Shown here one piece after another: positions 1 through 64,000 of a stretch of 64,000 bases of DNA; position 1 is the first letter of the stretch, and each line of letters starts with the position of its first letter. Source of the stretch: Bacteroidia bacterium (GTDB taxonomy: Bacteria; Bacteroidota; Bacteroidia; B-17B0; Aurantibacillaceae); the NCBI GenBank assembly GCA_025362575.1, contig JANYIQ010000237.1:18570-82569 (forward strand), in the 5' to 3' direction. The notes below the pieces were generated by a model. The model searched no databases. It was given only the letters and a program-made list of their open reading frames with translations, and had not been told where the DNA came from. The translations under genes and the position numbers were made by a program.

Positions 1-528
1 GTAAAAGTCGTAGCCCTGCAGTAACTGATAACTGAACTCCGTAAAACTCATTCCGGTTTCCAAACGGTTTTTAACCGAATCTTTCGCCATCATGTAATTT
101 ACGGTCAGGAATTTTCCTACGTCTCTTATGAAATTAAGAAACGAGAATTCTTTCATCCAATCGTAATTATTAATAAGTTCTGCCGAATTTTCTCCTGCAT
201 TAAAATCTAAAAATTTGGATAATTGCTTTTTAATTCCTTCCACATTTTTATTCAGCGCTTCTTCATCGAGCAAATTGCGTTCTGCCGATTTGCCGCTGGG
301 GTCGCCCACCATACCGGTAGCACCGCCAACCAAAGCAATGGGTTTATGCCCTGCCTTTTGAAAGCGCACTAAGGTCATGATCTGTGCAAGGCTACCCACG
401 TGCAATGAATCGGCCGTTGGATCAAAGCCAATATAGCCTGTAACTTTTTCTTTATTTAAAAGCTCTTCGGTGCCCGGCATAATGTCGTGCATGGCGCCTC
501 TCCAGCGTAGTTCTTCAACAAAATTCAT
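1..528 (-). CDS. tyrS: Tyrosyl-tRNA synthetase, N-terminal part (runs off window start)
   Basis: Reverse-strand translation [84 protein letters not shown]; class I HVGS motif. Alternative in-frame start at 534. Confidence 0.95.
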
Positions 529-1625
529 ATTCATATTATATCGTATAAATTTACAAATAATTAAGGAAATGAGGGGGTATTTTAGCTCGTTTTGAAACGA
601 AATGCAGCTCTCCCCTTATAAAAGGGGCTGTTTCTTTCCAAAATCAGGGGCATTATTTTATGGGGCATTTTACCTAAAAACTGTTTCTCTTACTTTTTTC
701 CTTGATGAAAAAAGAATAGAAGATTTTCACTTATCTTTTTTGGATCGCCAACTATTTGTTCTGTTCTTTTGGCTTGAACCAAAAGAACCAAAAATTCAAG
801 GCTGCATTTTATCCTTTCCTCCTGCCGTCGGAATTTTTTGAGCTCATAAATTGCTAAATAAAGGGGATCTTCGAGACAAGCTCTCAGCTTCCCTTTATTT
901 TAACGCAATTTATTTCACTCAAAAAACCGGATCAAATGAGGCCATTGGAGTATTAACAAAGATCTTCTTGATCAAATGATTCGAGGCAGCGGTTTCGACG
1001 GCGATTATTTTTGCCAGAAGAGCTTTGTTTGGAGTAATACCCGCATTAGCACCCGCAACCCCTTTGTGTCATCCTGAGCGTTTGCCTCCCCGCGAAGGAT
1101 CTGCCTCTTGAACAAAGGGTGTAAAAATAGATTTCCCTAAGAACAGATTGCTTCGCTATCGCTCACAATTACGCGGTCAGTTGAAGCAAACACAAAATTG
1201 CATGCTTAATTTGCAAATAACACAATCATTGTCGGAGGGTTGGCCAGGCGCAGCGATAGCGAGAAAATTGGAGCATTAGCGGCCCTGAGGCCGCCTCCAA
1301 TTTTAACCGCGGTTTTTGCCTTGCCAGCGATAAGAAATTATCCGATGGATAATTTTAGTGCCCGGCAATAGTTCTTTAATAGGATGCTTGCAAAAAATCG
1401 CCTTGGCTGGCCAAGAGCTTTTTGATTACTTTTTGGCGACCCAAAAAGTGATAATTAAAATAAATGAAAAAAGATCTTGATATCTACAGGAGCTTTTTAT
1501 AGAGGCCTATTCGCAAATGTGTGCCACACATTTGGAACTATTTGGCGATCCAAAAAGTGACATAAGAAAAAAATAGAATGATACGACACTGTCTTAATAT
1601 AAGGGGAGCACTCTCCATCCAAAAT

Positions 1626-2426
1626 CTACCTCTTCAAAAAATCCATCAATTCTTTTGCAACTAAAGGAATTGCTTCAAGATTTAAGGTGTGACCAGCGGC
1701 AGGAATGATCTTTAGTTTACTGCCGGGAATGTTCTTGGCCACTTCTTCGGCCATATGCACAGGTAGTAACAGATCTTTTTCACCCTGAATAACTATAGTC
1801 GGAGTAATGATCTTTTGTAAGTGGGGGCGAAAATCTTCTCTCTCTTTTGTGGCCTGCATTAGTTTGAACATCGCTTCTTTCTCGCCGTTCACTTCTTGTC
1901 GCGCCTGTTTCATTAATTCAATTGGAATAAGCGGATTCTTAAAATAATTTTCGCTTAATACAGATGGCAACATGATATCTAACATTAAAGAATAGCCGCC
2001 AAGCTCCAAGGCTCGCCACCAGGCCAATTCAATGGCTTCGTAATACGGTGTTTTATGTGCAAACGTAGAAATGAGCGCAAGGTTATTCAAATGCTGAGGG
2101 TACAATAAAGCAAAATGCTGACTCACTAAACTTCCGTACGACAAACCAATGAGTGAGAATTTTTTTACGTTCACTGCATCTAAAACCGCCTTTACATCAT
2201 GTGCATGCTGATCGAAACTTCTCCAGTTCCCGCTTTTATCGCTTTGTCCCTGAAAAACAAAATCAAGTAACACAATTTTATAATCGTTCTTAAAAAAAGG
2301 CGTGGTCAATATCCACGACATGGTAGATTGTGAAAGCCCGTTTAAGAATACAAGAGTTTTATCGCTGTTCAGGTTTCCCTGTACTTCGTAATAGATGTTT
2401 AGGTTATCGGAGGTTTTTGCAAGCAT
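1626..2426 (-). CDS. Alpha/beta hydrolase
   Basis: GLSYGS nucleophile elbow, late D and GHTLNLE His motif. The ORF-track start (2465) extends into a dispersed repeat; ATG at 2426 is more plausible. Confidence 0.85.
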   Translation of the reverse strand: MLAKTSDNLNIYYEVQGNLNSDKTLVFLNGLSQSTMSWILTTPFFKNDYKIVLLDFVFQGQSDKSGNWRSFDQHAHDVKAVLDAVNVKKFSLIGLSYGSLVSQHFALLYPQHLNNLALISTFAHKTPYYEAIELAWWRALELGGYSLMLDIMLPSVLSENYFKNPLIPIELMKQARQEVNGEKEAMFKLMQATKEREDFRPHLQKIITPTIVIQGEKDLLLPVHMAEEVAKNIPGSKLKIIPAAGHTLNLEAIPLVAKELMDFLKR

Positions 2427-2436
2427 GTTCAAGTTT

Positions 2437-2470
2437 TTTTTGCCACAGATTACACGAATTAACACAGATC
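2437..2470. repeat. Short fragment of a CACAGATTACACGAATTAACACAGAT-type dispersed repeat
   Basis: Sequence tttgccacagattacacgaattaacacagat; same style as the CGCAGAT repeats at 23.1-24.0 kb and 28.7 kb. Confidence 0.55.
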
Positions 2471-2517
2471 TATTTTTTCAACTACACCTGTTGCATTTTC
2501 AGCAATCAATGGATCAT

Positions 2518-3414
2518 TCAAATATAATTTATTGTTGCGCCTCTTTCTGTAACTGTGAGGTCAATATCCTTCCCAATGTAAAACGCGAGGTTTCTTGTAA
2601 TATGTCCGGCCGGAAAATTGTAGCATACCGGATAATCATATTCCTTTACAGCATCGGCAATTATTTCTTCAGCTGATTTTCCGAAGGGTACTTTATTATC
2701 CTTCATGTCTGTCATGCCGCCTACGATAAGGCCTTTCAGATTCTTTAATTTTCCGGAGCGTTTCAATTGTAGCATCATCCTATCGATATGATACAACTGC
2801 TCATCAAGATCTTCAATGAATACTATTTTTCCACTGGTATCCAGTTCACTTTTGGTTCCGCTAAGCGCGTAGATCAAAGATAAATTTCCGCCAACCAATT
2901 CCGCTTTTGCTTCTCCCAATTTGTTTAAAGAATTCGCCGGAGTCTCATAACTCATCTTTTCTCCGAATAAAATTTTACGCAAACTTTCGGTGGCCTCTGC
3001 ATCTTTAATGAACTGAAAAGCCATGGTGCCATGCACTGAAGCAATGCCTAAATTATAGAGGTGACTTTGCAATATGGTGGTATCGCTGTATCCAACGATC
3101 CATTTTGGTTGATCACAAAAGTTTTTGAAATTAATTTTATCGATGAGTCGCAAAGTTCCGTAACCGCCGCGCGCCATGATCACGGCTTTGATCTCTTGGT
3201 TATCTAAAGCCCATTGAAGATCGGCAGCGCGCTGTTCGTCATTCCCAGCAAACTGATTTTCAACCGAAAATAAATTAGGACCGAAAATGGTTTTCAATCC
3301 CCAGTCCTTCAGGATCTCAACTGCGGGCTCCATTTCACCAATAGTGGTGCTTCGGGCAGGAGCAATAATTGCAACTGTATCGCCCTTTTTAAGTGGTGCC
3401 GGTACTTTTTTCAA
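2518..3414 (-). CDS. LD-carboxypeptidase (peptidase S66 family, LdcA/MccF-like)
   Basis: APARS...; MARGGYGTLRLID; VGYSDTT; IFIEDLDE-like motif; C-terminal GH. Confidence 0.9.
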   Translation of the reverse strand: MKKVPAPLKKGDTVAIIAPARSTTIGEMEPAVEILKDWGLKTIFGPNLFSVENQFAGNDEQRAADLQWALDNQEIKAVIMARGGYGTLRLIDKINFKNFCDQPKWIVGYSDTTILQSHLYNLGIASVHGTMAFQFIKDAEATESLRKILFGEKMSYETPANSLNKLGEAKAELVGGNLSLIYALSGTKSELDTSGKIVFIEDLDEQLYHIDRMMLQLKRSGKLKNLKGLIVGGMTDMKDNKVPFGKSAEEIIADAVKEYDYPVCYNFPAGHITRNLAFYIGKDIDLTVTERGATINYI

Positions 3415-3418
3415 GGTG

Positions 3419-4042
3419 TTATTTTTTGCTGTTCTTTAAAGCTTTAAGATACTCTAAATACTTAGGTGTATCGGGTTCATTCTTTACTTTAATTCGGTAC
3501 CAGAATTCTCCGTTCTTGATTCGGTAAATATTCATCTCAGAAGTTTTGTAGGCTTCTGCCAATTTCTTTAATGACTTTTTGCGTTTAGGATCCCAGATCT
3601 CTTCTTTTAATTTTTTAGCTTTTGCTTCGGTGAGTACTTTTGAGAAAACGCCTCCGATCAACACTCGGTTCTTCAACGCTTTTTTAACGGCCGGGCTTGA
3701 CTTACGGTGTTCGCTTTGCTGCTCTTGTGTAGCCCATTTTAGATTAGACACATCGTTATTTTTACGATTATGATCCATGTGAAGCACAAAAGTATGTTTG
3801 TTAGACTTTGGTTTTAAGAATGCTTCTGCCACCAAACGGTGAGCAAATAAAGATTTTTTTACGCCAAACATTCGCACGCTGATGCATTTGTAGCCTTCAA
3901 TTTCTTTTAATTTCAACTGATCCGCATCTTTAGGCTTATCGTAGTAGCTTGCAACTTTTCCTGTGCTTGACACCTGATATTTTTTCTGAAGTTTTACTCC
4001 TTTAGGAAACTGAATTTGTTTCCATTTTTCGCTTTTCGACAT
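3419..4042 (-). CDS. NUMOD4/HNH endonuclease-like protein with C-terminal HTH-like segment
   Basis: N-terminal W..I..Y.VSSTGKVAS (NUMOD4-like); HMDHNRKNNDVSNLKWAT (HNH_3-like); C-terminal LAEAYKTSEMNIYRIKNGEFW. Confidence 0.75.
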   Translation of the reverse strand: MSKSEKWKQIQFPKGVKLQKKYQVSSTGKVASYYDKPKDADQLKLKEIEGYKCISVRMFGVKKSLFAHRLVAEAFLKPKSNKHTFVLHMDHNRKNNDVSNLKWATQEQQSEHRKSSPAVKKALKNRVLIGGVFSKVLTEAKAKKLKEEIWDPKRKKSLKKLAEAYKTSEMNIYRIKNGEFWYRIKVKNEPDTPKYLEYLKALKNSKK

Positions 4043-4137
4043 GGGGATATATTTTAGTGGTTAATAAAGTGGCTATTTAAAGGGTTTGCTTATCTTTGTA
4101 CAATATTACAATTTTTTTGTAAAGTACAAATTTTTTT

Positions 4138-6186
4138 ATGTTAAAACATTTTAAGCGCACCTTAGTTACAGCAGCCTTACCATACGCTAATGGCCCCGTT
4201 CACATTGGGCATCTGGCAGGCTGTTATCTGCCCTCCGACATTTACGTTAGGTACCTGCGTAGTAAGGGGGAGGATGTTGTGTTTATATGCGGGAGCGACG
4301 AACATGGCGTTCCCATTACAATTAAAGCAAAAAAAGAAGGAATTACCCCTCAGCAGGTAGTAGACAAATATCATAAAATGATGGGTGATGCCTTTCGTGA
4401 TTTTGGAATTTCGTTCGATATTTATTCACGCACCTCATCTAAAGTACATCACGAAACAGCTTCCGGTTTTTTTAAAACATTATACGATAAAGGTTCATTC
4501 ACCGAACAAGTTACCGAGCAGTATTACGACGAAGAAGCAAAGCAGTTCTTAGCCGACCGTTATATTACCGGCGAGTGCCCTAAATGCGGTAACCCCAATG
4601 CTTATGGCGATCAGTGCGAAAGCTGCGGGTCATCGTTAAACGCCACCGATCTTAAAAATCCTAAATCTACCTTATCGGGAAGCGCTCCGGTTTTAAAACA
4701 AACCAAGAACTGGTTCTTACCCTTAGATAAATTACAACCAAAAATAGCCGATTACCTGTCGCAGCATACCGACTGGAAAACCAACGTTTATGGTCAGTGT
4801 AAAAGCTGGTTAGACAGTGGCGACGGATTACAGCCGAGAGCCATGACACGTGATCTGGACTGGGGAGTGCCTGTTCCGGTAAAAGGTGCGGATGGAAAAG
4901 TACTTTACGTTTGGTTCGATGCGCCTATTGGATATATTTCGGCCACAAAAGAATTGATGCCTGATAAATGGGAAACGTACTGGAAAGATAAAGACACCCG
5001 ATTAATTCATTTCATTGGAAAAGACAATATAGTTTTTCATTGTATTATTTTTCCTGCCATGTTAATGGAACACGGTGAATTTGTATTGGCGGATAATGTT
5101 CCGGCAAACGAATTTTTAAATTTAGAAGGCGATAAAATTTCGACCTCTCGTAACTGGGCGGTGTGGCTGCACGAGTACTTAATTGATTTTAAAGACCAGC
5201 AGGATATTTTACGATACTCACTTTGCGCGAATGCCCCTGAAACAAAAGACAATGATTTTACCTGGAAAGATTTTCAAACCAAAAACAATTCGGAGCTTGG
5301 TGATATTTTAGGGAATTTCATTAATCGCGTGATGGTACTTACCAACAAAAATTACAATTGCATTGTGCCGGAAGCCAGCGAATACACCAAAGCAGACCTG
5401 TTGGTATTGGAAGAGATGGCTAAGGCTCCTGATAAAATTTCAGAAGCATTGGATAAATTCAAATTCCGTGAAGCTTTAGCTGAGATGATGAATTTGGCAA
5501 GAATTGGGAATAAATATTTAGCTGAACAAGAGCCCTGGAAATTAATTAAGAGTGATGAAAAACGCGTAAAAACGGTAATGAACATTTCCATACAAATAGC
5601 AGCGAATCTTGCCATTGTTTGCGAGCCTTTCATTCCGTTTACAAGTAAAAAATTATTTGACTTATTGAATCTTGCACCTTTAAAATGGCGCTCGGCAAAA
5701 AATACGAATAATGTTCATGCCGGTCATAAAATAAGTGACCAGTCGGGAATTTTATTTTCGAAAATAGAAGATACAGATATACAACCGCAATTGGATAAAT
5801 TAGAGAATTCTAAAAAAGAGAACGCTTCATCGAACGCAAAAATAGAACCTGCAAAAGCGGAGACCTCTTTCGAAGAATTCAGTAAAATGGATATACGTGT
5901 TGGAACTATTTTAGAAGCAGAGCGCGTGCCTAAAACCGACAAACTGCTTAAGTTAAAAATTGATACCGGCATTGACCAACGTACTGTTGTTAGTGGTATT
6001 GCACAGTGGTACAAACCCGAAGACATTATTGGGCAGCAGGTAAATATTTTAGTGAACCTTGCTCCGAGAAAAATAAAAGGAATTGAAAGTCAGGGCATGA
6101 TATTAATGGCCGAAAATGCGCTGGGCGAATTAAGTTTTGTGGTGCCCAGTAAAAAGGAGATGAATAATGGCTCGAATGTTAAGTAA
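4138..6186 (+). CDS. metG: Methionyl-tRNA synthetase with C-terminal tRNA-binding domain
   Basis: [16 protein letters not shown]; zinc Cys cluster [30 protein letters not shown]-terminal [26 protein letters not shown]. Confidence 0.97.
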
Positions 6187-6988
6187 GTATTTTCTGATCA
6201 TTGCCTTATTTGTTTCACAATTTTGTGAAGCGCAGAATAGTACTGATGCCATTTATCATCCACAGGATTATAAGGAGCAGGATCAGTTCAAGCATTTTTA
6301 CAAAAGAAGAGAGGCGGTTTCGAAATGGCAGATCAATCAGTTAAAGAATGGCGCCTTACTGATCCGTTTACACGATAGCAAACTACTTATTGAGGCTTTG
6401 AAAAAAAGAGGTCAGAACGATCTTGCCACACAAAAAGAACATGAGGCTTTTGCTCTGAATAAAAACATTGTGAGAGCCTTTACAAGTCAGTATAAATTTT
6501 CTAAAGTTTACTTTTTTTACAGTCACAGCAGCGATACGCTTTTAAAAGGGGTGCGTTCCGGAATTTTTCTTGACACCAATTTAAATGTTGATGCAGGTAT
6601 AAAACTGGAAGAAAAATTTTATCTGATCGGCGAAAAAGATCTTATTTACAGCTCTTCCATTGGATATGTTAAGGAAGATACTGCCAGATTTATGAGAGAA
6701 AGCGGTAATGCTTCCAAAGAAATGGCGATCGTTCTAAAAAACAAATATGGTCACCAGTTGAAAGATCCCTTTCCGTTCTGTGTAGAAGCGAAAGGTTCGC
6801 CATCGGCAAGGGTGAAAGAATATTTCAATTATAAAGGAGCGACAATTGGTGTTGAGATCGCTAAACGAAATTCGGGGATTAAGTATTTAGGTTACGCTGC
6901 CATTTTAAATTACAATCTTAAAAAATATTTTGAAGCGAATAGCGGTTATGAAGTAAGTGATGAGGACATCAAGCCTTTTTTATACTAA
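6176..6988 (+). CDS. Hypothetical secreted protein
   Basis: ORF overlapping the metG end; N-terminal signal peptide [23 protein letters not shown]-track start is 6167. Confidence 0.7.
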
Positions 6989-7324
6989 ATACCTCGGTTA
7001 TCAATTTTATTCCTTAACTTTTTTTCTTTATAAAAATTAAATTTTCGTCTTCGAAATACCCCTCCGTCATTTCGCAACCCTCCTACGCCAGCGCTACGGC
7101 GGGTAAAGAGACAGGCAAATGCCACCTCCCTTAAAAGGGGAGGAGCTACATCCTGCCTGATCTTAACAGACGGGCCAGTGCAAGACCTTAGCCCTTTAAT
7201 TTTTCCCACTTTTTGTGTTTTACAATGCCTTTTACTATCTTTATCTTTCGACAAGCTCAAGATGACAAAGAGCCTTTAGTTCTAAATAATTAATTTCTCA
7301 AAACAAAAGTTTAAAATTATACTC

Positions 7325-9613
7325 ATGAAGAATTTTACAATTACAACAGCATTATGTTTATTCAGTTCCTTGTTTGTTGCGCAAAGCGAACAAAAATTCT
7401 GGACAAACATTTCTGAAAATAACATTACACCGGTTGGAAAACGTCAGATCGTTCCGCAAAAATATTTAACCTATCATTTGAGCGGAACCGTTTTAAAAGA
7501 TAAATTGTGGAGCGCGCCAAGTGAAAAAACCACTCCTATTAATCAGTCGAACTGCATCATTTATTTACCTGCGCCTAACGGAGAAATGCAGGCTTTCAAG
7601 GTTGTTGAGGCTTCTATTATGGAGCCTGCTTTGGCAGCTCAGTTTCCAAACATAAAAACATTCAGCATAAAGGGTGTTGACGATGTTTATGCCAATGGTA
7701 AATTAGACTGGAATGAATTCGGATTTCACGGAATGATCAACAGCACTAACGGTGATATATTCATTGATCCATATAGTAACGGAAACATTGCAGATTACAT
7801 CAGCTACTATACTGCCGACTTTAAAAAAGATGCGGTTAATGTTTTGCCGGAAGCCGGCTTGTTAAATGAGAACCCGGATAAAAAAGCAGAGACAAGTCCG
7901 AAAAAAAAAGAAAACGAAATCGCTAAAATAACAGCAGCACCATGCATGGGCGCAAACTTACGCACCTACCGTTTAGCTGTGGCCTGTACCGGCGAATACG
8001 CGGTGGCGGCAACAGGTATAGCTGCTCCAACCGTAGCGCAAACTTTAGCCAAGATCATTACAAGTGTTAACCGTGTTGATGGGGTTTATGAAAAAGAAGT
8101 TGCCATTCGCATGGTTCTGGTAGCAACCGAAACAATAGTTGTTTACACTGATGCCAACACAGATCCATTTACAGGAAACAACAATGCATCTACTTTAATT
8201 AACGAAAGTCAAACTGTAATTGGCGCCAACATCGGCGCTGCTAATTATGATATTGGACACACTTTCAGTACAGGTGGCGGTGGCTTAGCGTTTTTAGGAT
8301 GTGTATGCTCAAGCTCAAAAGCAAAAGGAATTACAGGAAGCCCTAACCCTGTTGGTGACCCATACGATATTGATTATGTAGCGCACGAAATGGGACACCA
8401 GTTTGGCGGAAATCACACGTTTAACAGTCAGTTAGGTTCTTGCAGTGGCAATAGAAATGGCTCAACCGCGGCAGAACCGGGAAGCGGAGTTACTATTATG
8501 GCGTATGCCGGAATTTGTGCTGCCGATGATCTTGCTTCTAACAGCATTGCCTATTTTCACGCGGTGAGTTATGATGAGATCGTTAACTTCTCTAATTTTG
8601 GCGGGGGTAATTCGTGCGCCGTTACCACTACAACAGGAAATAATCCTCCGGTAGTTACCGGTTCAATTACTTATACTGTTCCAAAATCTACGCCTTATAC
8701 TTTAACCGGTTCGGCAACCGATCCTGACGGTGATGTATTAACTTATCAGTGGGAAGAAACAGATCTGGGTCCGGGAGCCGGTGGTGTATGGAACTCAGGC
8801 ATCAAACCTTATTTCATGTCTTATATTCCTGTTGCAACGCCATCGCGTTTATTTCCAAAATTAAGTGTTATTCTTAATGGAAACATGACGATCTGGAAAG
8901 GTGAATATTTAACAGCAACACCTCAAACTTTAAATTTCAGATTAACAGCCCGTGATAATAAAATGGGCGGCGGCGGAGTTTGCTCAGCGAGCTCACAAGT
9001 GATTATTGACAATAGTGGTCCATTTGCCATTACCTACCCAAACATTGCCGGCATTAACTGGCCATCGGCTACTACACAAACCATTACCTGGGATGTGAAT
9101 GGGACGGATCTTAGCCCAATAAATTGTGCTAACGTTGATGTTTATCTTTCAACAAATGCAGGAACAACTTTTACAGTTTTAGCTGCGGGGGTTCCTAATA
9201 CAGGTTCTCTAACCATAACCGTTCCAACTGTAACGGCGAACATCACGATATGTCGTGTTAAAGTAGCTTGTCCTACCAATATTTTCTTTGACATTAACGA
9301 TAAGAACTTTACCATTTCGGTGCCCGTTACCACAGGCTTAAGTGAGATCTCCGGAAATAATGCAGCGGGCTTATCGGTTGCTCCGAATCCATTTAACGAA
9401 AGCATTTCCATTAAAGCAAGCAGTTTGGATGCAGAAAGTGAAACTGTAATTACGATCACGGATGTTTTAGGTAAAGTAATTAAGCAGGAAAGTTATACCG
9501 GCATTTCTAACTTAAATAAAAGTTTCAATTTAGAAAATATCAGTCGCGGACTTTATTTTGTTAGTGTGAAGAACAATAACAAACAATCTGTAGCGAGAAT
9601 AATAAAAAATTAA
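7325..9613 (+). CDS. Secreted reprolysin-like zinc metalloprotease with T9SS type A C-terminal sorting domain
   Basis: Signal peptide; HEMGHQFGGNHTF zinc site; C-terminal LSVAPNPFNESISI...GLYFVSVKNNNKQSVARIIKN. Confidence 0.9.
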   Translation: MKNFTITTALCLFSSLFVAQSEQKFWTNISENNITPVGKRQIVPQKYLTYHLSGTVLKDKLWSAPSEKTTPINQSNCIIYLPAPNGEMQAFKVVEASIMEPALAAQFPNIKTFSIKGVDDVYANGKLDWNEFGFHGMINSTNGDIFIDPYSNGNIADYISYYTADFKKDAVNVLPEAGLLNENPDKKAETSPKKKENEIAKITAAPCMGANLRTYRLAVACTGEYAVAATGIAAPTVAQTLAKIITSVNRVDGVYEKEVAIRMVLVATETIVVYTDANTDPFTGNNNASTLINESQTVIGANIGAANYDIGHTFSTGGGGLAFLGCVCSSSKAKGITGSPNPVGDPYDIDYVAHEMGHQFGGNHTFNSQLGSCSGNRNGSTAAEPGSGVTIMAYAGICAADDLASNSIAYFHAVSYDEIVNFSNFGGGNSCAVTTTTGNNPPVVTGSITYTVPKSTPYTLTGSATDPDGDVLTYQWEETDLGPGAGGVWNSGIKPYFMSYIPVATPSRLFPKLSVILNGNMTIWKGEYLTATPQTLNFRLTARDNKMGGGGVCSASSQVIIDNSGPFAITYPNIAGINWPSATTQTITWDVNGTDLSPINCANVDVYLSTNAGTTFTVLAAGVPNTGSLTITVPTVTANITICRVKVACPTNIFFDINDKNFTISVPVTTGLSEISGNNAAGLSVAPNPFNESISIKASSLDAESETVITITDVLGKVIKQESYTGISNLNKSFNLENISRGLYFVSVKNNNKQSVARIIKN

Positions 9614-9632
9614 TTTCACTTCATTTGAATTA

Positions 9633-9664
9633 AGGCCGCGAGTATAAAGTTCGCGGCTTTTTTG
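9633..9664 (+). terminator. Rho-independent terminator
   Basis: GCCGCGA-loop-TCGCGGC followed by a T tract after the metalloprotease. Confidence 0.75.
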
Positions 9665-9761
9665 TTTACATAAGTTCCCAAATATTAACCTATTGTTAAT
9701 GTAGTTGAAATATTATCTCGACGTTGCCTTAGTAAATTTGCAAAACATCAATACTAAAAAC

Positions 9762-9992
9762 ATGCGAGCAAGCAATATTAAATACCTGATCGGACTTAAA
9801 AAAATGGGGCACAATATACTATTCAAAAATTGTCCGCAATGCAAACGGTTTTTTGGAACTAATGAAGCCGGAGTTGAAACCTGCAGTGTAGATTGTGACA
9901 TTAAATATGCGTTGAGAGATCAGTATATTGAGATCGAAAGGAAAAATCGAATCAATACCCTGTTAAGAACAAAACATCTGATAGGAAACTAA
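9762..9992 (+). CDS. Small Cys-rich (putative zinc-binding) hypothetical protein
   Basis: CPQCKRFFG...CSVDC; ATG at 9762 is more plausible than the ORF-track start. Confidence 0.5.
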   Translation: MRASNIKYLIGLKKMGHNILFKNCPQCKRFFGTNEAGVETCSVDCDIKYALRDQYIEIERKNRINTLLRTKHLIGN

Positions 9993-10042
9993 GGTTCTGA
10001 ATTTTCTTGTCGTTTCATGAGAAGGCCTATTCATATAATTCT

Positions 10043-10513
10043 TTAACTGTGGCTATATAGGTAAATATTGTTTCCTTCAGAGTCCTTTATTTCGGCAAGG
10101 TAGCCAATTTGGTTATCGATAAGGTTTGATCCGATAATTGTATCGCCAATCTCATTTTTCTGTTTCAAAATAAAGGGCTCTGTGATCAATTCTCCTTTAT
10201 AAAGTGTGGCGAGCTTAATTGCCTCGTGCATAACATCCACAAAAAATACCAGCTTTATGCCGTTTCCGGCCGGAGAATCCGTTGATTGAACAATGCAACC
10301 GGAGATCCCTGTTTGATACTTGTTAAATACACCTGTTGGCTTATCATATAAGATGGTGATATCCATTTTTGTTTTGAGGATCTTTTCATAAAAAATTACT
10401 GCTCTGTTCAAATTATTAGCAGGGATCTCGATCCAGGTCAATTTTGAAAACCTGTTTACTATTTCGTCTCTCTTTACTGTTGCTTTTTTTTCGCTTACTT
10501 TCCTAAAGATCAT
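10043..10513 (-). CDS. VOC (glyoxalase-like) family protein
   Basis: WIEIPANNLNRAVIFYEKIL...GNNIYLYSHS. Confidence 0.85.
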   Translation of the reverse strand: MIFRKVSEKKATVKRDEIVNRFSKLTWIEIPANNLNRAVIFYEKILKTKMDITILYDKPTGVFNKYQTGISGCIVQSTDSPAGNGIKLVFFVDVMHEAIKLATLYKGELITEPFILKQKNEIGDTIIGSNLIDNQIGYLAEIKDSEGNNIYLYSHS

Positions 10514-11538
10514 TTTCCTTGATTTGAAGTAATATCCAATAGTTTAAAAGTGTTTGGAACAATTGAAGGCTTAGGCTTTGGTTCTTCTTTTGTTGGCATT
10601 GGTGTATCGCCAAGCTCTGCAACAGGCAAGTAAATATGATTTGTTTTTGAGTTAATAGCAATAGTTTTTGCTCCTCTTTGTGTCTTCACGGTTTCAATGA
10701 TCTTGTATACATTTTCGTTTTCTTGTTGAACAATAGTTACCGATCCTTCACCATTTGAAGCATAAATTCGTTTTGTATTTGGATCAAAAGTTACGCCGTC
10801 ACAATGCTCACCTATTGGAACAGAGGCTACCATTTTTCCCGTTTCTGAATTCAGAATTACCATCATTTTGTTACCGCAAACACTGAATAAACGATGCGTT
10901 CTATTATCGATCGCCAATCCAGTAGGCTCTTCGCCGGGTTTTAGTGACCAGCTTTTCTCAACTTTTAAAGTTGATGAGTTAATAACCGATATTGAATTTG
11001 TGGTTTCAATATTCACAAACACTTTTCCTTTTTCATTGCTTGCCGAAAACTCAGGTTTGCCATCCAGTGCAATCGTTGCTATTACTTTATCGGTTTTAGG
11101 ATCAATAACAGTTGCGTTATTACTTTTCCCATTAAAGACAAATATTCTCTCAGAAAATATATCATACAAAATTGCATCAGGCTTTGCGCCGGTCACTTTT
11201 ATTTTCAATAAGACAGTCATTCTTTTCATATCAAAAACTGTTACTGAAGAATCTTTTCCGTTGCTCGTGTATCCTTTATTTAAACCATTAACAAGGGCAA
11301 TGCCATGAACGCCCTTTGTATCGTTAATGGTTCCGACCTCAGTCTTTGTTTTCAGATCTATTACATGAACCATAGTTCCGTGTGAAACAAAGATACGCTC
11401 GTTAGACTCATCGACAGTTAAATAATCCCAGCTCCCGTCGCCTTTTAGGTCAAGTACTTTAGAAATTGAATAGTTTGTTTTTTGAGCCCTTGCAGATAGA
11501 GCAACAATTAATACGGTAATAAAAATGAATTTATTCAT
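10510..11538 (-). CDS. YncE-like beta-propeller protein
   Basis: Signal peptide plus repeated VIDPKTDKVIATI / VFDMKRMTVLLKI blades. Confidence 0.8.
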   Translation of the reverse strand: MNKFIFITVLIVALSARAQKTNYSISKVLDLKGDGSWDYLTVDESNERIFVSHGTMVHVIDLKTKTEVGTINDTKGVHGIALVNGLNKGYTSNGKDSSVTVFDMKRMTVLLKIKVTGAKPDAILYDIFSERIFVFNGKSNNATVIDPKTDKVIATIALDGKPEFSASNEKGKVFVNIETTNSISVINSSTLKVEKSWSLKPGEEPTGLAIDNRTHRLFSVCGNKMMVILNSETGKMVASVPIGEHCDGVTFDPNTKRIYASNGEGSVTIVQQENENVYKIIETVKTQRGAKTIAINSKTNHIYLPVAELGDTPMPTKEEPKPKPSIVPNTFKLLDITSNQGK

Positions 11539-11568
11539 CAGGGTAATTTGGTTGGTGATTATGTAGGT

Positions 11569-12525
11569 TTAATTTTTTACAAATTTCAATGTAGTGCCTT
11601 TAAGTTCATTCTCTTCAGATATCCTTACAAAATATATTCCCGAATTAAGATGTGAAATATCCATTGGAAATTCCTTCCCCTCTCGTTCTGTTTCAATTAC
11701 TGTCTGGCCCATTACGTTTGTGATGAAAACATTTTTTACTCCATCTGTGGTTGAATTTATATAAATATTATCTGAGCCGGGGTTTGGGTATAATTTATAA
11801 CCATTAGAGCTTGAAGTAATTTCGTTAATTCCTGCCGTTGAAATTATGGAATCTCCTTCCACGGTAATATTATCAAACCTGTTATTGCCACTTGCGCCGG
11901 TATTAGGTGCGCCAAATCGGATGCGAAATATTAATTTATTATTATTATTTAAAGAAGTGATTGTACTTAAGTTTACAATAATTTTTCCCCATGCTGTTCC
12001 TGCAGAGTCAAACAGTTTTGGTAAGCCAGTGGTGATGTATGTTACACCACTATCTAAACTATAATCGTAATTTTGACGGTGCTGACCACTAGCTGTGCTT
12101 GATGCCATTGATTCGTATTTAATTACAATGTTCTTAAAGTTTTTTGTGGGAATATACCACAGGAACTGCATACTATCACTTGGGTTGCGACATCTTATGC
12201 TTGAGTTATTTGTGGTAGCGGTATAAGCCGGGCAGCAACCGCCGTAAGCCACACGTTGATTAATTGTATCTCCTAAGTTGTTATCCCAATAACCTGTATC
12301 TTTTACGCAGTTAGGTACTTTTGTATATCGCATTCCGGCTTTGCTAACCCATCTTGTGTAATCTGCATTCATGGCATTGGTTCCGAAATGCGTTCCACCG
12401 GCTCCGGTAACAGGCAAAGTGTTGTTAAAATGCCAGTAGTGCAGTAATTTTTGTGCTTGCAACTCTGCATCAAAGGAAAAAGCGATCACTAAAATGATCA
12501 TAGCAAGAGGTAGATTTTTTTTCAT
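11569..12525 (-). CDS. T9SS type A sorting domain-containing protein
   Basis: C-terminal YKLYPNPGSDNIYIN...SGIYFVRISEENELKGTTLKFVKN. Confidence 0.8.
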   Translation of the reverse strand: MKKNLPLAMIILVIAFSFDAELQAQKLLHYWHFNNTLPVTGAGGTHFGTNAMNADYTRWVSKAGMRYTKVPNCVKDTGYWDNNLGDTINQRVAYGGCCPAYTATTNNSSIRCRNPSDSMQFLWYIPTKNFKNIVIKYESMASSTASGQHRQNYDYSLDSGVTYITTGLPKLFDSAGTAWGKIIVNLSTITSLNNNNKLIFRIRFGAPNTGASGNNRFDNITVEGDSIISTAGINEITSSSNGYKLYPNPGSDNIYINSTTDGVKNVFITNVMGQTVIETEREGKEFPMDISHLNSGIYFVRISEENELKGTTLKFVKN

Positions 12526-12643
12526 GATTATATTTTTAAATATTTATTGCAAAAGTATATGGTTAGTGTTATCAAAGAATATCTATTTTACCGGTATTCG
12601 GTTATCAATATGTTACTCTTTTGATAAACGGCCGGGAAATAAT

Positions 12644-13867
12644 TTACTCAGACTTTACAATCAACTTCCTGAAACTACTATTCAATGTGGTTACAACTTC
12701 TATAAAATAGCAGCCGTCCGAGTTTGTAAAATCAACTGCATTCATCTCAAAACTAAACTGATCTACTTTCTTTTTGTAAATACTCTTTCCGTCTGTTGTA
12801 AATATTTCAATTTTTAAGATTTTTTGGTCGCTTGTAATTTCAAAATGACCAGACGTTGGGTTTGGGTAAACTTTAACTTGAGAAGTTACTTTAATTGTTT
12901 CATTAATGCCTGCTATTGTCATAGACGATTTTTTTGTGTTATAAAGTGTAGCCGGGGTATAAGAGGTTTCGCAGGACAAAAATAATTCGCCTGCAACACC
13001 ATAGGTTATCCCTTCTGTTTGCCAGTCGTTAATTGAGTTCCCTATTTCTATACGCCGCTTGTTTCCTGAAAAAAACATATCGCCAGAATAATCATTCAGT
13101 ATCCATAGAAAAGAATTTTTACTTGAGCTCATATATCCAATTAATGCTACCTCATTAGTTTGCGGATTATAATCGGCTCCTGTTATTTTACCATTTACAT
13201 TATATGAGGTGTAAGGAGTAACCGTATAGGTTCCCGGTGTTTTTGATAATTTGTAAACCCGCGTTTGAAAATCACCTCTGTCTTTTGTAAATAAATATAT
13301 AAAATTGCCTATTGAAACAATGGACTCGCAATCAAAATTATTAGCACTGTTTGAAGCAAAACTAGTTTGATCGGAATATGAAAAACTGATGGCTTGAGCA
13401 GTGACATTGATCGTTGCAAGCGTACTTGTTAATTGCGATTTACTGATCTTTAGAATTTTTAAGTCTGTTCGTGTTCCATTATTATTTCCGCAATCACCAA
13501 CATAAATAAAATTACTATCGGCTGTAATATCCTCCCAATCGATATTCGGGTAATTAGTTATTGAAACAACCTGCAACACGTTGCCATTTGTTGTATCGAT
13601 CTTGAAAATGTTCGCCGGGTTTCCGCTGTCGTTATGTGTCCACATAACGCCGTTTGTGAAAACAAGACCGGAAGACTCAGTTACATTAGCAACTATCGAG
13701 CCTTTTACATTTACACTTTGTGTAGTAGTATTATAAGTGCAAGAGCCATCATTAACAGTTGCGGAGGCACTGTAATTATTTGCGGCAGGATCTGTACAGC
13801 CCGATTGCCCAAATGCAGAGAAGCCAGTACTTACAATAAAAAGTATTCCACGTAAAAAATGTTTCAT
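12644..13867 (-). CDS. T9SS type A sorting domain-containing beta-propeller-like protein
   Basis: Signal peptide; CTDPAANNYSASATVNDGSCTY; C-terminal VYPNPTSGHFEI...CYFIEVVTTLNSSFRKLIVKSE. Confidence 0.8.
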   Translation of the reverse strand: MKHFLRGILFIVSTGFSAFGQSGCTDPAANNYSASATVNDGSCTYNTTTQSVNVKGSIVANVTESSGLVFTNGVMWTHNDSGNPANIFKIDTTNGNVLQVVSITNYPNIDWEDITADSNFIYVGDCGNNNGTRTDLKILKISKSQLTSTLATINVTAQAISFSYSDQTSFASNSANNFDCESIVSIGNFIYLFTKDRGDFQTRVYKLSKTPGTYTVTPYTSYNVNGKITGADYNPQTNEVALIGYMSSSKNSFLWILNDYSGDMFFSGNKRRIEIGNSINDWQTEGITYGVAGELFLSCETSYTPATLYNTKKSSMTIAGINETIKVTSQVKVYPNPTSGHFEITSDQKILKIEIFTTDGKSIYKKKVDQFSFEMNAVDFTNSDGCYFIEVVTTLNSSFRKLIVKSE

Positions 13868-13883
13868 TTATTTTAGTTTTAAA

Positions 13884-13916
13884 AATCAAGTCCCGCCGTA
13901 ATGCGGGACTTGATCT
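13884..13916 (-). terminator. Stem-loop, likely intrinsic terminator or REP-like palindrome
   Basis: ATCAAGTCCCGC-CGTAAT-GCGGGACTTGAT, 12-bp perfect stem. Confidence 0.5.
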
Positions 13917-13927
13917 GGGTTTAAATT

Positions 13928-15388
13928 TTAGTGTTGATTTCCGTTCCCTGCTGATGGATAACATCCGATATCAGCAGAAGGATTGGTAATTGAAGCTCTG
14001 AAGTTAGCGTTAGTAACTGTGCTTGCTGTTGAGTTCAAAGGAAAGAAATTCGTTTTTCCTTTTCCAATTGCAGGCGAGCCACTTTGCAATCTAAAATTAT
14101 AGTTGCCAACATAATTAATATCCTGCAAACGAGTAATGCCAACTTCGGGTAATGGAAAATTAGTAAACATTGGGTTATTTTGCATTGCTAAAGCGGCTGC
14201 ATTGTAAGCAACACATCCGTTAGCACCACCATTAAATACATAGTTTGTGCCTGCACCATTTAGCGGGGTAATATAGGCTGTTGGTTTTGTAATGTAACCA
14301 ACAGGGTAAAACTGGTTGCAAACAGAAGCTGAATCGCCATAAATATAATTATTGCTATAAAATACATTTGCGGTATCAGCAGCAGGAATTGCAGCTGCAT
14401 TAGGTGTTGGCCCCATTACGCGTAAACCATATTTACAATTTACAATTAAATTATTATACGCCATTCCTTTTGCGCCTTCCTCAAAATTAATGTCAGCGCT
14501 TCTCGCTGTTTGTACTTGGCGGTAACCGCCATCAATGTAAGTATTGTTATACATTACAATATTAGTTTGAGGGCCAATACCGCCTTTATTAGAAGCTTTT
14601 GTACCATTGGTTGCTGTGCCTACAAATAAATTGTACGCCATGTCGCCAACCGACCCGCTTTTAGCATTTACACAGTCGCCGCCAACATAACCGCATTTTT
14701 CAAATGTATTGCGCATTACACTGCAACGACCGCTTGATAAACGGATAGCATCATCAATTGTACCGTACATCCATGAATCTTCCATAATAAAATCGCCGTT
14801 CGGATTCTGGAAAGTAATTCCTTTAGATTTTGAACCTGCTGTTCCACCAACAAAGGGTTGCGTTACAGGGAACGCTGCACCTACAAATTCAATGTGTGTC
14901 CATTTTAGCACTAGAAGTTTAGAAGAAGTATCGCATTGGATACCACACCATACTCCGGCGCCTGCTACGCCCCATGCCGGATCGGTAGTAGGGCTTTGAG
15001 ATTGAGCGATAGTGTTAACCTTTGCAACGCCACAAGAAGTGAACCAGTTTGGACCAGTTTGTGTACCTAATGAGATCAATACACCTTTTACAACAATTGT
15101 TTTTCCTGCAGCAACGCAAACATGTACATTTTCTTGTAATAAAACTGTATCACCTATATTGATAACAACATCGCCACCAATTGTGTAAGTATTTCCGCTG
15201 ATCATTGTTCCTTTAATTGATCCTGATAAAGCAGTTCCTGCACTTATTGGCTGACCAATTTGATAAGGTGGCACCGATACTACGGTTTGTTCATCGTCAG
15301 TAGTTGATGATTTTTTCTTCTTGCATGATTCAAGGGAAAATGCAGCCATAGCTGCAATAATTCCGAATGTAATAATTGATTTTTTCAT
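13928..15388 (-). CDS. Putative lipoprotein, right-handed beta-helix-like
   Basis: Lipobox-like FSLESCKKKK; parallel repeats (GGDVVINIGDTVLLQ..., SNNYIYGDS). Confidence 0.65.
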   Translation of the reverse strand: MKKSIITFGIIAAMAAFSLESCKKKKSSTTDDEQTVVSVPPYQIGQPISAGTALSGSIKGTMISGNTYTIGGDVVINIGDTVLLQENVHVCVAAGKTIVVKGVLISLGTQTGPNWFTSCGVAKVNTIAQSQSPTTDPAWGVAGAGVWCGIQCDTSSKLLVLKWTHIEFVGAAFPVTQPFVGGTAGSKSKGITFQNPNGDFIMEDSWMYGTIDDAIRLSSGRCSVMRNTFEKCGYVGGDCVNAKSGSVGDMAYNLFVGTATNGTKASNKGGIGPQTNIVMYNNTYIDGGYRQVQTARSADINFEEGAKGMAYNNLIVNCKYGLRVMGPTPNAAAIPAADTANVFYSNNYIYGDSASVCNQFYPVGYITKPTAYITPLNGAGTNYVFNGGANGCVAYNAAALAMQNNPMFTNFPLPEVGITRLQDINYVGNYNFRLQSGSPAIGKGKTNFFPLNSTASTVTNANFRASITNPSADIGCYPSAGNGNQH

Positions 15389-15419
15389 TTTTTTAGATTT
15401 GGTTTTTATTTATTTTGAT

Positions 15420-17507
15420 TTATATTTTATATCGTATTCCTATGAGGTAGCCCTGACCGTATTGCTGTCTTTGAACCACAATGTTGTCATGAGTGTCTTG
15501 AATTGGTAAGTACAATGAACCATCAGGTAATGTTAAATTAGGCTGCATGATACGTACTACAGTTTTTGTATTGAGAATATTGCTGATCTTTACAAACACA
15601 TAAAATTTATACTTTCGGTTTTTATTACTGATCGACTTTTCACCGGAAAAATCAAGGCGCGTCATTGGCATTTGATAATAGTCTAGGCCATATGCTGCCG
15701 AAACCAATGAGATCATTTTACCTGTATAAACTCCTGAAAGGAGAAGGTCCAATCCCAGTTTCGGACTTTTATAAATTAACGAGAGGTTGGCAATATGATC
15801 TGCCTGACCTTGCAATGGACGTGTTTGCGAAACGATCTTATTTGTATTTCCTTTTACATCATCATGATAATACAGAATTTTATCAGTAGTAATTTCGGAT
15901 TTAGTGTAGCAGTAATTTGCTGAGACGCCGAACTGTTTAAAGAATTTATTCACAACCAATTCAAAGCCGTAGTTAGTTGCAATTCCAAAATTCTGAGGCT
16001 GCAGATCTAAGGCAGAAGGAGATCCTGATTCCCTTACAAAGGAATATTCTACAGGATTAATAATGTTTTTGTAAAAGACACCAACCAAAAGCTGTTCAGT
16101 AGGTTTTGGAAAAAGCTCATACCTTAAGTCGTAGTTGCTCGCTTTAGTGTGTTTTAAATAAGGATTTCCAATTTCATTAAAATCTTCGCCTTGAATTATG
16201 TAAGGTATGATCTCATAAAAACTTGGTCGTGAAATAGAGTTGTAATAGTTAGCTCTAACATTTTGCTTGGGTGTAATTGCATATTTCAAACTTATGCTTG
16301 GAAGCATATCCTTGTATTTTTTGCTACCGAATTTTCCGGGAATATTATCAGGCACTTTTGTGATAAAACCTTGCTGTGTATTTTCTATCCTAACGCCTCC
16401 AAGCAACTGGACATTTTTGAAAAGCGTTAGTTTCATTTGAGCGTAGTATGCATTAACATTCTCATTAATAGTATAATTGTTCGCGTCTTGAGATGAGCCT
16501 AAACCATTATATACAAAAAACTGAGCTTCTGAAATTCCGGCTGAAGTAACAGACTGGTTTGGGGCAAAGGCCAGATCATATTCATCATAAAAATTAACTC
16601 TTGTTTTATTTCTATTCATTCCGCCTACCTTTGTTTCGATGCCTTGTCCAAAAACATTTAAACTGTAGGTAAGATTGCCATACCAAGCAATATCTTCATC
16701 GGTAGTTTGAAGCCACCTTCTTTTAAAAGTTTTCCATTTAAACGTTGGTGAACTTGCAACACCATTAACAGTAATTGAACCCCAATCGGGCGAATTAGCT
16801 GTTGCTTTTGAATATGCGCCGGTGTAATCCAAGACCAAACCCTTAACAAGCGTGTGGTCGCCATGCAGGGTTCCATTATAAATACTTTGGTATGTTACTC
16901 GTGATTCATATTGCTTTTCGACATTAGCATTAATGCTTCCAATGCCGATCGTGTCGATAATGTTTCGTTGACGAACCGCATCCAGGCCAACGTAAACTGA
17001 ATACAAACTTATTTTATGCCTTGGGTTAAAAGCATAATCTATTTTTGCATGAATAGCTTTTCTGATCTGCTGAAGAGAATAATCACGTATCATGATGTCC
17101 GCAATAAGCGGCTGGTTAGAGGGTGTCCAGTTTGGCTGGGCAGCAGGAAGTAAAAAAATATCGTGCGTTAAGTTGTAGGTGTTCTGATAGCTTCCTGAAA
17201 CCAAAATTCCAAACTGTTTCTTTTTAAAGAATCTATTTCCAATACTTAAGCTGGCAATAATATTTGGGTTTGGTTCTACATTCTTATACTGATAACTTTT
17301 TGTTTGGAAATCTTCAGCCGTCGCTAATTCTCCGGGATGAACCTGGGCCGGTGATCTTCTGTTAATAGCTTTATAATCAAAAGAAGTAAAGCTGCGATCA
17401 AATAGAAATTGATTATAACCGGTAGAGATATTTGAATTGATAAGAAAAGTTTGAGGAGCTGTTTTTAATACCAGATTAGTCGCACCACCAATTGCGTCGG
17501 CTTCCAT
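15420..17507 (-). pseudogene. TonB-dependent receptor, C-terminal beta-barrel (separated from its N-terminal part by an apparent -1 frameshift)
   Basis: MEADAIGGATNLVLKTAP at the start is the internal post-plug motif; C-terminal barrel strands to GQGYLIGIRYKI; N-terminal plug in 17516..18172. Confidence 0.75.
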
Positions 17508-17515
17508 ACTTGGCG

Positions 17516-18172
17516 TTAACTTTTTGATACTTCTAAGCGTTCTACAATTTCGGCCGGAAAAATATCCATGGGTACATACCTGTTCTTGAAATCAGGGCTT
17601 GGAATTTTCACGCCATCAATTGTTGTGTAATTGTAGCGTTTATCCATACCACGTATGGTAGCATATCTTCCTTCTCCACTTGAAGTTTTTTCAACAGTGA
17701 CTCCACTCATTCGCTGAAGCACATTGCCAATTGTAACATCGGGCATTAGTTCAATATTTTTTGCCGAAATAACATTTATAACGTTATCCGAATTTCTTTC
17801 AATACTTCTTGCATACACTTCCGAACCTTTGTCTTGATGACCCACCACGGTTATTTCGTTAAGCATTTGATTGCTTTGGGGCAAAAGGAAATTAAGAACT
17901 ATTGCTTTGCCTGTATCTTTTATTTCAATTATTTTTTCTTGTTTTTCGTAACTTATAAATTGTGCCGTTATGGTATATATGCCGGGAGGAATTCTTATTA
18001 AAGAGTAGGTTCCATTTAACCCTACAAAATCACTGATCTTTGAGTTTGACAAAAAAACAGTTGCTCCTACCAAGGCTTCTTTGGTTGATGCATCCAACAC
18101 CTTTCCTTTTACTTGAGCGTTCAAATGAAACAAAGTATTTACAAAAAATAAAATCAAATAATATCTGTTCAT
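17516..18172 (-). pseudogene. TonB-dependent receptor, N-terminal carboxypeptidase-like and plug domain part
   Basis: VKGKVLDASTKEALVGATVFL...; plug RMSGVTVEKTSSGEGRYATIRGMDKRYNYTTIDGVKIPSPD; truncated at ...IVERLEVSKS*. Confidence 0.8.
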
Positions 18173-18580
18173 TAACTAAGAGTTCTATGGCCACTACTTT
18201 TTGAAAGCATAATACATGTCATTCAGGCGCAAAGAAACATCAGACAGCTAAATTGAGTGTTAATACAAACACAATTAAACGTTACTAATAAATTTCAATA
18301 TCAATTTTATGTTATTTCTAACACACTAAAAATTTACATTAACGCCAAAAAACTTGACGAATATTGTTGCTAATAAAAGTCTGGCTTGCTTATATGGCAA
18401 AGGTTAGGGCCGGGTAAATTCTGTGTTAAGTATTTGAGCGGACAAGAACCTTAACACACCATTAATACTTTTTGAAAACTCTTAACCTAATTTTGACACA
18501 TCAAATTGAGTAAAATGATCCACAAATAAATAAGGTTCCCGAACAAAAATTGGTTCCTCATAGCACTTACTTTTATTTTT

Positions 18581-20113
18581 TTGAGTTTAATTCCGTTTTC
18601 ATACTTCTGCCAAACTTTATTATCACCCGGGGATATTGCTGTTATCGCATTCAAAACAAATGGCAATACACAATCAGGTAACGACGCGGTTAAACTGGTT
18701 ACTTTAGTTGATCTGCAGTGCAACACAACATTTATTGTTACTGATAATAATTGGAATGGAACCAATTGGGCTTGTAATGACGATGAGTCGGGGCTTCAGA
18801 TCACATGTAACTCTATCATTGTAGCAGGCAGTGTTTTTTACATTGATTATGATGCAGCCGGAAATACCTGCACCTGTTCCGGCGGATCAATTTCAAGAAC
18901 TGATCTTGGCAGTCCTTGGGGAAATAATTTTGGGTTTAATAGTGGCGGCGACAATTGTTACATATTACAAGGCACACGCGCATCGCCGTCTTTCATTTAT
19001 GCATTCAAACACAATGGCGCTTTTGCAAGCAGCACCTGTACCGATAAAGATCGTGGTGCCCTGCCTTCCAACTTAACACTTGGAACATCCGCAATAGTTA
19101 TGGCCTCGTCAAAAGATCAATGGAACTACAACTGCGTTACTAACAATGGAACAAAAGCGAGCATACTTTCGGCAATTAGTAATAATGCCAATTGGATCAA
19201 TAATACTAATCATGTTTGGGATGAATCGAATTGTATCTTTAGGGTAACAACAGGAATATTTCCTTATGGAGTACTTGCTGTTTCAGGAGCAGGTTGCGGC
19301 TGTCTCGCGAATTGCCAGTTGGCTTATTCCGGTGGCATTAACTGTGGTGCTGCAGGCGTTACAGGTAATTGCACTGCAGGTTATCAAAGCATGTCGGCCA
19401 GCATTAGTGTTCCTGCGGGTTGCACTTACAAAATAATTGCCGAAATGAAACCTAGGAATTATGGTTGCTCATCATCCGGTGCTGATGGAAATTGCTCAAA
19501 CTGTGATGTTCTAAAAGTAGATGTTCCTGCAGGGGTCAAACCTCTTCAACAAGGCACCGGCAATGCTAGCATTACCGACAATTATTCTTTGATCGGTCCA
19601 GGAACAATTGTTGTTTCAGGCCAAGCCGATAGGGCGGATGAATTAATAACCTATAGTTTACAGGTAAGTCCGTGTAATTGTTTAGTGATGGTTTTACCGA
19701 TCGAGTTAGCCGAGTTCACTGCTCAAAAAATTGAACATTCTGTTGAATTAAAGTGGACAACACTTTCTGAAAAAAATAACACCTTGTTTACAGTTGAGCG
19801 CTCGGCCGAAACTACAGACTGGGCACCAACTTATTTTATAAACGGCCAGGGAAATTCTTTTAACCCTTTCACCTATAAAATATACGATTCATCTCCACTT
19901 ATGGGTATATCCTATTACCGTCTTAAACAAACCGATGCTGACGGGCGTTTTTCTTATTCAGAAGTGTTGAGCATAAACAATGAGCCAAATGATAAAAGAC
20001 CTTTAAAGACGGTAAATCTATATGGTGAAGAGGTAAACGAAAATTCAGGCGGTTTGCTTTTCCGAGTTTATGAAAATGGTAGCGTTGAAAAGGTGTTTAT
20101 CCAACCAAATTAA
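18581..20113 (+). CDS. Secreted hypothetical protein with C-terminal sorting-like region
   Basis: N-terminal hydrophobic segment; C-terminal region FTAQKIEHSVELKWTTLSEKNNTLFTVERSAE... typical of Bacteroidota exported proteins. Confidence 0.65.
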   Translation: MSLIPFSYFCQTLLSPGDIAVIAFKTNGNTQSGNDAVKLVTLVDLQCNTTFIVTDNNWNGTNWACNDDESGLQITCNSIIVAGSVFYIDYDAAGNTCTCSGGSISRTDLGSPWGNNFGFNSGGDNCYILQGTRASPSFIYAFKHNGAFASSTCTDKDRGALPSNLTLGTSAIVMASSKDQWNYNCVTNNGTKASILSAISNNANWINNTNHVWDESNCIFRVTTGIFPYGVLAVSGAGCGCLANCQLAYSGGINCGAAGVTGNCTAGYQSMSASISVPAGCTYKIIAEMKPRNYGCSSSGADGNCSNCDVLKVDVPAGVKPLQQGTGNASITDNYSLIGPGTIVVSGQADRADELITYSLQVSPCNCLVMVLPIELAEFTAQKIEHSVELKWTTLSEKNNTLFTVERSAETTDWAPTYFINGQGNSFNPFTYKIYDSSPLMGISYYRLKQTDADGRFSYSEVLSINNEPNDKRPLKTVNLYGEEVNENSGGLLFRVYENGSVEKVFIQPN

Positions 20114-20264
20114 ACTTAACCTTATCATCAGGTTAATTCAATGTCGTTCAAAAACCACCAAATCCATTTTTCTTTTCTTTTCTGAAAACAATTTTAACCA
20201 TTCAATAAATTTACGGTAATGATAAAGTTATGTAATAAGCCAACATTTGTAAAACCCACAACGT

Positions 20265-21086
20265 GTGAAGACATATTACAGAACCATTGTACTTTCCGAC
20301 ATTCATTTAGGCACTAAAGCCTCCAAGGCTAAAGAAGTCGTAAAATTTCTAAAAGGACACAAATGTGATACCCTTATTCTAAATGGCGACATTATTGATG
20401 GTTGGCAATTACGCAAGTCGGGCGTTTGGAAAAAACAGCACAGTAATTTTTTTAAACACATCATCAATCTATCATCCAAAGGTAAATGCGAGATCATTTA
20501 CATACGCGGTAATCACGATGATTTTTTAGATGAGATGATTCCTTTTGCTATTGGCAATTTTTCGATCAAAAAATCATACATACACTTTGGTGTAGAAAAG
20601 AAATATTTCGTTACACATGGTGATATGTTTGATAACATTACCTCTAAGCTAAAATGGATCTCCAAGCTTGGAGACACAGGTTATACTTTCTTATTATGGT
20701 TAAATCATCATTACAATAATTACCGCGAAAAAAGAGGATTACCCTATTTTTCATTGTCACAAGCCGTAAAAGCAAAAGTAAAGTCTGCTGTTTCTTTTAT
20801 TTCGGATTATGAGAATGAATTAGCAAAAGTAGCACGCGCAAGGCGCTGCCATGGCATCATCTGCGGGCACATTCATCAGCCCGCAATCAAAACAATTGAC
20901 GGAATCGACTATATGAATTCAGGTGACTGGGTGGAAAGTTTAACAGCCTTAGTGGAGGAAGAGAACGGAGAATGGAAGATCATCTATTATCAAGATTGGC
21001 TGGCACAACAAGAGGCCATTAAAAAAATAGCCGTTAACAAAAACATTGACGATATATTACCTCCAGGCGTAAAACTTCAAAAATAA
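20265..21086 (+). CDS. Metallophosphoesterase, UDP-2,3-diacylglucosamine diphosphatase-like (GTG start)
   Basis: SDIHLGTKASKA, NGDIIDGW, RGNHDDFLDE, THGDMFD, CGHIHQPA. Confidence 0.88.
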   Translation: MKTYYRTIVLSDIHLGTKASKAKEVVKFLKGHKCDTLILNGDIIDGWQLRKSGVWKKQHSNFFKHIINLSSKGKCEIIYIRGNHDDFLDEMIPFAIGNFSIKKSYIHFGVEKKYFVTHGDMFDNITSKLKWISKLGDTGYTFLLWLNHHYNNYREKRGLPYFSLSQAVKAKVKSAVSFISDYENELAKVARARRCHGIICGHIHQPAIKTIDGIDYMNSGDWVESLTALVEEENGEWKIIYYQDWLAQQEAIKKIAVNKNIDDILPPGVKLQK

Positions 21087-21090
21087 ACAT

Positions 21091-22179
21091 ATGGGTAAAA
21101 GATTTTTATTAGTTGTTCAGGGTGAAGGTCGCGGGCACATGACTCAAGCTATGTGCTTATATGACCTGTTAATTGAAAACGGGCATCAGATATGCGGTGT
21201 TATTCTAGGTTCCAGCGGTGTACGAGACATTCCAACTTTTTTTTACGAAAAGATCAAAGCGCCGATCACTCAATTGCAGAGTCCGAACTTTGTAACCGAC
21301 AAAAAAAACAAATCGATAAGCATAGTTAAATCGGTAATACATAATTTTGGGAAACTGTCTGTTTTCAAAAAAAGCCTGAAAACCATTGATGATATTGTAA
21401 AAAAAGAGAAGCCCGATGTGATCATTAATTTTTTTGATCTATTGATCGGATTGTATTATCGTTTTAATAAACCTAATATTCCTCTGTTATGTATAGCTCA
21501 CCAATATATCTATTTTCACCCTGATTTTGAATTCCCGAAAGGCTTTGCACTAGATAGAATGTCGCTGAAAGTTTTCGCGAGATTAACCTCATATGGTTCC
21601 ACAAAAAATATTGGTCTTTCGTTCTATAACATCAGTCGCTCCCATCGCGATGTGGTTATTGTGCCACCATTGCTCCGCTCATCCATTTTTGAACTAAATC
21701 CTAATGTGAAAGAATTCTATTTAGTTTACTTAGTTAACAATGGCTATTTTGAAGACCTGGTTGAGTGGCACAAAAAATATCCGGCTGTTGAAATACAATG
21801 TTTTACCGATAATCCACAATACATTTATGACAATTATACATTTGATCGTGATAAGCTTGTTGTCAATGCCATTAACGATAAACTATTCATTGAGAAAATG
21901 GCCGAAGCCAGAGGGCTTGCCAGCAGTGCAGGTTTTGAGGCAGTTTGCGAAGCTATGTATTTAGGCAAGCCGGTTTTAATGGTGCCAATACAGGGACATT
22001 TTGAGCAATATTGTAATTCACGCGACGGGCATAAAGCAGGCGCAGGCATTTTTGATACAAAATTTAACCTTGATAAACTTATTGATTTTTCGAGTACCTT
22101 TAGTTTTCAAAACCTACCTTTTAGAAGCTGGGTTGCTAATGCAAAAGAAAACATATATAAAGAAATAAGTTCTGTATAA
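21091..22179 (+). CDS. Glycosyltransferase (MurG/GT28-like)
   Basis: VVQGEGRGHMTQAMCLYDLL; late SSAGFEAVCEAMYLGKPVLMVPIQGHFEQYCNS. Confidence 0.85.
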   Translation: MGKRFLLVVQGEGRGHMTQAMCLYDLLIENGHQICGVILGSSGVRDIPTFFYEKIKAPITQLQSPNFVTDKKNKSISIVKSVIHNFGKLSVFKKSLKTIDDIVKKEKPDVIINFFDLLIGLYYRFNKPNIPLLCIAHQYIYFHPDFEFPKGFALDRMSLKVFARLTSYGSTKNIGLSFYNISRSHRDVVIVPPLLRSSIFELNPNVKEFYLVYLVNNGYFEDLVEWHKKYPAVEIQCFTDNPQYIYDNYTFDRDKLVVNAINDKLFIEKMAEARGLASSAGFEAVCEAMYLGKPVLMVPIQGHFEQYCNSRDGHKAGAGIFDTKFNLDKLIDFSSTFSFQNLPFRSWVANAKENIYKEISSV

Positions 22180-22182
22180 TTT

Positions 22183-23073
22183 ATGGCCCGAAGAATATTA
22201 TTTATTGTTAACCCCAACGCCGGAAAAAAAATCTCGGGGCAACTCATTGAAACGATCCGCAAGGAAATTCCAAATGACATTTACAATGAAATAGCTATTT
22301 GGAAAGATCCGGAACACTTTGATGAAATAACACAAAAACTAAAGATCGAAAATTTCACTGATGCAGTTGCTGTTGGTGGCGACGGAACGGTTAACAGAGT
22401 AGCAAAAACCATCTTGAATACAGGCATTGCTTTAGGCATTGTGCCTGCGGGTTCAGGAAATGGTTTAGCCCGCTCACTAGGAATTTCGATGAAGCCTGAA
22501 GAGGCCATAAAGCAAATTGCAAAAGGCGAAAGCAAATTGATTGATAGTGGATCTGTGAACGGCATTCCTTTTTTCTGCACAAGTGGTATTGGATTTGATG
22601 CGCACATAGGAAAATTATTTGCCACATCAACAAAACGCGGTTTGCAATCGTATGTTAAAATAACTCTGCGCGAATTATTTGCATACAAAGAACAAAACTA
22701 CACTTTGAGTTTTAACGGAAAAGAGATCGAACGAACTGCTTTTCTGATCACCATAGCCAATGCCGGACAATACGGCAACGATTTTTACATTGCGCCGCAA
22801 GCTAAATTAAACGATGGCTTATTTCATGTGGTGATACTTAAACCCTTTAATTTATTGCAGGGCATAAGCACCGTTTTAAAAGTAGTTCGCGGAAAAGCCA
22901 ACGAAAGCAAATTCATTGAAACATTTACTTGCAGTTCTTTAAGCATAAAAAGAGAAATGCCTGATAGCATACATTACGACGGGGAACCTGAAACTCAGGG
23001 AATAGAATTAAATTACATCAATCATCCAAAATCATTGAAGGTTATTATTGGAAGTAAGTTTAACGGGGATTAG
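22183..23073 (+). CDS. Diacylglycerol kinase-like lipid kinase (YegS/BmrU/DgkB family)
   Basis: FIVNPNAGKK; AVGGDGTVNRVAKTIL; IVPAGSGNGLARSLGI; HYDGEPE. Confidence 0.92.
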   Translation: MARRILFIVNPNAGKKISGQLIETIRKEIPNDIYNEIAIWKDPEHFDEITQKLKIENFTDAVAVGGDGTVNRVAKTILNTGIALGIVPAGSGNGLARSLGISMKPEEAIKQIAKGESKLIDSGSVNGIPFFCTSGIGFDAHIGKLFATSTKRGLQSYVKITLRELFAYKEQNYTLSFNGKEIERTAFLITIANAGQYGNDFYIAPQAKLNDGLFHVVILKPFNLLQGISTVLKVVRGKANESKFIETFTCSSLSIKREMPDSIHYDGEPETQGIELNYINHPKSLKVIIGSKFNGD

Positions 23074-23386
23074 GGCTTTGAAATTTCACGCAGATGACCG
23101 CAGATGCTCTCGCAGATGCTCTCGCAGATTTTCGCTGAATTGAACTACATCAATCATCACAACGCTTTAAGAGTAATTGTTGGGAGTAAGTTTGACCAGG
23201 ATTAAGGGCTTTGAAATTTCACTCAGATGACCGCTGATGCTCTCGCAGATTTTCGCTGAATTGAACTACATCAATCATCACAACGCTTTAAAGGTAATTG
23301 TTGGGAGTATGTTTGACCAGGATTAAGGGCTTTGAAATTTCACGCAGATGACCGCAGATGCTCTCGCAGATTTTCGCTGAATTGAT
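23073..23386. repeat. Tandem repeat of 121-bp units (first unit +12 bp, third partial): CGCAGAT motif plus a diverged copy of the lipid-kinase 3' end
   Basis: Units start at 23073, 23206 and 23327 (gggctttgaaatttcac...). 69-nt tails at 23137-23205 and 23258-23326 encode ELNYINHHNAL(R/K)VIVGS(K/M)FDQD*. Confidence 0.92.
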
Positions 23387-23972
23387 CTTAGTATAGCGTT
23401 TCCCAAAAGGCTTTGACCAAAAAAATAGATCTAATTATAGATTCCGGAAAGATTTTTGAAAATGCTACATTTTATAGCAAGGATCTCATTATTTCCATAT
23501 TAATTTTGCTTTAGTTACTGAGATGTTGTGATGGAGAATATTGAAAATGAAATTTCATACGCTGTAAGAGGCGCTGCTTTTAAAGTGAATCGGATCCTTG
23601 GACCTGGTTTATTGGAATCAGTTTACGAAAAGGCACTTACCTATGAGTTGAGGAAAGAAGGTTTTGATGTAAGAACCCAAATTGCGGTGCCAATGATCTA
23701 TGATACTATTAAAATGGACATTGGCTTTAGGCTTGATATAATTGTGAATGATTTAGTAATTATTGAACTAAAATCAGTTGAAGCCTTAACAGAAGTGCAT
23801 TGTAAAACACTCTTAACTTACCTAAGACTAACTGACAAAAAACTTGGCTTACTTATTAATTTTAATACGATAAGTTTAAAAAATTCAATCGTTAGGCTGG
23901 TAAATAACGCATAAAAATATTTGCGGAAATCAGCGAAATAATCTGCGCTCATCTGCGAGAAACATTCACGGA
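23327..23972. mobile_element. Candidate GxxExxY element: gene flanked by inverted CGCAGAT-type repeats
   Basis: Left ttcacgcagatgaccgcagatgctctcgcagattttcgctga; right, reverse-complemented, gtttctcgcagatgagcgcagattatttcgctgatttccgc. Confidence 0.55.
23531..23914 (+). CDS. GxxExxY family protein (PD-(D/E)XK-like)
   Basis: GPGLLESVYEKALTYEL (GxxExxY); RLDIIVNDLVIIELKS (D...ExK core). ORF-track start is 23528. Confidence 0.9.
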   Translation: MENIENEISYAVRGAAFKVNRILGPGLLESVYEKALTYELRKEGFDVRTQIAVPMIYDTIKMDIGFRLDIIVNDLVIIELKSVEALTEVHCKTLLTYLRLTDKKLGLLINFNTISLKNSIVRLVNNA

Positions 23973-23997
23973 ACATACTTCATTTGAAGGCCTTTCT

Positions 23998-24756
23998 TTA
24001 AAGTTTCCCAATATACTCCAAAAACAAATCCAAAGCCTCTTGTTTTTCAGGATCGAGATCGTAGGAGATCTTTTTAGTGAGATAATCTGTTGCGTTCAAA
24101 TTCTTTATTTTGGATGCGCTTGTATCTTCTTCAATTGCTTTTTGCGTGTTATCAATTCCGAATTTTAAAACTGCATTGAATTCCTTTATAAAATCGGGAT
24201 CAATTTCATGAATGCTGACCCAAGCCGCAAATACAAATGGCAGGCCGGTGAAACTCTTCCATTCATCAGCCAAATCATATTCAAAATTGAAGGTTTTGTT
24301 CAAAGCAAAAGTTCTATCTCCAATAACAACTGCTGCATTTGTTCCTGCCACCTTTGTTTCGAAACCCGGAGTTGAATCCAGAAACTCAACATTCAATTTC
24401 CAATAAAATTTACAAAGCACCTTTGTTAGTGTAATGGAAGACTTAGATTGATAGTCGAGTGTTATCGTTTTTATTTCGTTTAAAGGCACCTGACTATATA
24501 ATTTTACGCTATCCACAATTCCATTGGCACCAATACAATAATCGGTAATGATCTTATAATTATTTAATTCAGGCAAAAGAGCTACAGGCACCAAACCAAT
24601 TTCAACCTGTCCGAATTTTAATTTTTGCGCACAGATGCTGGGCATGTCTTCCTGCAGATCAATTTTATTGATAAGCGCTGATTTTTTTAATCCGTACCTG
24701 AATGGCAGGGTATTAAAGTAACTAACAATAGATATTTTCAGTTTTTGATGGTTCAA
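23998..24756 (-). CDS. mqnA: Menaquinone biosynthesis protein MqnA (futalosine pathway)
   Basis: KISIVSYFNTLPFRYGL; CAQKLKFGQVEIGLVPVALLPEL; VIGDRTF; WKSFTGLPFVFAAWVS. Confidence 0.85.
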   Translation of the reverse strand: MNHQKLKISIVSYFNTLPFRYGLKKSALINKIDLQEDMPSICAQKLKFGQVEIGLVPVALLPELNNYKIITDYCIGANGIVDSVKLYSQVPLNEIKTITLDYQSKSSITLTKVLCKFYWKLNVEFLDSTPGFETKVAGTNAAVVIGDRTFALNKTFNFEYDLADEWKSFTGLPFVFAAWVSIHEIDPDFIKEFNAVLKFGIDNTQKAIEEDTSASKIKNLNATDYLTKKISYDLDPEKQEALDLFLEYIGKL

Positions 24757-24812
24757 AACAGGGTAAAAATAAGAAAAAACTATTTGGTTTAAATTTTTAA
24801 CTTTACATACTT

Positions 24813-26012
24813 ATGTCATCCGATAAATACAATCAGCGCGGGGTTTCCGCTTCCAAAGAAGACGTACATAGCGCAATAGCCAATATTGATAAGGGTTTGT
24901 ACCCTCAAGCCTTTTGCAAAATAGTGCCCGATCACCTCACGGGAAGCGCCGAACACTGCATTATTATGCATGCCGACGGGGCGGGAACAAAATCTTCTCT
25001 TGCCTATGTTTACTGGAAAGAAACCGGTGATCTGAGCGTTTGGAAGGGCATTGCACAGGATGCGGTGATCATGAATATTGATGATCTTATTTGTGTTGGT
25101 GCTACCGAAAATATTTTACTATCATCAACCATTGGCCGTAACAAAGGATTAATTCCAGGTGAAGTTATTTCGGCGATCATAAATGGAACCGAAGAAGTAT
25201 TAACGAATTTACGCGATAACGGAATTGATATTCGTTCAACGGGCGGAGAAACCGCCGATGTTGGCGATCTTGTAAAAACTTTGATCGTTGACAGCACTGT
25301 GGTTTGCAGAATGAATCGCAAGGATGTTATTTCTAACCATAATATAAAAGCGGGTAATGTAATTGTAGGATTATCCTCTTCGGGGAAAGCCACCTACGAA
25401 AACGAATACAATGGCGGCATGGGCAGTAATGGCTTAACCAGTGCGCGTCACGATGTTTTTAGCAAGCATATTGCCGAAAAATATCCGGAATCCTATGATA
25501 ACGCATTAGCAAAAGAAGTTGTGTATTGCGGACAAATAAACCCTACAGACAAGATCGAAGTTTCTTATAAAGATAAGAGCGGAAAAAGCGTTACTGAAAA
25601 AATAAACGCCGGTAAATTAGTTTTATCGCCAACGCGAACTTATGCTCCGGTGGTAAAAGGGATCTTAAAAGAATTAGCAGGTAAAATTGATGGCATTGTA
25701 CATTGTAGCGGTGGTGCTCAAACCAAGGTGTTGCACTTTGTGAATGATGTACATATCATTAAAGATAATTTATTTCCCCTACCTCCACTTTTCAAATTAA
25801 TTCAGGAGCAAAGCAAAACGGACTACAAAGAAATGTATAAAGTGTTTAACATGGGCCACCGATTAGAAATTTATCTTTCGGAACAAGATGCTCAAAAAGT
25901 AATTGCCATTGCCAACAGCTTTAATATCGATGCGCAGATCATTGGCAGAGTTGAAGCACACAAGGGTAAGAAAGTTACAATTCGATCGGAGTTTGGTGTA
26001 TTTGAATATTAA
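24813..26012 (+). CDS. AIR synthase-related protein / phosphoribosylformylglycinamidine cyclo-ligase-like
   Basis: HADGAGTKSSLAY; STGGETADVGDLV; GLSSSGKATYENEYNGGMGSNGLT; VFNMGHRLEIY. Confidence 0.8.
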   Translation: MSSDKYNQRGVSASKEDVHSAIANIDKGLYPQAFCKIVPDHLTGSAEHCIIMHADGAGTKSSLAYVYWKETGDLSVWKGIAQDAVIMNIDDLICVGATENILLSSTIGRNKGLIPGEVISAIINGTEEVLTNLRDNGIDIRSTGGETADVGDLVKTLIVDSTVVCRMNRKDVISNHNIKAGNVIVGLSSSGKATYENEYNGGMGSNGLTSARHDVFSKHIAEKYPESYDNALAKEVVYCGQINPTDKIEVSYKDKSGKSVTEKINAGKLVLSPTRTYAPVVKGILKELAGKIDGIVHCSGGAQTKVLHFVNDVHIIKDNLFPLPPLFKLIQEQSKTDYKEMYKVFNMGHRLEIYLSEQDAQKVIAIANSFNIDAQIIGRVEAHKGKKVTIRSEFGVFEY

Positions 26013-28633
26013 TTCAGCATTACGCAACTCATTGTTTTATTGTTGATGAGTAAAAGATATTTCTTCCCATCCTTAAAAACATCCATCATCAAAGGTTTTT
26101 GGCTTGCCGGGTATTTATTCTTCAAGACTGCAGTTGAAGGATTAATCACATTTACTTCGTTCGTGATAATATTATTAGCCAAAAATAAAGTGTTCTCCAC
26201 ATCCATCTGAAATATCAGGTCTTTGAACTCAGCATTTTCAGCAGTATAATTGAACATTCGGTTACCCGCAAAATCAAATACAAAAGCGCCGGTTTTTGCA
26301 GCAATTAATATATCTGTTTTTTTATCATCGTCGATCAGATCAAATGAAACATTTGCTTCTTCAAAATCGTTACTCAATTTTACAGTTTCTTTTTTATCTT
26401 CTAAACTGATCTTATTAAGCAAACTACTTTTATCGTCGAGATAAATTAATTTGGTTTCTTTTAAGTTAGAACCGGCGTCGACAAAAAAATCGTTGCAACC
26501 ACCAATTACTCTGTTTCTGATATCAATTCTGCCGTCGCCCTTTCGACCAAACACATAGATCTTGCCTTCAGCATCTACTGCCAGAAGGTAATCGCTCAAG
26601 CCAACCTTTGCATACTTAATGGGTAAAGTAACAGGCTCCTGGGTTTTTACCGCAGCAAAGCCTTCGTTCTTTGAACCGTTGGCATTGTAGTTATAAATTT
26701 TGTCATCGGCGCAAGCAATGAACAAACGGTAATCTCTTTTGCCTTCATAATCCATCAGTGTTAACTTGTTGGTTGCTTTTGCAGGAAGCTTAAGTGGATA
26801 CCCCGCTACATACTCGCCATTACGATCAATTAAATGAAGATAATTTTCGGTATTGAACAGCATTTGAAATTTGTTATTTTTGAAAGCGTCTATTGTATAA
26901 ACTTCCGACAGAATGGCCTCGTTGATGTGCTTTTTCCAGATCACATTTCCGGTGGCATTTACTAAATACAGGTCATTCTTTGCATCCTGAAACACCAACT
27001 CATTCTCATTTGTTTTGTGATTGGCAAAAGGCCATGGCTTTGTTTGAATAAGTGTGTCGGCTTCCAGGGTCCATAAACTCGGTGTTTCTTTGTCTTTTCG
27101 GATCTGCTGGTATTTTAAATTTACCCTGAATTGCAACAAGCTTTTATAATTAGAAATGCTGATGCAAAAATCACTCAGTTTTTCAGAATGTTTTACATCT
27201 TCGGCTTTCAAAAACTGAAACACCAGTTTAACAGGCCGTGGATTTTTGTTGATGCTTGAATAATAGATATAATTAAAATTGAGTCCAAGGTTTTCCTTTG
27301 CATACTCGGTGAAAAATTCGTTTTGGGTAAGCACGGCATTAGTGTTCAATGCATTTATGTAATATTCGGCATCATTCTTGTTTTCGAGTAAAATAAAATA
27401 ATTATTTGTCACAAAAGCATATTGGGCCTTAATGTTAAATGCATTCCCGAAACTTGCCGCAGCAATATTTATGGTATTGGAATCTAAATGAGCAAGTTTT
27501 GCATTTTGATATACTGCAATGCTATCCGAAAATATTTGCATTAATTCCAGAACCTTAGTAGTGTCTTTTATTTCGATCAGCAGTGCTTTGGTGAACGCGC
27601 CGTTTTGAGCCAATTCAGTTTCAATTATTTTAGTGTTGATGGCCTCATAGAATTCAAGCTCTGCATTGAACATAGCGTTGTCGTTTATTTGTTTCCAGAA
27701 TTTTTTGGATCCGCTCATTTCAATTTTGAATTTTTTTCTCATCATTAAAAAATCGCCGAAACCCAAGGCTTTGAAGGAAACGGTATTAAAGGGCAGCATC
27801 GCTAAAAAATCGCAGGTCTGTGCTTGCTGATTAGACAGGGCATTGAGTAACGACGAAGAATCAGGTTTGTTGAATCCGTTGAGTGAGATCTCATCGGGAT
27901 AAATTTCTGTATTACAAACCGAGTGTCCACTCAAAATAAGATCATCAGCATTTACTTCAGTTGTTTTTTTGACAGCACTCAGTTCTTGGTGATTTACATA
28001 AATGTTCAGCAGATCATCTTCCTTATTCAAGTCCAACAGTGCCATCACTGTTTTGTTCTTTGCAACTTTACTATTTTGAGATGCAAACGCATTTTCAATT
28101 TGAGAACTATTATTTGAAATGGCCACCACGCCTTGTTGCAATTTGAGGATACATTTTTTTTCTAAAGCTGTAAATTCATATCCAAATTCGGTTTTAACGA
28201 GTCCTTTTATGGATCTGTTAAGCGCTTCGGCAAATTCCCGTTCCTGAGCAAGATCGTTCAAATTAAACGTGATCAGATAATTTACAGCTGAATTATTATT
28301 ATACAGTGCCAGATAGATCGTATGATCCTTAAAAAAATCTTTCAGCATTTCGTTTTCGCTGATAATGGAATCGTAAAATTGAATGTGTTTGTGCAGAGCA
28401 TTAAATTCCTTAATATTCACTACTTCGTTCCAAATTAAATTCTGATTACTGAGTTTGTTGGCCAGTTCATTAAAATTATGGCTTGCAATAATGCAAATGG
28501 CGCTATCAGGTAAAACATTAATGGCTTTTAGCGAAGGTTGTTTGGTGTTCTTTAGGTGAAAGTAAGCCCATACTGCTCCGGCAAGGGCAAGAACAATCAA
28601 TACATAAAAAAATATGCGTTTTACTAAATTCAA
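26009..28633 (-). CDS. Large exported hypothetical protein (N-terminal TM, DUF3352-like N-part, C-terminal beta-propeller-like)
   Basis: N-terminal TM helix FFYVLIVLALAGAVWAYF; C-terminal LVNATGNVIWKKHINEAIL..., NGEYVAGYPLKLP repeats. Confidence 0.55.
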   Translation of the reverse strand: MNLVKRIFFYVLIVLALAGAVWAYFHLKNTKQPSLKAINVLPDSAICIIASHNFNELANKLSNQNLIWNEVVNIKEFNALHKHIQFYDSIISENEMLKDFFKDHTIYLALYNNNSAVNYLITFNLNDLAQEREFAEALNRSIKGLVKTEFGYEFTALEKKCILKLQQGVVAISNNSSQIENAFASQNSKVAKNKTVMALLDLNKEDDLLNIYVNHQELSAVKKTTEVNADDLILSGHSVCNTEIYPDEISLNGFNKPDSSSLLNALSNQQAQTCDFLAMLPFNTVSFKALGFGDFLMMRKKFKIEMSGSKKFWKQINDNAMFNAELEFYEAINTKIIETELAQNGAFTKALLIEIKDTTKVLELMQIFSDSIAVYQNAKLAHLDSNTINIAAASFGNAFNIKAQYAFVTNNYFILLENKNDAEYYINALNTNAVLTQNEFFTEYAKENLGLNFNYIYYSSINKNPRPVKLVFQFLKAEDVKHSEKLSDFCISISNYKSLLQFRVNLKYQQIRKDKETPSLWTLEADTLIQTKPWPFANHKTNENELVFQDAKNDLYLVNATGNVIWKKHINEAILSEVYTIDAFKNNKFQMLFNTENYLHLIDRNGEYVAGYPLKLPAKATNKLTLMDYEGKRDYRLFIACADDKIYNYNANGSKNEGFAAVKTQEPVTLPIKYAKVGLSDYLLAVDAEGKIYVFGRKGDGRIDIRNRVIGGCNDFFVDAGSNLKETKLIYLDDKSSLLNKISLEDKKETVKLSNDFEEANVSFDLIDDDKKTDILIAAKTGAFVFDFAGNRMFNYTAENAEFKDLIFQMDVENTLFLANNIITNEVNVINPSTAVLKNKYPASQKPLMMDVFKDGKKYLLLINNKTMSCVMLN

Positions 28634-28732
28634 ATACCCTTCTAAGATAGAGTATAGTAAAGGCCGCTTCGCCTCATAAAAATGGATTTATCAATATTGA
28701 AATGTGAATAGCCAAAACCATCAAGAGGCTGG

Positions 28733-28851
28733 TTTCACGCAGTCACGACGCGTCGTGATCGCTGATGCTTTCGCAGATGAACGCTGACTTTGTGCGGAAT
28801 GCAGCCCTTCTGCGCTCATCTGCGAACGCATCCGCGGCCATCTGCGTGAAA
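28733..28851. repeat. Gene-less palindromic element of the CGCAGAT family
   Basis: Perfect 10-bp terminal inverted repeat TTTCACGCAG/CTGCGTGAAA; internal TTCGCAGATGAACGC vs GCGCTCATCTGCGAA; perfect palindrome CACGACGCGTCGTG at 28744-28757. Confidence 0.8.
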
Positions 28852-28868
28852 TGGAATCTTTGAAAATA

Positions 28869-29462
28869 CTACAACTCCAACTGTTTTGGAAGCAACTGAA
28901 AAGTTAGTCTGTGCAAGGGCGTAGTTCCATGATCTCTAATTCCTTGTCGGTGCATTTTGGTAGGATAACCCATGTTTTTCTCCCAACCATAATTCGGGTA
29001 TTTTTTAGCTGCTTCGAGCATAAAATCGTCACGATAGGTCTTTGCTAAAATACTTGCTGCGGCAATACTCAAAAATTTTGCATCGCCTTTTATAATGCAT
29101 TGATGTGGAATGTTTGGGTAAACTTTAAAGCGGTTGCCGTCGATCAATAATAATTCCGGCCGAACTTTTAATTGATCTACTGCGCGATGCATCGCTAAAA
29201 AAGAAGATTGCAAAATATTTATTTCATCTATTTCGATATTCGAAACTTGTGCTACTGCAAAAGCAATTGCTTCCTTTTCGATAATGGGCCGCAGATCATA
29301 GCGATCACTTTCTTTTAATTGTTTGCTATCGTTGAGTAATTTATTCTTAAAGTTCTTTGGCAAAATAACAGCGGCGGCAAAAACCGGGCCGGCCAGGCAG
29401 CCACGCCCTGCTTCATCGCAGCCAGCTTCAATTAAAGTTTTATTATAGTATTGTTTTAGCAT
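28869..29462 (-). CDS. rnhB: Ribonuclease HII
   Basis: [52 protein letters not shown]. Confidence 0.95.
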
Positions 29463-29465
29463 TGA

Positions 29466-29500
29466 GCCTCATCCCCTACCCTTCTCCAAAGGAGAAGGGA
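29466..29500. repeat. Solo 35-bp palindromic module (same family as the leuS insertions)
   Basis: GCCTCATCCCCTACCCTTCTCCAAAGGAGAAGGGA; 34/35 identical to 62456-62490. Confidence 0.92.
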
Positions 29501-29513
29501 GTACATTCAGTTT

Positions 29514-29984
29514 CTAATTTAATTTCTCTAAACAAGCTTTTATGTTTTCGTAATTGGGTTGCTCGCCGGCGTTCTCTAAAACTTCGGTGTATTGTATTTT
29601 TCCTTCTTTATCAATAACGAATGCTGAGCGTTTGCTTACGCCCTTTGTTCCGAAAATAAAATCTGCATACAAAGAGTCGTATGCTTCAGAAACGGTTTTA
29701 TTAAAGTCGGATAGCAATTCGAAATTTAGATTCTGTGCTTCTTTGTATTTTATCATACTAAAAACCGAATCGTTGGAGATCCCGAAAATAACTGCGTTCA
29801 AATCATTGTATACTGCAATATCATCGCGCATTTTGCAAAGCTCGGCAGTGCAGGTTCCCGAAAAGGCAAAAGGAAAGAACAAAAGGATGACATTCGTGCC
29901 TTTTTGTTCCGAAAGGGAAACTTCCTTTTTTTGGGTGTTAAACAGCTTAAAATCAGGGGCTAAATCGCCAATTTGGATGCTCAT
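29514..29984 (-). CDS. Peroxiredoxin (AhpE/Bcp-like)
   Basis: MSIQIGDLAPDFKLFNTQKKEVSLSEQKGTNVILLFFPFAFSGTCTAELC. ORF-track start 30047; ATG 29984 preferred. Confidence 0.85.
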   Translation of the reverse strand: MSIQIGDLAPDFKLFNTQKKEVSLSEQKGTNVILLFFPFAFSGTCTAELCKMRDDIAVYNDLNAVIFGISNDSVFSMIKYKEAQNLNFELLSDFNKTVSEAYDSLYADFIFGTKGVSKRSAFVIDKEGKIQYTEVLENAGEQPNYENIKACLEKLN

Positions 29985-30101
29985 ATCAGGGTTTTTTGTT
30001 AGTGTATTGTTTGTTAAACTTTGGTAATGAAATTCACTTATAAACAAAGTAAATCATAATTTTGTACCTCACTAATTCATTAACACTAAAACTATAAAAA
30101 T

Positions 30102-30734
30102 ATGTCAACACTTGTAGGAAAAAAAGCACCGAGCTTCAAAGCAAAAGCGGTAGATAAAGGCGGAGAAATATTAAATGATTTTTCTTTAGACCAATATGTA
30201 GGAAAAAAATATGTGATCTTCTTTTTTTACCCAAAAGATTTCACGTTTGTTTGTCCGACTGAATTACATGCTTTTCAGGAAAAACTTGCTGAATTCGAAA
30301 AACGTAATGTACAGTTAGTGGCTTGCAGCACCGATACAGAACAAAGTCACTGGGGTTGGTTACAAATGGATAAAGCAGCAGGTGGTATCAAAGGAATTAC
30401 TTACCCGATAGTTGCCGACACTAACAAAACCATTTCAATTGCTTATGGTTGTTTAAATGGCGAGTATGATGTAACTGATAATGGCGAATTTATTGCGAGC
30501 AGCGAAATGATCGCTTACCGCGCCTTATATTTAATTGATAAAGCCGGGAATGTTCGTCACCAATTAGTGAACGATCTTCCATTAGGCCGTAACGTTGATG
30601 AAGCTTTACGTGTTGTTGATGCTTTACAATTTAACGAAGAGAACGGTGAAGTTTGTCCTGCCAACTGGGTAAAAGGTAAAGAAGGCATGAAGGCTGATCA
30701 CAAAGGTGTGGCAAGCTATTTGGCGAAGAACTAA
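30102..30734 (+). CDS. Peroxiredoxin, typical 2-Cys AhpC-like
   Basis: FFYPKDFTFVCPTELHAFQEKL; HLV-region; EVCPANW. Confidence 0.93.
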   Translation: MSTLVGKKAPSFKAKAVDKGGEILNDFSLDQYVGKKYVIFFFYPKDFTFVCPTELHAFQEKLAEFEKRNVQLVACSTDTEQSHWGWLQMDKAAGGIKGITYPIVADTNKTISIAYGCLNGEYDVTDNGEFIASSEMIAYRALYLIDKAGNVRHQLVNDLPLGRNVDEALRVVDALQFNEENGEVCPANWVKGKEGMKADHKGVASYLAKN

Positions 30735-30753
30735 TTTCAAATTCAACTTTATT

Positions 30754-30789
30754 AAAAACCCCGTTTCATTAAAAATGAACGGGGTTTTT
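30754..30789 (+). terminator. Rho-independent terminator
   Basis: aaaaaccccgtttcatt-aaa-aatgaacggggttttt. Confidence 0.85.
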
Positions 30790-30890
30790 GTTTATATTTA
30801 ACTTATGATTGGCGGACAAATAATTACAATTGAGCACTAATGATCAGATGTTCGCTTATAAGGTAGTTAGGCACAATAAATTAGACAGAC

Positions 30891-31625
30891 ATGAACTTTA
30901 AGACAATTTCTGGGACAATAATGATCTTCTTCCTTTTCTCTTGTGCACCGCAAGACGACGGTGCTCTACCAAATGGCATGGTACCAGGCCGAATTATTAC
31001 TGATAAATCTACTTATACTACAAGTAGCATTACCTCGACAATTGTCGTTCCGACAAATTTGCCAGCCTACGAAAAAAGAATAGCAAACTTTGTAAACTGC
31101 AAGTTTATTCCGTCGGACAAAAACAATGAAAAGAAGTATAACAGCAATCATTTTGTAATTGACTTATTTATTAAAAACCCTTCTTCGCTTCAAGGTCAAC
31201 AAGAATATAATATTGTTGTTGTTGATCAAACAATTAAATTTAGTTGCATGAGCTCAATTCCACCGACTTGCGACTTTAAAACTTCTCGTAATTTATCAAA
31301 AGAAGAATTAGCTGACATTAAAAAATTATTAGACTTTAGTGATTTAAAACAGGAGAAGGCTGAAATTCCATTTGAAAACACAAAAGGTATTTTTTACCGC
31401 GAATATTTATTCGTTAAAAATAAAGAGAAGATAATTAATGGTGGCAGACTTTCGCCAATGACAACAGACGGCGCTTTCGCTGACTTACAAATAAGCTCTG
31501 ATAAAGTTGATAAAGACCTCCGTGACTACTCAGCCAGTTTTAAAGGTAACCCTGACTCTTTAATAAAAGCGCTAAAAACATATGCTAAGTTTGACAGTAT
31601 TATGTACGTCTATTTCCCAGGTTGA
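30891..31625 (+). CDS. Hypothetical lipoprotein (candidate cassette gene 1)
   Basis: MNFKTISGTIMIFFLFSCAPQDDG lipobox. Confidence 0.65.
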   Translation: MNFKTISGTIMIFFLFSCAPQDDGALPNGMVPGRIITDKSTYTTSSITSTIVVPTNLPAYEKRIANFVNCKFIPSDKNNEKKYNSNHFVIDLFIKNPSSLQGQQEYNIVVVDQTIKFSCMSSIPPTCDFKTSRNLSKEELADIKKLLDFSDLKQEKAEIPFENTKGIFYREYLFVKNKEKIINGGRLSPMTTDGAFADLQISSDKVDKDLRDYSASFKGNPDSLIKALKTYAKFDSIMYVYFPG

Positions 31626-31631
31626 ATTTAC

Positions 31632-31830
31632 TGTGCCTAACACCAAATTCGCGTCAGCGGGCGGACGTCGAAGTTTTTTGCTTATAATTTGCCCGCCTGC
31701 GGCGGAATGTTTATTTTTACTATAAGCAAAAAAAGAGGCAGCGGTGAGCAATTAATTTTGTTTGGTCGGTTTAGACACAGGAATGTTCCAAAGCCCGCCG
31801 AACGCAAATTCGGAAACCGTTAGCAGTAAG
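31632..31830. repeat. Large nested palindromic element, attC-like
   Basis: TGTGCCTAAC start; arms AATTCGCGTCAGCGGGC (31646-31662)/GCCCGCCGAACGCAAATT (31793-31810); perfect 13-bp stem TTTTTTGCTTATA (31674-31686)/TATAAGCAAAAAA (31721-31733); inner CCGCC-TGC-GGCGG (31693-31705); ends in GTTAGCAGTAAG. Confidence 0.7.
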
Positions 31831-31881
31831 TGGCCGGACAAATATTTAGGTAGATAAAAATATCGCTTGAAAAGAGGGATT

Positions 31882-32592
31882 ATGACAAAAATAATATTTT
31901 CAACCTTAATTTGCTTTTGGTTATTAGTGAGCTGTAACAACAAAGTTGGCAATGAAAATAATATTCCTGAAAATAAGGCTGCCAATCAAAGCGACACGCT
32001 AGACGACAAGGTTGCTAGGGAAATTAAGGCGATATTTAGGGCAGAAACTTGTAAAATTACCCGCGACGCAGAAGGAGTTATTATAAAAAGCCTTTTTACG
32101 GAGCAATCTTTTATTGAGGAAGATGCCTCCGTGATAGCTTTTGCATTTTATCGATTATCGCAGAGTTATAAATTAAAACCTTATGATTTAATTAAAGTTG
32201 TATTAAAAGATAATTATGGAACTGAGTACAGGTTTGGTTTTCGTGACTTTAAGGAAAAAGCGGAGTGCTTTGAAACAGTAGAAAAAATAGGATCGCTATT
32301 ATTCAATAGAAAATACTCCGAATTAAAAAAATATATGGACTTATCACAGAGTGATGGAGGATTTGATCGGGCTATAAAAATGTTTAAAAAAACTGATTCT
32401 GTTTCTGGCAAAATAGACAACTTCGCAGTTATTTCAATCCAGTTTGCCAATACTATAACTAGAATCAACGCGAAAGCAAGTCACGCCAGTAATTACTCAA
32501 CATATTATTCTTTTGGCTTTAACAAAAAGACAAATAAACTTCAATACGTTGATGTAAATGATTCGAATCCAAATAAAGGAATATACAAATAA
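31882..32592 (+). CDS. Hypothetical lipoprotein (candidate cassette gene 2)
   Basis: MTKIIFSTLICFWLLVSCNNK lipobox. ORF-track start is 31867. Confidence 0.6.
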   Translation: MTKIIFSTLICFWLLVSCNNKVGNENNIPENKAANQSDTLDDKVAREIKAIFRAETCKITRDAEGVIIKSLFTEQSFIEEDASVIAFAFYRLSQSYKLKPYDLIKVVLKDNYGTEYRFGFRDFKEKAECFETVEKIGSLLFNRKYSELKKYMDLSQSDGGFDRAIKMFKKTDSVSGKIDNFAVISIQFANTITRINAKASHASNYSTYYSFGFNKKTNKLQYVDVNDSNPNKGIYK

Positions 32593-32682
32593 GGCAGACC
32601 AGCGGGACGTAACTATGTGTCGCCACCTTCTGCTAAAACATGGTTGACCCAATCTTTTATTTATATTTAAAAACAAACACCT

Positions 32683-32940
32683 ATGTCAAAAACAATGTGT
32701 CAGAGTTGCGGAATGCCTTTAAAGAAAGATCCTAATGGAGGAAGTACGAATGCAGACGGATCAAAGAATGATAAGTATTGCAGTTATTGCTACGATAAAG
32801 GTGATTTTAGATGGAAGGGCGATAAGGTTGATGACTTTCAGGAATTTTGCAGAAAGATGATGATCGAAAGTGGCCATAACAGATTCATGGCCTGGTTGTT
32901 TACAAGGGGAATGGGAAGATTGGAAAGATGGAAAAAATAA
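32683..32940 (+). CDS. Putative zinc-ribbon domain protein
   Basis: MCQSCGMPL...KYCSYCYDKGDF. Confidence 0.85.
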   Translation: MSKTMCQSCGMPLKKDPNGGSTNADGSKNDKYCSYCYDKGDFRWKGDKVDDFQEFCRKMMIESGHNRFMAWLFTRGMGRLERWKK

Positions 32941-33080
32941 TTTTATTCTATCTCAATAAAAAAACCACCCCTGCAAAAAATATTATTCCGATACCGTATC
33001 GTAATATTTCGTTTACAAATATATTCATCTGTTGTTTTTCTGAGAATAATCTATTCGACATCGTTTTATTGATTTAAAAA

Positions 33081-33112
33081 AAACCGGACGCGCTTAATGA
33101 CACGTCCGGTAA
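33081..33112 (-). terminator. Rho-independent terminator
   Basis: aaaaaaaCCGGACG-CGCTTAATGACA-CGTCCGG, downstream of the minus-strand gene at 33131. Confidence 0.7.
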
Positions 33113-33130
33113 CAACTCATCCTCACAAAA

Positions 33131-34843
33131 TTAATGCTCTATAACTAACTTAATGTTGTTTGCATTTTCTCCTACAATAACATTAACAAAATATAATCCA
33201 TTTTTCAATTCGCTCGTGTTTAATTTGATCGATTGATCACCACGCTCAAGATCTTTTTCAATGATTGAAGAAACAGTTTTTCCAAGTATATCAACTAGTT
33301 TTACAATAACATGTTCATTCTTTTCAAGAACAATTTTTAAAGTAGATTCATCATTTGTTGGATTTGGGAATAGCCTAACAATTGATTCTTTCTCATCCGA
33401 TTGCTTGATGCCTGAAACAAGAGTAGGATAATCCAATAACATTAATTGTCCACCTTCAACAACTCCTCCCCCAATGGCATAATGCGCCTGATCAACAAAT
33501 AAAAATTTACCGGGGCCAAGTATAGATGATACATCAATTATTCCTGAGGTTTCTTCATCCTGCGTAAGAAAAGATGGGCCCGCTGTAACAAAGCGAACCG
33601 AATCGTGATAAGCTATAGGCGTTAGAACATCGGTAGCAATATTGTATTTGAACATTCTTCCATTGTGGATCTGATTTCCTACATCTTCTTGAAGTAAAGC
33701 ATATCCATTTGCAACGCATAAATTATCCAGCATTTTTTGTCCTTCGGTACCATCCAATACAGCAGTAATTGTTCCCCCTAACTGAGGGTTCGCAATATTC
33801 GTAAAACTTAATTTCCACAAACGGCTTGGACTTGTAAAAGCATTTGTGGTATTAAAATAAAAATCGTTTGGATTTGAGGGATCCCAAGCGCCGTCTTCAG
33901 GTCTTAAAAATGTGGTTACCCCCGCAGCATTGCTGTTCGCGTTCAGAGTAGCGCCATTAATGCTTTGTACAATTCCTAAATTTACTAACGAGAACGATGT
34001 TCCTGCAGTAGGAATTGAAGTGCTTGTTTCGGCCGACATTCCGTTCACTTTTACGCCGAATAATTTTCCTCCGCTTAAACCGGCTTTCTGAATTTCATTT
34101 CCTGAATTAGTTTTTGTTCCAATATAAAAGTACACTTGGCCGGGAGTTTGATCGTCCATTCCTCCTACAATAGTTGTATCACTCATGAACGGACAAGCCA
34201 CTTGATTTTCTTTAGAATACTTGCCAAGGTATGGCAATTCCCAACTGGTGCCTGCATTTGGCCCTGTCGCAATATGAGCTACCGCGCGACCTTCATCGCC
34301 AGATTCTTCTCCATTCATGAAAATACGTTCCTGCGTTCCTTTTCCGGTAACAGTATTATAAAATGCCGAAACAGGAGGAAGGTCTGCAGAACAAAATCTG
34401 TTAAAGGCTGCGAGTGTTGAAGTATTGGAGGAATTATATAAAGTGTAGGAAGTTCCGTTCCACAAATTCACATTTTGCATAAGATCAGATCCGCTTACAA
34501 CCGACAAATTTGATTTATTAATTATCCATTTGGAAACGAAAGCACCGATCGATCCATGTGCCCTTATAGCACCAACCGTGTTTCCTAATTCGTGATTCAT
34601 CAATACTGTAAAAGTACCTCCACCATTATCGTAGGCGCCAAGACCATCAGGTATACCGCACATGGTGTAGGTTCCTATAATATTAGTGGCGGTTAGAATT
34701 GATGTGATGGTTGCACCCGGAACGCTTGGTTTAACGTATGGCGATTGGGAAGAACTGGGGCCCGTTAAGGTTAGTTGTGCATTCAAGCTAATGGTTTGTG
34801 AAAGGCAAAAGCCGATCAAAGCAGATTGTAATGTTTTTTTCAT
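33131..34843 (-). CDS. PhoX-like/DUF839-like secreted protein with T9SS sorting domain
   Basis: LMNHELGN; FMNGEESGDEGRAVAHI; RPEDGAWDPSNPNDFYFNTT; C-terminal VRLFPNPTNDESTLKI...LYFVNVIVGENANNIKLVIEH. Confidence 0.55.
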   Translation of the reverse strand: MKKTLQSALIGFCLSQTISLNAQLTLTGPSSSQSPYVKPSVPGATITSILTATNIIGTYTMCGIPDGLGAYDNGGGTFTVLMNHELGNTVGAIRAHGSIGAFVSKWIINKSNLSVVSGSDLMQNVNLWNGTSYTLYNSSNTSTLAAFNRFCSADLPPVSAFYNTVTGKGTQERIFMNGEESGDEGRAVAHIATGPNAGTSWELPYLGKYSKENQVACPFMSDTTIVGGMDDQTPGQVYFYIGTKTNSGNEIQKAGLSGGKLFGVKVNGMSAETSTSIPTAGTSFSLVNLGIVQSINGATLNANSNAAGVTTFLRPEDGAWDPSNPNDFYFNTTNAFTSPSRLWKLSFTNIANPQLGGTITAVLDGTEGQKMLDNLCVANGYALLQEDVGNQIHNGRMFKYNIATDVLTPIAYHDSVRFVTAGPSFLTQDEETSGIIDVSSILGPGKFLFVDQAHYAIGGGVVEGGQLMLLDYPTLVSGIKQSDEKESIVRLFPNPTNDESTLKIVLEKNEHVIVKLVDILGKTVSSIIEKDLERGDQSIKLNTSELKNGLYFVNVIVGENANNIKLVIEH

Positions 34844-35050
34844 AGTTTAAATTTTAGAATTTATTTCACAAAACTAACAACGATAAAAACAGAACTCATT
34901 TTGAAAACATTATGAAATATTTACTGTTGAATCTCTTTAAAGTAAATTGTGTGGTTAAACCTAAACGCAAAAAGTATACTTAAGTCAACAAGTTTAAGGT
35001 GATCGGAAAATTCTGCTTGAGGGGAATCGATTTGAATGATCAAAGACAAA

Positions 35051-35452
35051 TTAATTGTTAAGCTTTCCTTGTTGCACCCAACTGGCTATTATTTTGATAG
35101 TGCAAGAATCTAAACTTCCGGTAGGGGGCATTTGCAAATAACTGCCGTTACCATTCAAACATCCAACCAACTGCCCACTGTTAGCGTATAAAACAAGGTT
35201 GGGATAATTATATAATTTGATGCCGGTAGACGCATCGTGACAACTAACACATTTCAAATTTATTATCGGTTGAATTTGCGTGCTGTATGAAACAACAGAA
35301 AGATCGCCACATTCTGAAATAACAACAGTATTTGAATTCCCTGAAATTGGTTTAGGAAGTTTTCCAATGTCGTGTTTGCAACTAACAAAAAGAAACATCA
35401 AGAATGCTAATTGAAAATGGATCCTGTTTTTATAAAAATATTTCAGTTCCAT
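35051..35452 (-). CDS. Small lipoprotein with c-type cytochrome motif
   Basis: MFLFVSCKHD lipobox; LKCVSCHDAS (CxxCH); MPP. Confidence 0.75.
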   Translation of the reverse strand: MELKYFYKNRIHFQLAFLMFLFVSCKHDIGKLPKPISGNSNTVVISECGDLSVVSYSTQIQPIINLKCVSCHDASTGIKLYNYPNLVLYANSGQLVGCLNGNGSYLQMPPTGSLDSCTIKIIASWVQQGKLNN

Positions 35453-35469
35453 ATAATGAGATGTGATCT

Positions 35470-36156
35470 TTAAAACTCAAATTTGTATCCTACTCCTTTT
35501 ACGGTCTTGATACAATCATCGCCAAGCTTCTCTCTTAGCTTACGAATGTGCACATCAATGGTTCTGTCGCCAACCACAACCTCTTCGCCCCAGATCTGAT
35601 CCAAAATGAATTCGCGGGTAAATACTTTTCCTGGTTTTGAAACCAGAAGTTCAAGCAACTTAAATTCTTTCTTAGGCAAAACAGTTTCTTCACCGTTCTT
35701 GTAAACCATGTATTTTTCAAGATCGATCTTAATGCTTCCGAAGTCTAAGACCTTTTCTGCTTTTAAGGCAGTTCCACCGGTTCTTCTTAATAAAGCCTTT
35801 ATTCGACTTATGAAAACGCGAGGTTTGATAGGTTTTGTTATATAATCATCTGCGCCTGAATCAAAGCCTGCGATCTGTGTATAGTCTTCGCTTCGGGCAC
35901 TTAAAAACACAATAAGAGAGTTTTTTAAGCTCTCGTTTTCCCTGATCAATCGGCAAGTTTCAATGCCATCCATTTCGGGCATCATTACATCGAGCACAAT
36001 TAGATCAGGTTTATTTTTTTTTGCAAGATCAATTCCATCATGACCATTCAAGGCAGTAAAAACTTCGTAGCCTTCTTTTTTCAAGTTGTAAGACAGAAAA
36101 TTTAAAATGTCCTCTTCATCATCAACTAATAAAATCTTGTTCATTGTGTTTGCCAT
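35470..36156 (-). CDS. OmpR/PhoB-family response regulator
   Basis: ILLVDDEEDIL; LIVLDVMMPEMDGIE; DDYITKPIKP; C-terminal winged helix VVGDRTIDVHIRKLREKLGDDCIKTVKGVGYKFEF. Confidence 0.95.
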   Translation of the reverse strand: MANTMNKILLVDDEEDILNFLSYNLKKEGYEVFTALNGHDGIDLAKKNKPDLIVLDVMMPEMDGIETCRLIRENESLKNSLIVFLSARSEDYTQIAGFDSGADDYITKPIKPRVFISRIKALLRRTGGTALKAEKVLDFGSIKIDLEKYMVYKNGEETVLPKKEFKLLELLVSKPGKVFTREFILDQIWGEEVVVGDRTIDVHIRKLREKLGDDCIKTVKGVGYKFEF

Positions 36157-36288
36157 AATGTCAACGAATTTATGTCAAAAATGCGTTTACAATGTTAAAT
36201 CAGTTTTAAATAAAACAGTGGATTTGATATTATATTTAACCTTATGTTAACATTAGAGTTAAGATCAACTTAAAAATAAGTTTTTCCT

Positions 36289-36567
36289 TTGCGGGGTATT
36301 TATGACTTTTCTATGAAATTTGTTTTTAAACTGAGTCTGTTTTGTTTGTTTCTATTTTCGATAACTACAAGTTGTGGTAAAAAGAAAAGAAAAGACTGGC
36401 AGTGTATTTGTCTTATAACGGACACTGCAAACGTTTTAATTAATAATGGAAGCAAATTCATTGAAAGGTTCACAAAAAGCCAGGCTGATACCGCATGCAA
36501 CAATTACGGCTCTTACTTACTGGGAAAAGGTAGCACAGTGACTTCTTACAGTTGTTCAATAAAATAA
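36289..36567 (+). CDS. Small lipoprotein, hypothetical
   Basis: LFLFSITTSCGKKKRKDWQC lipobox. Confidence 0.5.
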   Translation: MRGIYDFSMKFVFKLSLFCLFLFSITTSCGKKKRKDWQCICLITDTANVLINNGSKFIERFTKSQADTACNNYGSYLLGKGSTVTSYSCSIK

Positions 36568-36577
36568 TTCAGAGATC

Positions 36578-37000
36578 CTAGTTTTGTGGTGCGCCATCGG
36601 CGATCCACTTGTTAATTATTGCGATATCACAAACAGACAATTTTGAGGTTGGAGGCATTGGCAAAACGCCGGAGGTTTGATTAATGATGTGCATGAATTT
36701 AGACCCATAAATTCCGTTGGCCTGAAACTGATAATTCAAATAATTTTTAAGTGAAGTGAAATTTTCAAGGTCTTGCCCGCCAAGATTCGTTGTAACTGCC
36801 GTTGAATGGCATGAGTAACAATTATTGCTTAAGATAGGAATTACGTTTTTTTGATAAGAAACAATTGTTGAATCACATCCACTAACAACAGACGTTGTAT
36901 TTAAAGAGGTTTGTGGTAAAGGGAGCATTCCCTTCTTGTTGGTGCAGCCAAAAAAAGAAATCAGCAAGATCACAGCAATTATTTTCACCGATGGTTTCAT
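36578..37000 (-). CDS. Small lipoprotein with c-type cytochrome motif, paralog of 35051..35452
   Basis: LLISFFGCTNKK lipobox; NNCYSCHSTA (CxxCH); LPMPPTSKLSVCDIAIINKWIADGAPQN. Confidence 0.78.
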   Translation of the reverse strand: MKPSVKIIAVILLISFFGCTNKKGMLPLPQTSLNTTSVVSGCDSTIVSYQKNVIPILSNNCYSCHSTAVTTNLGGQDLENFTSLKNYLNYQFQANGIYGSKFMHIINQTSGVLPMPPTSKLSVCDIAIINKWIADGAPQN

Positions 37001-37040
37001 AAGTGTTTAGGTTATTTAATACTCGATAATTCAAAAAACA

Positions 37041-37071
37041 AAGGCCAACCTCAAACAGATTGGCCTTTTAA
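37041..37071 (-). terminator. Rho-independent terminator
   Basis: AGGCCAA-CCTCAAACAGA-TTGGCCT with T/A tract. Confidence 0.7.
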
Positions 37072-37088
37072 TTTATGTTACATATATT

Positions 37089-39059
37089 CTATTTTGCTAC
37101 AATGATCTTAGTTGTTTTACTTTGACCATTAACTTGTAACTTTATAAAATAAGCACCTTGAGGTAATTCTTTTGTGTTAATTGTTGCGCTATTTAAACCA
37201 GGCATTGCATTTTGAAGATCAACAACATCTAATTTTTGTCCGTAAATGTTATATAATTCAATGCTTGCGATAGCAGGATCGTTTAAGCTAAAATTAATTG
37301 TTACCGATTCGTGAGCCGGATTAGGGAAAGCCTGCAAATAAGTACTTTCAAGGAAGTTTTGTTTAATGCCCGATGTTGTACAAACACCTGAATAATTAGC
37401 ATTGTTTGGATCAAAGTTAGTCCAGTTTGCCATCCAATTATCAGAACTTGTTTGCGTACCGGAAAATGCACCAACATAATTCACTTTAGTAAAGAATGGA
37501 TTCTTTAAGCGACCGCTTGAAAAACGCGGAGGGAAAGATGGCGCATTATAATTTGAGAACCAGTTTGAAGTATCTAAATTAATTGGATTTGCAGGATTAA
37601 AAGGATATTTGTTTGTATTAGCAAAATGATCAGATTGTGCACAACAAACACTGTAGTGAGTGATCACATAAGCAGGTAGTCCTGTAGAATTATAACAAAT
37701 TGGCGAAGTACTTGTTGGAACGAAACTAGGAGCAAGCAAAGTAAAAGGGGCTTGTAATCTAACGCCGGTTTGTTCGGTAGGATATATTTTGTTATGATTT
37801 TTTGTAACAGTTACAGTTCCGGAACCGGCTGAGAAAAAATAATCAAATGGGCCGGGGAACGGACTAAAAGGAGTACCTGTGATTGTGTCTCCTTCAACAT
37901 TTGTTGGAGTTAAAGAACGAGGACCATCTTTAACATAGACCATTTCTTTGATCGTTGGATTACCCGGAGAATTTACAGGTATACCACAAATAATCGTATT
38001 TCTTATTTGCGAAATAGTGTCGCCTGCCGAACCAAGTTGATCCATATTTCTTGTGGTTGAACCATAAGATGCTGAAGACTCATCAACTAATACACCTGCA
38101 GGGTATCCGGCAATTACACTATTCATAATACTAATAGCGCTACCGCGACGAATGTGAGCTCCTGAAACAAACTGTGGATCATAAGCCGTTGAACCCGGGT
38201 TAACCAAAGGGCCTATCATTGTATAATTACTAAATACACATTTTGTTAAGCCTGTTGTATCACCTAAGAGTCCGTTCTTTGTTCCTGCCTGATAACTATC
38301 AGATTCAAAACCTTTAGAACCCGATTGATCAGCAGCAAATGGATCGCGTAATCCAACACCAAATTGATTTAAGCCTGAAAAACCGTTATCAGTATCAAAA
38401 TCATCATCCCAACCACGGAATGCAATAAGGTATTTAGAATTAACTGTTCCTCCAAACCACTCGAATGAATCGTCGCCGCTAAAAGAAACCTGACAATGGT
38501 CAACATTTGTTCCATTACCAACACCACAGAATGTGATACCGTTAATTTCATTGTTTGGTGAAAAAGCCACACCGGCAAATTCACAACGAACGTACGATAA
38601 ACTACCTGAATTATCGTTAGGATTGGTTCCTCCGTAAAGACTTCTTGGGCCACCCTCCACCTGGCTTTGATTTCCGTTCCAATTCACAGGAGCTTTTCCG
38701 CAAAGAATTAATCCTCCCCAATCTCCGTAATTACGTGAACCCGGTGCAAGATTTGAAGTCATTACAATTGGATTATACTTTGAACCGTTTGCATAAATTT
38801 TCGCACCACGTTCAATGATCAATGAACCTTTGGTATTTTTATCACCTTTAATGATTACACCGGAATCAATAGTTAAGGTTATACCGTTAACTACGTATAC
38901 GTAACCTTTTAAAAAGTATTGTTTATCACAAGTCCAGTGCGTATTGGTATAGATACTATCTTGAACTGTTACAAGAGTTGCAGTAGTTTGCGCCACTGTA
39001 GTTTTGCCAAGCATTATTAATGCCGCAATAAGAGTTAATGTTCGAGTAAATGTTTTCAT
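37089..39059 (-). CDS. T9SS sorting-domain secreted protein, beta-helix-like, partner of adjacent TonB receptor
   Basis: Signal peptide; YGDWGGLILCGKAPVNWNGNQSQVEGG; C-terminal LQAFPNPAHESVTINFS...GAYFIKLQVNGQSKTTKIIVAK. Confidence 0.75.
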   Translation of the reverse strand: MKTFTRTLTLIAALIMLGKTTVAQTTATLVTVQDSIYTNTHWTCDKQYFLKGYVYVVNGITLTIDSGVIIKGDKNTKGSLIIERGAKIYANGSKYNPIVMTSNLAPGSRNYGDWGGLILCGKAPVNWNGNQSQVEGGPRSLYGGTNPNDNSGSLSYVRCEFAGVAFSPNNEINGITFCGVGNGTNVDHCQVSFSGDDSFEWFGGTVNSKYLIAFRGWDDDFDTDNGFSGLNQFGVGLRDPFAADQSGSKGFESDSYQAGTKNGLLGDTTGLTKCVFSNYTMIGPLVNPGSTAYDPQFVSGAHIRRGSAISIMNSVIAGYPAGVLVDESSASYGSTTRNMDQLGSAGDTISQIRNTIICGIPVNSPGNPTIKEMVYVKDGPRSLTPTNVEGDTITGTPFSPFPGPFDYFFSAGSGTVTVTKNHNKIYPTEQTGVRLQAPFTLLAPSFVPTSTSPICYNSTGLPAYVITHYSVCCAQSDHFANTNKYPFNPANPINLDTSNWFSNYNAPSFPPRFSSGRLKNPFFTKVNYVGAFSGTQTSSDNWMANWTNFDPNNANYSGVCTTSGIKQNFLESTYLQAFPNPAHESVTINFSLNDPAIASIELYNIYGQKLDVVDLQNAMPGLNSATINTKELPQGAYFIKLQVNGQSKTTKIIVAK

Positions 39060-39154
39060 GTTTATGAATTGTTTTAAATTATTTGATGCAAAGAAAAGGA
39101 GCCTATCTTATTTGAATTGGTTTACAACATTATCATTGTGTTACCTTGTGTTAA

Positions 39155-42010
39155 CTATAAGTTAACCTTAATGCCGGCCGTATAGTAAGAACCCATACGA
39201 TAATACATTACTTCTTTGTCTCCATTCTTTTCGTCGTATTTCCCATCATTATTTGTATCCTGCACCAAACGATAAGCTGCATTAAGAATGTTCTGTATTC
39301 CGAAGGTGAAATATATTTTTTTGTAAATTCTCTGGGAGATCGTGAGATCAAGCGTCTTTCTTCCAAGCTCGCCAATACTCGCATCACTGCTAGTACCTAC
39401 AAATGCCAAGCGACTGCCAAAAACATTGTATAATAAGGTGACCTGAGTACCTGTACTATCATTTTGATAATAAATCCCACCGTTATATAAATATGGAGAC
39501 TGATTTTGCAATGTTGTTCTTTCAATTTGATAGCTGCCAACGTTTGGGTTAAACATCTGGCTTTGTATGAAAGTAGCGTTACCAATTAAACTGAAATTCT
39601 TAAACATTTTTGTGTTTAGCCATTTGTGCATAAAGCCCAGATTTTTTCTGATATCCATTTCTATACCCTTAACCCAGGCATTCTGTGCATTTTGGAAGGT
39701 AAAAGAAGGATCGCCGGAAGCAAAGATCACTTGAACAATTGGATTGGTAAATGTTTTATAAAAAGCCCCTATCTGAAAATATTCTCCTGCCGTAGGATAA
39801 AACTCATACCTCAGATCATAATTCTGAATTTCGCACACTTTAAGTATTGACCCGGTGGTGCCACTTATTGGATTAGGATAAAGCGAACCATAGATGCTTC
39901 TGTTAAAATCAAAATCATAAAAATATAATGGTGCCCATTCCCTGAATTCAGGCCTGTTAAGACTCTTGCTATAAGCCGCCCGTACAATACTTTTAAATGG
40001 CATACCTGCATCCTTCGACTTCTTATAATTAAAGCTGTAAGAAAAATTCGCGGAAGGCAACCAGTATTTTGTGGTGATAGAAGGCATAACGGTATCGGTT
40101 CCGTTGTTGCTTTGCAATGACTGAACATTATTTTCATAACGGACTCCGCCTTGAAGCTTTAAGTGTTTTCCAATTGGAAAACTCCCGGCCAAATAACTTG
40201 CCACCAGTTTATTTTGTGCATTATAAGAATCGTAACCTTTTGTAGCGTCTCCTATCGCAAATCCCCCGGGAGTGTTAAGGTTTTCCGGGGCGAAGATGGT
40301 TTCCAATGGTAATTCTCTTTTATAATGTGCAATTGCCAATGAACCCGGTCCGCCAACTATGGCATATCCTAATTCGCGGGCCACAAAATTACGGTTTTTG
40401 TATTCGAAATAATTTCCGGCATTCAATTCAAATTCATACCGGGCGATCCTCAACTTTTGTTTAAGATTGTGATTAAATGACTTAATGTTTTCTTTTAAGG
40501 TAGAGAAAAACCGGCCGCCACAAGTTATGTCTGTCTGTGTTTTTATGCCGCCGGCGAAATAATTACTATCCGGCATATACCTCTTCTTGGTATATGTTAT
40601 CCGCTTATAATCCGGCATATCTTTCTGATTGCGTGCATATCCTGCTGTCCAGGTATATTCTGTTTTATCGTTAAAAAAACTGTGCGTTCCATTAAGTTGA
40701 CCTGAGTAGTTTCGGCTTTGTTCATAGATTTCGGCGTAAGATCTCTCGTTATCCGCTTTCATTAAATTGCTATTCCGTTGGGTGGTTTGCATTCGGCCAA
40801 CCTGCATATAAAAATTTCTAAATTCCAGTTTATGATTTTTATAAGACGCTGAAAAATTTTGCATTCCTGAAATACGAGTTGTGGCAATTGATTGTATGTC
40901 TGTAAAATCGGATTGCTGAGTGGTATCGTCCCATACTTGCCTGTGAAGTTTTAAAGTTTGCGAAGTGCTTGCATAATTAAGAGAGGTTACGCTTCCGAAT
41001 TTAAAATTGCCTTTTTTAATTAATCCGTTAAAACCAAGATTAAATCGCTGATCGGGGCTTGCCTTTTTTTCAAATATTGCCCAATCATTTTTAAAGCTGT
41101 TGGTCAATACTTTACTTTCGTCGGGCGTGATATCGCTAAAAATTGCTCTTGAGGGCACACCATCCGGCAATGCTCTATCTTTTGCGCCATTACCAAACTT
41201 ATCGCCACTATACTCTTGTGTGTGATAAAATGGTTGATACGTTGTTCCATCTCTGTAAGATGTTTGGTAATTAACAATAAGGCCCGTTTTTTGAGGCATC
41301 GCTGTTGTATAAATTTTAACCATCCCTCCGGCAAAATCACCCGGAAGTTCAGGTGAGGCTGCTTTATAAACAAGAATCCTGTCTATCAACTGACTTGGAA
41401 TACCATCAAATGAAAACGCTTTTTTATCCGTTTCAGAACTAGGTGCGCCTGCATCATTTAGCCAAACAGTATTATAACGATCTGCCAAACCTCTAACCAT
41501 TATAAAACGGTTATCTATTATTGAAACACCAGGAACGCGGCGAACCACTTCAGAGGCATCTCTATCCTGGCTTTTCTGAATTTGGGCAGCGGAGATCGTA
41601 TTAACAATAGAATTACTTTTCTTCATTTCAACTACAGCAGATGTTTCAGTGTTAGTAATTTTTGTCTCAGAAACAGTAACTTCTCTGAGTTGCTTGCCCT
41701 CTTGAACAAGAGCCACATTAATGCCTTGCGCAGCCGAACTATCTGCCACCGCTTTAACTCCCTTAATAATTTGGGAAACATAAGAAATATATGATACTTC
41801 AATATTGTAAGTGTCTTCTTTAAGACCGGTCATTATGAAGTTACCTTCCAGATCACTAAAAACAGCCTTTGTACTATTTTCAATTTTTATGATCGCTCCT
41901 ACAATTCCTTCTTTATTTTCTTTATCAAAAATTTTTCCTTTAATGATATTTTGGGATTTTATAGAACTAACGGCCCAAAAAAGGACAAGGAATAACAAGA
42001 ATTTTTTCAT
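39155..42010 (-). CDS. TonB-dependent receptor with carboxypeptidase-like N-terminal domain
   Basis: IIKGKIFDKENKEGIVGAIIKIENS; plug VVRRVPGVSIIDNRFIMVRGLADRYNTVWLNDA; C-terminal barrel GSYYTAGIKVNL. Confidence 0.92.
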   Translation of the reverse strand: MKKFLLFLVLFWAVSSIKSQNIIKGKIFDKENKEGIVGAIIKIENSTKAVFSDLEGNFIMTGLKEDTYNIEVSYISYVSQIIKGVKAVADSSAAQGINVALVQEGKQLREVTVSETKITNTETSAVVEMKKSNSIVNTISAAQIQKSQDRDASEVVRRVPGVSIIDNRFIMVRGLADRYNTVWLNDAGAPSSETDKKAFSFDGIPSQLIDRILVYKAASPELPGDFAGGMVKIYTTAMPQKTGLIVNYQTSYRDGTTYQPFYHTQEYSGDKFGNGAKDRALPDGVPSRAIFSDITPDESKVLTNSFKNDWAIFEKKASPDQRFNLGFNGLIKKGNFKFGSVTSLNYASTSQTLKLHRQVWDDTTQQSDFTDIQSIATTRISGMQNFSASYKNHKLEFRNFYMQVGRMQTTQRNSNLMKADNERSYAEIYEQSRNYSGQLNGTHSFFNDKTEYTWTAGYARNQKDMPDYKRITYTKKRYMPDSNYFAGGIKTQTDITCGGRFFSTLKENIKSFNHNLKQKLRIARYEFELNAGNYFEYKNRNFVARELGYAIVGGPGSLAIAHYKRELPLETIFAPENLNTPGGFAIGDATKGYDSYNAQNKLVASYLAGSFPIGKHLKLQGGVRYENNVQSLQSNNGTDTVMPSITTKYWLPSANFSYSFNYKKSKDAGMPFKSIVRAAYSKSLNRPEFREWAPLYFYDFDFNRSIYGSLYPNPISGTTGSILKVCEIQNYDLRYEFYPTAGEYFQIGAFYKTFTNPIVQVIFASGDPSFTFQNAQNAWVKGIEMDIRKNLGFMHKWLNTKMFKNFSLIGNATFIQSQMFNPNVGSYQIERTTLQNQSPYLYNGGIYYQNDSTGTQVTLLYNVFGSRLAFVGTSSDASIGELGRKTLDLTISQRIYKKIYFTFGIQNILNAAYRLVQDTNNDGKYDEKNGDKEVMYYRMGSYYTAGIKVNL

Positions 42011-42057
42011 TATTTTTTGATTACAAAAAAAGGATATGTATGATTAACCTGTGTTTA

Positions 42058-42111
42058 GTTAATGTTATTTTTATGTTACCAGTTTTGCGATGGCTTAACA
42101 CTGCCTTAATG
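42058..42111. promoter_or_regulatory. Divergent Pho-box-like 11-bp-period repeats
   Basis: + strand CTTAACA (42094) CTGC CTTAATG (42105); minus-strand TAACATAAAAATAACATTAAC toward the TonB receptor. Confidence 0.5.
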
Positions 42112-42612
42112 TTTAATACAAGCTGGGTACTTTTCAAGAATCAAAAATAAATTACTATCGTGTCAGATATCCGTAAATAATAGCATCTATAGTAGCCAGG
42201 ATATAAATTGAAAATATCAAAATGGTCGACTTCACCAAAACGTCATTCCATCTGTATTCTTCGTTATCATCGTCTGTAATAAGATTAATTGCTTTGCTTA
42301 GAAAATATTTCATGATCTGTTTTTTTTGCAAGATTCGAAATTTCCGATGCTACAATGTTATCTAAACAAAAAATAAACTTTAATTTATTGTAGAATTCAT
42401 TAGTACTTACACTTTCATGAGGTTACAGATCAGTCACCCATTACCCATTTAATAGACAAGGTGGATAGATAATCTGCGGATAATCTAAACATAACCATTT
42501 GCTAACAAACACATAACTGACGTTGACTTTTTTGAAATTACATTTGCGGTTTTGGTTTTTATTGATTGTATTTCTGCAAATACCATCGGTTTCCAAAAAC
42601 TTATGTAAAGTA

Positions 42613-43287
42613 ATGGCTAAGTGCAATAGTATAATTTATTCTATTAATAATTCTAACATAGAATTTTACAGCAACGCATTAACTAAACTAAACTGCAAAT
42701 TCAATTGTGTCAGTTCCAATTCTGATTTTGAAAGGCTTTACAAAATAAATGAATTTGATCTTATTATTTTAGACCTTGACCTTGACAACACCGATGCAAT
42801 ATCGGTAGTTAAGGAAATTGCTCAGAATGAAAAAATAAAAAAACCGGTTGTAGTGGTTTGCTCTTCTAAATCGGATGATTTCATATTGGTAAGTTCGTTG
42901 AATTCAGGGGCCGACAATTTTATCAGTCTGCCAATTAACCCAGTAGTGTTTGAATTAAAATTGAAAGCATTAATGAAGCGGATTGAAAAAACAAATGGTC
43001 ATGAAGAAGAAATTTATTTCTTAATTGACCGCGAACATTTCAAAATAATTTTAGATAAAAAAACGCATTACTTACCTAGGTTAGAATTTAATTTGCTGGA
43101 TCTGTTATATTCTGAGCCAAATAAAGTTTTTTCGAAGCAAGAGATCGCCAACACCATTTGGCAAGATGAATCTGTTTCAACTAAACGAACCATTGATATT
43201 CACATACGAAACATTCGCAAAGAATTAGGCAACAACCGCATAAAAACATTTCGCGGAACCGGCTATTCTATTAATATAAAAAAATAA
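42613..43287 (+). CDS. OmpR/PhoB-like winged-helix regulator with degenerate receiver
   Basis: C-terminal TKRTIDIHIRNIRKELGNNRIKTFRGTGYSINIKK; N-terminal receiver lacks the acidic pair and conserved Lys. ORF-track start 42523. Confidence 0.85.
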   Translation: MAKCNSIIYSINNSNIEFYSNALTKLNCKFNCVSSNSDFERLYKINEFDLIILDLDLDNTDAISVVKEIAQNEKIKKPVVVVCSSKSDDFILVSSLNSGADNFISLPINPVVFELKLKALMKRIEKTNGHEEEIYFLIDREHFKIILDKKTHYLPRLEFNLLDLLYSEPNKVFSKQEIANTIWQDESVSTKRTIDIHIRNIRKELGNNRIKTFRGTGYSINIKK

Positions 43288-43290
43288 TTT

Positions 43291-43692
43291 ATGACCGTTG
43301 CTCAGCATAAAACTCATCTTAAAAAATTACTTGTTCAATTAGAAAAGGCCAAGAAAAAAGAAAATCATCTTGAGTTAATTCTTATTGGAAACATATTAAT
43401 CCGCGAACAGGTAAAGCTTGTTTACGAAAGTTGCCTTAAAAAAAAATCCGGCGACTCGACGCAAAAATTCAGTTTACTTCTTTCCGAATTAATAGCTCAA
43501 CCCATTATTGAAGGAGGTTCTTCTGTTAAAATCGCTACCAAAAAAAATCTACGTGCGGTTAAGCTTTGGAAAGCCAAATTTGATGCATTTTTCAAAAGCC
43601 TTAAAAAAGAAATTCCTTCCGGTTTAAAGCCCTTGGCCGATGAAACCCTCAAAATTGCGGCGATGCTTCAAACCATGGTCTCAAAATGCTAA
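43291..43692 (+). CDS. Hypothetical protein downstream of regulator
   Basis: ORF 4 nt after the regulator stop; Lys-rich helical protein. Confidence 0.6.
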   Translation: MTVAQHKTHLKKLLVQLEKAKKKENHLELILIGNILIREQVKLVYESCLKKKSGDSTQKFSLLLSELIAQPIIEGGSSVKIATKKNLRAVKLWKAKFDAFFKSLKKEIPSGLKPLADETLKIAAMLQTMVSKC

Positions 43693-43707
43693 ACCTTTCT
43701 TTTAAAT

Positions 43708-43725
43708 GTTAACGTTTCGGTAACA
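43708..43725 (+). promoter_or_regulatory. Pho-box-like direct repeat
   Basis: GTTAACG-TTTC-GGTAACA, 11-bp period. Confidence 0.4.
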
Positions 43726-43772
43726 TACAAATTAAGTTAAGTTAAACTCCATGGCCTTAATTTGTAATGTAA

Positions 43773-44120
43773 TTGAAAAAGTGCTGTACATATTTAACTT
43801 TGGTTCTGATCCTGATCGCTTCGTTAGGCTTTGCAGGCGAACAGCCTAAGGCAGCAAAAGCAAAAGGCATTATCATCAGCGGAAAAATTGCAGACAACAA
43901 GAACAACGAATTATTAGCCGGCGTAAAAATTTCATGCGGCAATTGCGAAAAAACATTTTATTCTGACTTAGAAGGTCACTTTTTCATCTACTTAGAAACT
44001 GAAAGTTCGGAAAATTTAAAATTAGAGTTCTCTCAAGTAGGCTATTCCTCTAAAAGCCTTACCATTAAAGAGATTCAGGCCACATCGGATAATTTGATCA
44101 TTGACCTACAATCTGAATAA
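43773..44120 (+). CDS. Small carboxypeptidase-like regulatory-domain secreted protein
   Basis: Signal peptide; IISGKIADNKNNELLAGVKISCGNCEKTFYSDLEGHFFI. Confidence 0.65.
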   Translation: MKKCCTYLTLVLILIASLGFAGEQPKAAKAKGIIISGKIADNKNNELLAGVKISCGNCEKTFYSDLEGHFFIYLETESSENLKLEFSQVGYSSKSLTIKEIQATSDNLIIDLQSE

Positions 44121-44126
44121 GAATCT

Positions 44127-44144
44127 CTTAATGTAAAGTTAATG
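44127..44144 (+). promoter_or_regulatory. Pho-box-like direct repeat
   Basis: CTTAATG-TAAA-GTTAATG, 11-bp period, upstream of 44241. Confidence 0.4.
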
Positions 44145-44240
44145 TTAAGCTTTCATTAATTTTGCAACCATTCCCTCGTTTATTGGTATAATTGTATAAG
44201 GAAATCTTAAGGATCTCATTTATCAATTAATATTTGTGCC

Positions 44241-44738
44241 ATGAAAAAGCTAGTTTTATTGACCGCCATACTTTTTGTAAGTGTAACTTTTGCTCAAAGC
44301 ATCACTTTCTCAAAAGATATTACTCCAGCCCAGGATGTAACTTTCAAAAATGGATTATACGTTCAGAACGACATTGCGTACACAGGCAAATACACAGTGT
44401 ACTATGATAATGGTTCTGTGAAAGAAGAACTGAACATAAAAGACGGTCAGCTGAACGGCGATGCCATTAAATATTATGAGAACGGTAAGAAAATGGAGCT
44501 TGGGCATTTCGAGAATAATTTAAAATTTGGTTTGTGGGCACGCTACAGTTCAAGTGGCGCTTTAGCAGCCGAAGCATCGTATAAGAATGATAAAAAAGAC
44601 GGTACCTGGATGGTTTATAATGAGGCAGGTAACAAGATCTTTAAAATGGAATATAAAGACGGTGAAAAAACCGGCACCTGGACACAATGGGACGAAAAAG
44701 GGGAAGTTTTGAAAACCACCTCTTACGGTTCGCTCTAA
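44241..44738 (+). CDS. MORN/YwqK-like variant repeat secreted protein
   Basis: YYDNGSVKEELNIKDGQLNGDAIKYYENGKKMELGHFENNLKFGLWARY repeats. Confidence 0.8.
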   Translation: MKKLVLLTAILFVSVTFAQSITFSKDITPAQDVTFKNGLYVQNDIAYTGKYTVYYDNGSVKEELNIKDGQLNGDAIKYYENGKKMELGHFENNLKFGLWARYSSSGALAAEASYKNDKKDGTWMVYNEAGNKIFKMEYKDGEKTGTWTQWDEKGEVLKTTSYGSL

Positions 44739-44833
44739 ACTCCCCCTTCCTACATAACTCTTTCATTTGCAGTTATTTTATGAAGTTCTTGCTTCCGCGA
44801 GACTTCTATGTCTTCCAAATAGCCTAACTATCT

Positions 44834-44851
44834 CTTAACATTTACTTAACA
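44834..44851 (+). promoter_or_regulatory. Pho-box-like direct repeat
   Basis: CTTAACA-TTTA-CTTAACA, 11-bp period, upstream of porin. Confidence 0.6.
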
Positions 44852-44916
44852 TTAGACTTTTTTTTACGGGATAACTTTACACTTGATAATATTTTATTAA
44901 CTGTAAATTAATTTAA

Positions 44917-46233
44917 ATGAATCTCAAAAGAAATGTTATTTCGGCAGCTTTAGGTGTTGTTTTGGTTTGTTCAAGCAACTTTATTATGGCACAGGAAGTC
45001 GCTGAAAATCCTCTGGATACTCTTACAAGAAGTGTTGCAAGTTTACTGGACGAAGTAGGTAAAATGAAAAGGTTAAAGATAACCGGTTACGTTCAGCCAC
45101 AATTTCAATATATAGATTCTGCCGGAGCACAATCTTTTGCCGGTGGTGATTTTGGAAACGGCGGAACAACAAAATATTACGACCGTTTTACCATGCGTCG
45201 TGGTCGCTTTAAATTTACCTACACATATAGCAACATCATGTTAATGGTAAATATTGATGCAAGAGAAACGGGTTTAAATATGCGCGAGACCTATGCAAAA
45301 ATTACCGATCCTTGGTTAAATATGTTTTCGTTAACCGGTGGTTTATTACAAGACCAATTTGGCTTTGAATTAACGCAGTCATCAGGTGATCGTGAAACAC
45401 CGGAGCGCGCAAGATATAACCAGGTTTTATTCCCCGTTGAACGGGATATGGGTGTTTTTGGATCAATGGTTGTTCCAAAGTCATCAAAATTAAACGGGTT
45501 AAAGTTAGATGTTGGTTGTATGAACGGGTCTGCCGGCGTTGCTGCTGAATTTGATTCGTTCAAAGATTATACAGGGAGGCTGCAATATACCAAAGCAAGC
45601 AAAAGTGAAAGATTCATTTTTTCTCTTGGGGCTTCATACTACACCGGTGGTTATAGAATAGGAACTCAAAAAGATTACAATTTCACCACCTTAGCCAATG
45701 GCGATAAGGGATTTGGTTTTGCGGCTGATACTGCAAATTATAACCGAAAAGCAAAACGAGAATATATGGGCGCTGACATTCAGGCATCGATAGATTGGCC
45801 GATTGGAATTACAACCCTAAGAGCTGAATATATTCAAGGTGAACAACCCGGAACAAATGCTTCATCACAAAGAGCCAATGTGAGTTTAAGTGCTTTGCCA
45901 TCAACCGCCATATATCACCGTAAATTTAATGGTGCTTATTTCTATTTCATTCAGGATATTGGTCACTCTAAATTTCAGGTGGTTGTTAAATATGACTGGT
46001 ACGATCCTAACGTGAACATCTCGGGAGCAGACATTGGAAAAACCGGAACCGGAACCAATGCCGGTGATATTCGTTTTGATACTTACGGTTTTGGTTTGAA
46101 CTATCATATTAACGCTTATGCAAAAATTATGGCTTATTATGATATTGTAAAAAACGAAGCAACTTCGGTAACCGCATACAAAAAAGATGTTTCTGATAAT
46201 GTATTTACATTGCGCTTTCAAGTAAAATTTTAA
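44917..46233 (+). CDS. OprO/OprP-like phosphate-selective porin
   Basis: ITGYVQPQFQYIDSAGAQSFAGGDF...YDRFTMRRGRFKFTY; terminal strand NVFTLRFQVKF; adjacent to pstS. Confidence 0.85.
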   Translation: MNLKRNVISAALGVVLVCSSNFIMAQEVAENPLDTLTRSVASLLDEVGKMKRLKITGYVQPQFQYIDSAGAQSFAGGDFGNGGTTKYYDRFTMRRGRFKFTYTYSNIMLMVNIDARETGLNMRETYAKITDPWLNMFSLTGGLLQDQFGFELTQSSGDRETPERARYNQVLFPVERDMGVFGSMVVPKSSKLNGLKLDVGCMNGSAGVAAEFDSFKDYTGRLQYTKASKSERFIFSLGASYYTGGYRIGTQKDYNFTTLANGDKGFGFAADTANYNRKAKREYMGADIQASIDWPIGITTLRAEYIQGEQPGTNASSQRANVSLSALPSTAIYHRKFNGAYFYFIQDIGHSKFQVVVKYDWYDPNVNISGADIGKTGTGTNAGDIRFDTYGFGLNYHINAYAKIMAYYDIVKNEATSVTAYKKDVSDNVFTLRFQVKF

Positions 46234-46259
46234 TTAAACTGATTTAAAAAACATAAACA

Positions 46260-47075
46260 ATGAAAACTAAAATAATTCTATTTGCTCTTTCCCTTTATAC
46301 GAGTGCGTACTTTGCCCAAAAATTAAAAGGTAGCGATACCGTTTTACCTCTTGCACAAAAAGAAGCAGAAAGCTACATGAAATCAAACAAGAATGCCAAA
46401 GTAACTGTTACGGGCGGTGGCAGCGGTGTTGGATTAGCTGCCTTGGTTGACGGAACAACTGAGATCGGCATGTCATCCCGTAAAATGAAAATGACCGAAA
46501 AGATAAAATTATCTGATGCCGGAAAAGCATGCAAGGAAACCATTATTGCTTATGATGCATTAGCAGTTGTTGTTAATCCTTCTAATAAAGTTGCTCAATT
46601 AACAAAAGACCAAATTGAAGGGATCTTTACAGGAAAATTAAAAAACTGGAAAGATGTTGGTGGAGATGATCTGCAGATCGTAGTTTATTCTCGTGAATCA
46701 AGCTCCGGTACCTATGAGTTTTTCAAAGAGCATGTTATGAATAATAAAAACTATGCTTCGTCTGTATTAAGCATGCCTGCTACAGGATCCATTATTCAAT
46801 CTATCAGCCAAACCAAAGGCGCCATTGGTTATGTAGGTCTTGCTTATGTGGAGAAAGATGTAAAAGCCATTAAGGTTTCTTTCGACAAAGGGAAAACTTT
46901 TGTTGGTCCTTCACTTGCTACTGCCTTAGATAAAACATATCCAATTATCCGACCACTTTACTATTATTATCTCACAACTTTTGAAAAAGCAGTAAAGCCG
47001 TTTGTTGATTATTGTTTATCGGCCGAAGGACAGAAAATTGTTGAACAAGTTGGCTATGTGCCATTAGGTAAGTGA
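46260..47075 (+). CDS. pstS: Phosphate ABC transporter substrate-binding protein
   Basis: KLKGSDTVLPLAQKEAESYMKSNKNAKVTVTGGGSGVGLAALVDGTTEIGMSSRKMK; VYSRESSSGTYEFF. Confidence 0.95.
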   Translation: MKTKIILFALSLYTSAYFAQKLKGSDTVLPLAQKEAESYMKSNKNAKVTVTGGGSGVGLAALVDGTTEIGMSSRKMKMTEKIKLSDAGKACKETIIAYDALAVVVNPSNKVAQLTKDQIEGIFTGKLKNWKDVGGDDLQIVVYSRESSSGTYEFFKEHVMNNKNYASSVLSMPATGSIIQSISQTKGAIGYVGLAYVEKDVKAIKVSFDKGKTFVGPSLATALDKTYPIIRPLYYYYLTTFEKAVKPFVDYCLSAEGQKIVEQVGYVPLGK

Positions 47076-47095
47076 TCCTAAATTATTTAATTAAA

Positions 47096-47130
47096 AACAA
47101 CTCTTTCATTTTGCAAGAGTTGTTTTCATT
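47096..47130 (+). terminator. Stem-loop terminator/attenuator between pstS and pstC
   Basis: AACAACTCTT-TCATTTTGC-AAGAGTTGTT then T-rich. Confidence 0.75.
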
Positions 47131-47147
47131 TTTTAAACTATTGCTGA

Positions 47148-48356
47148 TTGAGAACATTCATTAAAAAATTCTCCGAGAAATTCATTGAGGGCTTACTGAT
47201 GCTTAGCAGTTCGGTTACGAGTTTAACTGTGGTTCTCATTGTTTTTTTTCTGTTTAAGGAAGGACTTGGTGTTTTTGATAAAACAGCCGTTGAAGAAGGG
47301 TTTGTTATTGCCATTAACAAAAATAATTCGGTTACAGAATTATCCTCAGAGGAGATAAAGAACATTTACGATCAAAAGATCATTTCATGGAGTGAGGTCA
47401 GAGGGAAAAAAGATTCTATATTTTTATTTCGCCTCGAGGACATTTCCAATTTCTATACTGATGAGCAGATCGGCGAGAATTTTGAATTACTTCCTCTTCG
47501 ACTTAGCAGTATAGTAGATAGCTTTCCGAACATCATTGCCTTTTTTCCTGAAAAATATCTTGATAAAAATTTTAAGGGAAAAGAATTGCATGCCGATAAG
47601 GTAAGCCTTTCTGAATTCTTTATGGGTGAGGAATGGTTTCCAACAGCACATCCCTCTGCGCAGCTTGGTGTAAAGCCTTTGATCCTTGGTACACTTTGGG
47701 TAAGTCTTGGTGCTATTTTGCTTGCCCTTCCCTTGGGATTGGCTGCCGCGATCTACATGAGTGAGATCGCAAAAGAAAATGTGCGCCGTTTCATGAAACC
47801 ATTAATTGAATTACTTGCCGGGATTCCTTCCGTTGTATATGGATTCTTTGGTTTGGTGATCATTGTTCCATTGATTCAAAAAACATTTGGGGTTGCTGTT
47901 GGAGAAACCGGATTGGCCGGAAGCATTATTTTAGGCATAATGGCCCTTCCAACAATCATTACAATTTCTGAAGATGCCATGCGCAATACGCCGCGAGCCA
48001 TGAAAGAAGCCAGTTTAGCTTTAGGCGCAAGCAAATGGCAAACTATTTACAGAGTGGTGATACCATACTCTATCTCCGGAATTTCTGCAGGTGCCATATT
48101 AGGAATTGGTCGTGCCATAGGTGAAACAATGGCAGTATTAATGGTAACAGGAAATGCGGCTGTAATTCCACATAGCATTTTAGAACCTATGCGAACCATT
48201 CCTGCAACCATTGCTGCCGAATTAGGCGAAGCTCCTTATGGCGGTCTGCACTATAAGGCATTATTTGCACTTGGGTGTATTCTTTTCATTATAACTTTAT
48301 TTATAAATTTAACTGTGGAGTTTGTTTCTAACCGCAAAAAATTCAATAAACACTAA
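47148..48356 (+). CDS. pstC: Phosphate ABC transporter permease PstC with a PstS-like extracytoplasmic insert
   Basis: TTG start; permease part LGTLWVSLGAILLALPLGLAAAIYMSEIA...LAGIPSVVYGFFGLVIIVP; N-terminal FVIAINKNNSVTELSSEEIKNIYDQKIISWSEVRG resembles PstS. Confidence 0.93.
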   Translation: MRTFIKKFSEKFIEGLLMLSSSVTSLTVVLIVFFLFKEGLGVFDKTAVEEGFVIAINKNNSVTELSSEEIKNIYDQKIISWSEVRGKKDSIFLFRLEDISNFYTDEQIGENFELLPLRLSSIVDSFPNIIAFFPEKYLDKNFKGKELHADKVSLSEFFMGEEWFPTAHPSAQLGVKPLILGTLWVSLGAILLALPLGLAAAIYMSEIAKENVRRFMKPLIELLAGIPSVVYGFFGLVIIVPLIQKTFGVAVGETGLAGSIILGIMALPTIITISEDAMRNTPRAMKEASLALGASKWQTIYRVVIPYSISGISAGAILGIGRAIGETMAVLMVTGNAAVIPHSILEPMRTIPATIAAELGEAPYGGLHYKALFALGCILFIITLFINLTVEFVSNRKKFNKH

Positions 48357-49240
48357 TGAATGTAGTGAACGAAGATAAACTTGCAAAGAGCAAAAAACGC
48401 AATCAAAGTATTGCCTTTTTCATCTTAGGCCTTCTGGGCTATTTTATTGTTGCCATTTTATTGATCATACTTTCTTTCATTGTTTACAAAGGGATCTCCG
48501 TTATCAACTGGAGTTTCATCACTCAAATGCCGGAAGACGGAATGACAAAAGGAGGAATTTATCCAGCAATTATCGGCACACTATATCTTGTTGCCGGCAG
48601 CATGTTATTTGCTTTTCCTATTGGCGTGCTTGCAGCAATTTACATGAACGAATATGTAAAAGATGGGGTCTTTAAAAAAATTATAAAACAAATGACCAAT
48701 AATCTTTCAGGGGTTCCCTCTATTGTATTCGGTTTGTTTGGTATGTCGTTATTTGTAAACAAGCTTGGGTTCGGCGATTCCATTTTAGCAGGTTCACTTA
48801 CACTTGGATTGCTGGCCTTACCGGTTGTTATTCGAACTACGGAAGAAGCGCTGAAAGCAGTTGACAATACATTTCGTCAGGCGAGTATTGGTTTAGGAGC
48901 TACAAAATGGCAAACAACAAGAAGAGTTGTTCTTCCAATTGCCTTTCCAAACATCATAACAGGATTAATTCTTTCAGTTGGGCGAGTATCGGGAGAAACA
49001 GCGCCAATATTGTTCACTGTAGCCGCTTATTTTTTACCAAAATTGCCGACGAGTATATTTGATCAGGCGATGGCATTACCCTATCATCTTTATGTGATCT
49101 CAACAAGCGGAACAAACATTGAAGAATCAAGACCAATTGCCTATGGCACAGCACTCGTACTAATTATAATCGTATTGATCACGAATTTACTCGCCAATGC
49201 TTTGCGAAAATATTTCGGAAGAAAAGTAAAAATGAACTAA
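48356..49240 (+). CDS. pstA: Phosphate ABC transporter permease PstA
   Basis: [54 protein letters not shown]. Confidence 0.95.
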
Positions 49241-49241
49241 G

Positions 49242-49994
49242 ATGTATAAACTAGAATCAAAAAATGCCAATGTTTTTTATGGTGCCTCGCAGGCCCTAAC
49301 AGACATAAATCTTGCCATACATTCTCATACGGTTACTGCTTTAATTGGTCCTTCGGGTTGTGGTAAATCAACTTACCTCCGCTTGTTCAATCGCATGAAT
49401 GATCTGATAGACGGGATCAAAATAACAGGACAGGTTTTAATTGATGGTCAGGACATTTATGCTAAAGGAGTGAATGTAGATGCGCTTCGCAAAAAAACAG
49501 GAATGGTGTTTCAAAAACCAAACCCCTTTCCAAAGACCATTTTCGAAAACGTAGCTTACGGCTTGAGAGTGAATGGAATTACCGATGCAAAATTCATTGA
49601 AGAGCGTGTTGAGACCTCCATAAAACAGGTTGTGTTGTGGGATGAAGTAAAAGATAAATTAAAAAAATCTGCATTTGAATTGTCGGGCGGGCAGCAGCAG
49701 CGTTTGTGCATTGCAAGAGCCTTAGCCATTCAGCCTTCCATTATTTTAATGGACGAACCAACCTCAGCGCTTGATCCGATCTCCACTGCAAAAGTTGAGG
49801 AACTCATCCACGAACTAAAAGCAAAATACACAATTGTGGTTGTAACGCATAATATGCAGCAAGCAGGAAGGATAAGTGACAGTACTGCTTTTTTCTACTT
49901 AGGAGAATTGGTTGAATATAATACAACAAAAGAAATTTTTACGAATCCAAAAAACCAGCGTACTCAAAATTACATAACCGGAAGATTTGGTTAA
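49242..49994 (+). CDS. pstB: Phosphate ABC transporter ATP-binding protein PstB
   Basis: [52 protein letters not shown]. Confidence 0.97.
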
Positions 49995-50044
49995 TCCTTT
50001 TGATTTTACTCAATAAATCCAATATTTATTACGAAATTTAATTT

Positions 50045-50716
50045 ATGCCGCAAATAGAAGTAGAGTTACAAAATTTAAAGTCAGAAATTGTTTTGATGTG
50101 GAAGTTAGTTTCCGATCAGATGAAAAAATCAATGGAATGCCTTGCCAAAATGGATAAGGATCTGGCTGAAGAAGTGCTTCGTGCCGAGAAAAAAGTTAAT
50201 TCGGCCGAATTAAGAATTGATCGCGATTGCGAAAACATTTTTGCATTATTTAATCCGGTTGCCATTGACTTAAGACTTGTAATGGCACTTCTGAAAATTA
50301 ATTCTAGTCTGGAACGAGTTGGCGACATCGCTGCCAGCATCGCTAAATTTGTAAAAAAATCCGATGGCTTCGATTATCTTTCTTTGATCACAAGCACACA
50401 TGCCTTGGAAATGTTTGAAGAGGCAAGCGATCTTTTAGATGATGTACTTCATTCATTTGAATCAGAAAACTCGCAATTGGCAGAAGGTGTTTTCAGAAGA
50501 GATAAGACCTTGAACGACCTCAAAAAAGATGCAAGGGCCGTTGTAATTGCCCAAATAAAAAAGGACCCTGAAAATGTTGAACATTGCTTGAGCGTACTTT
50601 CAATTATTCGCAAATTAGAAAGAGCCGGTGACCAAAGCAAAACCATAGCTGAAGAAATAATATTTTTTATTGATGCTAAAGTTTTGAAGCATGCGCCAAA
50701 AAGTGACGAAAAATAA
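50045..50716 (+). CDS. phoU: Phosphate signalling protein PhoU
   Basis: Position after pstB; IDRDCENIFALFNPVAIDLRLVMALLKINSSLERVGDIAASIAKF. Confidence 0.93.
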   Translation: MPQIEVELQNLKSEIVLMWKLVSDQMKKSMECLAKMDKDLAEEVLRAEKKVNSAELRIDRDCENIFALFNPVAIDLRLVMALLKINSSLERVGDIAASIAKFVKKSDGFDYLSLITSTHALEMFEEASDLLDDVLHSFESENSQLAEGVFRRDKTLNDLKKDARAVVIAQIKKDPENVEHCLSVLSIIRKLERAGDQSKTIAEEIIFFIDAKVLKHAPKSDEK

Positions 50717-50841
50717 TTGACCTCTGCCATTTTTTGAATTTTACGGGTTCATGTTATAAACTTTAAGGGCTTGAATTGACTCGTTATAATTAACTGACCC
50801 TTAATAAATTACCTGCAAATGGAACATTTTGTCTCAAAATC

Positions 50842-50869
50842 CTTAACAATTACTTAACATATACTTAAG
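50842..50869 (+). promoter_or_regulatory. Triple Pho-box-like direct repeat
   Basis: CTTAACA (50842), CTTAACA (50853), CTTAAG (50864), exact 11-bp period. Confidence 0.65.
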
Positions 50870-50911
50870 TTATAATTAACTTCTTTGCGAAACTTTTAAC
50901 AATTAGTTAAC

Positions 50912-52264
50912 GTGAAGAGTATTTCAATTTTAGTTTTTGTCTTGGTATCCTTTCAATACAAAGCACAGGATGCAAACAATCAACCACCCGCCCCAACAAA
51001 CGACAGTCTTAACAAAAGCATTCAATCCGTAAAAAAGGAAATTGAGCTTTTAAAGAATTTGAAGGTTAACGGCTGGATCCAGGCTCAGTACCAGTATGCC
51101 GATACAGCCGGGGCAAAAAACTTTGATGGTGGGGATTTTCCTGGCGCATCCAATCAGCGTTTCATGATCCGTCGCGGGCGAATTAAATTTACCTACACAC
51201 AAAAGAATTCACTTTATGTTTTTCAACTTAACGCAACAGAGCGCGGCGTTAACATTGCCGATGTTTACGGAAAAGTAATTGATCCCTGGAAACATGCTTT
51301 CTCTTTAACGGCAGGTGTGCAGAACCGGCCTTTTGGTTACGACATTCAAATGTCTTCTGCCGATCGTGAAAGTCCTGAGCGCGCACGTTGGACACAGAAT
51401 TTTTTGCCAAACGAACGTGACCTTGGTGCTATGATTACTTTTCAACCACAAAAAGGAAAAACACTTTACGGATTAAAAGTTGATGCCGGATTTTTTAATG
51501 GAACAGGAATTGCAGTGCCGGGTACAGGCACACCAACCTTAGCGGCATCGGGAACTACAGGACTTAATGGGTTCACTGATTTTGATTCTTACAAAGATTT
51601 TATCGCCCACCTCGTATACTACAATGCATCTAAGAATGGAAAAATAAAATACGGAATTGGCGCTTCTCATTATAACGGAGGTTTTGTTTTACAGAATAAT
51701 AAAGTTTATAATTCAATTACAACGGATACTATGGGCAATAAAATATGGACCATTGCTGATACCGTTAACCATTCTTACAAAAACAAAAAAGCACCGAGAG
51801 TGTATTATGGCGTTGAAGCGTTTTTTAGCGTTAACAGTGTAATTGGAACTACTACCATTCGCGGAGAATATTTTACTGGAACTCAAACCGGAAGAGATGT
51901 GGATACAAGAAGTCCGCAAGCTTTACCAAGTGCAACTGATGCCATGTTCATTCGCAATTTCAGTGGCGGGTATGCTTACTTCATTCAGCGCATTGGAAAA
52001 TCGAAACACGAATTGGTTTTTAAATACGAGTGGCTAGATCCCAATACAAAAATTTCGGCAAGTGATCTTAACGGGAAGAACGGCATGAAACAGGGTGAAA
52101 TAAAATACACCATGATGGGTGTTGGTTACAATTTTTATCTGGACACAAACATCAAGTTCATGTTATTCTACAATATGGTTAGTAATGAAGTTGCTCAAAT
52201 TAAAGGCTTTACCTACGACCTTAAGGATAATATCTTTACCGCACGTTTACAATACAGATTTTAA
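50912..52264 (+). CDS. OprO/OprP-like porin, paralog of 44917..46233
   Basis: GTG start; VNGWIQAQYQYADTAGAKNFDGGDF...RFMIRRGRIKFTY; terminal strand NIFTARLQYRF. Confidence 0.85.
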   Translation: MKSISILVFVLVSFQYKAQDANNQPPAPTNDSLNKSIQSVKKEIELLKNLKVNGWIQAQYQYADTAGAKNFDGGDFPGASNQRFMIRRGRIKFTYTQKNSLYVFQLNATERGVNIADVYGKVIDPWKHAFSLTAGVQNRPFGYDIQMSSADRESPERARWTQNFLPNERDLGAMITFQPQKGKTLYGLKVDAGFFNGTGIAVPGTGTPTLAASGTTGLNGFTDFDSYKDFIAHLVYYNASKNGKIKYGIGASHYNGGFVLQNNKVYNSITTDTMGNKIWTIADTVNHSYKNKKAPRVYYGVEAFFSVNSVIGTTTIRGEYFTGTQTGRDVDTRSPQALPSATDAMFIRNFSGGYAYFIQRIGKSKHELVFKYEWLDPNTKISASDLNGKNGMKQGEIKYTMMGVGYNFYLDTNIKFMLFYNMVSNEVAQIKGFTYDLKDNIFTARLQYRF

Positions 52265-52266
52265 TG

Positions 52267-52284
52267 CTTAACAATACCTTAACA
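52267..52284 (+). promoter_or_regulatory. Pho-box-like direct repeat
   Basis: CTTAACA-ATAC-CTTAACA, 11-bp period, upstream of PiT. Confidence 0.6.
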
Positions 52285-52335
52285 TTCTAAGCCTTTTTAA
52301 GGGATAGATTTACAAATAAATAAAAACAGAATGCT

Positions 52336-53739
52336 ATGTTTGGATTAACTACAGCCCTTACCGTTTTACTGATCGTTTGCCTGCTATTTGCATGCTTCTT
52401 TGAATTCATTAATGGTTTTCACGATACCGCTAATGCAGTAGCCACCGTTATTTATACTAACTCCATGAAACCAACGGTTGCTGTGGTGTACAGCGGCTTG
52501 TTGAATTTTACGGGTGTACTATTAGGTGGTATCACGGTTGCGATGGGCATTGTAAATTTATTACCGATGGATGCCTTACTGGATGGGGATCCCTATCACG
52601 GCATTGCCTTGGTATTAGCTTTACTGGTGAGTGCCATTATCTGGAATTTCGGTACCTGGTACATGGGCATTCCTTCTTCAAGTTCACACACTTTGATCGG
52701 TTCTATTTTAGGAATTGGTTTAGCCTATTACTTTTTACCGGGTGCAGTTGGAGGTTCGGCTGTTAACTGGGATAAAGCAAAAGACACAGGATTAGCACTT
52801 TTAATTTCTCCTCTTGTAGGTTTTTCGCTCGCCATCATAATGATGTTCATCTTTAAACGCTTCATTAAAAACGAAATAATTTACAAAGAACCAATTCCCG
52901 GAAAAAAACCGCCGATCTGGATCAGGATGTTATTATGGTTGACTTGCGGAATGGTAAGTTTTTTCCATGGACAGAACGACGGACAAAAAGGTGTTGGTTT
53001 GATCATGATGATATTAATTGCCATTTTACCTGCTCAATTCTCTTTAGATGAGAAGATCAATTTACAAAGCATTCACGCCAATGTTGATGCCATTGATAAA
53101 ATTGTTGCTGCAACCGATACTACACAATTCGGTAAAGATGAATTCAAACGTTATTACGATATCAAAAAACACGCTGCGCATTATCACACAGCTATTGAAG
53201 GAAAAGAATTTTCAAGTGAAATTGCAGTAACCGAGCGTTTTGAATTGCGTAAAGATCTTGTTAAGATCACTAAAGGTGCAGATAAACTTTTAAAGAGCGC
53301 GAATTTTGCCATTTCACTGAAAGATGCTGATCGTTTAAAACACGAAGTGAAGAGTGCGAAAAAATTAATTGAGTTTGCTCCTTCATGGGTTATTATCATG
53401 ATCTCTGTTTCTTTAGGTTTGGGGACCATGATCGGCTGGAAACGAATTGTAAAAACCGTTGGAGAAAAGATCGGTAAACAACACATGAGTTATGCTCAGG
53501 GTGCCAGCGCCGAAATAGTTGCATCAATGGGAATTGGAATGGCATCTGCTTATGGTTTGCCGGTTTCAACCACGCACATGTTATCGTCGGGTATTGCCGG
53601 TTCAATGGTTGCTAAAAAAGGATTGAAGAATCTTCAGAAAGGAACCATTAAAACCATTGCCTTGGCCTGGATCCTTACCTTACCTGTAACAATAGTGCTC
53701 TCAGGAGGTCTATTCTTATTATTCAGAGCCATTTTATAA
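52336..53739 (+). CDS. Inorganic phosphate transporter, PiT family
   Basis: FEFINGFHDTANAVATVIYT; FFHGQNDGQKGVGLI; SMGIGMASAYGLPVSTTHMLSSGIAG. Confidence 0.95.
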   Translation: MFGLTTALTVLLIVCLLFACFFEFINGFHDTANAVATVIYTNSMKPTVAVVYSGLLNFTGVLLGGITVAMGIVNLLPMDALLDGDPYHGIALVLALLVSAIIWNFGTWYMGIPSSSSHTLIGSILGIGLAYYFLPGAVGGSAVNWDKAKDTGLALLISPLVGFSLAIIMMFIFKRFIKNEIIYKEPIPGKKPPIWIRMLLWLTCGMVSFFHGQNDGQKGVGLIMMILIAILPAQFSLDEKINLQSIHANVDAIDKIVAATDTTQFGKDEFKRYYDIKKHAAHYHTAIEGKEFSSEIAVTERFELRKDLVKITKGADKLLKSANFAISLKDADRLKHEVKSAKKLIEFAPSWVIIMISVSLGLGTMIGWKRIVKTVGEKIGKQHMSYAQGASAEIVASMGIGMASAYGLPVSTTHMLSSGIAGSMVAKKGLKNLQKGTIKTIALAWILTLPVTIVLSGGLFLLFRAIL

Positions 53740-53760
53740 TTTAACAAAAGCTTTTAGTTT

Positions 53761-53794
53761 AAACCCTCACGATCGGCCGTGAGGGTTTTTTTAT
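53761..53794 (+). terminator. Rho-independent terminator
   Basis: AACCCTCACG-ATCGGC-CGTGAGGGTTTTTTT. Confidence 0.85.
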
Positions 53795-53823
53795 TACTTT
53801 TATTTTCAATAATCCTTATCGAA

Positions 53824-54213
53824 ATGGAATCATTGAAAATGAAAATAGTGTTGCCGCTTAGCGCGGAGAAACTTTATAAAGCCTGGTTAAGCAGTAAAGA
53901 ACACACCGCCTTTACCGGCGCTGAAGCCAAAGCAAGTGTCAAAATAAACGGCAAACATAGTGCCTGGGATGGTTACATTTCGGGTAAGAATTTAGAATTG
54001 ATCCCCAGTAAAAAAATTGTGCAAAGCTGGAGAACTTCAGAGTTTGCAGATGATGCTCCTGATTCCATTTTAGAGATCACCTTTGCAGAAAAGGCGGGTA
54101 AAACCACATTGAATATATATCAGCACGGTTTACAAAAAGGCGATGCTAAAAAATATACAGCAGGCTGGAAAGAATTTTATTTCGCGCCAATGAAAAACTA
54201 CTTTACAAAATAA
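53824..54213 (+). CDS. SRPBCC/AHSA1-like domain protein
   Basis: LPLSAEKLYKAWLSSKEHTAFTG...AGWKEFYFAPMKNYF; ATG 53824 preferred. Confidence 0.75.
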   Translation: MESLKMKIVLPLSAEKLYKAWLSSKEHTAFTGAEAKASVKINGKHSAWDGYISGKNLELIPSKKIVQSWRTSEFADDAPDSILEITFAEKAGKTTLNIYQHGLQKGDAKKYTAGWKEFYFAPMKNYFTK

Positions 54214-54223
54214 ACATATCGGC

Positions 54224-54835
54224 GTGATCAAATTACCCTTTACCAATAATGAGCTTATTTCAGAAATGAATAAGCATGCGCGGCATAAAGTATTTCCAAA
54301 AGATACAGTTATCATGAAGCCCGGTGATGAGATCACGTTCATCCCAATTGTTCTTAAAGGCAATATCCGTGTGATCCGTCAGGATGAGAACGGACAGGAA
54401 GTGTTTTTATATCATTTGTATCCCGGACAAACTTGTGCCATGTCACTCACCTGCTGCCAGGCCGGGAAAAAAAGCATGATAAAAGCCATTGCTGAAGTGG
54501 AAACCGAATTACTTCAGGTTCCCGTTAACATGATGGATGAGTGGTACCAGTACGAAGAGTGGCGCTCTTACATCAACAACAATTACCAGAACCGTTTTGC
54601 CGAATTAATGCACGTGATCGATCTTATTGCTTTCAGTCATATGGATAAACAGCTTTTACACTATTTACAGGAACGTTCAAAAGCCTTAAATACCCGCATA
54701 CTTGAAATTACCCATCAGCAAATTGCCGACGAGCTGCACACCCACCGTGAGGCTGTAAGCCGCCTACTCCGCACCATGGAACAGAAAAACCTGGTTAAGC
54801 TGGGGCGAAACAACATCGAAGTTTTATCGGCTTAA
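54224..54835 (+). CDS. Crp/Fnr family transcriptional regulator
   Basis: cNMP-like domain PKDTVIMKPGDEITFIPIVLKGNIRVIRQDENGQEVFLYHLYPGQTC; HTH EITHQQIADELHTHREAVSRLLRTME. Confidence 0.93.
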   Translation: MIKLPFTNNELISEMNKHARHKVFPKDTVIMKPGDEITFIPIVLKGNIRVIRQDENGQEVFLYHLYPGQTCAMSLTCCQAGKKSMIKAIAEVETELLQVPVNMMDEWYQYEEWRSYINNNYQNRFAELMHVIDLIAFSHMDKQLLHYLQERSKALNTRILEITHQQIADELHTHREAVSRLLRTMEQKNLVKLGRNNIEVLSA

Positions 54836-54896
54836 TGTAACAATTGTTCCCATTCGGGCTAATTGTACCATATATCTTTACTCAAAAAATAATATT

Positions 54897-55100
54897 ATGA
54901 AAAAGAACATGGGAAACATTGACAAGGCAATACGCATTATTGTTGCCTTAATTATTGCAGGACTCTATTTTACAAATGTGATCAGCGGAACGATCGCAAT
55001 TATCGGTATAATTCTTGCAGGAGTTTTTATTTTAACTTCCTTCATCAGTTTCTGTCCGCTCTACTTACCCTTCGGCATAAGTACGCGCAAAGAAAAATAG
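54897..55100 (+). CDS. DUF2892 (YgaP-type membrane) protein
   Basis: MGNIDKAIRIIVALIIAGLYFTNVISGTIAIIGIILAGVFILTSFISFCPLYLPFGIST. Confidence 0.85.
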   Translation: MKKNMGNIDKAIRIIVALIIAGLYFTNVISGTIAIIGIILAGVFILTSFISFCPLYLPFGISTRKEK

Positions 55101-55169
55101 CGTTTATCCAACAAATGTTCCTGAAAAAAGAATTATTGTTTCGGAACTTTGCACTATAAATCTAACATT

Positions 55170-55436
55170 ATGCAGAAGATAGAAGAATTAATAGAACAGG
55201 GGAAAGCAACAATCATTGATGTAAGAACCCCAGGTGAATTTTCGGATTCACATGTAAAAGGGAGTATCAATATTCCTTTACAGGAAATTCCAACGCGATT
55301 AAAGGAGTTTCAGGCTTTGGAAAACATTGTTCTTTGCTGCGCTTCAGGAGGAAGAAGCGCTCAAGCTACTACCTACCTTAAGCAACACGGTATCGATTGT
55401 CACAATGCCGGCTCATGGTTAAATTTAATGAACTAA
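55170..55436 (+). CDS. Rhodanese-like protein
   Basis: TIIDVRTPGEFSDSHVKGSINIPLQEI; CCASGGRSAQA. Start ATG 55170 (ORF-track 55149). Confidence 0.9.
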   Translation: MQKIEELIEQGKATIIDVRTPGEFSDSHVKGSINIPLQEIPTRLKEFQALENIVLCCASGGRSAQATTYLKQHGIDCHNAGSWLNLMN

Positions 55437-55453
55437 CATTTTAAAACAGAATT

Positions 55454-55771
55454 ATGATACAGAAACTAAAAAATCTATTAGGCATTGGTCCTAAAGTAAA
55501 CATTGATGAATTGATCGCTGCAGGTGCCATGATAATGGACGTGAGATCACGAGGAGAATATTTAAGCGGCCACGTTAAAGGTTCGGTTAACATTCCACTG
55601 GATCAGCTTGGCGAGGGTGTAAAAAAATTAAAGAACAAAGATCAGGCTATCATCACCTGCTGCGCTTCGGGCATGAGAAGCGGTGTTGCTAAAAACATGC
55701 TGAAGTCGAATGGCTTTAAAACCGTTCATAATGGTGGTTCGTGGACCAACTTGAAAAAACACTCGAAATAA
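55454..55771 (+). CDS. Rhodanese-like protein
   Basis: MIMDVRSRGEYLSGHVKGSVNIPLDQL; CCASGMRSGVA. Confidence 0.9.
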   Translation: MIQKLKNLLGIGPKVNIDELIAAGAMIMDVRSRGEYLSGHVKGSVNIPLDQLGEGVKKLKNKDQAIITCCASGMRSGVAKNMLKSNGFKTVHNGGSWTNLKKHSK

Positions 55772-56025
55772 TGTTCAACAATTTTAAATATAATTTATTG
55801 CATGGCTGGTCATTTATGAGGGCATTGCGTTTGGTTCTTGGAATCATAGCCATTACACAAGCCATCATGAGCTTTGAAATATTAATTGGACTCGCCGGAG
55901 TTATTTTATTAAGTCAGGCCGTGTTTAATATTGGCTGTTGCGGAACCGCGGGATGCAACACAACAAGCTACCGTGAAAATAAATCATCAAAAGGAGAACT
56001 GATCAATTACGAAGAAATAAAATAA
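55771..56025 (+). CDS. Small membrane protein (DUF2892-like)
   Basis: TAATG overlap with preceding gene; LVLGIIAITQAIMSFEILIGLAGVILLSQAVFNIGCCGTAGC. Confidence 0.7.
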   Translation: MFNNFKYNLLHGWSFMRALRLVLGIIAITQAIMSFEILIGLAGVILLSQAVFNIGCCGTAGCNTTSYRENKSSKGELINYEEIK

Positions 56026-56027
56026 AG

Positions 56028-56324
56028 ATGGGCACATTTAACGACATAATAAATTCAGACAAACCCGTTCTGGTTGATTTTTCAGCCGAATGGTGTGGTC
56101 CATGCAAAATGATGGCTCCTGTACTTAAGCAACTGAAAGATCAGCTTGGAGACACTGCCACTATTATAAAGATCGATGTGGATAAAAATCCTCAGGCTGC
56201 CGGGGCATATGCTGTTCAAAGCGTTCCAACACTTATCATTTTTAAAAATGGGCAGATCAAATGGAGGCAATCAGGTGTTGTTCCCATGGAACATTTAAAA
56301 CAATTATTACAACAAAACATTTAA
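56028..56324 (+). CDS. Thioredoxin
   Basis: VDFSAEWCGPCKMMAPVLKQL; AVQSVPTLIIFKNG. Confidence 0.95.
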   Translation: MGTFNDIINSDKPVLVDFSAEWCGPCKMMAPVLKQLKDQLGDTATIIKIDVDKNPQAAGAYAVQSVPTLIIFKNGQIKWRQSGVVPMEHLKQLLQQNI

Positions 56325-56328
56325 TTAT

Positions 56329-56781
56329 ATGAGCGCAACACATTTCTATGATGTATCCATTGACTGGACGTCTGACCGAAAAGGTAACTTAAGTTCTCCG
56401 ATACTGAATTCGAGCATTGAAGTGGTAACTCCGCCTGAGTTTACCAAAGGAATAGCCGGCCTTTGGTCACCGGAACATTTATTTGTTGCGGCAGTAAACA
56501 GCTGTTTAATGACAACCTTTTTGGCTATTGCCGAAAATTCGAAACTTAATTTTGTGTCCTTCAGCTCTAATGCCAAAGGTAAATTAGAAGTGGTGGATGG
56601 TAAATATCAGATCAGTGAAATAACACTTGAGCCTGTTGTAAGCATCGAAGATGAACAGCAAAAAGAAAGAGCCATTCGTGTACTTGAAAAATCGGAAGCG
56701 AATTGTCTAATTTCAAATTCCATTACTTCAAAGATCATTTTTAATCCTAAAATTGAAATTACAAACCCATCAATAGCATGA
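56329..56781 (+). CDS. OsmC-family protein
   Basis: GLWSPEHLFVAAVNSCLMTTFLAIAE...EKSEANCLISNSI. Confidence 0.88.
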   Translation: MSATHFYDVSIDWTSDRKGNLSSPILNSSIEVVTPPEFTKGIAGLWSPEHLFVAAVNSCLMTTFLAIAENSKLNFVSFSSNAKGKLEVVDGKYQISEITLEPVVSIEDEQQKERAIRVLEKSEANCLISNSITSKIIFNPKIEITNPSIA

Positions 56782-57488
56782 AAAAAACAGTAGTATTACT
56801 TTTTGCTCTGCTGCTTGGCTTAACTTCCTGCAGGCAAAGATCGACTTCATCCATCAATGAAACCATTGCGGTGAATGAATTTGAAAAGAAATTAAGTAGT
56901 GATAGAGTACAACTCGTTGATGTTCGTACCTCCGAAGAATTTTTAAGTGGTCATATAAAAGGCGCCACAAACATTGACATTCATTCTGATAATTTCATTA
57001 GTGAAATTAAAAAGCTGGATACATCGAAACCGGTTTTGGTATATTGTTTATCCGGTGGAAGAAGTTCAACTGCCGCAGCTGACATGGAAGAGGCGGGTTT
57101 CAAAGCAATTTACAATCTTGCGGGTGGAATCCTGAAATGGAACGCCGCCGGAAAACCTTTGGTGACCGATTTTGAAAATGCATCTCAGGGAATGAGCATG
57201 GAAGACTTCAATAAGCAACTCAGTATTTTTCAATATGTATTGGTTGATTTTAATGCCAAATGGTGCGAGCCTTGTAAAATTATGGCACCCATGCTCCATG
57301 CCTTTGCCAAACAAAATCATGCACGGCTTGGTCTGCTCAAAATTGATGCCGCTCAGAATAAAAATTTACTTTTAGAAAAACACATTAGCGCCTTGCCATA
57401 TCTTGAATTGTATAAAGACGGTAAGTTGGTTTGGAAGCACAGTGGCATTATCGACGAGAACACTTTGCGTAAAGAAACTAATCTATAG
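56778..57488 (+). CDS. Rhodanese-thioredoxin fusion lipoprotein
   Basis: Lipobox LLLGLTSCRQR; rhodanese VQLVDVRTSEEFLSGHIKGATNIDI/YCLSGGRSS; thioredoxin VDFNAKWCEPCKIMAPML. Confidence 0.93.
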   Translation: MKKTVVLLFALLLGLTSCRQRSTSSINETIAVNEFEKKLSSDRVQLVDVRTSEEFLSGHIKGATNIDIHSDNFISEIKKLDTSKPVLVYCLSGGRSSTAAADMEEAGFKAIYNLAGGILKWNAAGKPLVTDFENASQGMSMEDFNKQLSIFQYVLVDFNAKWCEPCKIMAPMLHAFAKQNHARLGLLKIDAAQNKNLLLEKHISALPYLELYKDGKLVWKHSGIIDENTLRKETNL

Positions 57489-57491
57489 GTT

Positions 57492-57890
57492 ATGAATGAC
57501 TTAATAATAGGACACAGAGAGGCGTTAAATAACTGGCTGCGCAAATTCAATACTTTTATTGATATAAAAAACCGTGCCTATAAATTTCAGGAAAGTTTAT
57601 TTGGCATCTTTAAGTGGGGAGAATTTAAGCCTTTGCCTAAATTAGACTATGTTCTTATATTCAAGAATTTCTTTGCCAAGTGCGAAGCCTGCTCCATCGA
57701 TGATTACGACAATAATCCATATTATTACTACCAGGTAAGCTTAGTGCATTCCAAAAATCGCCGGATTATTGTGAGTGAGACAAAAGACAAGAAAAATGCT
57801 TTTGAGTTCGCAATGAACATAGCGAAAGAGTTAGATCTTAAAGTTAGAGATTCTGCCACCGAACGAGGTAAAGGCAGATGGATAAATTAA
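57492..57890 (+). CDS. Hypothetical protein at end of rhodanese/thioredoxin cluster
   Basis: ORF 4 nt after the previous stop; no family recognised. Confidence 0.6.
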   Translation: MNDLIIGHREALNNWLRKFNTFIDIKNRAYKFQESLFGIFKWGEFKPLPKLDYVLIFKNFFAKCEACSIDDYDNNPYYYYQVSLVHSKNRRIIVSETKDKKNAFEFAMNIAKELDLKVRDSATERGKGRWIN

Positions 57891-58687
57891 TAAGGGCTCT
57901 GCTTCCTGATTATTTTAGAGAACATTTTAGGAAAGAAGCGTTTTATTTTTATGATGGCCAATTCCTTTCCGCCAACAAAAATTTCTTCATCATTATTTAA
58001 AATGGCTACGATAATTTGTTTTGCGGCATCTTCAGCACTAAGGGCATTTACATGACTCTCATCCATTTTACCATGCGTGGTTCCTTTGGCAAGAGAAGCG
58101 TTCAGGGAAATATTTGTTTTTACTTTACCCGGACAAACCATGAGCACCTTAATTCCCTTGCTTTCATTTTCCAAACGCAGGCTTTCGAAATAACCATGCA
58201 AAGCGTGCTTGGCAGCTGAATAAGATGAACGCAAATAAAATCCGAATTTCCCGGCAATGCTGCTCACCACAACAATGTGCCCGCTTTTGATGCGAAGCAT
58301 GTAAGGCAAAACCGCTTTGGCTAAATTAACCGCGCTGAAATAATTCACTTCCATTAAATGCCTTTCAGTTTCTTCAGTTGTTTCACTTACTTCAGATCGC
58401 TGTGATTGTCCACCGTTATTAATCAGAATATCAATTCTTCCAAATTTATTCATGATCTGTGCCGCGAGTCCACTTGCCCTTGAAGTGTCTTTAAGATCAA
58501 AAGGCAAAAGCATGAGATCCAGTTCCGGCAATTTTGTTAAGGCTCCTACTCTTTTTAATTCTTTTTCACGTCGCGCCGATAAAATTAATCTTGCTCCTTG
58601 TTGTGCCAATTGCAAAGCTAAAGCTTCACCTATACCTGAAGAAGCACCGGTTATCCAAATTACTTTATCCTTAAAGTGTTCGCTCAT
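57887..58687 (-). CDS. Short-chain dehydrogenase/reductase
   Basis: VIWITGASSGIGEALALQLA; NNGGQS; SSYSAAKHALHGYFESL. Confidence 0.93.
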   Translation of the reverse strand: MSEHFKDKVIWITGASSGIGEALALQLAQQGARLILSARREKELKRVGALTKLPELDLMLLPFDLKDTSRASGLAAQIMNKFGRIDILINNGGQSQRSEVSETTEETERHLMEVNYFSAVNLAKAVLPYMLRIKSGHIVVVSSIAGKFGFYLRSSYSAAKHALHGYFESLRLENESKGIKVLMVCPGKVKTNISLNASLAKGTTHGKMDESHVNALSAEDAAKQIIVAILNNDEEIFVGGKELAIIKIKRFFPKMFSKIIRKQSPY

Positions 58688-59694
58688 CTATTAAGTAAAT
58701 CTACAACTTCTTTTACATTTATCTCTTTAATGCAATGGCAGTTCATTGTTTTTTTGCAATCACTGCAATCTTTTTTAATTACCAGGTAATGCGCATTCTT
58801 TCCTAAGGGCATCCAGCGACCGGGATGTATAGGCCTCATGGGAGCATATAAGCCAATGGCTTTTTTGCCAAGGGCCGCCGCAATATGCAACGGACCGGTA
58901 CTAGCAGCCACTAAGGCATCGGCAGCATTAATAAAAGTAATGAACTGTTTCAACGATAACTTTCCGGTAAGATCCGTTACTTGTTTATGTTTGTCGATCA
59001 GTGGTCTTACCTGCGCACCATCTTCTTTAGTACCGCTGATGAATATTTTATACTTGCTTTCAGGAAGCTGATCGATCAGTTTCGAAAAATTATCTAAGCC
59101 CCACTCTCTGGCGCTTCCTTTTGACTTAGGATGCAGGATAACATTTATTTTTGTTTTATCAATGTAGTCCAAAGTTGCTTTATCTGCCTCCCGTAATTTT
59201 GTGAAGCCATAAAAATTGGGAATGTCATTTAAAGAAAAATCAGTATTGATGTTTAAGAAAGAAAGTAATTTTAAATTCAACTGCGATTCGTGAAGCAAAG
59301 AATTTTTACGTGAAAGCTTAATGCGTTTATTGCAGGTTAGCCAATGGTAAAAACGATTAGTGGTTCCCACACGCAAAGGCACTTGGGCATATTTGGCCAG
59401 GTCGGCAATTTCTTTTTCAGGGAAAACGTGAAGAAAAACATCAGCTTTTAAATTTTTAATAAGATCGATCTGTTCCCCTATACCTAATTTCAACACGTCA
59501 TCATAACTCACAAACTGATCAATGTGTTCGCTCAATGCAACAACGTCTCTTGTATAATCTCTTCCTAAAAAAATAAGTTTAGCTTCCGGGAACTTTTGTT
59601 TAATGCGACCCGCCATGGGCAGTGTGAGCACCACATCGCCAATGCTATCCGTTCTGCTGATAATCAGTTTAAAGTTATTTTTTAGCGGCTGCAC
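58684..59694 (-). CDS. Glycosyltransferase family 9 (heptosyltransferase-like)
   Basis: ISRTDSIGDVVLTLPMAGRIKQKFP; LVAASTGPLHIAAALGKKAIGLYAPMRPIHPGRW. Confidence 0.9.
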   Translation of the reverse strand: MQPLKNNFKLIISRTDSIGDVVLTLPMAGRIKQKFPEAKLIFLGRDYTRDVVALSEHIDQFVSYDDVLKLGIGEQIDLIKNLKADVFLHVFPEKEIADLAKYAQVPLRVGTTNRFYHWLTCNKRIKLSRKNSLLHESQLNLKLLSFLNINTDFSLNDIPNFYGFTKLREADKATLDYIDKTKINVILHPKSKGSAREWGLDNFSKLIDQLPESKYKIFISGTKEDGAQVRPLIDKHKQVTDLTGKLSLKQFITFINAADALVAASTGPLHIAAALGKKAIGLYAPMRPIHPGRWMPLGKNAHYLVIKKDCSDCKKTMNCHCIKEINVKEVVDLLNR

Positions 59695-60442
59695 TGTGTA
59701 ATTCTCTTAGTTTTTTATATTTTAAATAGGTGGCGTAAGCTGATATTTTTGAAATGGAATATCCTGCGCTTCCATCCAAAAATCCCAGATGCAAAATGTA
59801 ATGATCCATGAATTTTGCAATTGGATTTACAAATAATTTAAAGGCCGGCGCTTTCTTTCCTGTTTCAAAAAATGCCTTTGATGCAATGTTTGTGAAATAT
59901 TCTACCTGCTTATAATGATCTTCCACACTGTAATAACTATAATGCAAAATATCTCCTTTTAAATACCCTGTGTTTCTATCACCCTCTTTCAATTCATATT
60001 TATCGTGAGGATTAATTCCTGTCCAAGAACCTTTTCTGCTATCCCACAAACGCATTTTTTTATCAGGATACCAGTTGCAGTGTTTTACCCAGTGCCCGCA
60101 ATAATTGGTTAAGCGGTTCATGTAATAACCGTCTTTGCTAAAACTATCCTTTACTTCTATTATCGATTTTTTCAAAGTATCATCCAGAGCCTCATCGGCA
60201 TCCAAAGATAATACATGTGGAAAAGTAGCATAAGTTATGGCTCTGTTCTTTTGTTGAATATGCCCATCAAATTTATGCTGATGAAATTTAACACCTTTTG
60301 CCTCACATATTTCCTTGGTTTTATCGGTGCTGAACGAATCCAAGACCACGATCTCATCAGCCACATCCTTAACAGAGTCTAGGCAGCGCGCAATATTCTT
60401 TTCTTCGTTATAGGTAATAATTACTACCGAAATTTGGGGCAT
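59675..60442 (-). CDS. Glycosyltransferase family 2 (WaaE/KdtX-like)
   Basis: ISVVIITYNEEKNIARCLDSVKDVADEIVVLDSFSTDKT; SLDADEAL. Confidence 0.9.
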   Translation of the reverse strand: MPQISVVIITYNEEKNIARCLDSVKDVADEIVVLDSFSTDKTKEICEAKGVKFHQHKFDGHIQQKNRAITYATFPHVLSLDADEALDDTLKKSIIEVKDSFSKDGYYMNRLTNYCGHWVKHCNWYPDKKMRLWDSRKGSWTGINPHDKYELKEGDRNTGYLKGDILHYSYYSVEDHYKQVEYFTNIASKAFFETGKKAPAFKLFVNPIAKFMDHYILHLGFLDGSAGYSISKISAYATYLKYKKLRELHSAAAKK

Positions 60443-60551
60443 GACGTAAAGTTAATACAATTGATTAAATTTGTTGTAAGATGAAATAACATAATCGCTT
60501 ATTGTTAAAATAAATGCAGATTATGTGGCCAATTTAAATCAATTATTACAC

Positions 60552-61346
60552 ATGAAGGTAACAATTATTCAAACCCACTTGTACTGGGAAGACCGCGTGG
60601 CCAATATAGCCCATTTTGATGCTTTGCTTAACAAAGTAACAGAGCAAACCGATCTTATCGTATTACCGGAAATGTTCACCACCGGTTTCAGTATGCATCC
60701 CGAAAAGGTTGCTGAACCTGCACAAGGACATACTTACGACTGGCTCATAAAAAAAGCAGCAGAGAAAAACGCCGTTATTTGCGGAAGTGTTGCCGTAGAA
60801 GAACATGGCAAATATTATAACCGTTTGTATTGGGTAGATTCTTACGGCGATGTAAGCACTTATAACAAACGCCATTTGTTTCGCATGGCTAAAGAAGATC
60901 AGCATTATGCGGCCGGTGACGAAAAAATAATTAAACATTTAAATGGCTGGCATTTTTGTCCAATGGTATGTTACGATCTGCGTTTCCCTGTTTGGAGTCG
61001 CAATAACTACAAAAAGGAAAATGACACTCTAAAAGCCGAATACGATGTTTTACTTTATGTGGCCAACTGGCCTGAAGTTCGCAGCTATCCCTGGAAACAG
61101 TTATTGATCGCCCGCGCTATTGAAAATCAGTGTTACGTTATTGGCGTGAATCGTATTGGAAAAGACGGGAACGATTTTGCTTATTCTGGCGATAGCATGG
61201 TGATCAATCCCCGCGGAGAAATTATCAGCAAAATAAAAGCTAATCACGATGGTATTGAAACCATTAATTTAGATAAAGCCTATTTGGAAGATTTTCGTAA
61301 ACAGTTTCCTGTGGGCTTGGATGCGGATGATTTTGAGTTGAAGTAA
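60552..61346 (+). CDS. Nitrilase-family amidohydrolase (omega-amidase/YafV-like)
   Basis: LIVLPEMFTTGFSM (Glu); YNKRHLF (Lys); MVCYDLRFPVWSRN (Cys). Confidence 0.9.
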   Translation: MKVTIIQTHLYWEDRVANIAHFDALLNKVTEQTDLIVLPEMFTTGFSMHPEKVAEPAQGHTYDWLIKKAAEKNAVICGSVAVEEHGKYYNRLYWVDSYGDVSTYNKRHLFRMAKEDQHYAAGDEKIIKHLNGWHFCPMVCYDLRFPVWSRNNYKKENDTLKAEYDVLLYVANWPEVRSYPWKQLLIARAIENQCYVIGVNRIGKDGNDFAYSGDSMVINPRGEIISKIKANHDGIETINLDKAYLEDFRKQFPVGLDADDFELK

Positions 61347-61587
61347 CATTTTGGCGTGTCCCTCGTCCCTCGGGTCGGGCTTTCGCCACTCGCTTTTTTT
61401 GTTCCACTTCGTTACACAAAAAAGAGCTCAAACAATGGCTCAATCCCTCACGCAAACCTCCCCAAAATCCTTCATAATCCTTTGGATCCGTGTTCCTATT
61501 GCCTCTAATTAAGGCTCCCCGCCCTCCTTTTGCCAATCGCCTTAATAGCTTATCTTTGTATGATAATTAAAACGCACTCGATTCAGT

Positions 61588-64000
61588 ATGGAATACCACT
61601 TCAGAGAGATAGAAAAAAAATGGCAAGAGATCTGGGCAAAAAATAAAACTTTTGCCGCCGATAATAATTCATCGAAACCAAAATATTATGTGCTCGATAT
61701 GTTTCCGTATCCTTCCGGTGCGGGCTTACACGTTGGTCATCCACTCGGTTACATTGCCTCTGATATCATGGCGCGCTATAAACGGCACAAAGGCTTTAAC
61801 GTTTTGCATCCCATGGGTTATGACAGCTTTGGTTTACCTGCAGAACAATATGCCATACAAACCGGGCAGCATCCTAAAATTACTACCGAGCAAAACATTG
61901 CGCGCTACAGAGAGCAAATGGATAAAATTGGTTTCAGTTTTGATTGGGATAGAGAAGTAAGAACATCGGATCCGGAATATTACAAATGGACACAGTGGAT
62001 CTTTATTCAGATATTTAATTCATGGTATAATAATTCAAGCAACAAAGCAGAGAAAATTGACACACTCATTACTGAATTCGAAACCAACGGAAACTCAAAA
62101 GTAAATGCCGTTTGCGAAGAAACAAAACTTTTTTCGGCTGCAGAATGGAAAGCTTTTTCAGAAAAAGAAAAGTCAGGCATTTTAATGAATTACCGCCTTA
62201 CATACCTCGGCGAGGCCTATGTGAACTGGTGCCCGGCCCTTGGCACTGTTTTGGCTAACGACGAAGTTAAAGACGGTGTGAGCGAAAGAGGTGGCCACCC
62301 CGTTGAACGCAAACTCATGAAACAATGGAGCATGCGCATAACGGCCTACGCACAACGGCTTTTAGAAAGTTTAGACGTATTAGACTGGACCGACAGTTTA
62401 AAAGAAGCACAGAGAAATTGGATAGGGAAGAGCGAGGGAACGAGTCTAAATTTCAGCCTCATCCCCAACCCTTCTCCAAAGGAGAAGGGAGTTGATTCTT
62501 CTATTGAAGATGATTCCGAAGCTAAAGAAAAACAATTCTGGCAAACCGCGGATCCAACAATTTATGCTGCACTTAAAAATTTCACTCGTGACAACAAGCA
62601 ACCACAAACAGAAGCCGAAGATAAATTGTGGCAAGCAATTAGAAATAACCAATTAGGAGTAAAATTCCGCAGACAACATCCCATTGCAACCTATATTGCA
62701 GATTTTATTTGTCTTGGAGTTTCTTTGATTATCGAAGTTGATGGCGAGATACACGAACAAACCAAGGAACAAGATGAACAACGAACTTTAATATTAAACA
62801 AATGTGGCTTTGAAGTCATTCGTTTTACCAATAAACAAATATTCAACGATCTTGAAAAAGTAATTGAATCAATAAAAACAAAGTTGCACTCCTCCCCTCT
62901 CCTTGGGAGAGGGGCCGGGGGTGAGGCCTATATCGAAGTTTTTACAACCCGGCCCGATACCATTTTCGGTGTTTCATTTGTAACTCTTGCACCCGAGCAC
63001 GAGTTGGTAAATAAAGTTACAACCACCGAACAAAAAACGGCAGTTGAAGAATATGTTACTAAAGCTAAAAACAGAAGCGAGCGTGAACGACAAGCCGATG
63101 TAAATACCGTGAGTGGTGTATTTACCGGAGGGTATGTGGAACATCCGTTTACCGGAAAACAAATTCCGATATGGGTGGGCGATTATGTATTAGCAGGTTA
63201 TGGCACGGGCGCTGTAATGGCAGTACCGGCGCATGATGAGCGAGATTACAAATTCGCGAAACATTTTGGATTGGAATTGCCTCAGGTAATTACACCAAAT
63301 GCCGAACATGATTTTGAAAAAGCAAGTTGGGATGATAAAGAAGGTAAATTAATTAATTCTGATTTTCTAAACGGACTCGAAGTAAAAGAAGCAGTTAAAA
63401 AAGCAATTGCAAAAATTGAAGAAAAAGGATTAGGAAAAGGAAAAACAAATTTCCGTCTACGCGATGCTATCTTCGGTCGTCAACGCTATTGGGGAGAACC
63501 CATTCCTGTTTATTATGAGAATGGAATTCCGAAAGTATTGGATGAAAAAGAATTACCATTACTGCTACCTGAAGTAGATAAATATTTACCAACTGAAACA
63601 GGAGAACCACCTTTAGCTCGTGCATCGAATTGGAGGTATTCTTCCCCCTCTCCATCTGGAGAGGGCCGGGGTGAGGCTTACGAATATGAATATTCCACGA
63701 TGCCGGGATGGGCAGGTAGCTCCTGGTATTTTCTGCGTTACATGGATGCAAAAATTCTCCCCGGTTATGCCGCTATCGAACGGGGAAATATCTTCGGCTA
63801 TTCGTTTTTCGTTTACGAACACAGTAAAGGTGTCATTGGCGATCTTTTTGTCCGTGAGACACGCACACCTGACCGGCACGAAGTTGAGGAACAACTCTTG
63901 ACCCACGTCATTGAGACGCTGCAACAATCTCCCGGAATCCATCGCATAGAGGCGCAACTCCTGGCGCACCAAACCGGCGAAGTCTTGCGTCCTTTTTTGC
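61588..64000 (+). CDS. leuS: Leucyl-tRNA synthetase, open to window end, with two in-frame repeat-type insertions; last ~250 bp not LeuRS-like
   Basis: [59 protein letters not shown]...; [33 protein letters not shown]. Read stop-free through 64000 by hand; absent from the ORF track, presumably because it has no stop in the window. Confidence 0.93.
62456..62927 (+). mobile_element. DUF559-encoding element inserted in frame in leuS, bounded by 35-bp inverted palindromic modules
   Basis: Left GCCTCATCCCCAACCCTTCTCCAAAGGAGAAGGGA (62456-62490); right module 62893-62927, reverse complement GCCTCACCCCCGGCCCCTCTCCCAAGGAGAGGGGA (29/35 match). Interior encodes [90 protein letters not shown] (DUF559). 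Confidence 0.88.
63643..63677 (+). repeat. Solo 35-bp palindromic module inserted in frame in leuS
   Basis: TCCCCCTCTCCATCTGGAGAGGGCCGGGGTGAGGC, translated [12 protein letters not shown] between ARASNWRY and [11 protein letters not shown]. Confidence 0.88.

Follow-up and report, generated by a model that had tools for sequence, protein, structure and literature searches.

A two-cassette remnant in a Bacteroidia genome points to an integron-type gene-capture system whose presumed recombinase lacks the IntI-specific insertion

Organisation of the locus

The window, i.e. the whole 64 kb stretch of DNA that was analysed, comes from contig C287 of a 4.32 Mb draft genome in 327 contigs. Between a peroxiredoxin gene and a zinc-ribbon gene it carries two predicted lipoprotein genes, both of which are genuine gene cassettes. 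The features are as follows.

30102..30734, plus strand: peroxiredoxin gene, left flank of the insertion (open reading frame; four congener orthologues)
30850..30869, plus strand: attI-like half-site GTTCGCTTATAAGGTAG^TTA, with the presumed insertion point between 30866 and 30867 (attI matrix)
30867..31819, plus strand: cassette 1, opening with GTTAGGCACAATAAATT, the inverse of the sequence with which its attC begins
30891..31625, plus strand: cassette 1 gene, 244-aa predicted lipoprotein (open reading frame)
31625..31641, plus strand: R'' box and outer arm of attC 1, AATTTACTGTGCCTAAC (inverted match)
31635..31825, plus strand: attC 1, long type, ~180 nt between cores, predicted to fold on the bottom strand (95% identical copy on contig C231)
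31820..32639, plus strand: cassette 2, attC lost save for a degraded R'' box, CTTCTGCTAAAAC
31882..32592, plus strand: cassette 2 gene, 236-aa predicted lipoprotein, with an alternative TTG start at 31867 (open reading frame)
32612..32639, plus strand: degraded R'' box and outer arm of cassette 2, TAAAAC replacing TAAC
32683..32940, plus strand: zinc-ribbon gene (PF12674), right flank of the insertion (profile match)

An earlier note on this DNA had described an inverted pair of short sequences around each lipoprotein gene. It placed GTTAGGCACA at 30866, TGTGCCTAAC at 31632 and GTTAGCAGTAAG at 31819, and all three lie exactly there; the fourth sequence is present but occupies 32627-32639, one base to the left of the start at 32628 given for it. 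Both matches are longer than had been claimed. The one around gene 1 extends over 17 nt at 94% (30866-30882 against 31625-31641), and when all 65,260 pairs of GTT and AAC spaced 150-2600 nt apart in the window were ranked, the pair 30866/31641 came first with 17/20 matching positions, the runner-up reaching 15. The near-inverted pair around gene 2 consists of GTTAGCAGTAAGTGGCCGGACA and the reverse complement of the right end, GTTTTAGCAGAAGGTGGCGACACA, the core of which carries a 2-nt insertion. The stretch 31632-31830, taken for a long imperfect palindrome, indeed behaves as one, the bottom strand of 31625-31840 being predicted to form a single long hairpin with paired ends (-34.6 kcal/mol, z -2.2). 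The second right-hand site, rightly called degraded, is all that is left of the attC of cassette 2, and nothing resembling an attC follows after 32639. No Rfam family reached its gathering threshold in the window, and neither cassette protein matched a known family.

At the left end, the half-site scores 16.2 on a matrix built from 61 attI sites (described below). This is the best match in the 64 kb, the next scoring 11.4, and true attI sites score mostly 12-28. A full attI also has inverted repeats, which were not observed here, and we read the left end as an insertion at an attI-like secondary site or as a decayed attI. The earlier note had named conserved synteny of the two genes across relatives as evidence against its cassette reading; instead, the gene behind the peroxiredoxin orthologue is a different one in all four congeners, which thus provide no empty site for comparison, and homologues of both cassette genes were absent from 60 other genomes of the family.

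With the right-hand attC missing and the attI reduced to a half-site, the pair in the window might be thought a chance resemblance, the real array lying only elsewhere in the genome. Against this stand an attC with 95% identity to one of the array copies (on C231), the first-ranked inverted pair of the window and its top-scoring attI match, and we consider a chance resemblance extremely unlikely.

Copies and arrays in the same genome

The earlier note had proposed a search of the genome for further copies of the element, and this search returned ~10 relatives of the long type together with ~20 copies of a shorter sister attC family with ~84-86 nt between cores. Copies of the long element lie on C231, C282 (twice), C69, C204, C255 and C65, with shorter matches on C243, C197 and C20, and several of the matches start and stop exactly at the AAC and GTT cores. 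Many copies sit at contig ends, as expected because repeats break assemblies.

Contig C282 holds a tandem array with an attI at 5215 and cassettes at 5215, 5740, 6559 and 7592, a fifth being cut off by the contig end. In each of the four, the end is the inverse of the opening bases, and short and long attC alternate along the array. The attI adjoins, and the array lies directly behind, a remnant of a tyrosine-recombinase gene, of which the last ~90 residues are left, split over two frames. No intact copy of the recombinase described below was found in this genome's assembly. As the gene is a truncated and frameshifted remnant, the arrays are probably frozen or dependent on an enzyme outside the assembly.

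On contig C243 (L025, 5454-7320) we observed a fuller attI without an integrase, next to a chromosomal gene and followed by one cassette with about three ORFs, the attC of which is degraded (~120 nt). Isolated sites thus occur elsewhere in the genome too.

Structure of the cassettes and attC sites

We ran an attC detector that ignores cassette starts on the array regions and on the DNA behind 80 recombinase genes. It found 142 sites, compared with 1 in shuffled DNA, and a de novo cassette scan gave 49 matches, compared with 2 in shuffled DNA. The cassettes follow one another in tandem on one strand, each with an ORF and an attC, and the longest ORF is on the array strand in 54 of 70. The attC lengths fall into classes of ~80-90, 110-123, 160-188 and 220 nt; the length of ~195 bp and the GTTAGCA core of the window element, correctly seen but previously regarded as atypical, are normal for these attC. 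The strict core consensus RYYYAAC / GTTRRRY is not followed, in that GTTR alone is fixed and positions 5-9 are cassette-specific, yet match their own partner.

This match between the start of a cassette and the start of its own attC was measured on 70 adjacent pairs. Identity over positions 5-20 averaged 9.5/16 for own partners and 4.3 when partners were exchanged, and none of 2000 permutations did as well (0/2000). Agreement is ~90% at positions 5-9 and ~70% at positions 12-15, fading by positions 16-18. Such extended complementarity is not unique to the Bacteroidia system, as the class 1 cassette aadA1 also has 10/12 matches (counted by eye). A separate observation concerns position +11, which is A in all 70 cassette starts and mismatched with the cassette's own end (7% agreement) amid paired arms; from these alignments it looks like a fixed extrahelical or contact base.

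The attC sites have AAC and GTT cores enclosing an imperfect palindrome that folds on the bottom strand. In a bottom-strand alignment of 12 short attC sequences, 12 of 35 base pairs have changed on both sides with the hairpin kept, and a four-base spacer beside the core is unpaired. G-T wobbles in the stems number 212 on the bottom strand and 36 on the top strand, and the bottom strand has the more stable fold in 113 of the 140 attC sites compared. Selection on a folded bottom strand, a hallmark of integron attC, would be expected to give this asymmetry. A covariance model, a kind of check that the earlier note had suggested, was built from this genome's own short attC and found sites in 25 of 41 genomes (relatives and the genome itself).

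Sequence conservation in the inner part of the long element, and its scatter over many contigs, would also be expected if dispersed MITE- or REP-like hairpins flanked small genes by accident, without cassette mobility. Against this, the units are tandem and mostly contain one gene each, the arms differ from cassette to cassette yet match the start of the same cassette in the permutation analysis above, and one attI, placed after one recombinase, serves as the anchor of the arrays. We therefore regard accidental hairpins as very improbable and treat the units as gene cassettes.

In L022 and L117-L119, short (~85 nt) and long (~170-220 nt) attC occur in one array, with inner halves that are seemingly unrelated. 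The RF02914 (DUF805b RNA) motif was detected in the array region of L119 (7307-7343, 45.4 bits against a gathering score of 35.6) and, below gathering, at L022:5763-5799, right after a cassette start; judged by these positions, this cis-regulatory motif may be cassette-borne. Weak Rfam matches of the C282 attC hairpins to mir-208 were rejected as the chance resemblance of a long hairpin.

The recombinase and its attI site

Genomes with attC sites mostly hold one intact recombinase of ~365-392 aa, the C-terminus of which matches the remnant on C282, and tandem arrays occur in relatives (e.g. genome G007). We refer to this recombinase as BacInt. A scan of named genomes gave 80 BacInt loci, nearly all labelled Bacteroidota and spanning Flavobacterium isolates, Belliella, Cyclobacterium, Saprospiraceae and Sphingobacteriaceae MAGs; one, L168, is labelled Rhizobium. 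Around the BacInt genes, the downstream DNA (286 kb) yielded 46 cassette hits on the strand of the gene and 2 on the other strand, and the upstream DNA (688 kb) yielded 5 + 5.

An attI was recognised in 61 of the 80 loci, mostly at a near-constant distance of 93-108 bp behind the BacInt stop codon, with the core TATAAACNAG^TTA and the consensus ...TATAARCNAG^TTR. Between the integrase gene and attI, a -7-type promoter-like box, TANNTTTG, is present in 34 of 78 loci (3% in shuffles), mostly 10-20 nt past the stop codon. Array structure, attC and attI anatomy, strand bias and recombinase linkage can all be read directly from these sequences.

The catalytic residues of BacInt (R239, K264, H329, R332, H355 and Y364) are invariant and make up the complete R-K-HxxR-H-Y set of a tyrosine recombinase. 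The spacing from K to HxxR is 66-67 residues, compared with 107 in IntI and 73 in XerD-like proteins, and the IntI-specific insertion (patch) is lacking; BacInt is ~40 residues short here and its alignment with PDB 2a3v breaks at this point. BacInt scores 204-207 against TIGR02249, the cut-off of which is 265, and in a tree it forms a clade separate from IntI; a sister relationship of the two received support of only 86/40, on long branches. BacInt also has an extra N-terminal domain of ~70-100 residues, which is a candidate DNA- or hairpin-binding module.

In the L139 protein, residues 1-72 form a small alpha/beta domain with an invariant S-x5-W, and one member gave a weak match to DUF5710 (E 0.019). 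A phage antirepressor-like gene (ORF6N-/BRO-like by eye) follows the recombinase in L138, L139, L148, L149, L157 and L158, and in L138/L119 such a gene lies between recombinase and attI; it is possibly a regulator or a captured gene.

Distribution of BacInt and IntI

BacInt was found in 101 of 396 Bacteroidia genomes, from 56 of 198 genera, the class being assigned by way of the relatives that bear names. Canonical IntI was found in 107 of 393 genomes of the phylum, these hits including a single genome of class Bacteroidia, and no IntI scored over the cut-off in the window's own genome or in ten related array-bearing genomes. The detector found no arrays within 10 kb in 12 regions around canonical IntI genes of the phylum, so that the comparison with canonical arrays is a thin one.

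These data bear on whether the cassettes are canonical ones, moved by an ordinary IntI that acts in trans or has since been lost, the neighbouring Xer-like recombinase being incidental. The attC and attI do look canonical, with GTT/AAC cores and a bottom-strand hairpin, the class 1 site attI1 ends in ...TAAAACAAAG^TTA, and other classes of the phylum often carry IntI. This is opposed by the single Bacteroidia genome among the IntI hits, set beside the frequent occurrence of BacInt in that class, and by the near-constant distance of attI behind BacInt in most of the 80 loci, from Flavobacterium to Sphingobacteriales, with arrays starting there. Mobilisation by an ordinary IntI is accordingly an improbable explanation, and we continue with BacInt as the candidate enzyme.

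Proposed mechanism and its significance

Taken together, the window very probably holds what remains, in the form of two cassettes, of an integron-type system for gene capture in Bacteroidia, in which BacInt would be the recombinase and the folded bottom strand of attC its substrate. The reaction, the strand on which it takes place and the cycle of capture and excision are what we infer from the anatomy described above. A cassette consists of one, sometimes a few, ORFs and an attC, and its first bases can pair with those that immediately precede this attC; because of this complementarity, the attC bottom strand of an excised circle could fold into one long hairpin. BacInt (~345-395 aa) would bind the folded bottom strand and cut between G and TT, and the circle would be inserted at attI, ~100 bp past the BacInt stop codon, or at attI-like sites such as window position 30866. 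Repeated capture would then give tandem arrays with genes mostly on the integrase strand. In the genome studied here, with its recombinase remnant, the arrays would be idle.

We also think it likely, with somewhat less confidence, that there is a second integron lineage throughout Bacteroidia, whose integrase acts on folded, single-stranded attC and has no IntI-specific domain, the N-terminal domain perhaps substituting for it. If so, either the IntI domain is dispensable or the capture of hairpin cassettes has evolved more than once from Xer-like enzymes. The earlier note offered a CALIN-like, integrase-less cassette array or an analogous cassette system in Bacteroidota, and both halves of this reading are supported; it was right yet incomplete, as the recombinase, attI and class-wide distribution lay beyond its reach.

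Integrons are the best-known gene-capture machines, and their ability to recognise folded attC has been attributed to an insertion that only IntI has. In about a quarter of the sampled Bacteroidia genomes, cassette arrays whose DNA bears the hallmarks of an integron lie behind a recombinase without this insertion. The presumed recombinase of this system lacks a supposedly essential domain, which makes a textbook requirement testable. If BacInt does the job, nature offers in it a test of the requirements for hairpin recombination, along with a large pool of cassettes, as yet unseen, in environmental Bacteroidota and cultured strains for study (e.g. Flavobacterium limicola, F. succinicans and Belliella pelovolcani).

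Comparison with known systems

No report of arrays with BacInt was found in the literature searched, in which subscription journals and preprints were thinly covered, and an earlier report is possible. Salinibacter ruber belongs to a different class from Bacteroidia. From the Bacteroidetes, a survey that relied on an IntI profile reports In0 elements and just one complete integron, that of S. ruber M1 (PMC9024848); these are from the same phylum as the system described here, but were found by their IntI.

The window resembles a CALIN in that its cassettes and attC lack a neighbouring recombinase gene. It differs in having one intact attC and one degraded; IntegronFinder 2.0 by default reports CALIN from two attC upward (PMC9024848). 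The window can thus be described as a CALIN-like outpost, established where the sequence resembles attI.

With Xer/XerA, BacInt shares the catalytic core. It scores 215-233 on NCBIfam NF040815 ('site-specific tyrosine recombinase/integron integrase', cut-off 220), and its nearest solved folds are XerA (5hxy) and an integron integrase (2a3v). Unlike Xer/XerA, it has a C-terminal SPFDxL resembling the IntI tail, the N-terminal domain and a cassette array.

The features shared with sedentary chromosomal integrons are cassettes of ORF plus attC in tandem arrays, the G^TT core, the bottom-strand hairpin, in which a spacer next to the core stays unpaired, and an attI next to the recombinase gene; a promoter-like box, as a putative promoter, lies ahead of attI in some of the loci. 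In contrast to those integrons, BacInt lacks the IntI-specific insertion and scores below the TIGR02249 cut-off, attI and the array are found past the 3' end of the recombinase gene and share its strand, the attC are often 160-220 nt long, and the core is GTTR plus a variable run rather than GTTRRRY. A census of tyrosine recombinases notes that the insertion is incompletely conserved in its integron-like subgroup, yet calls it essential for integron function (PMC8138268). The Bacteroidia system would appear to work like an integron while departing from one strict feature of IntI, the insertion, and relaxing another, the GTTRRRY core.
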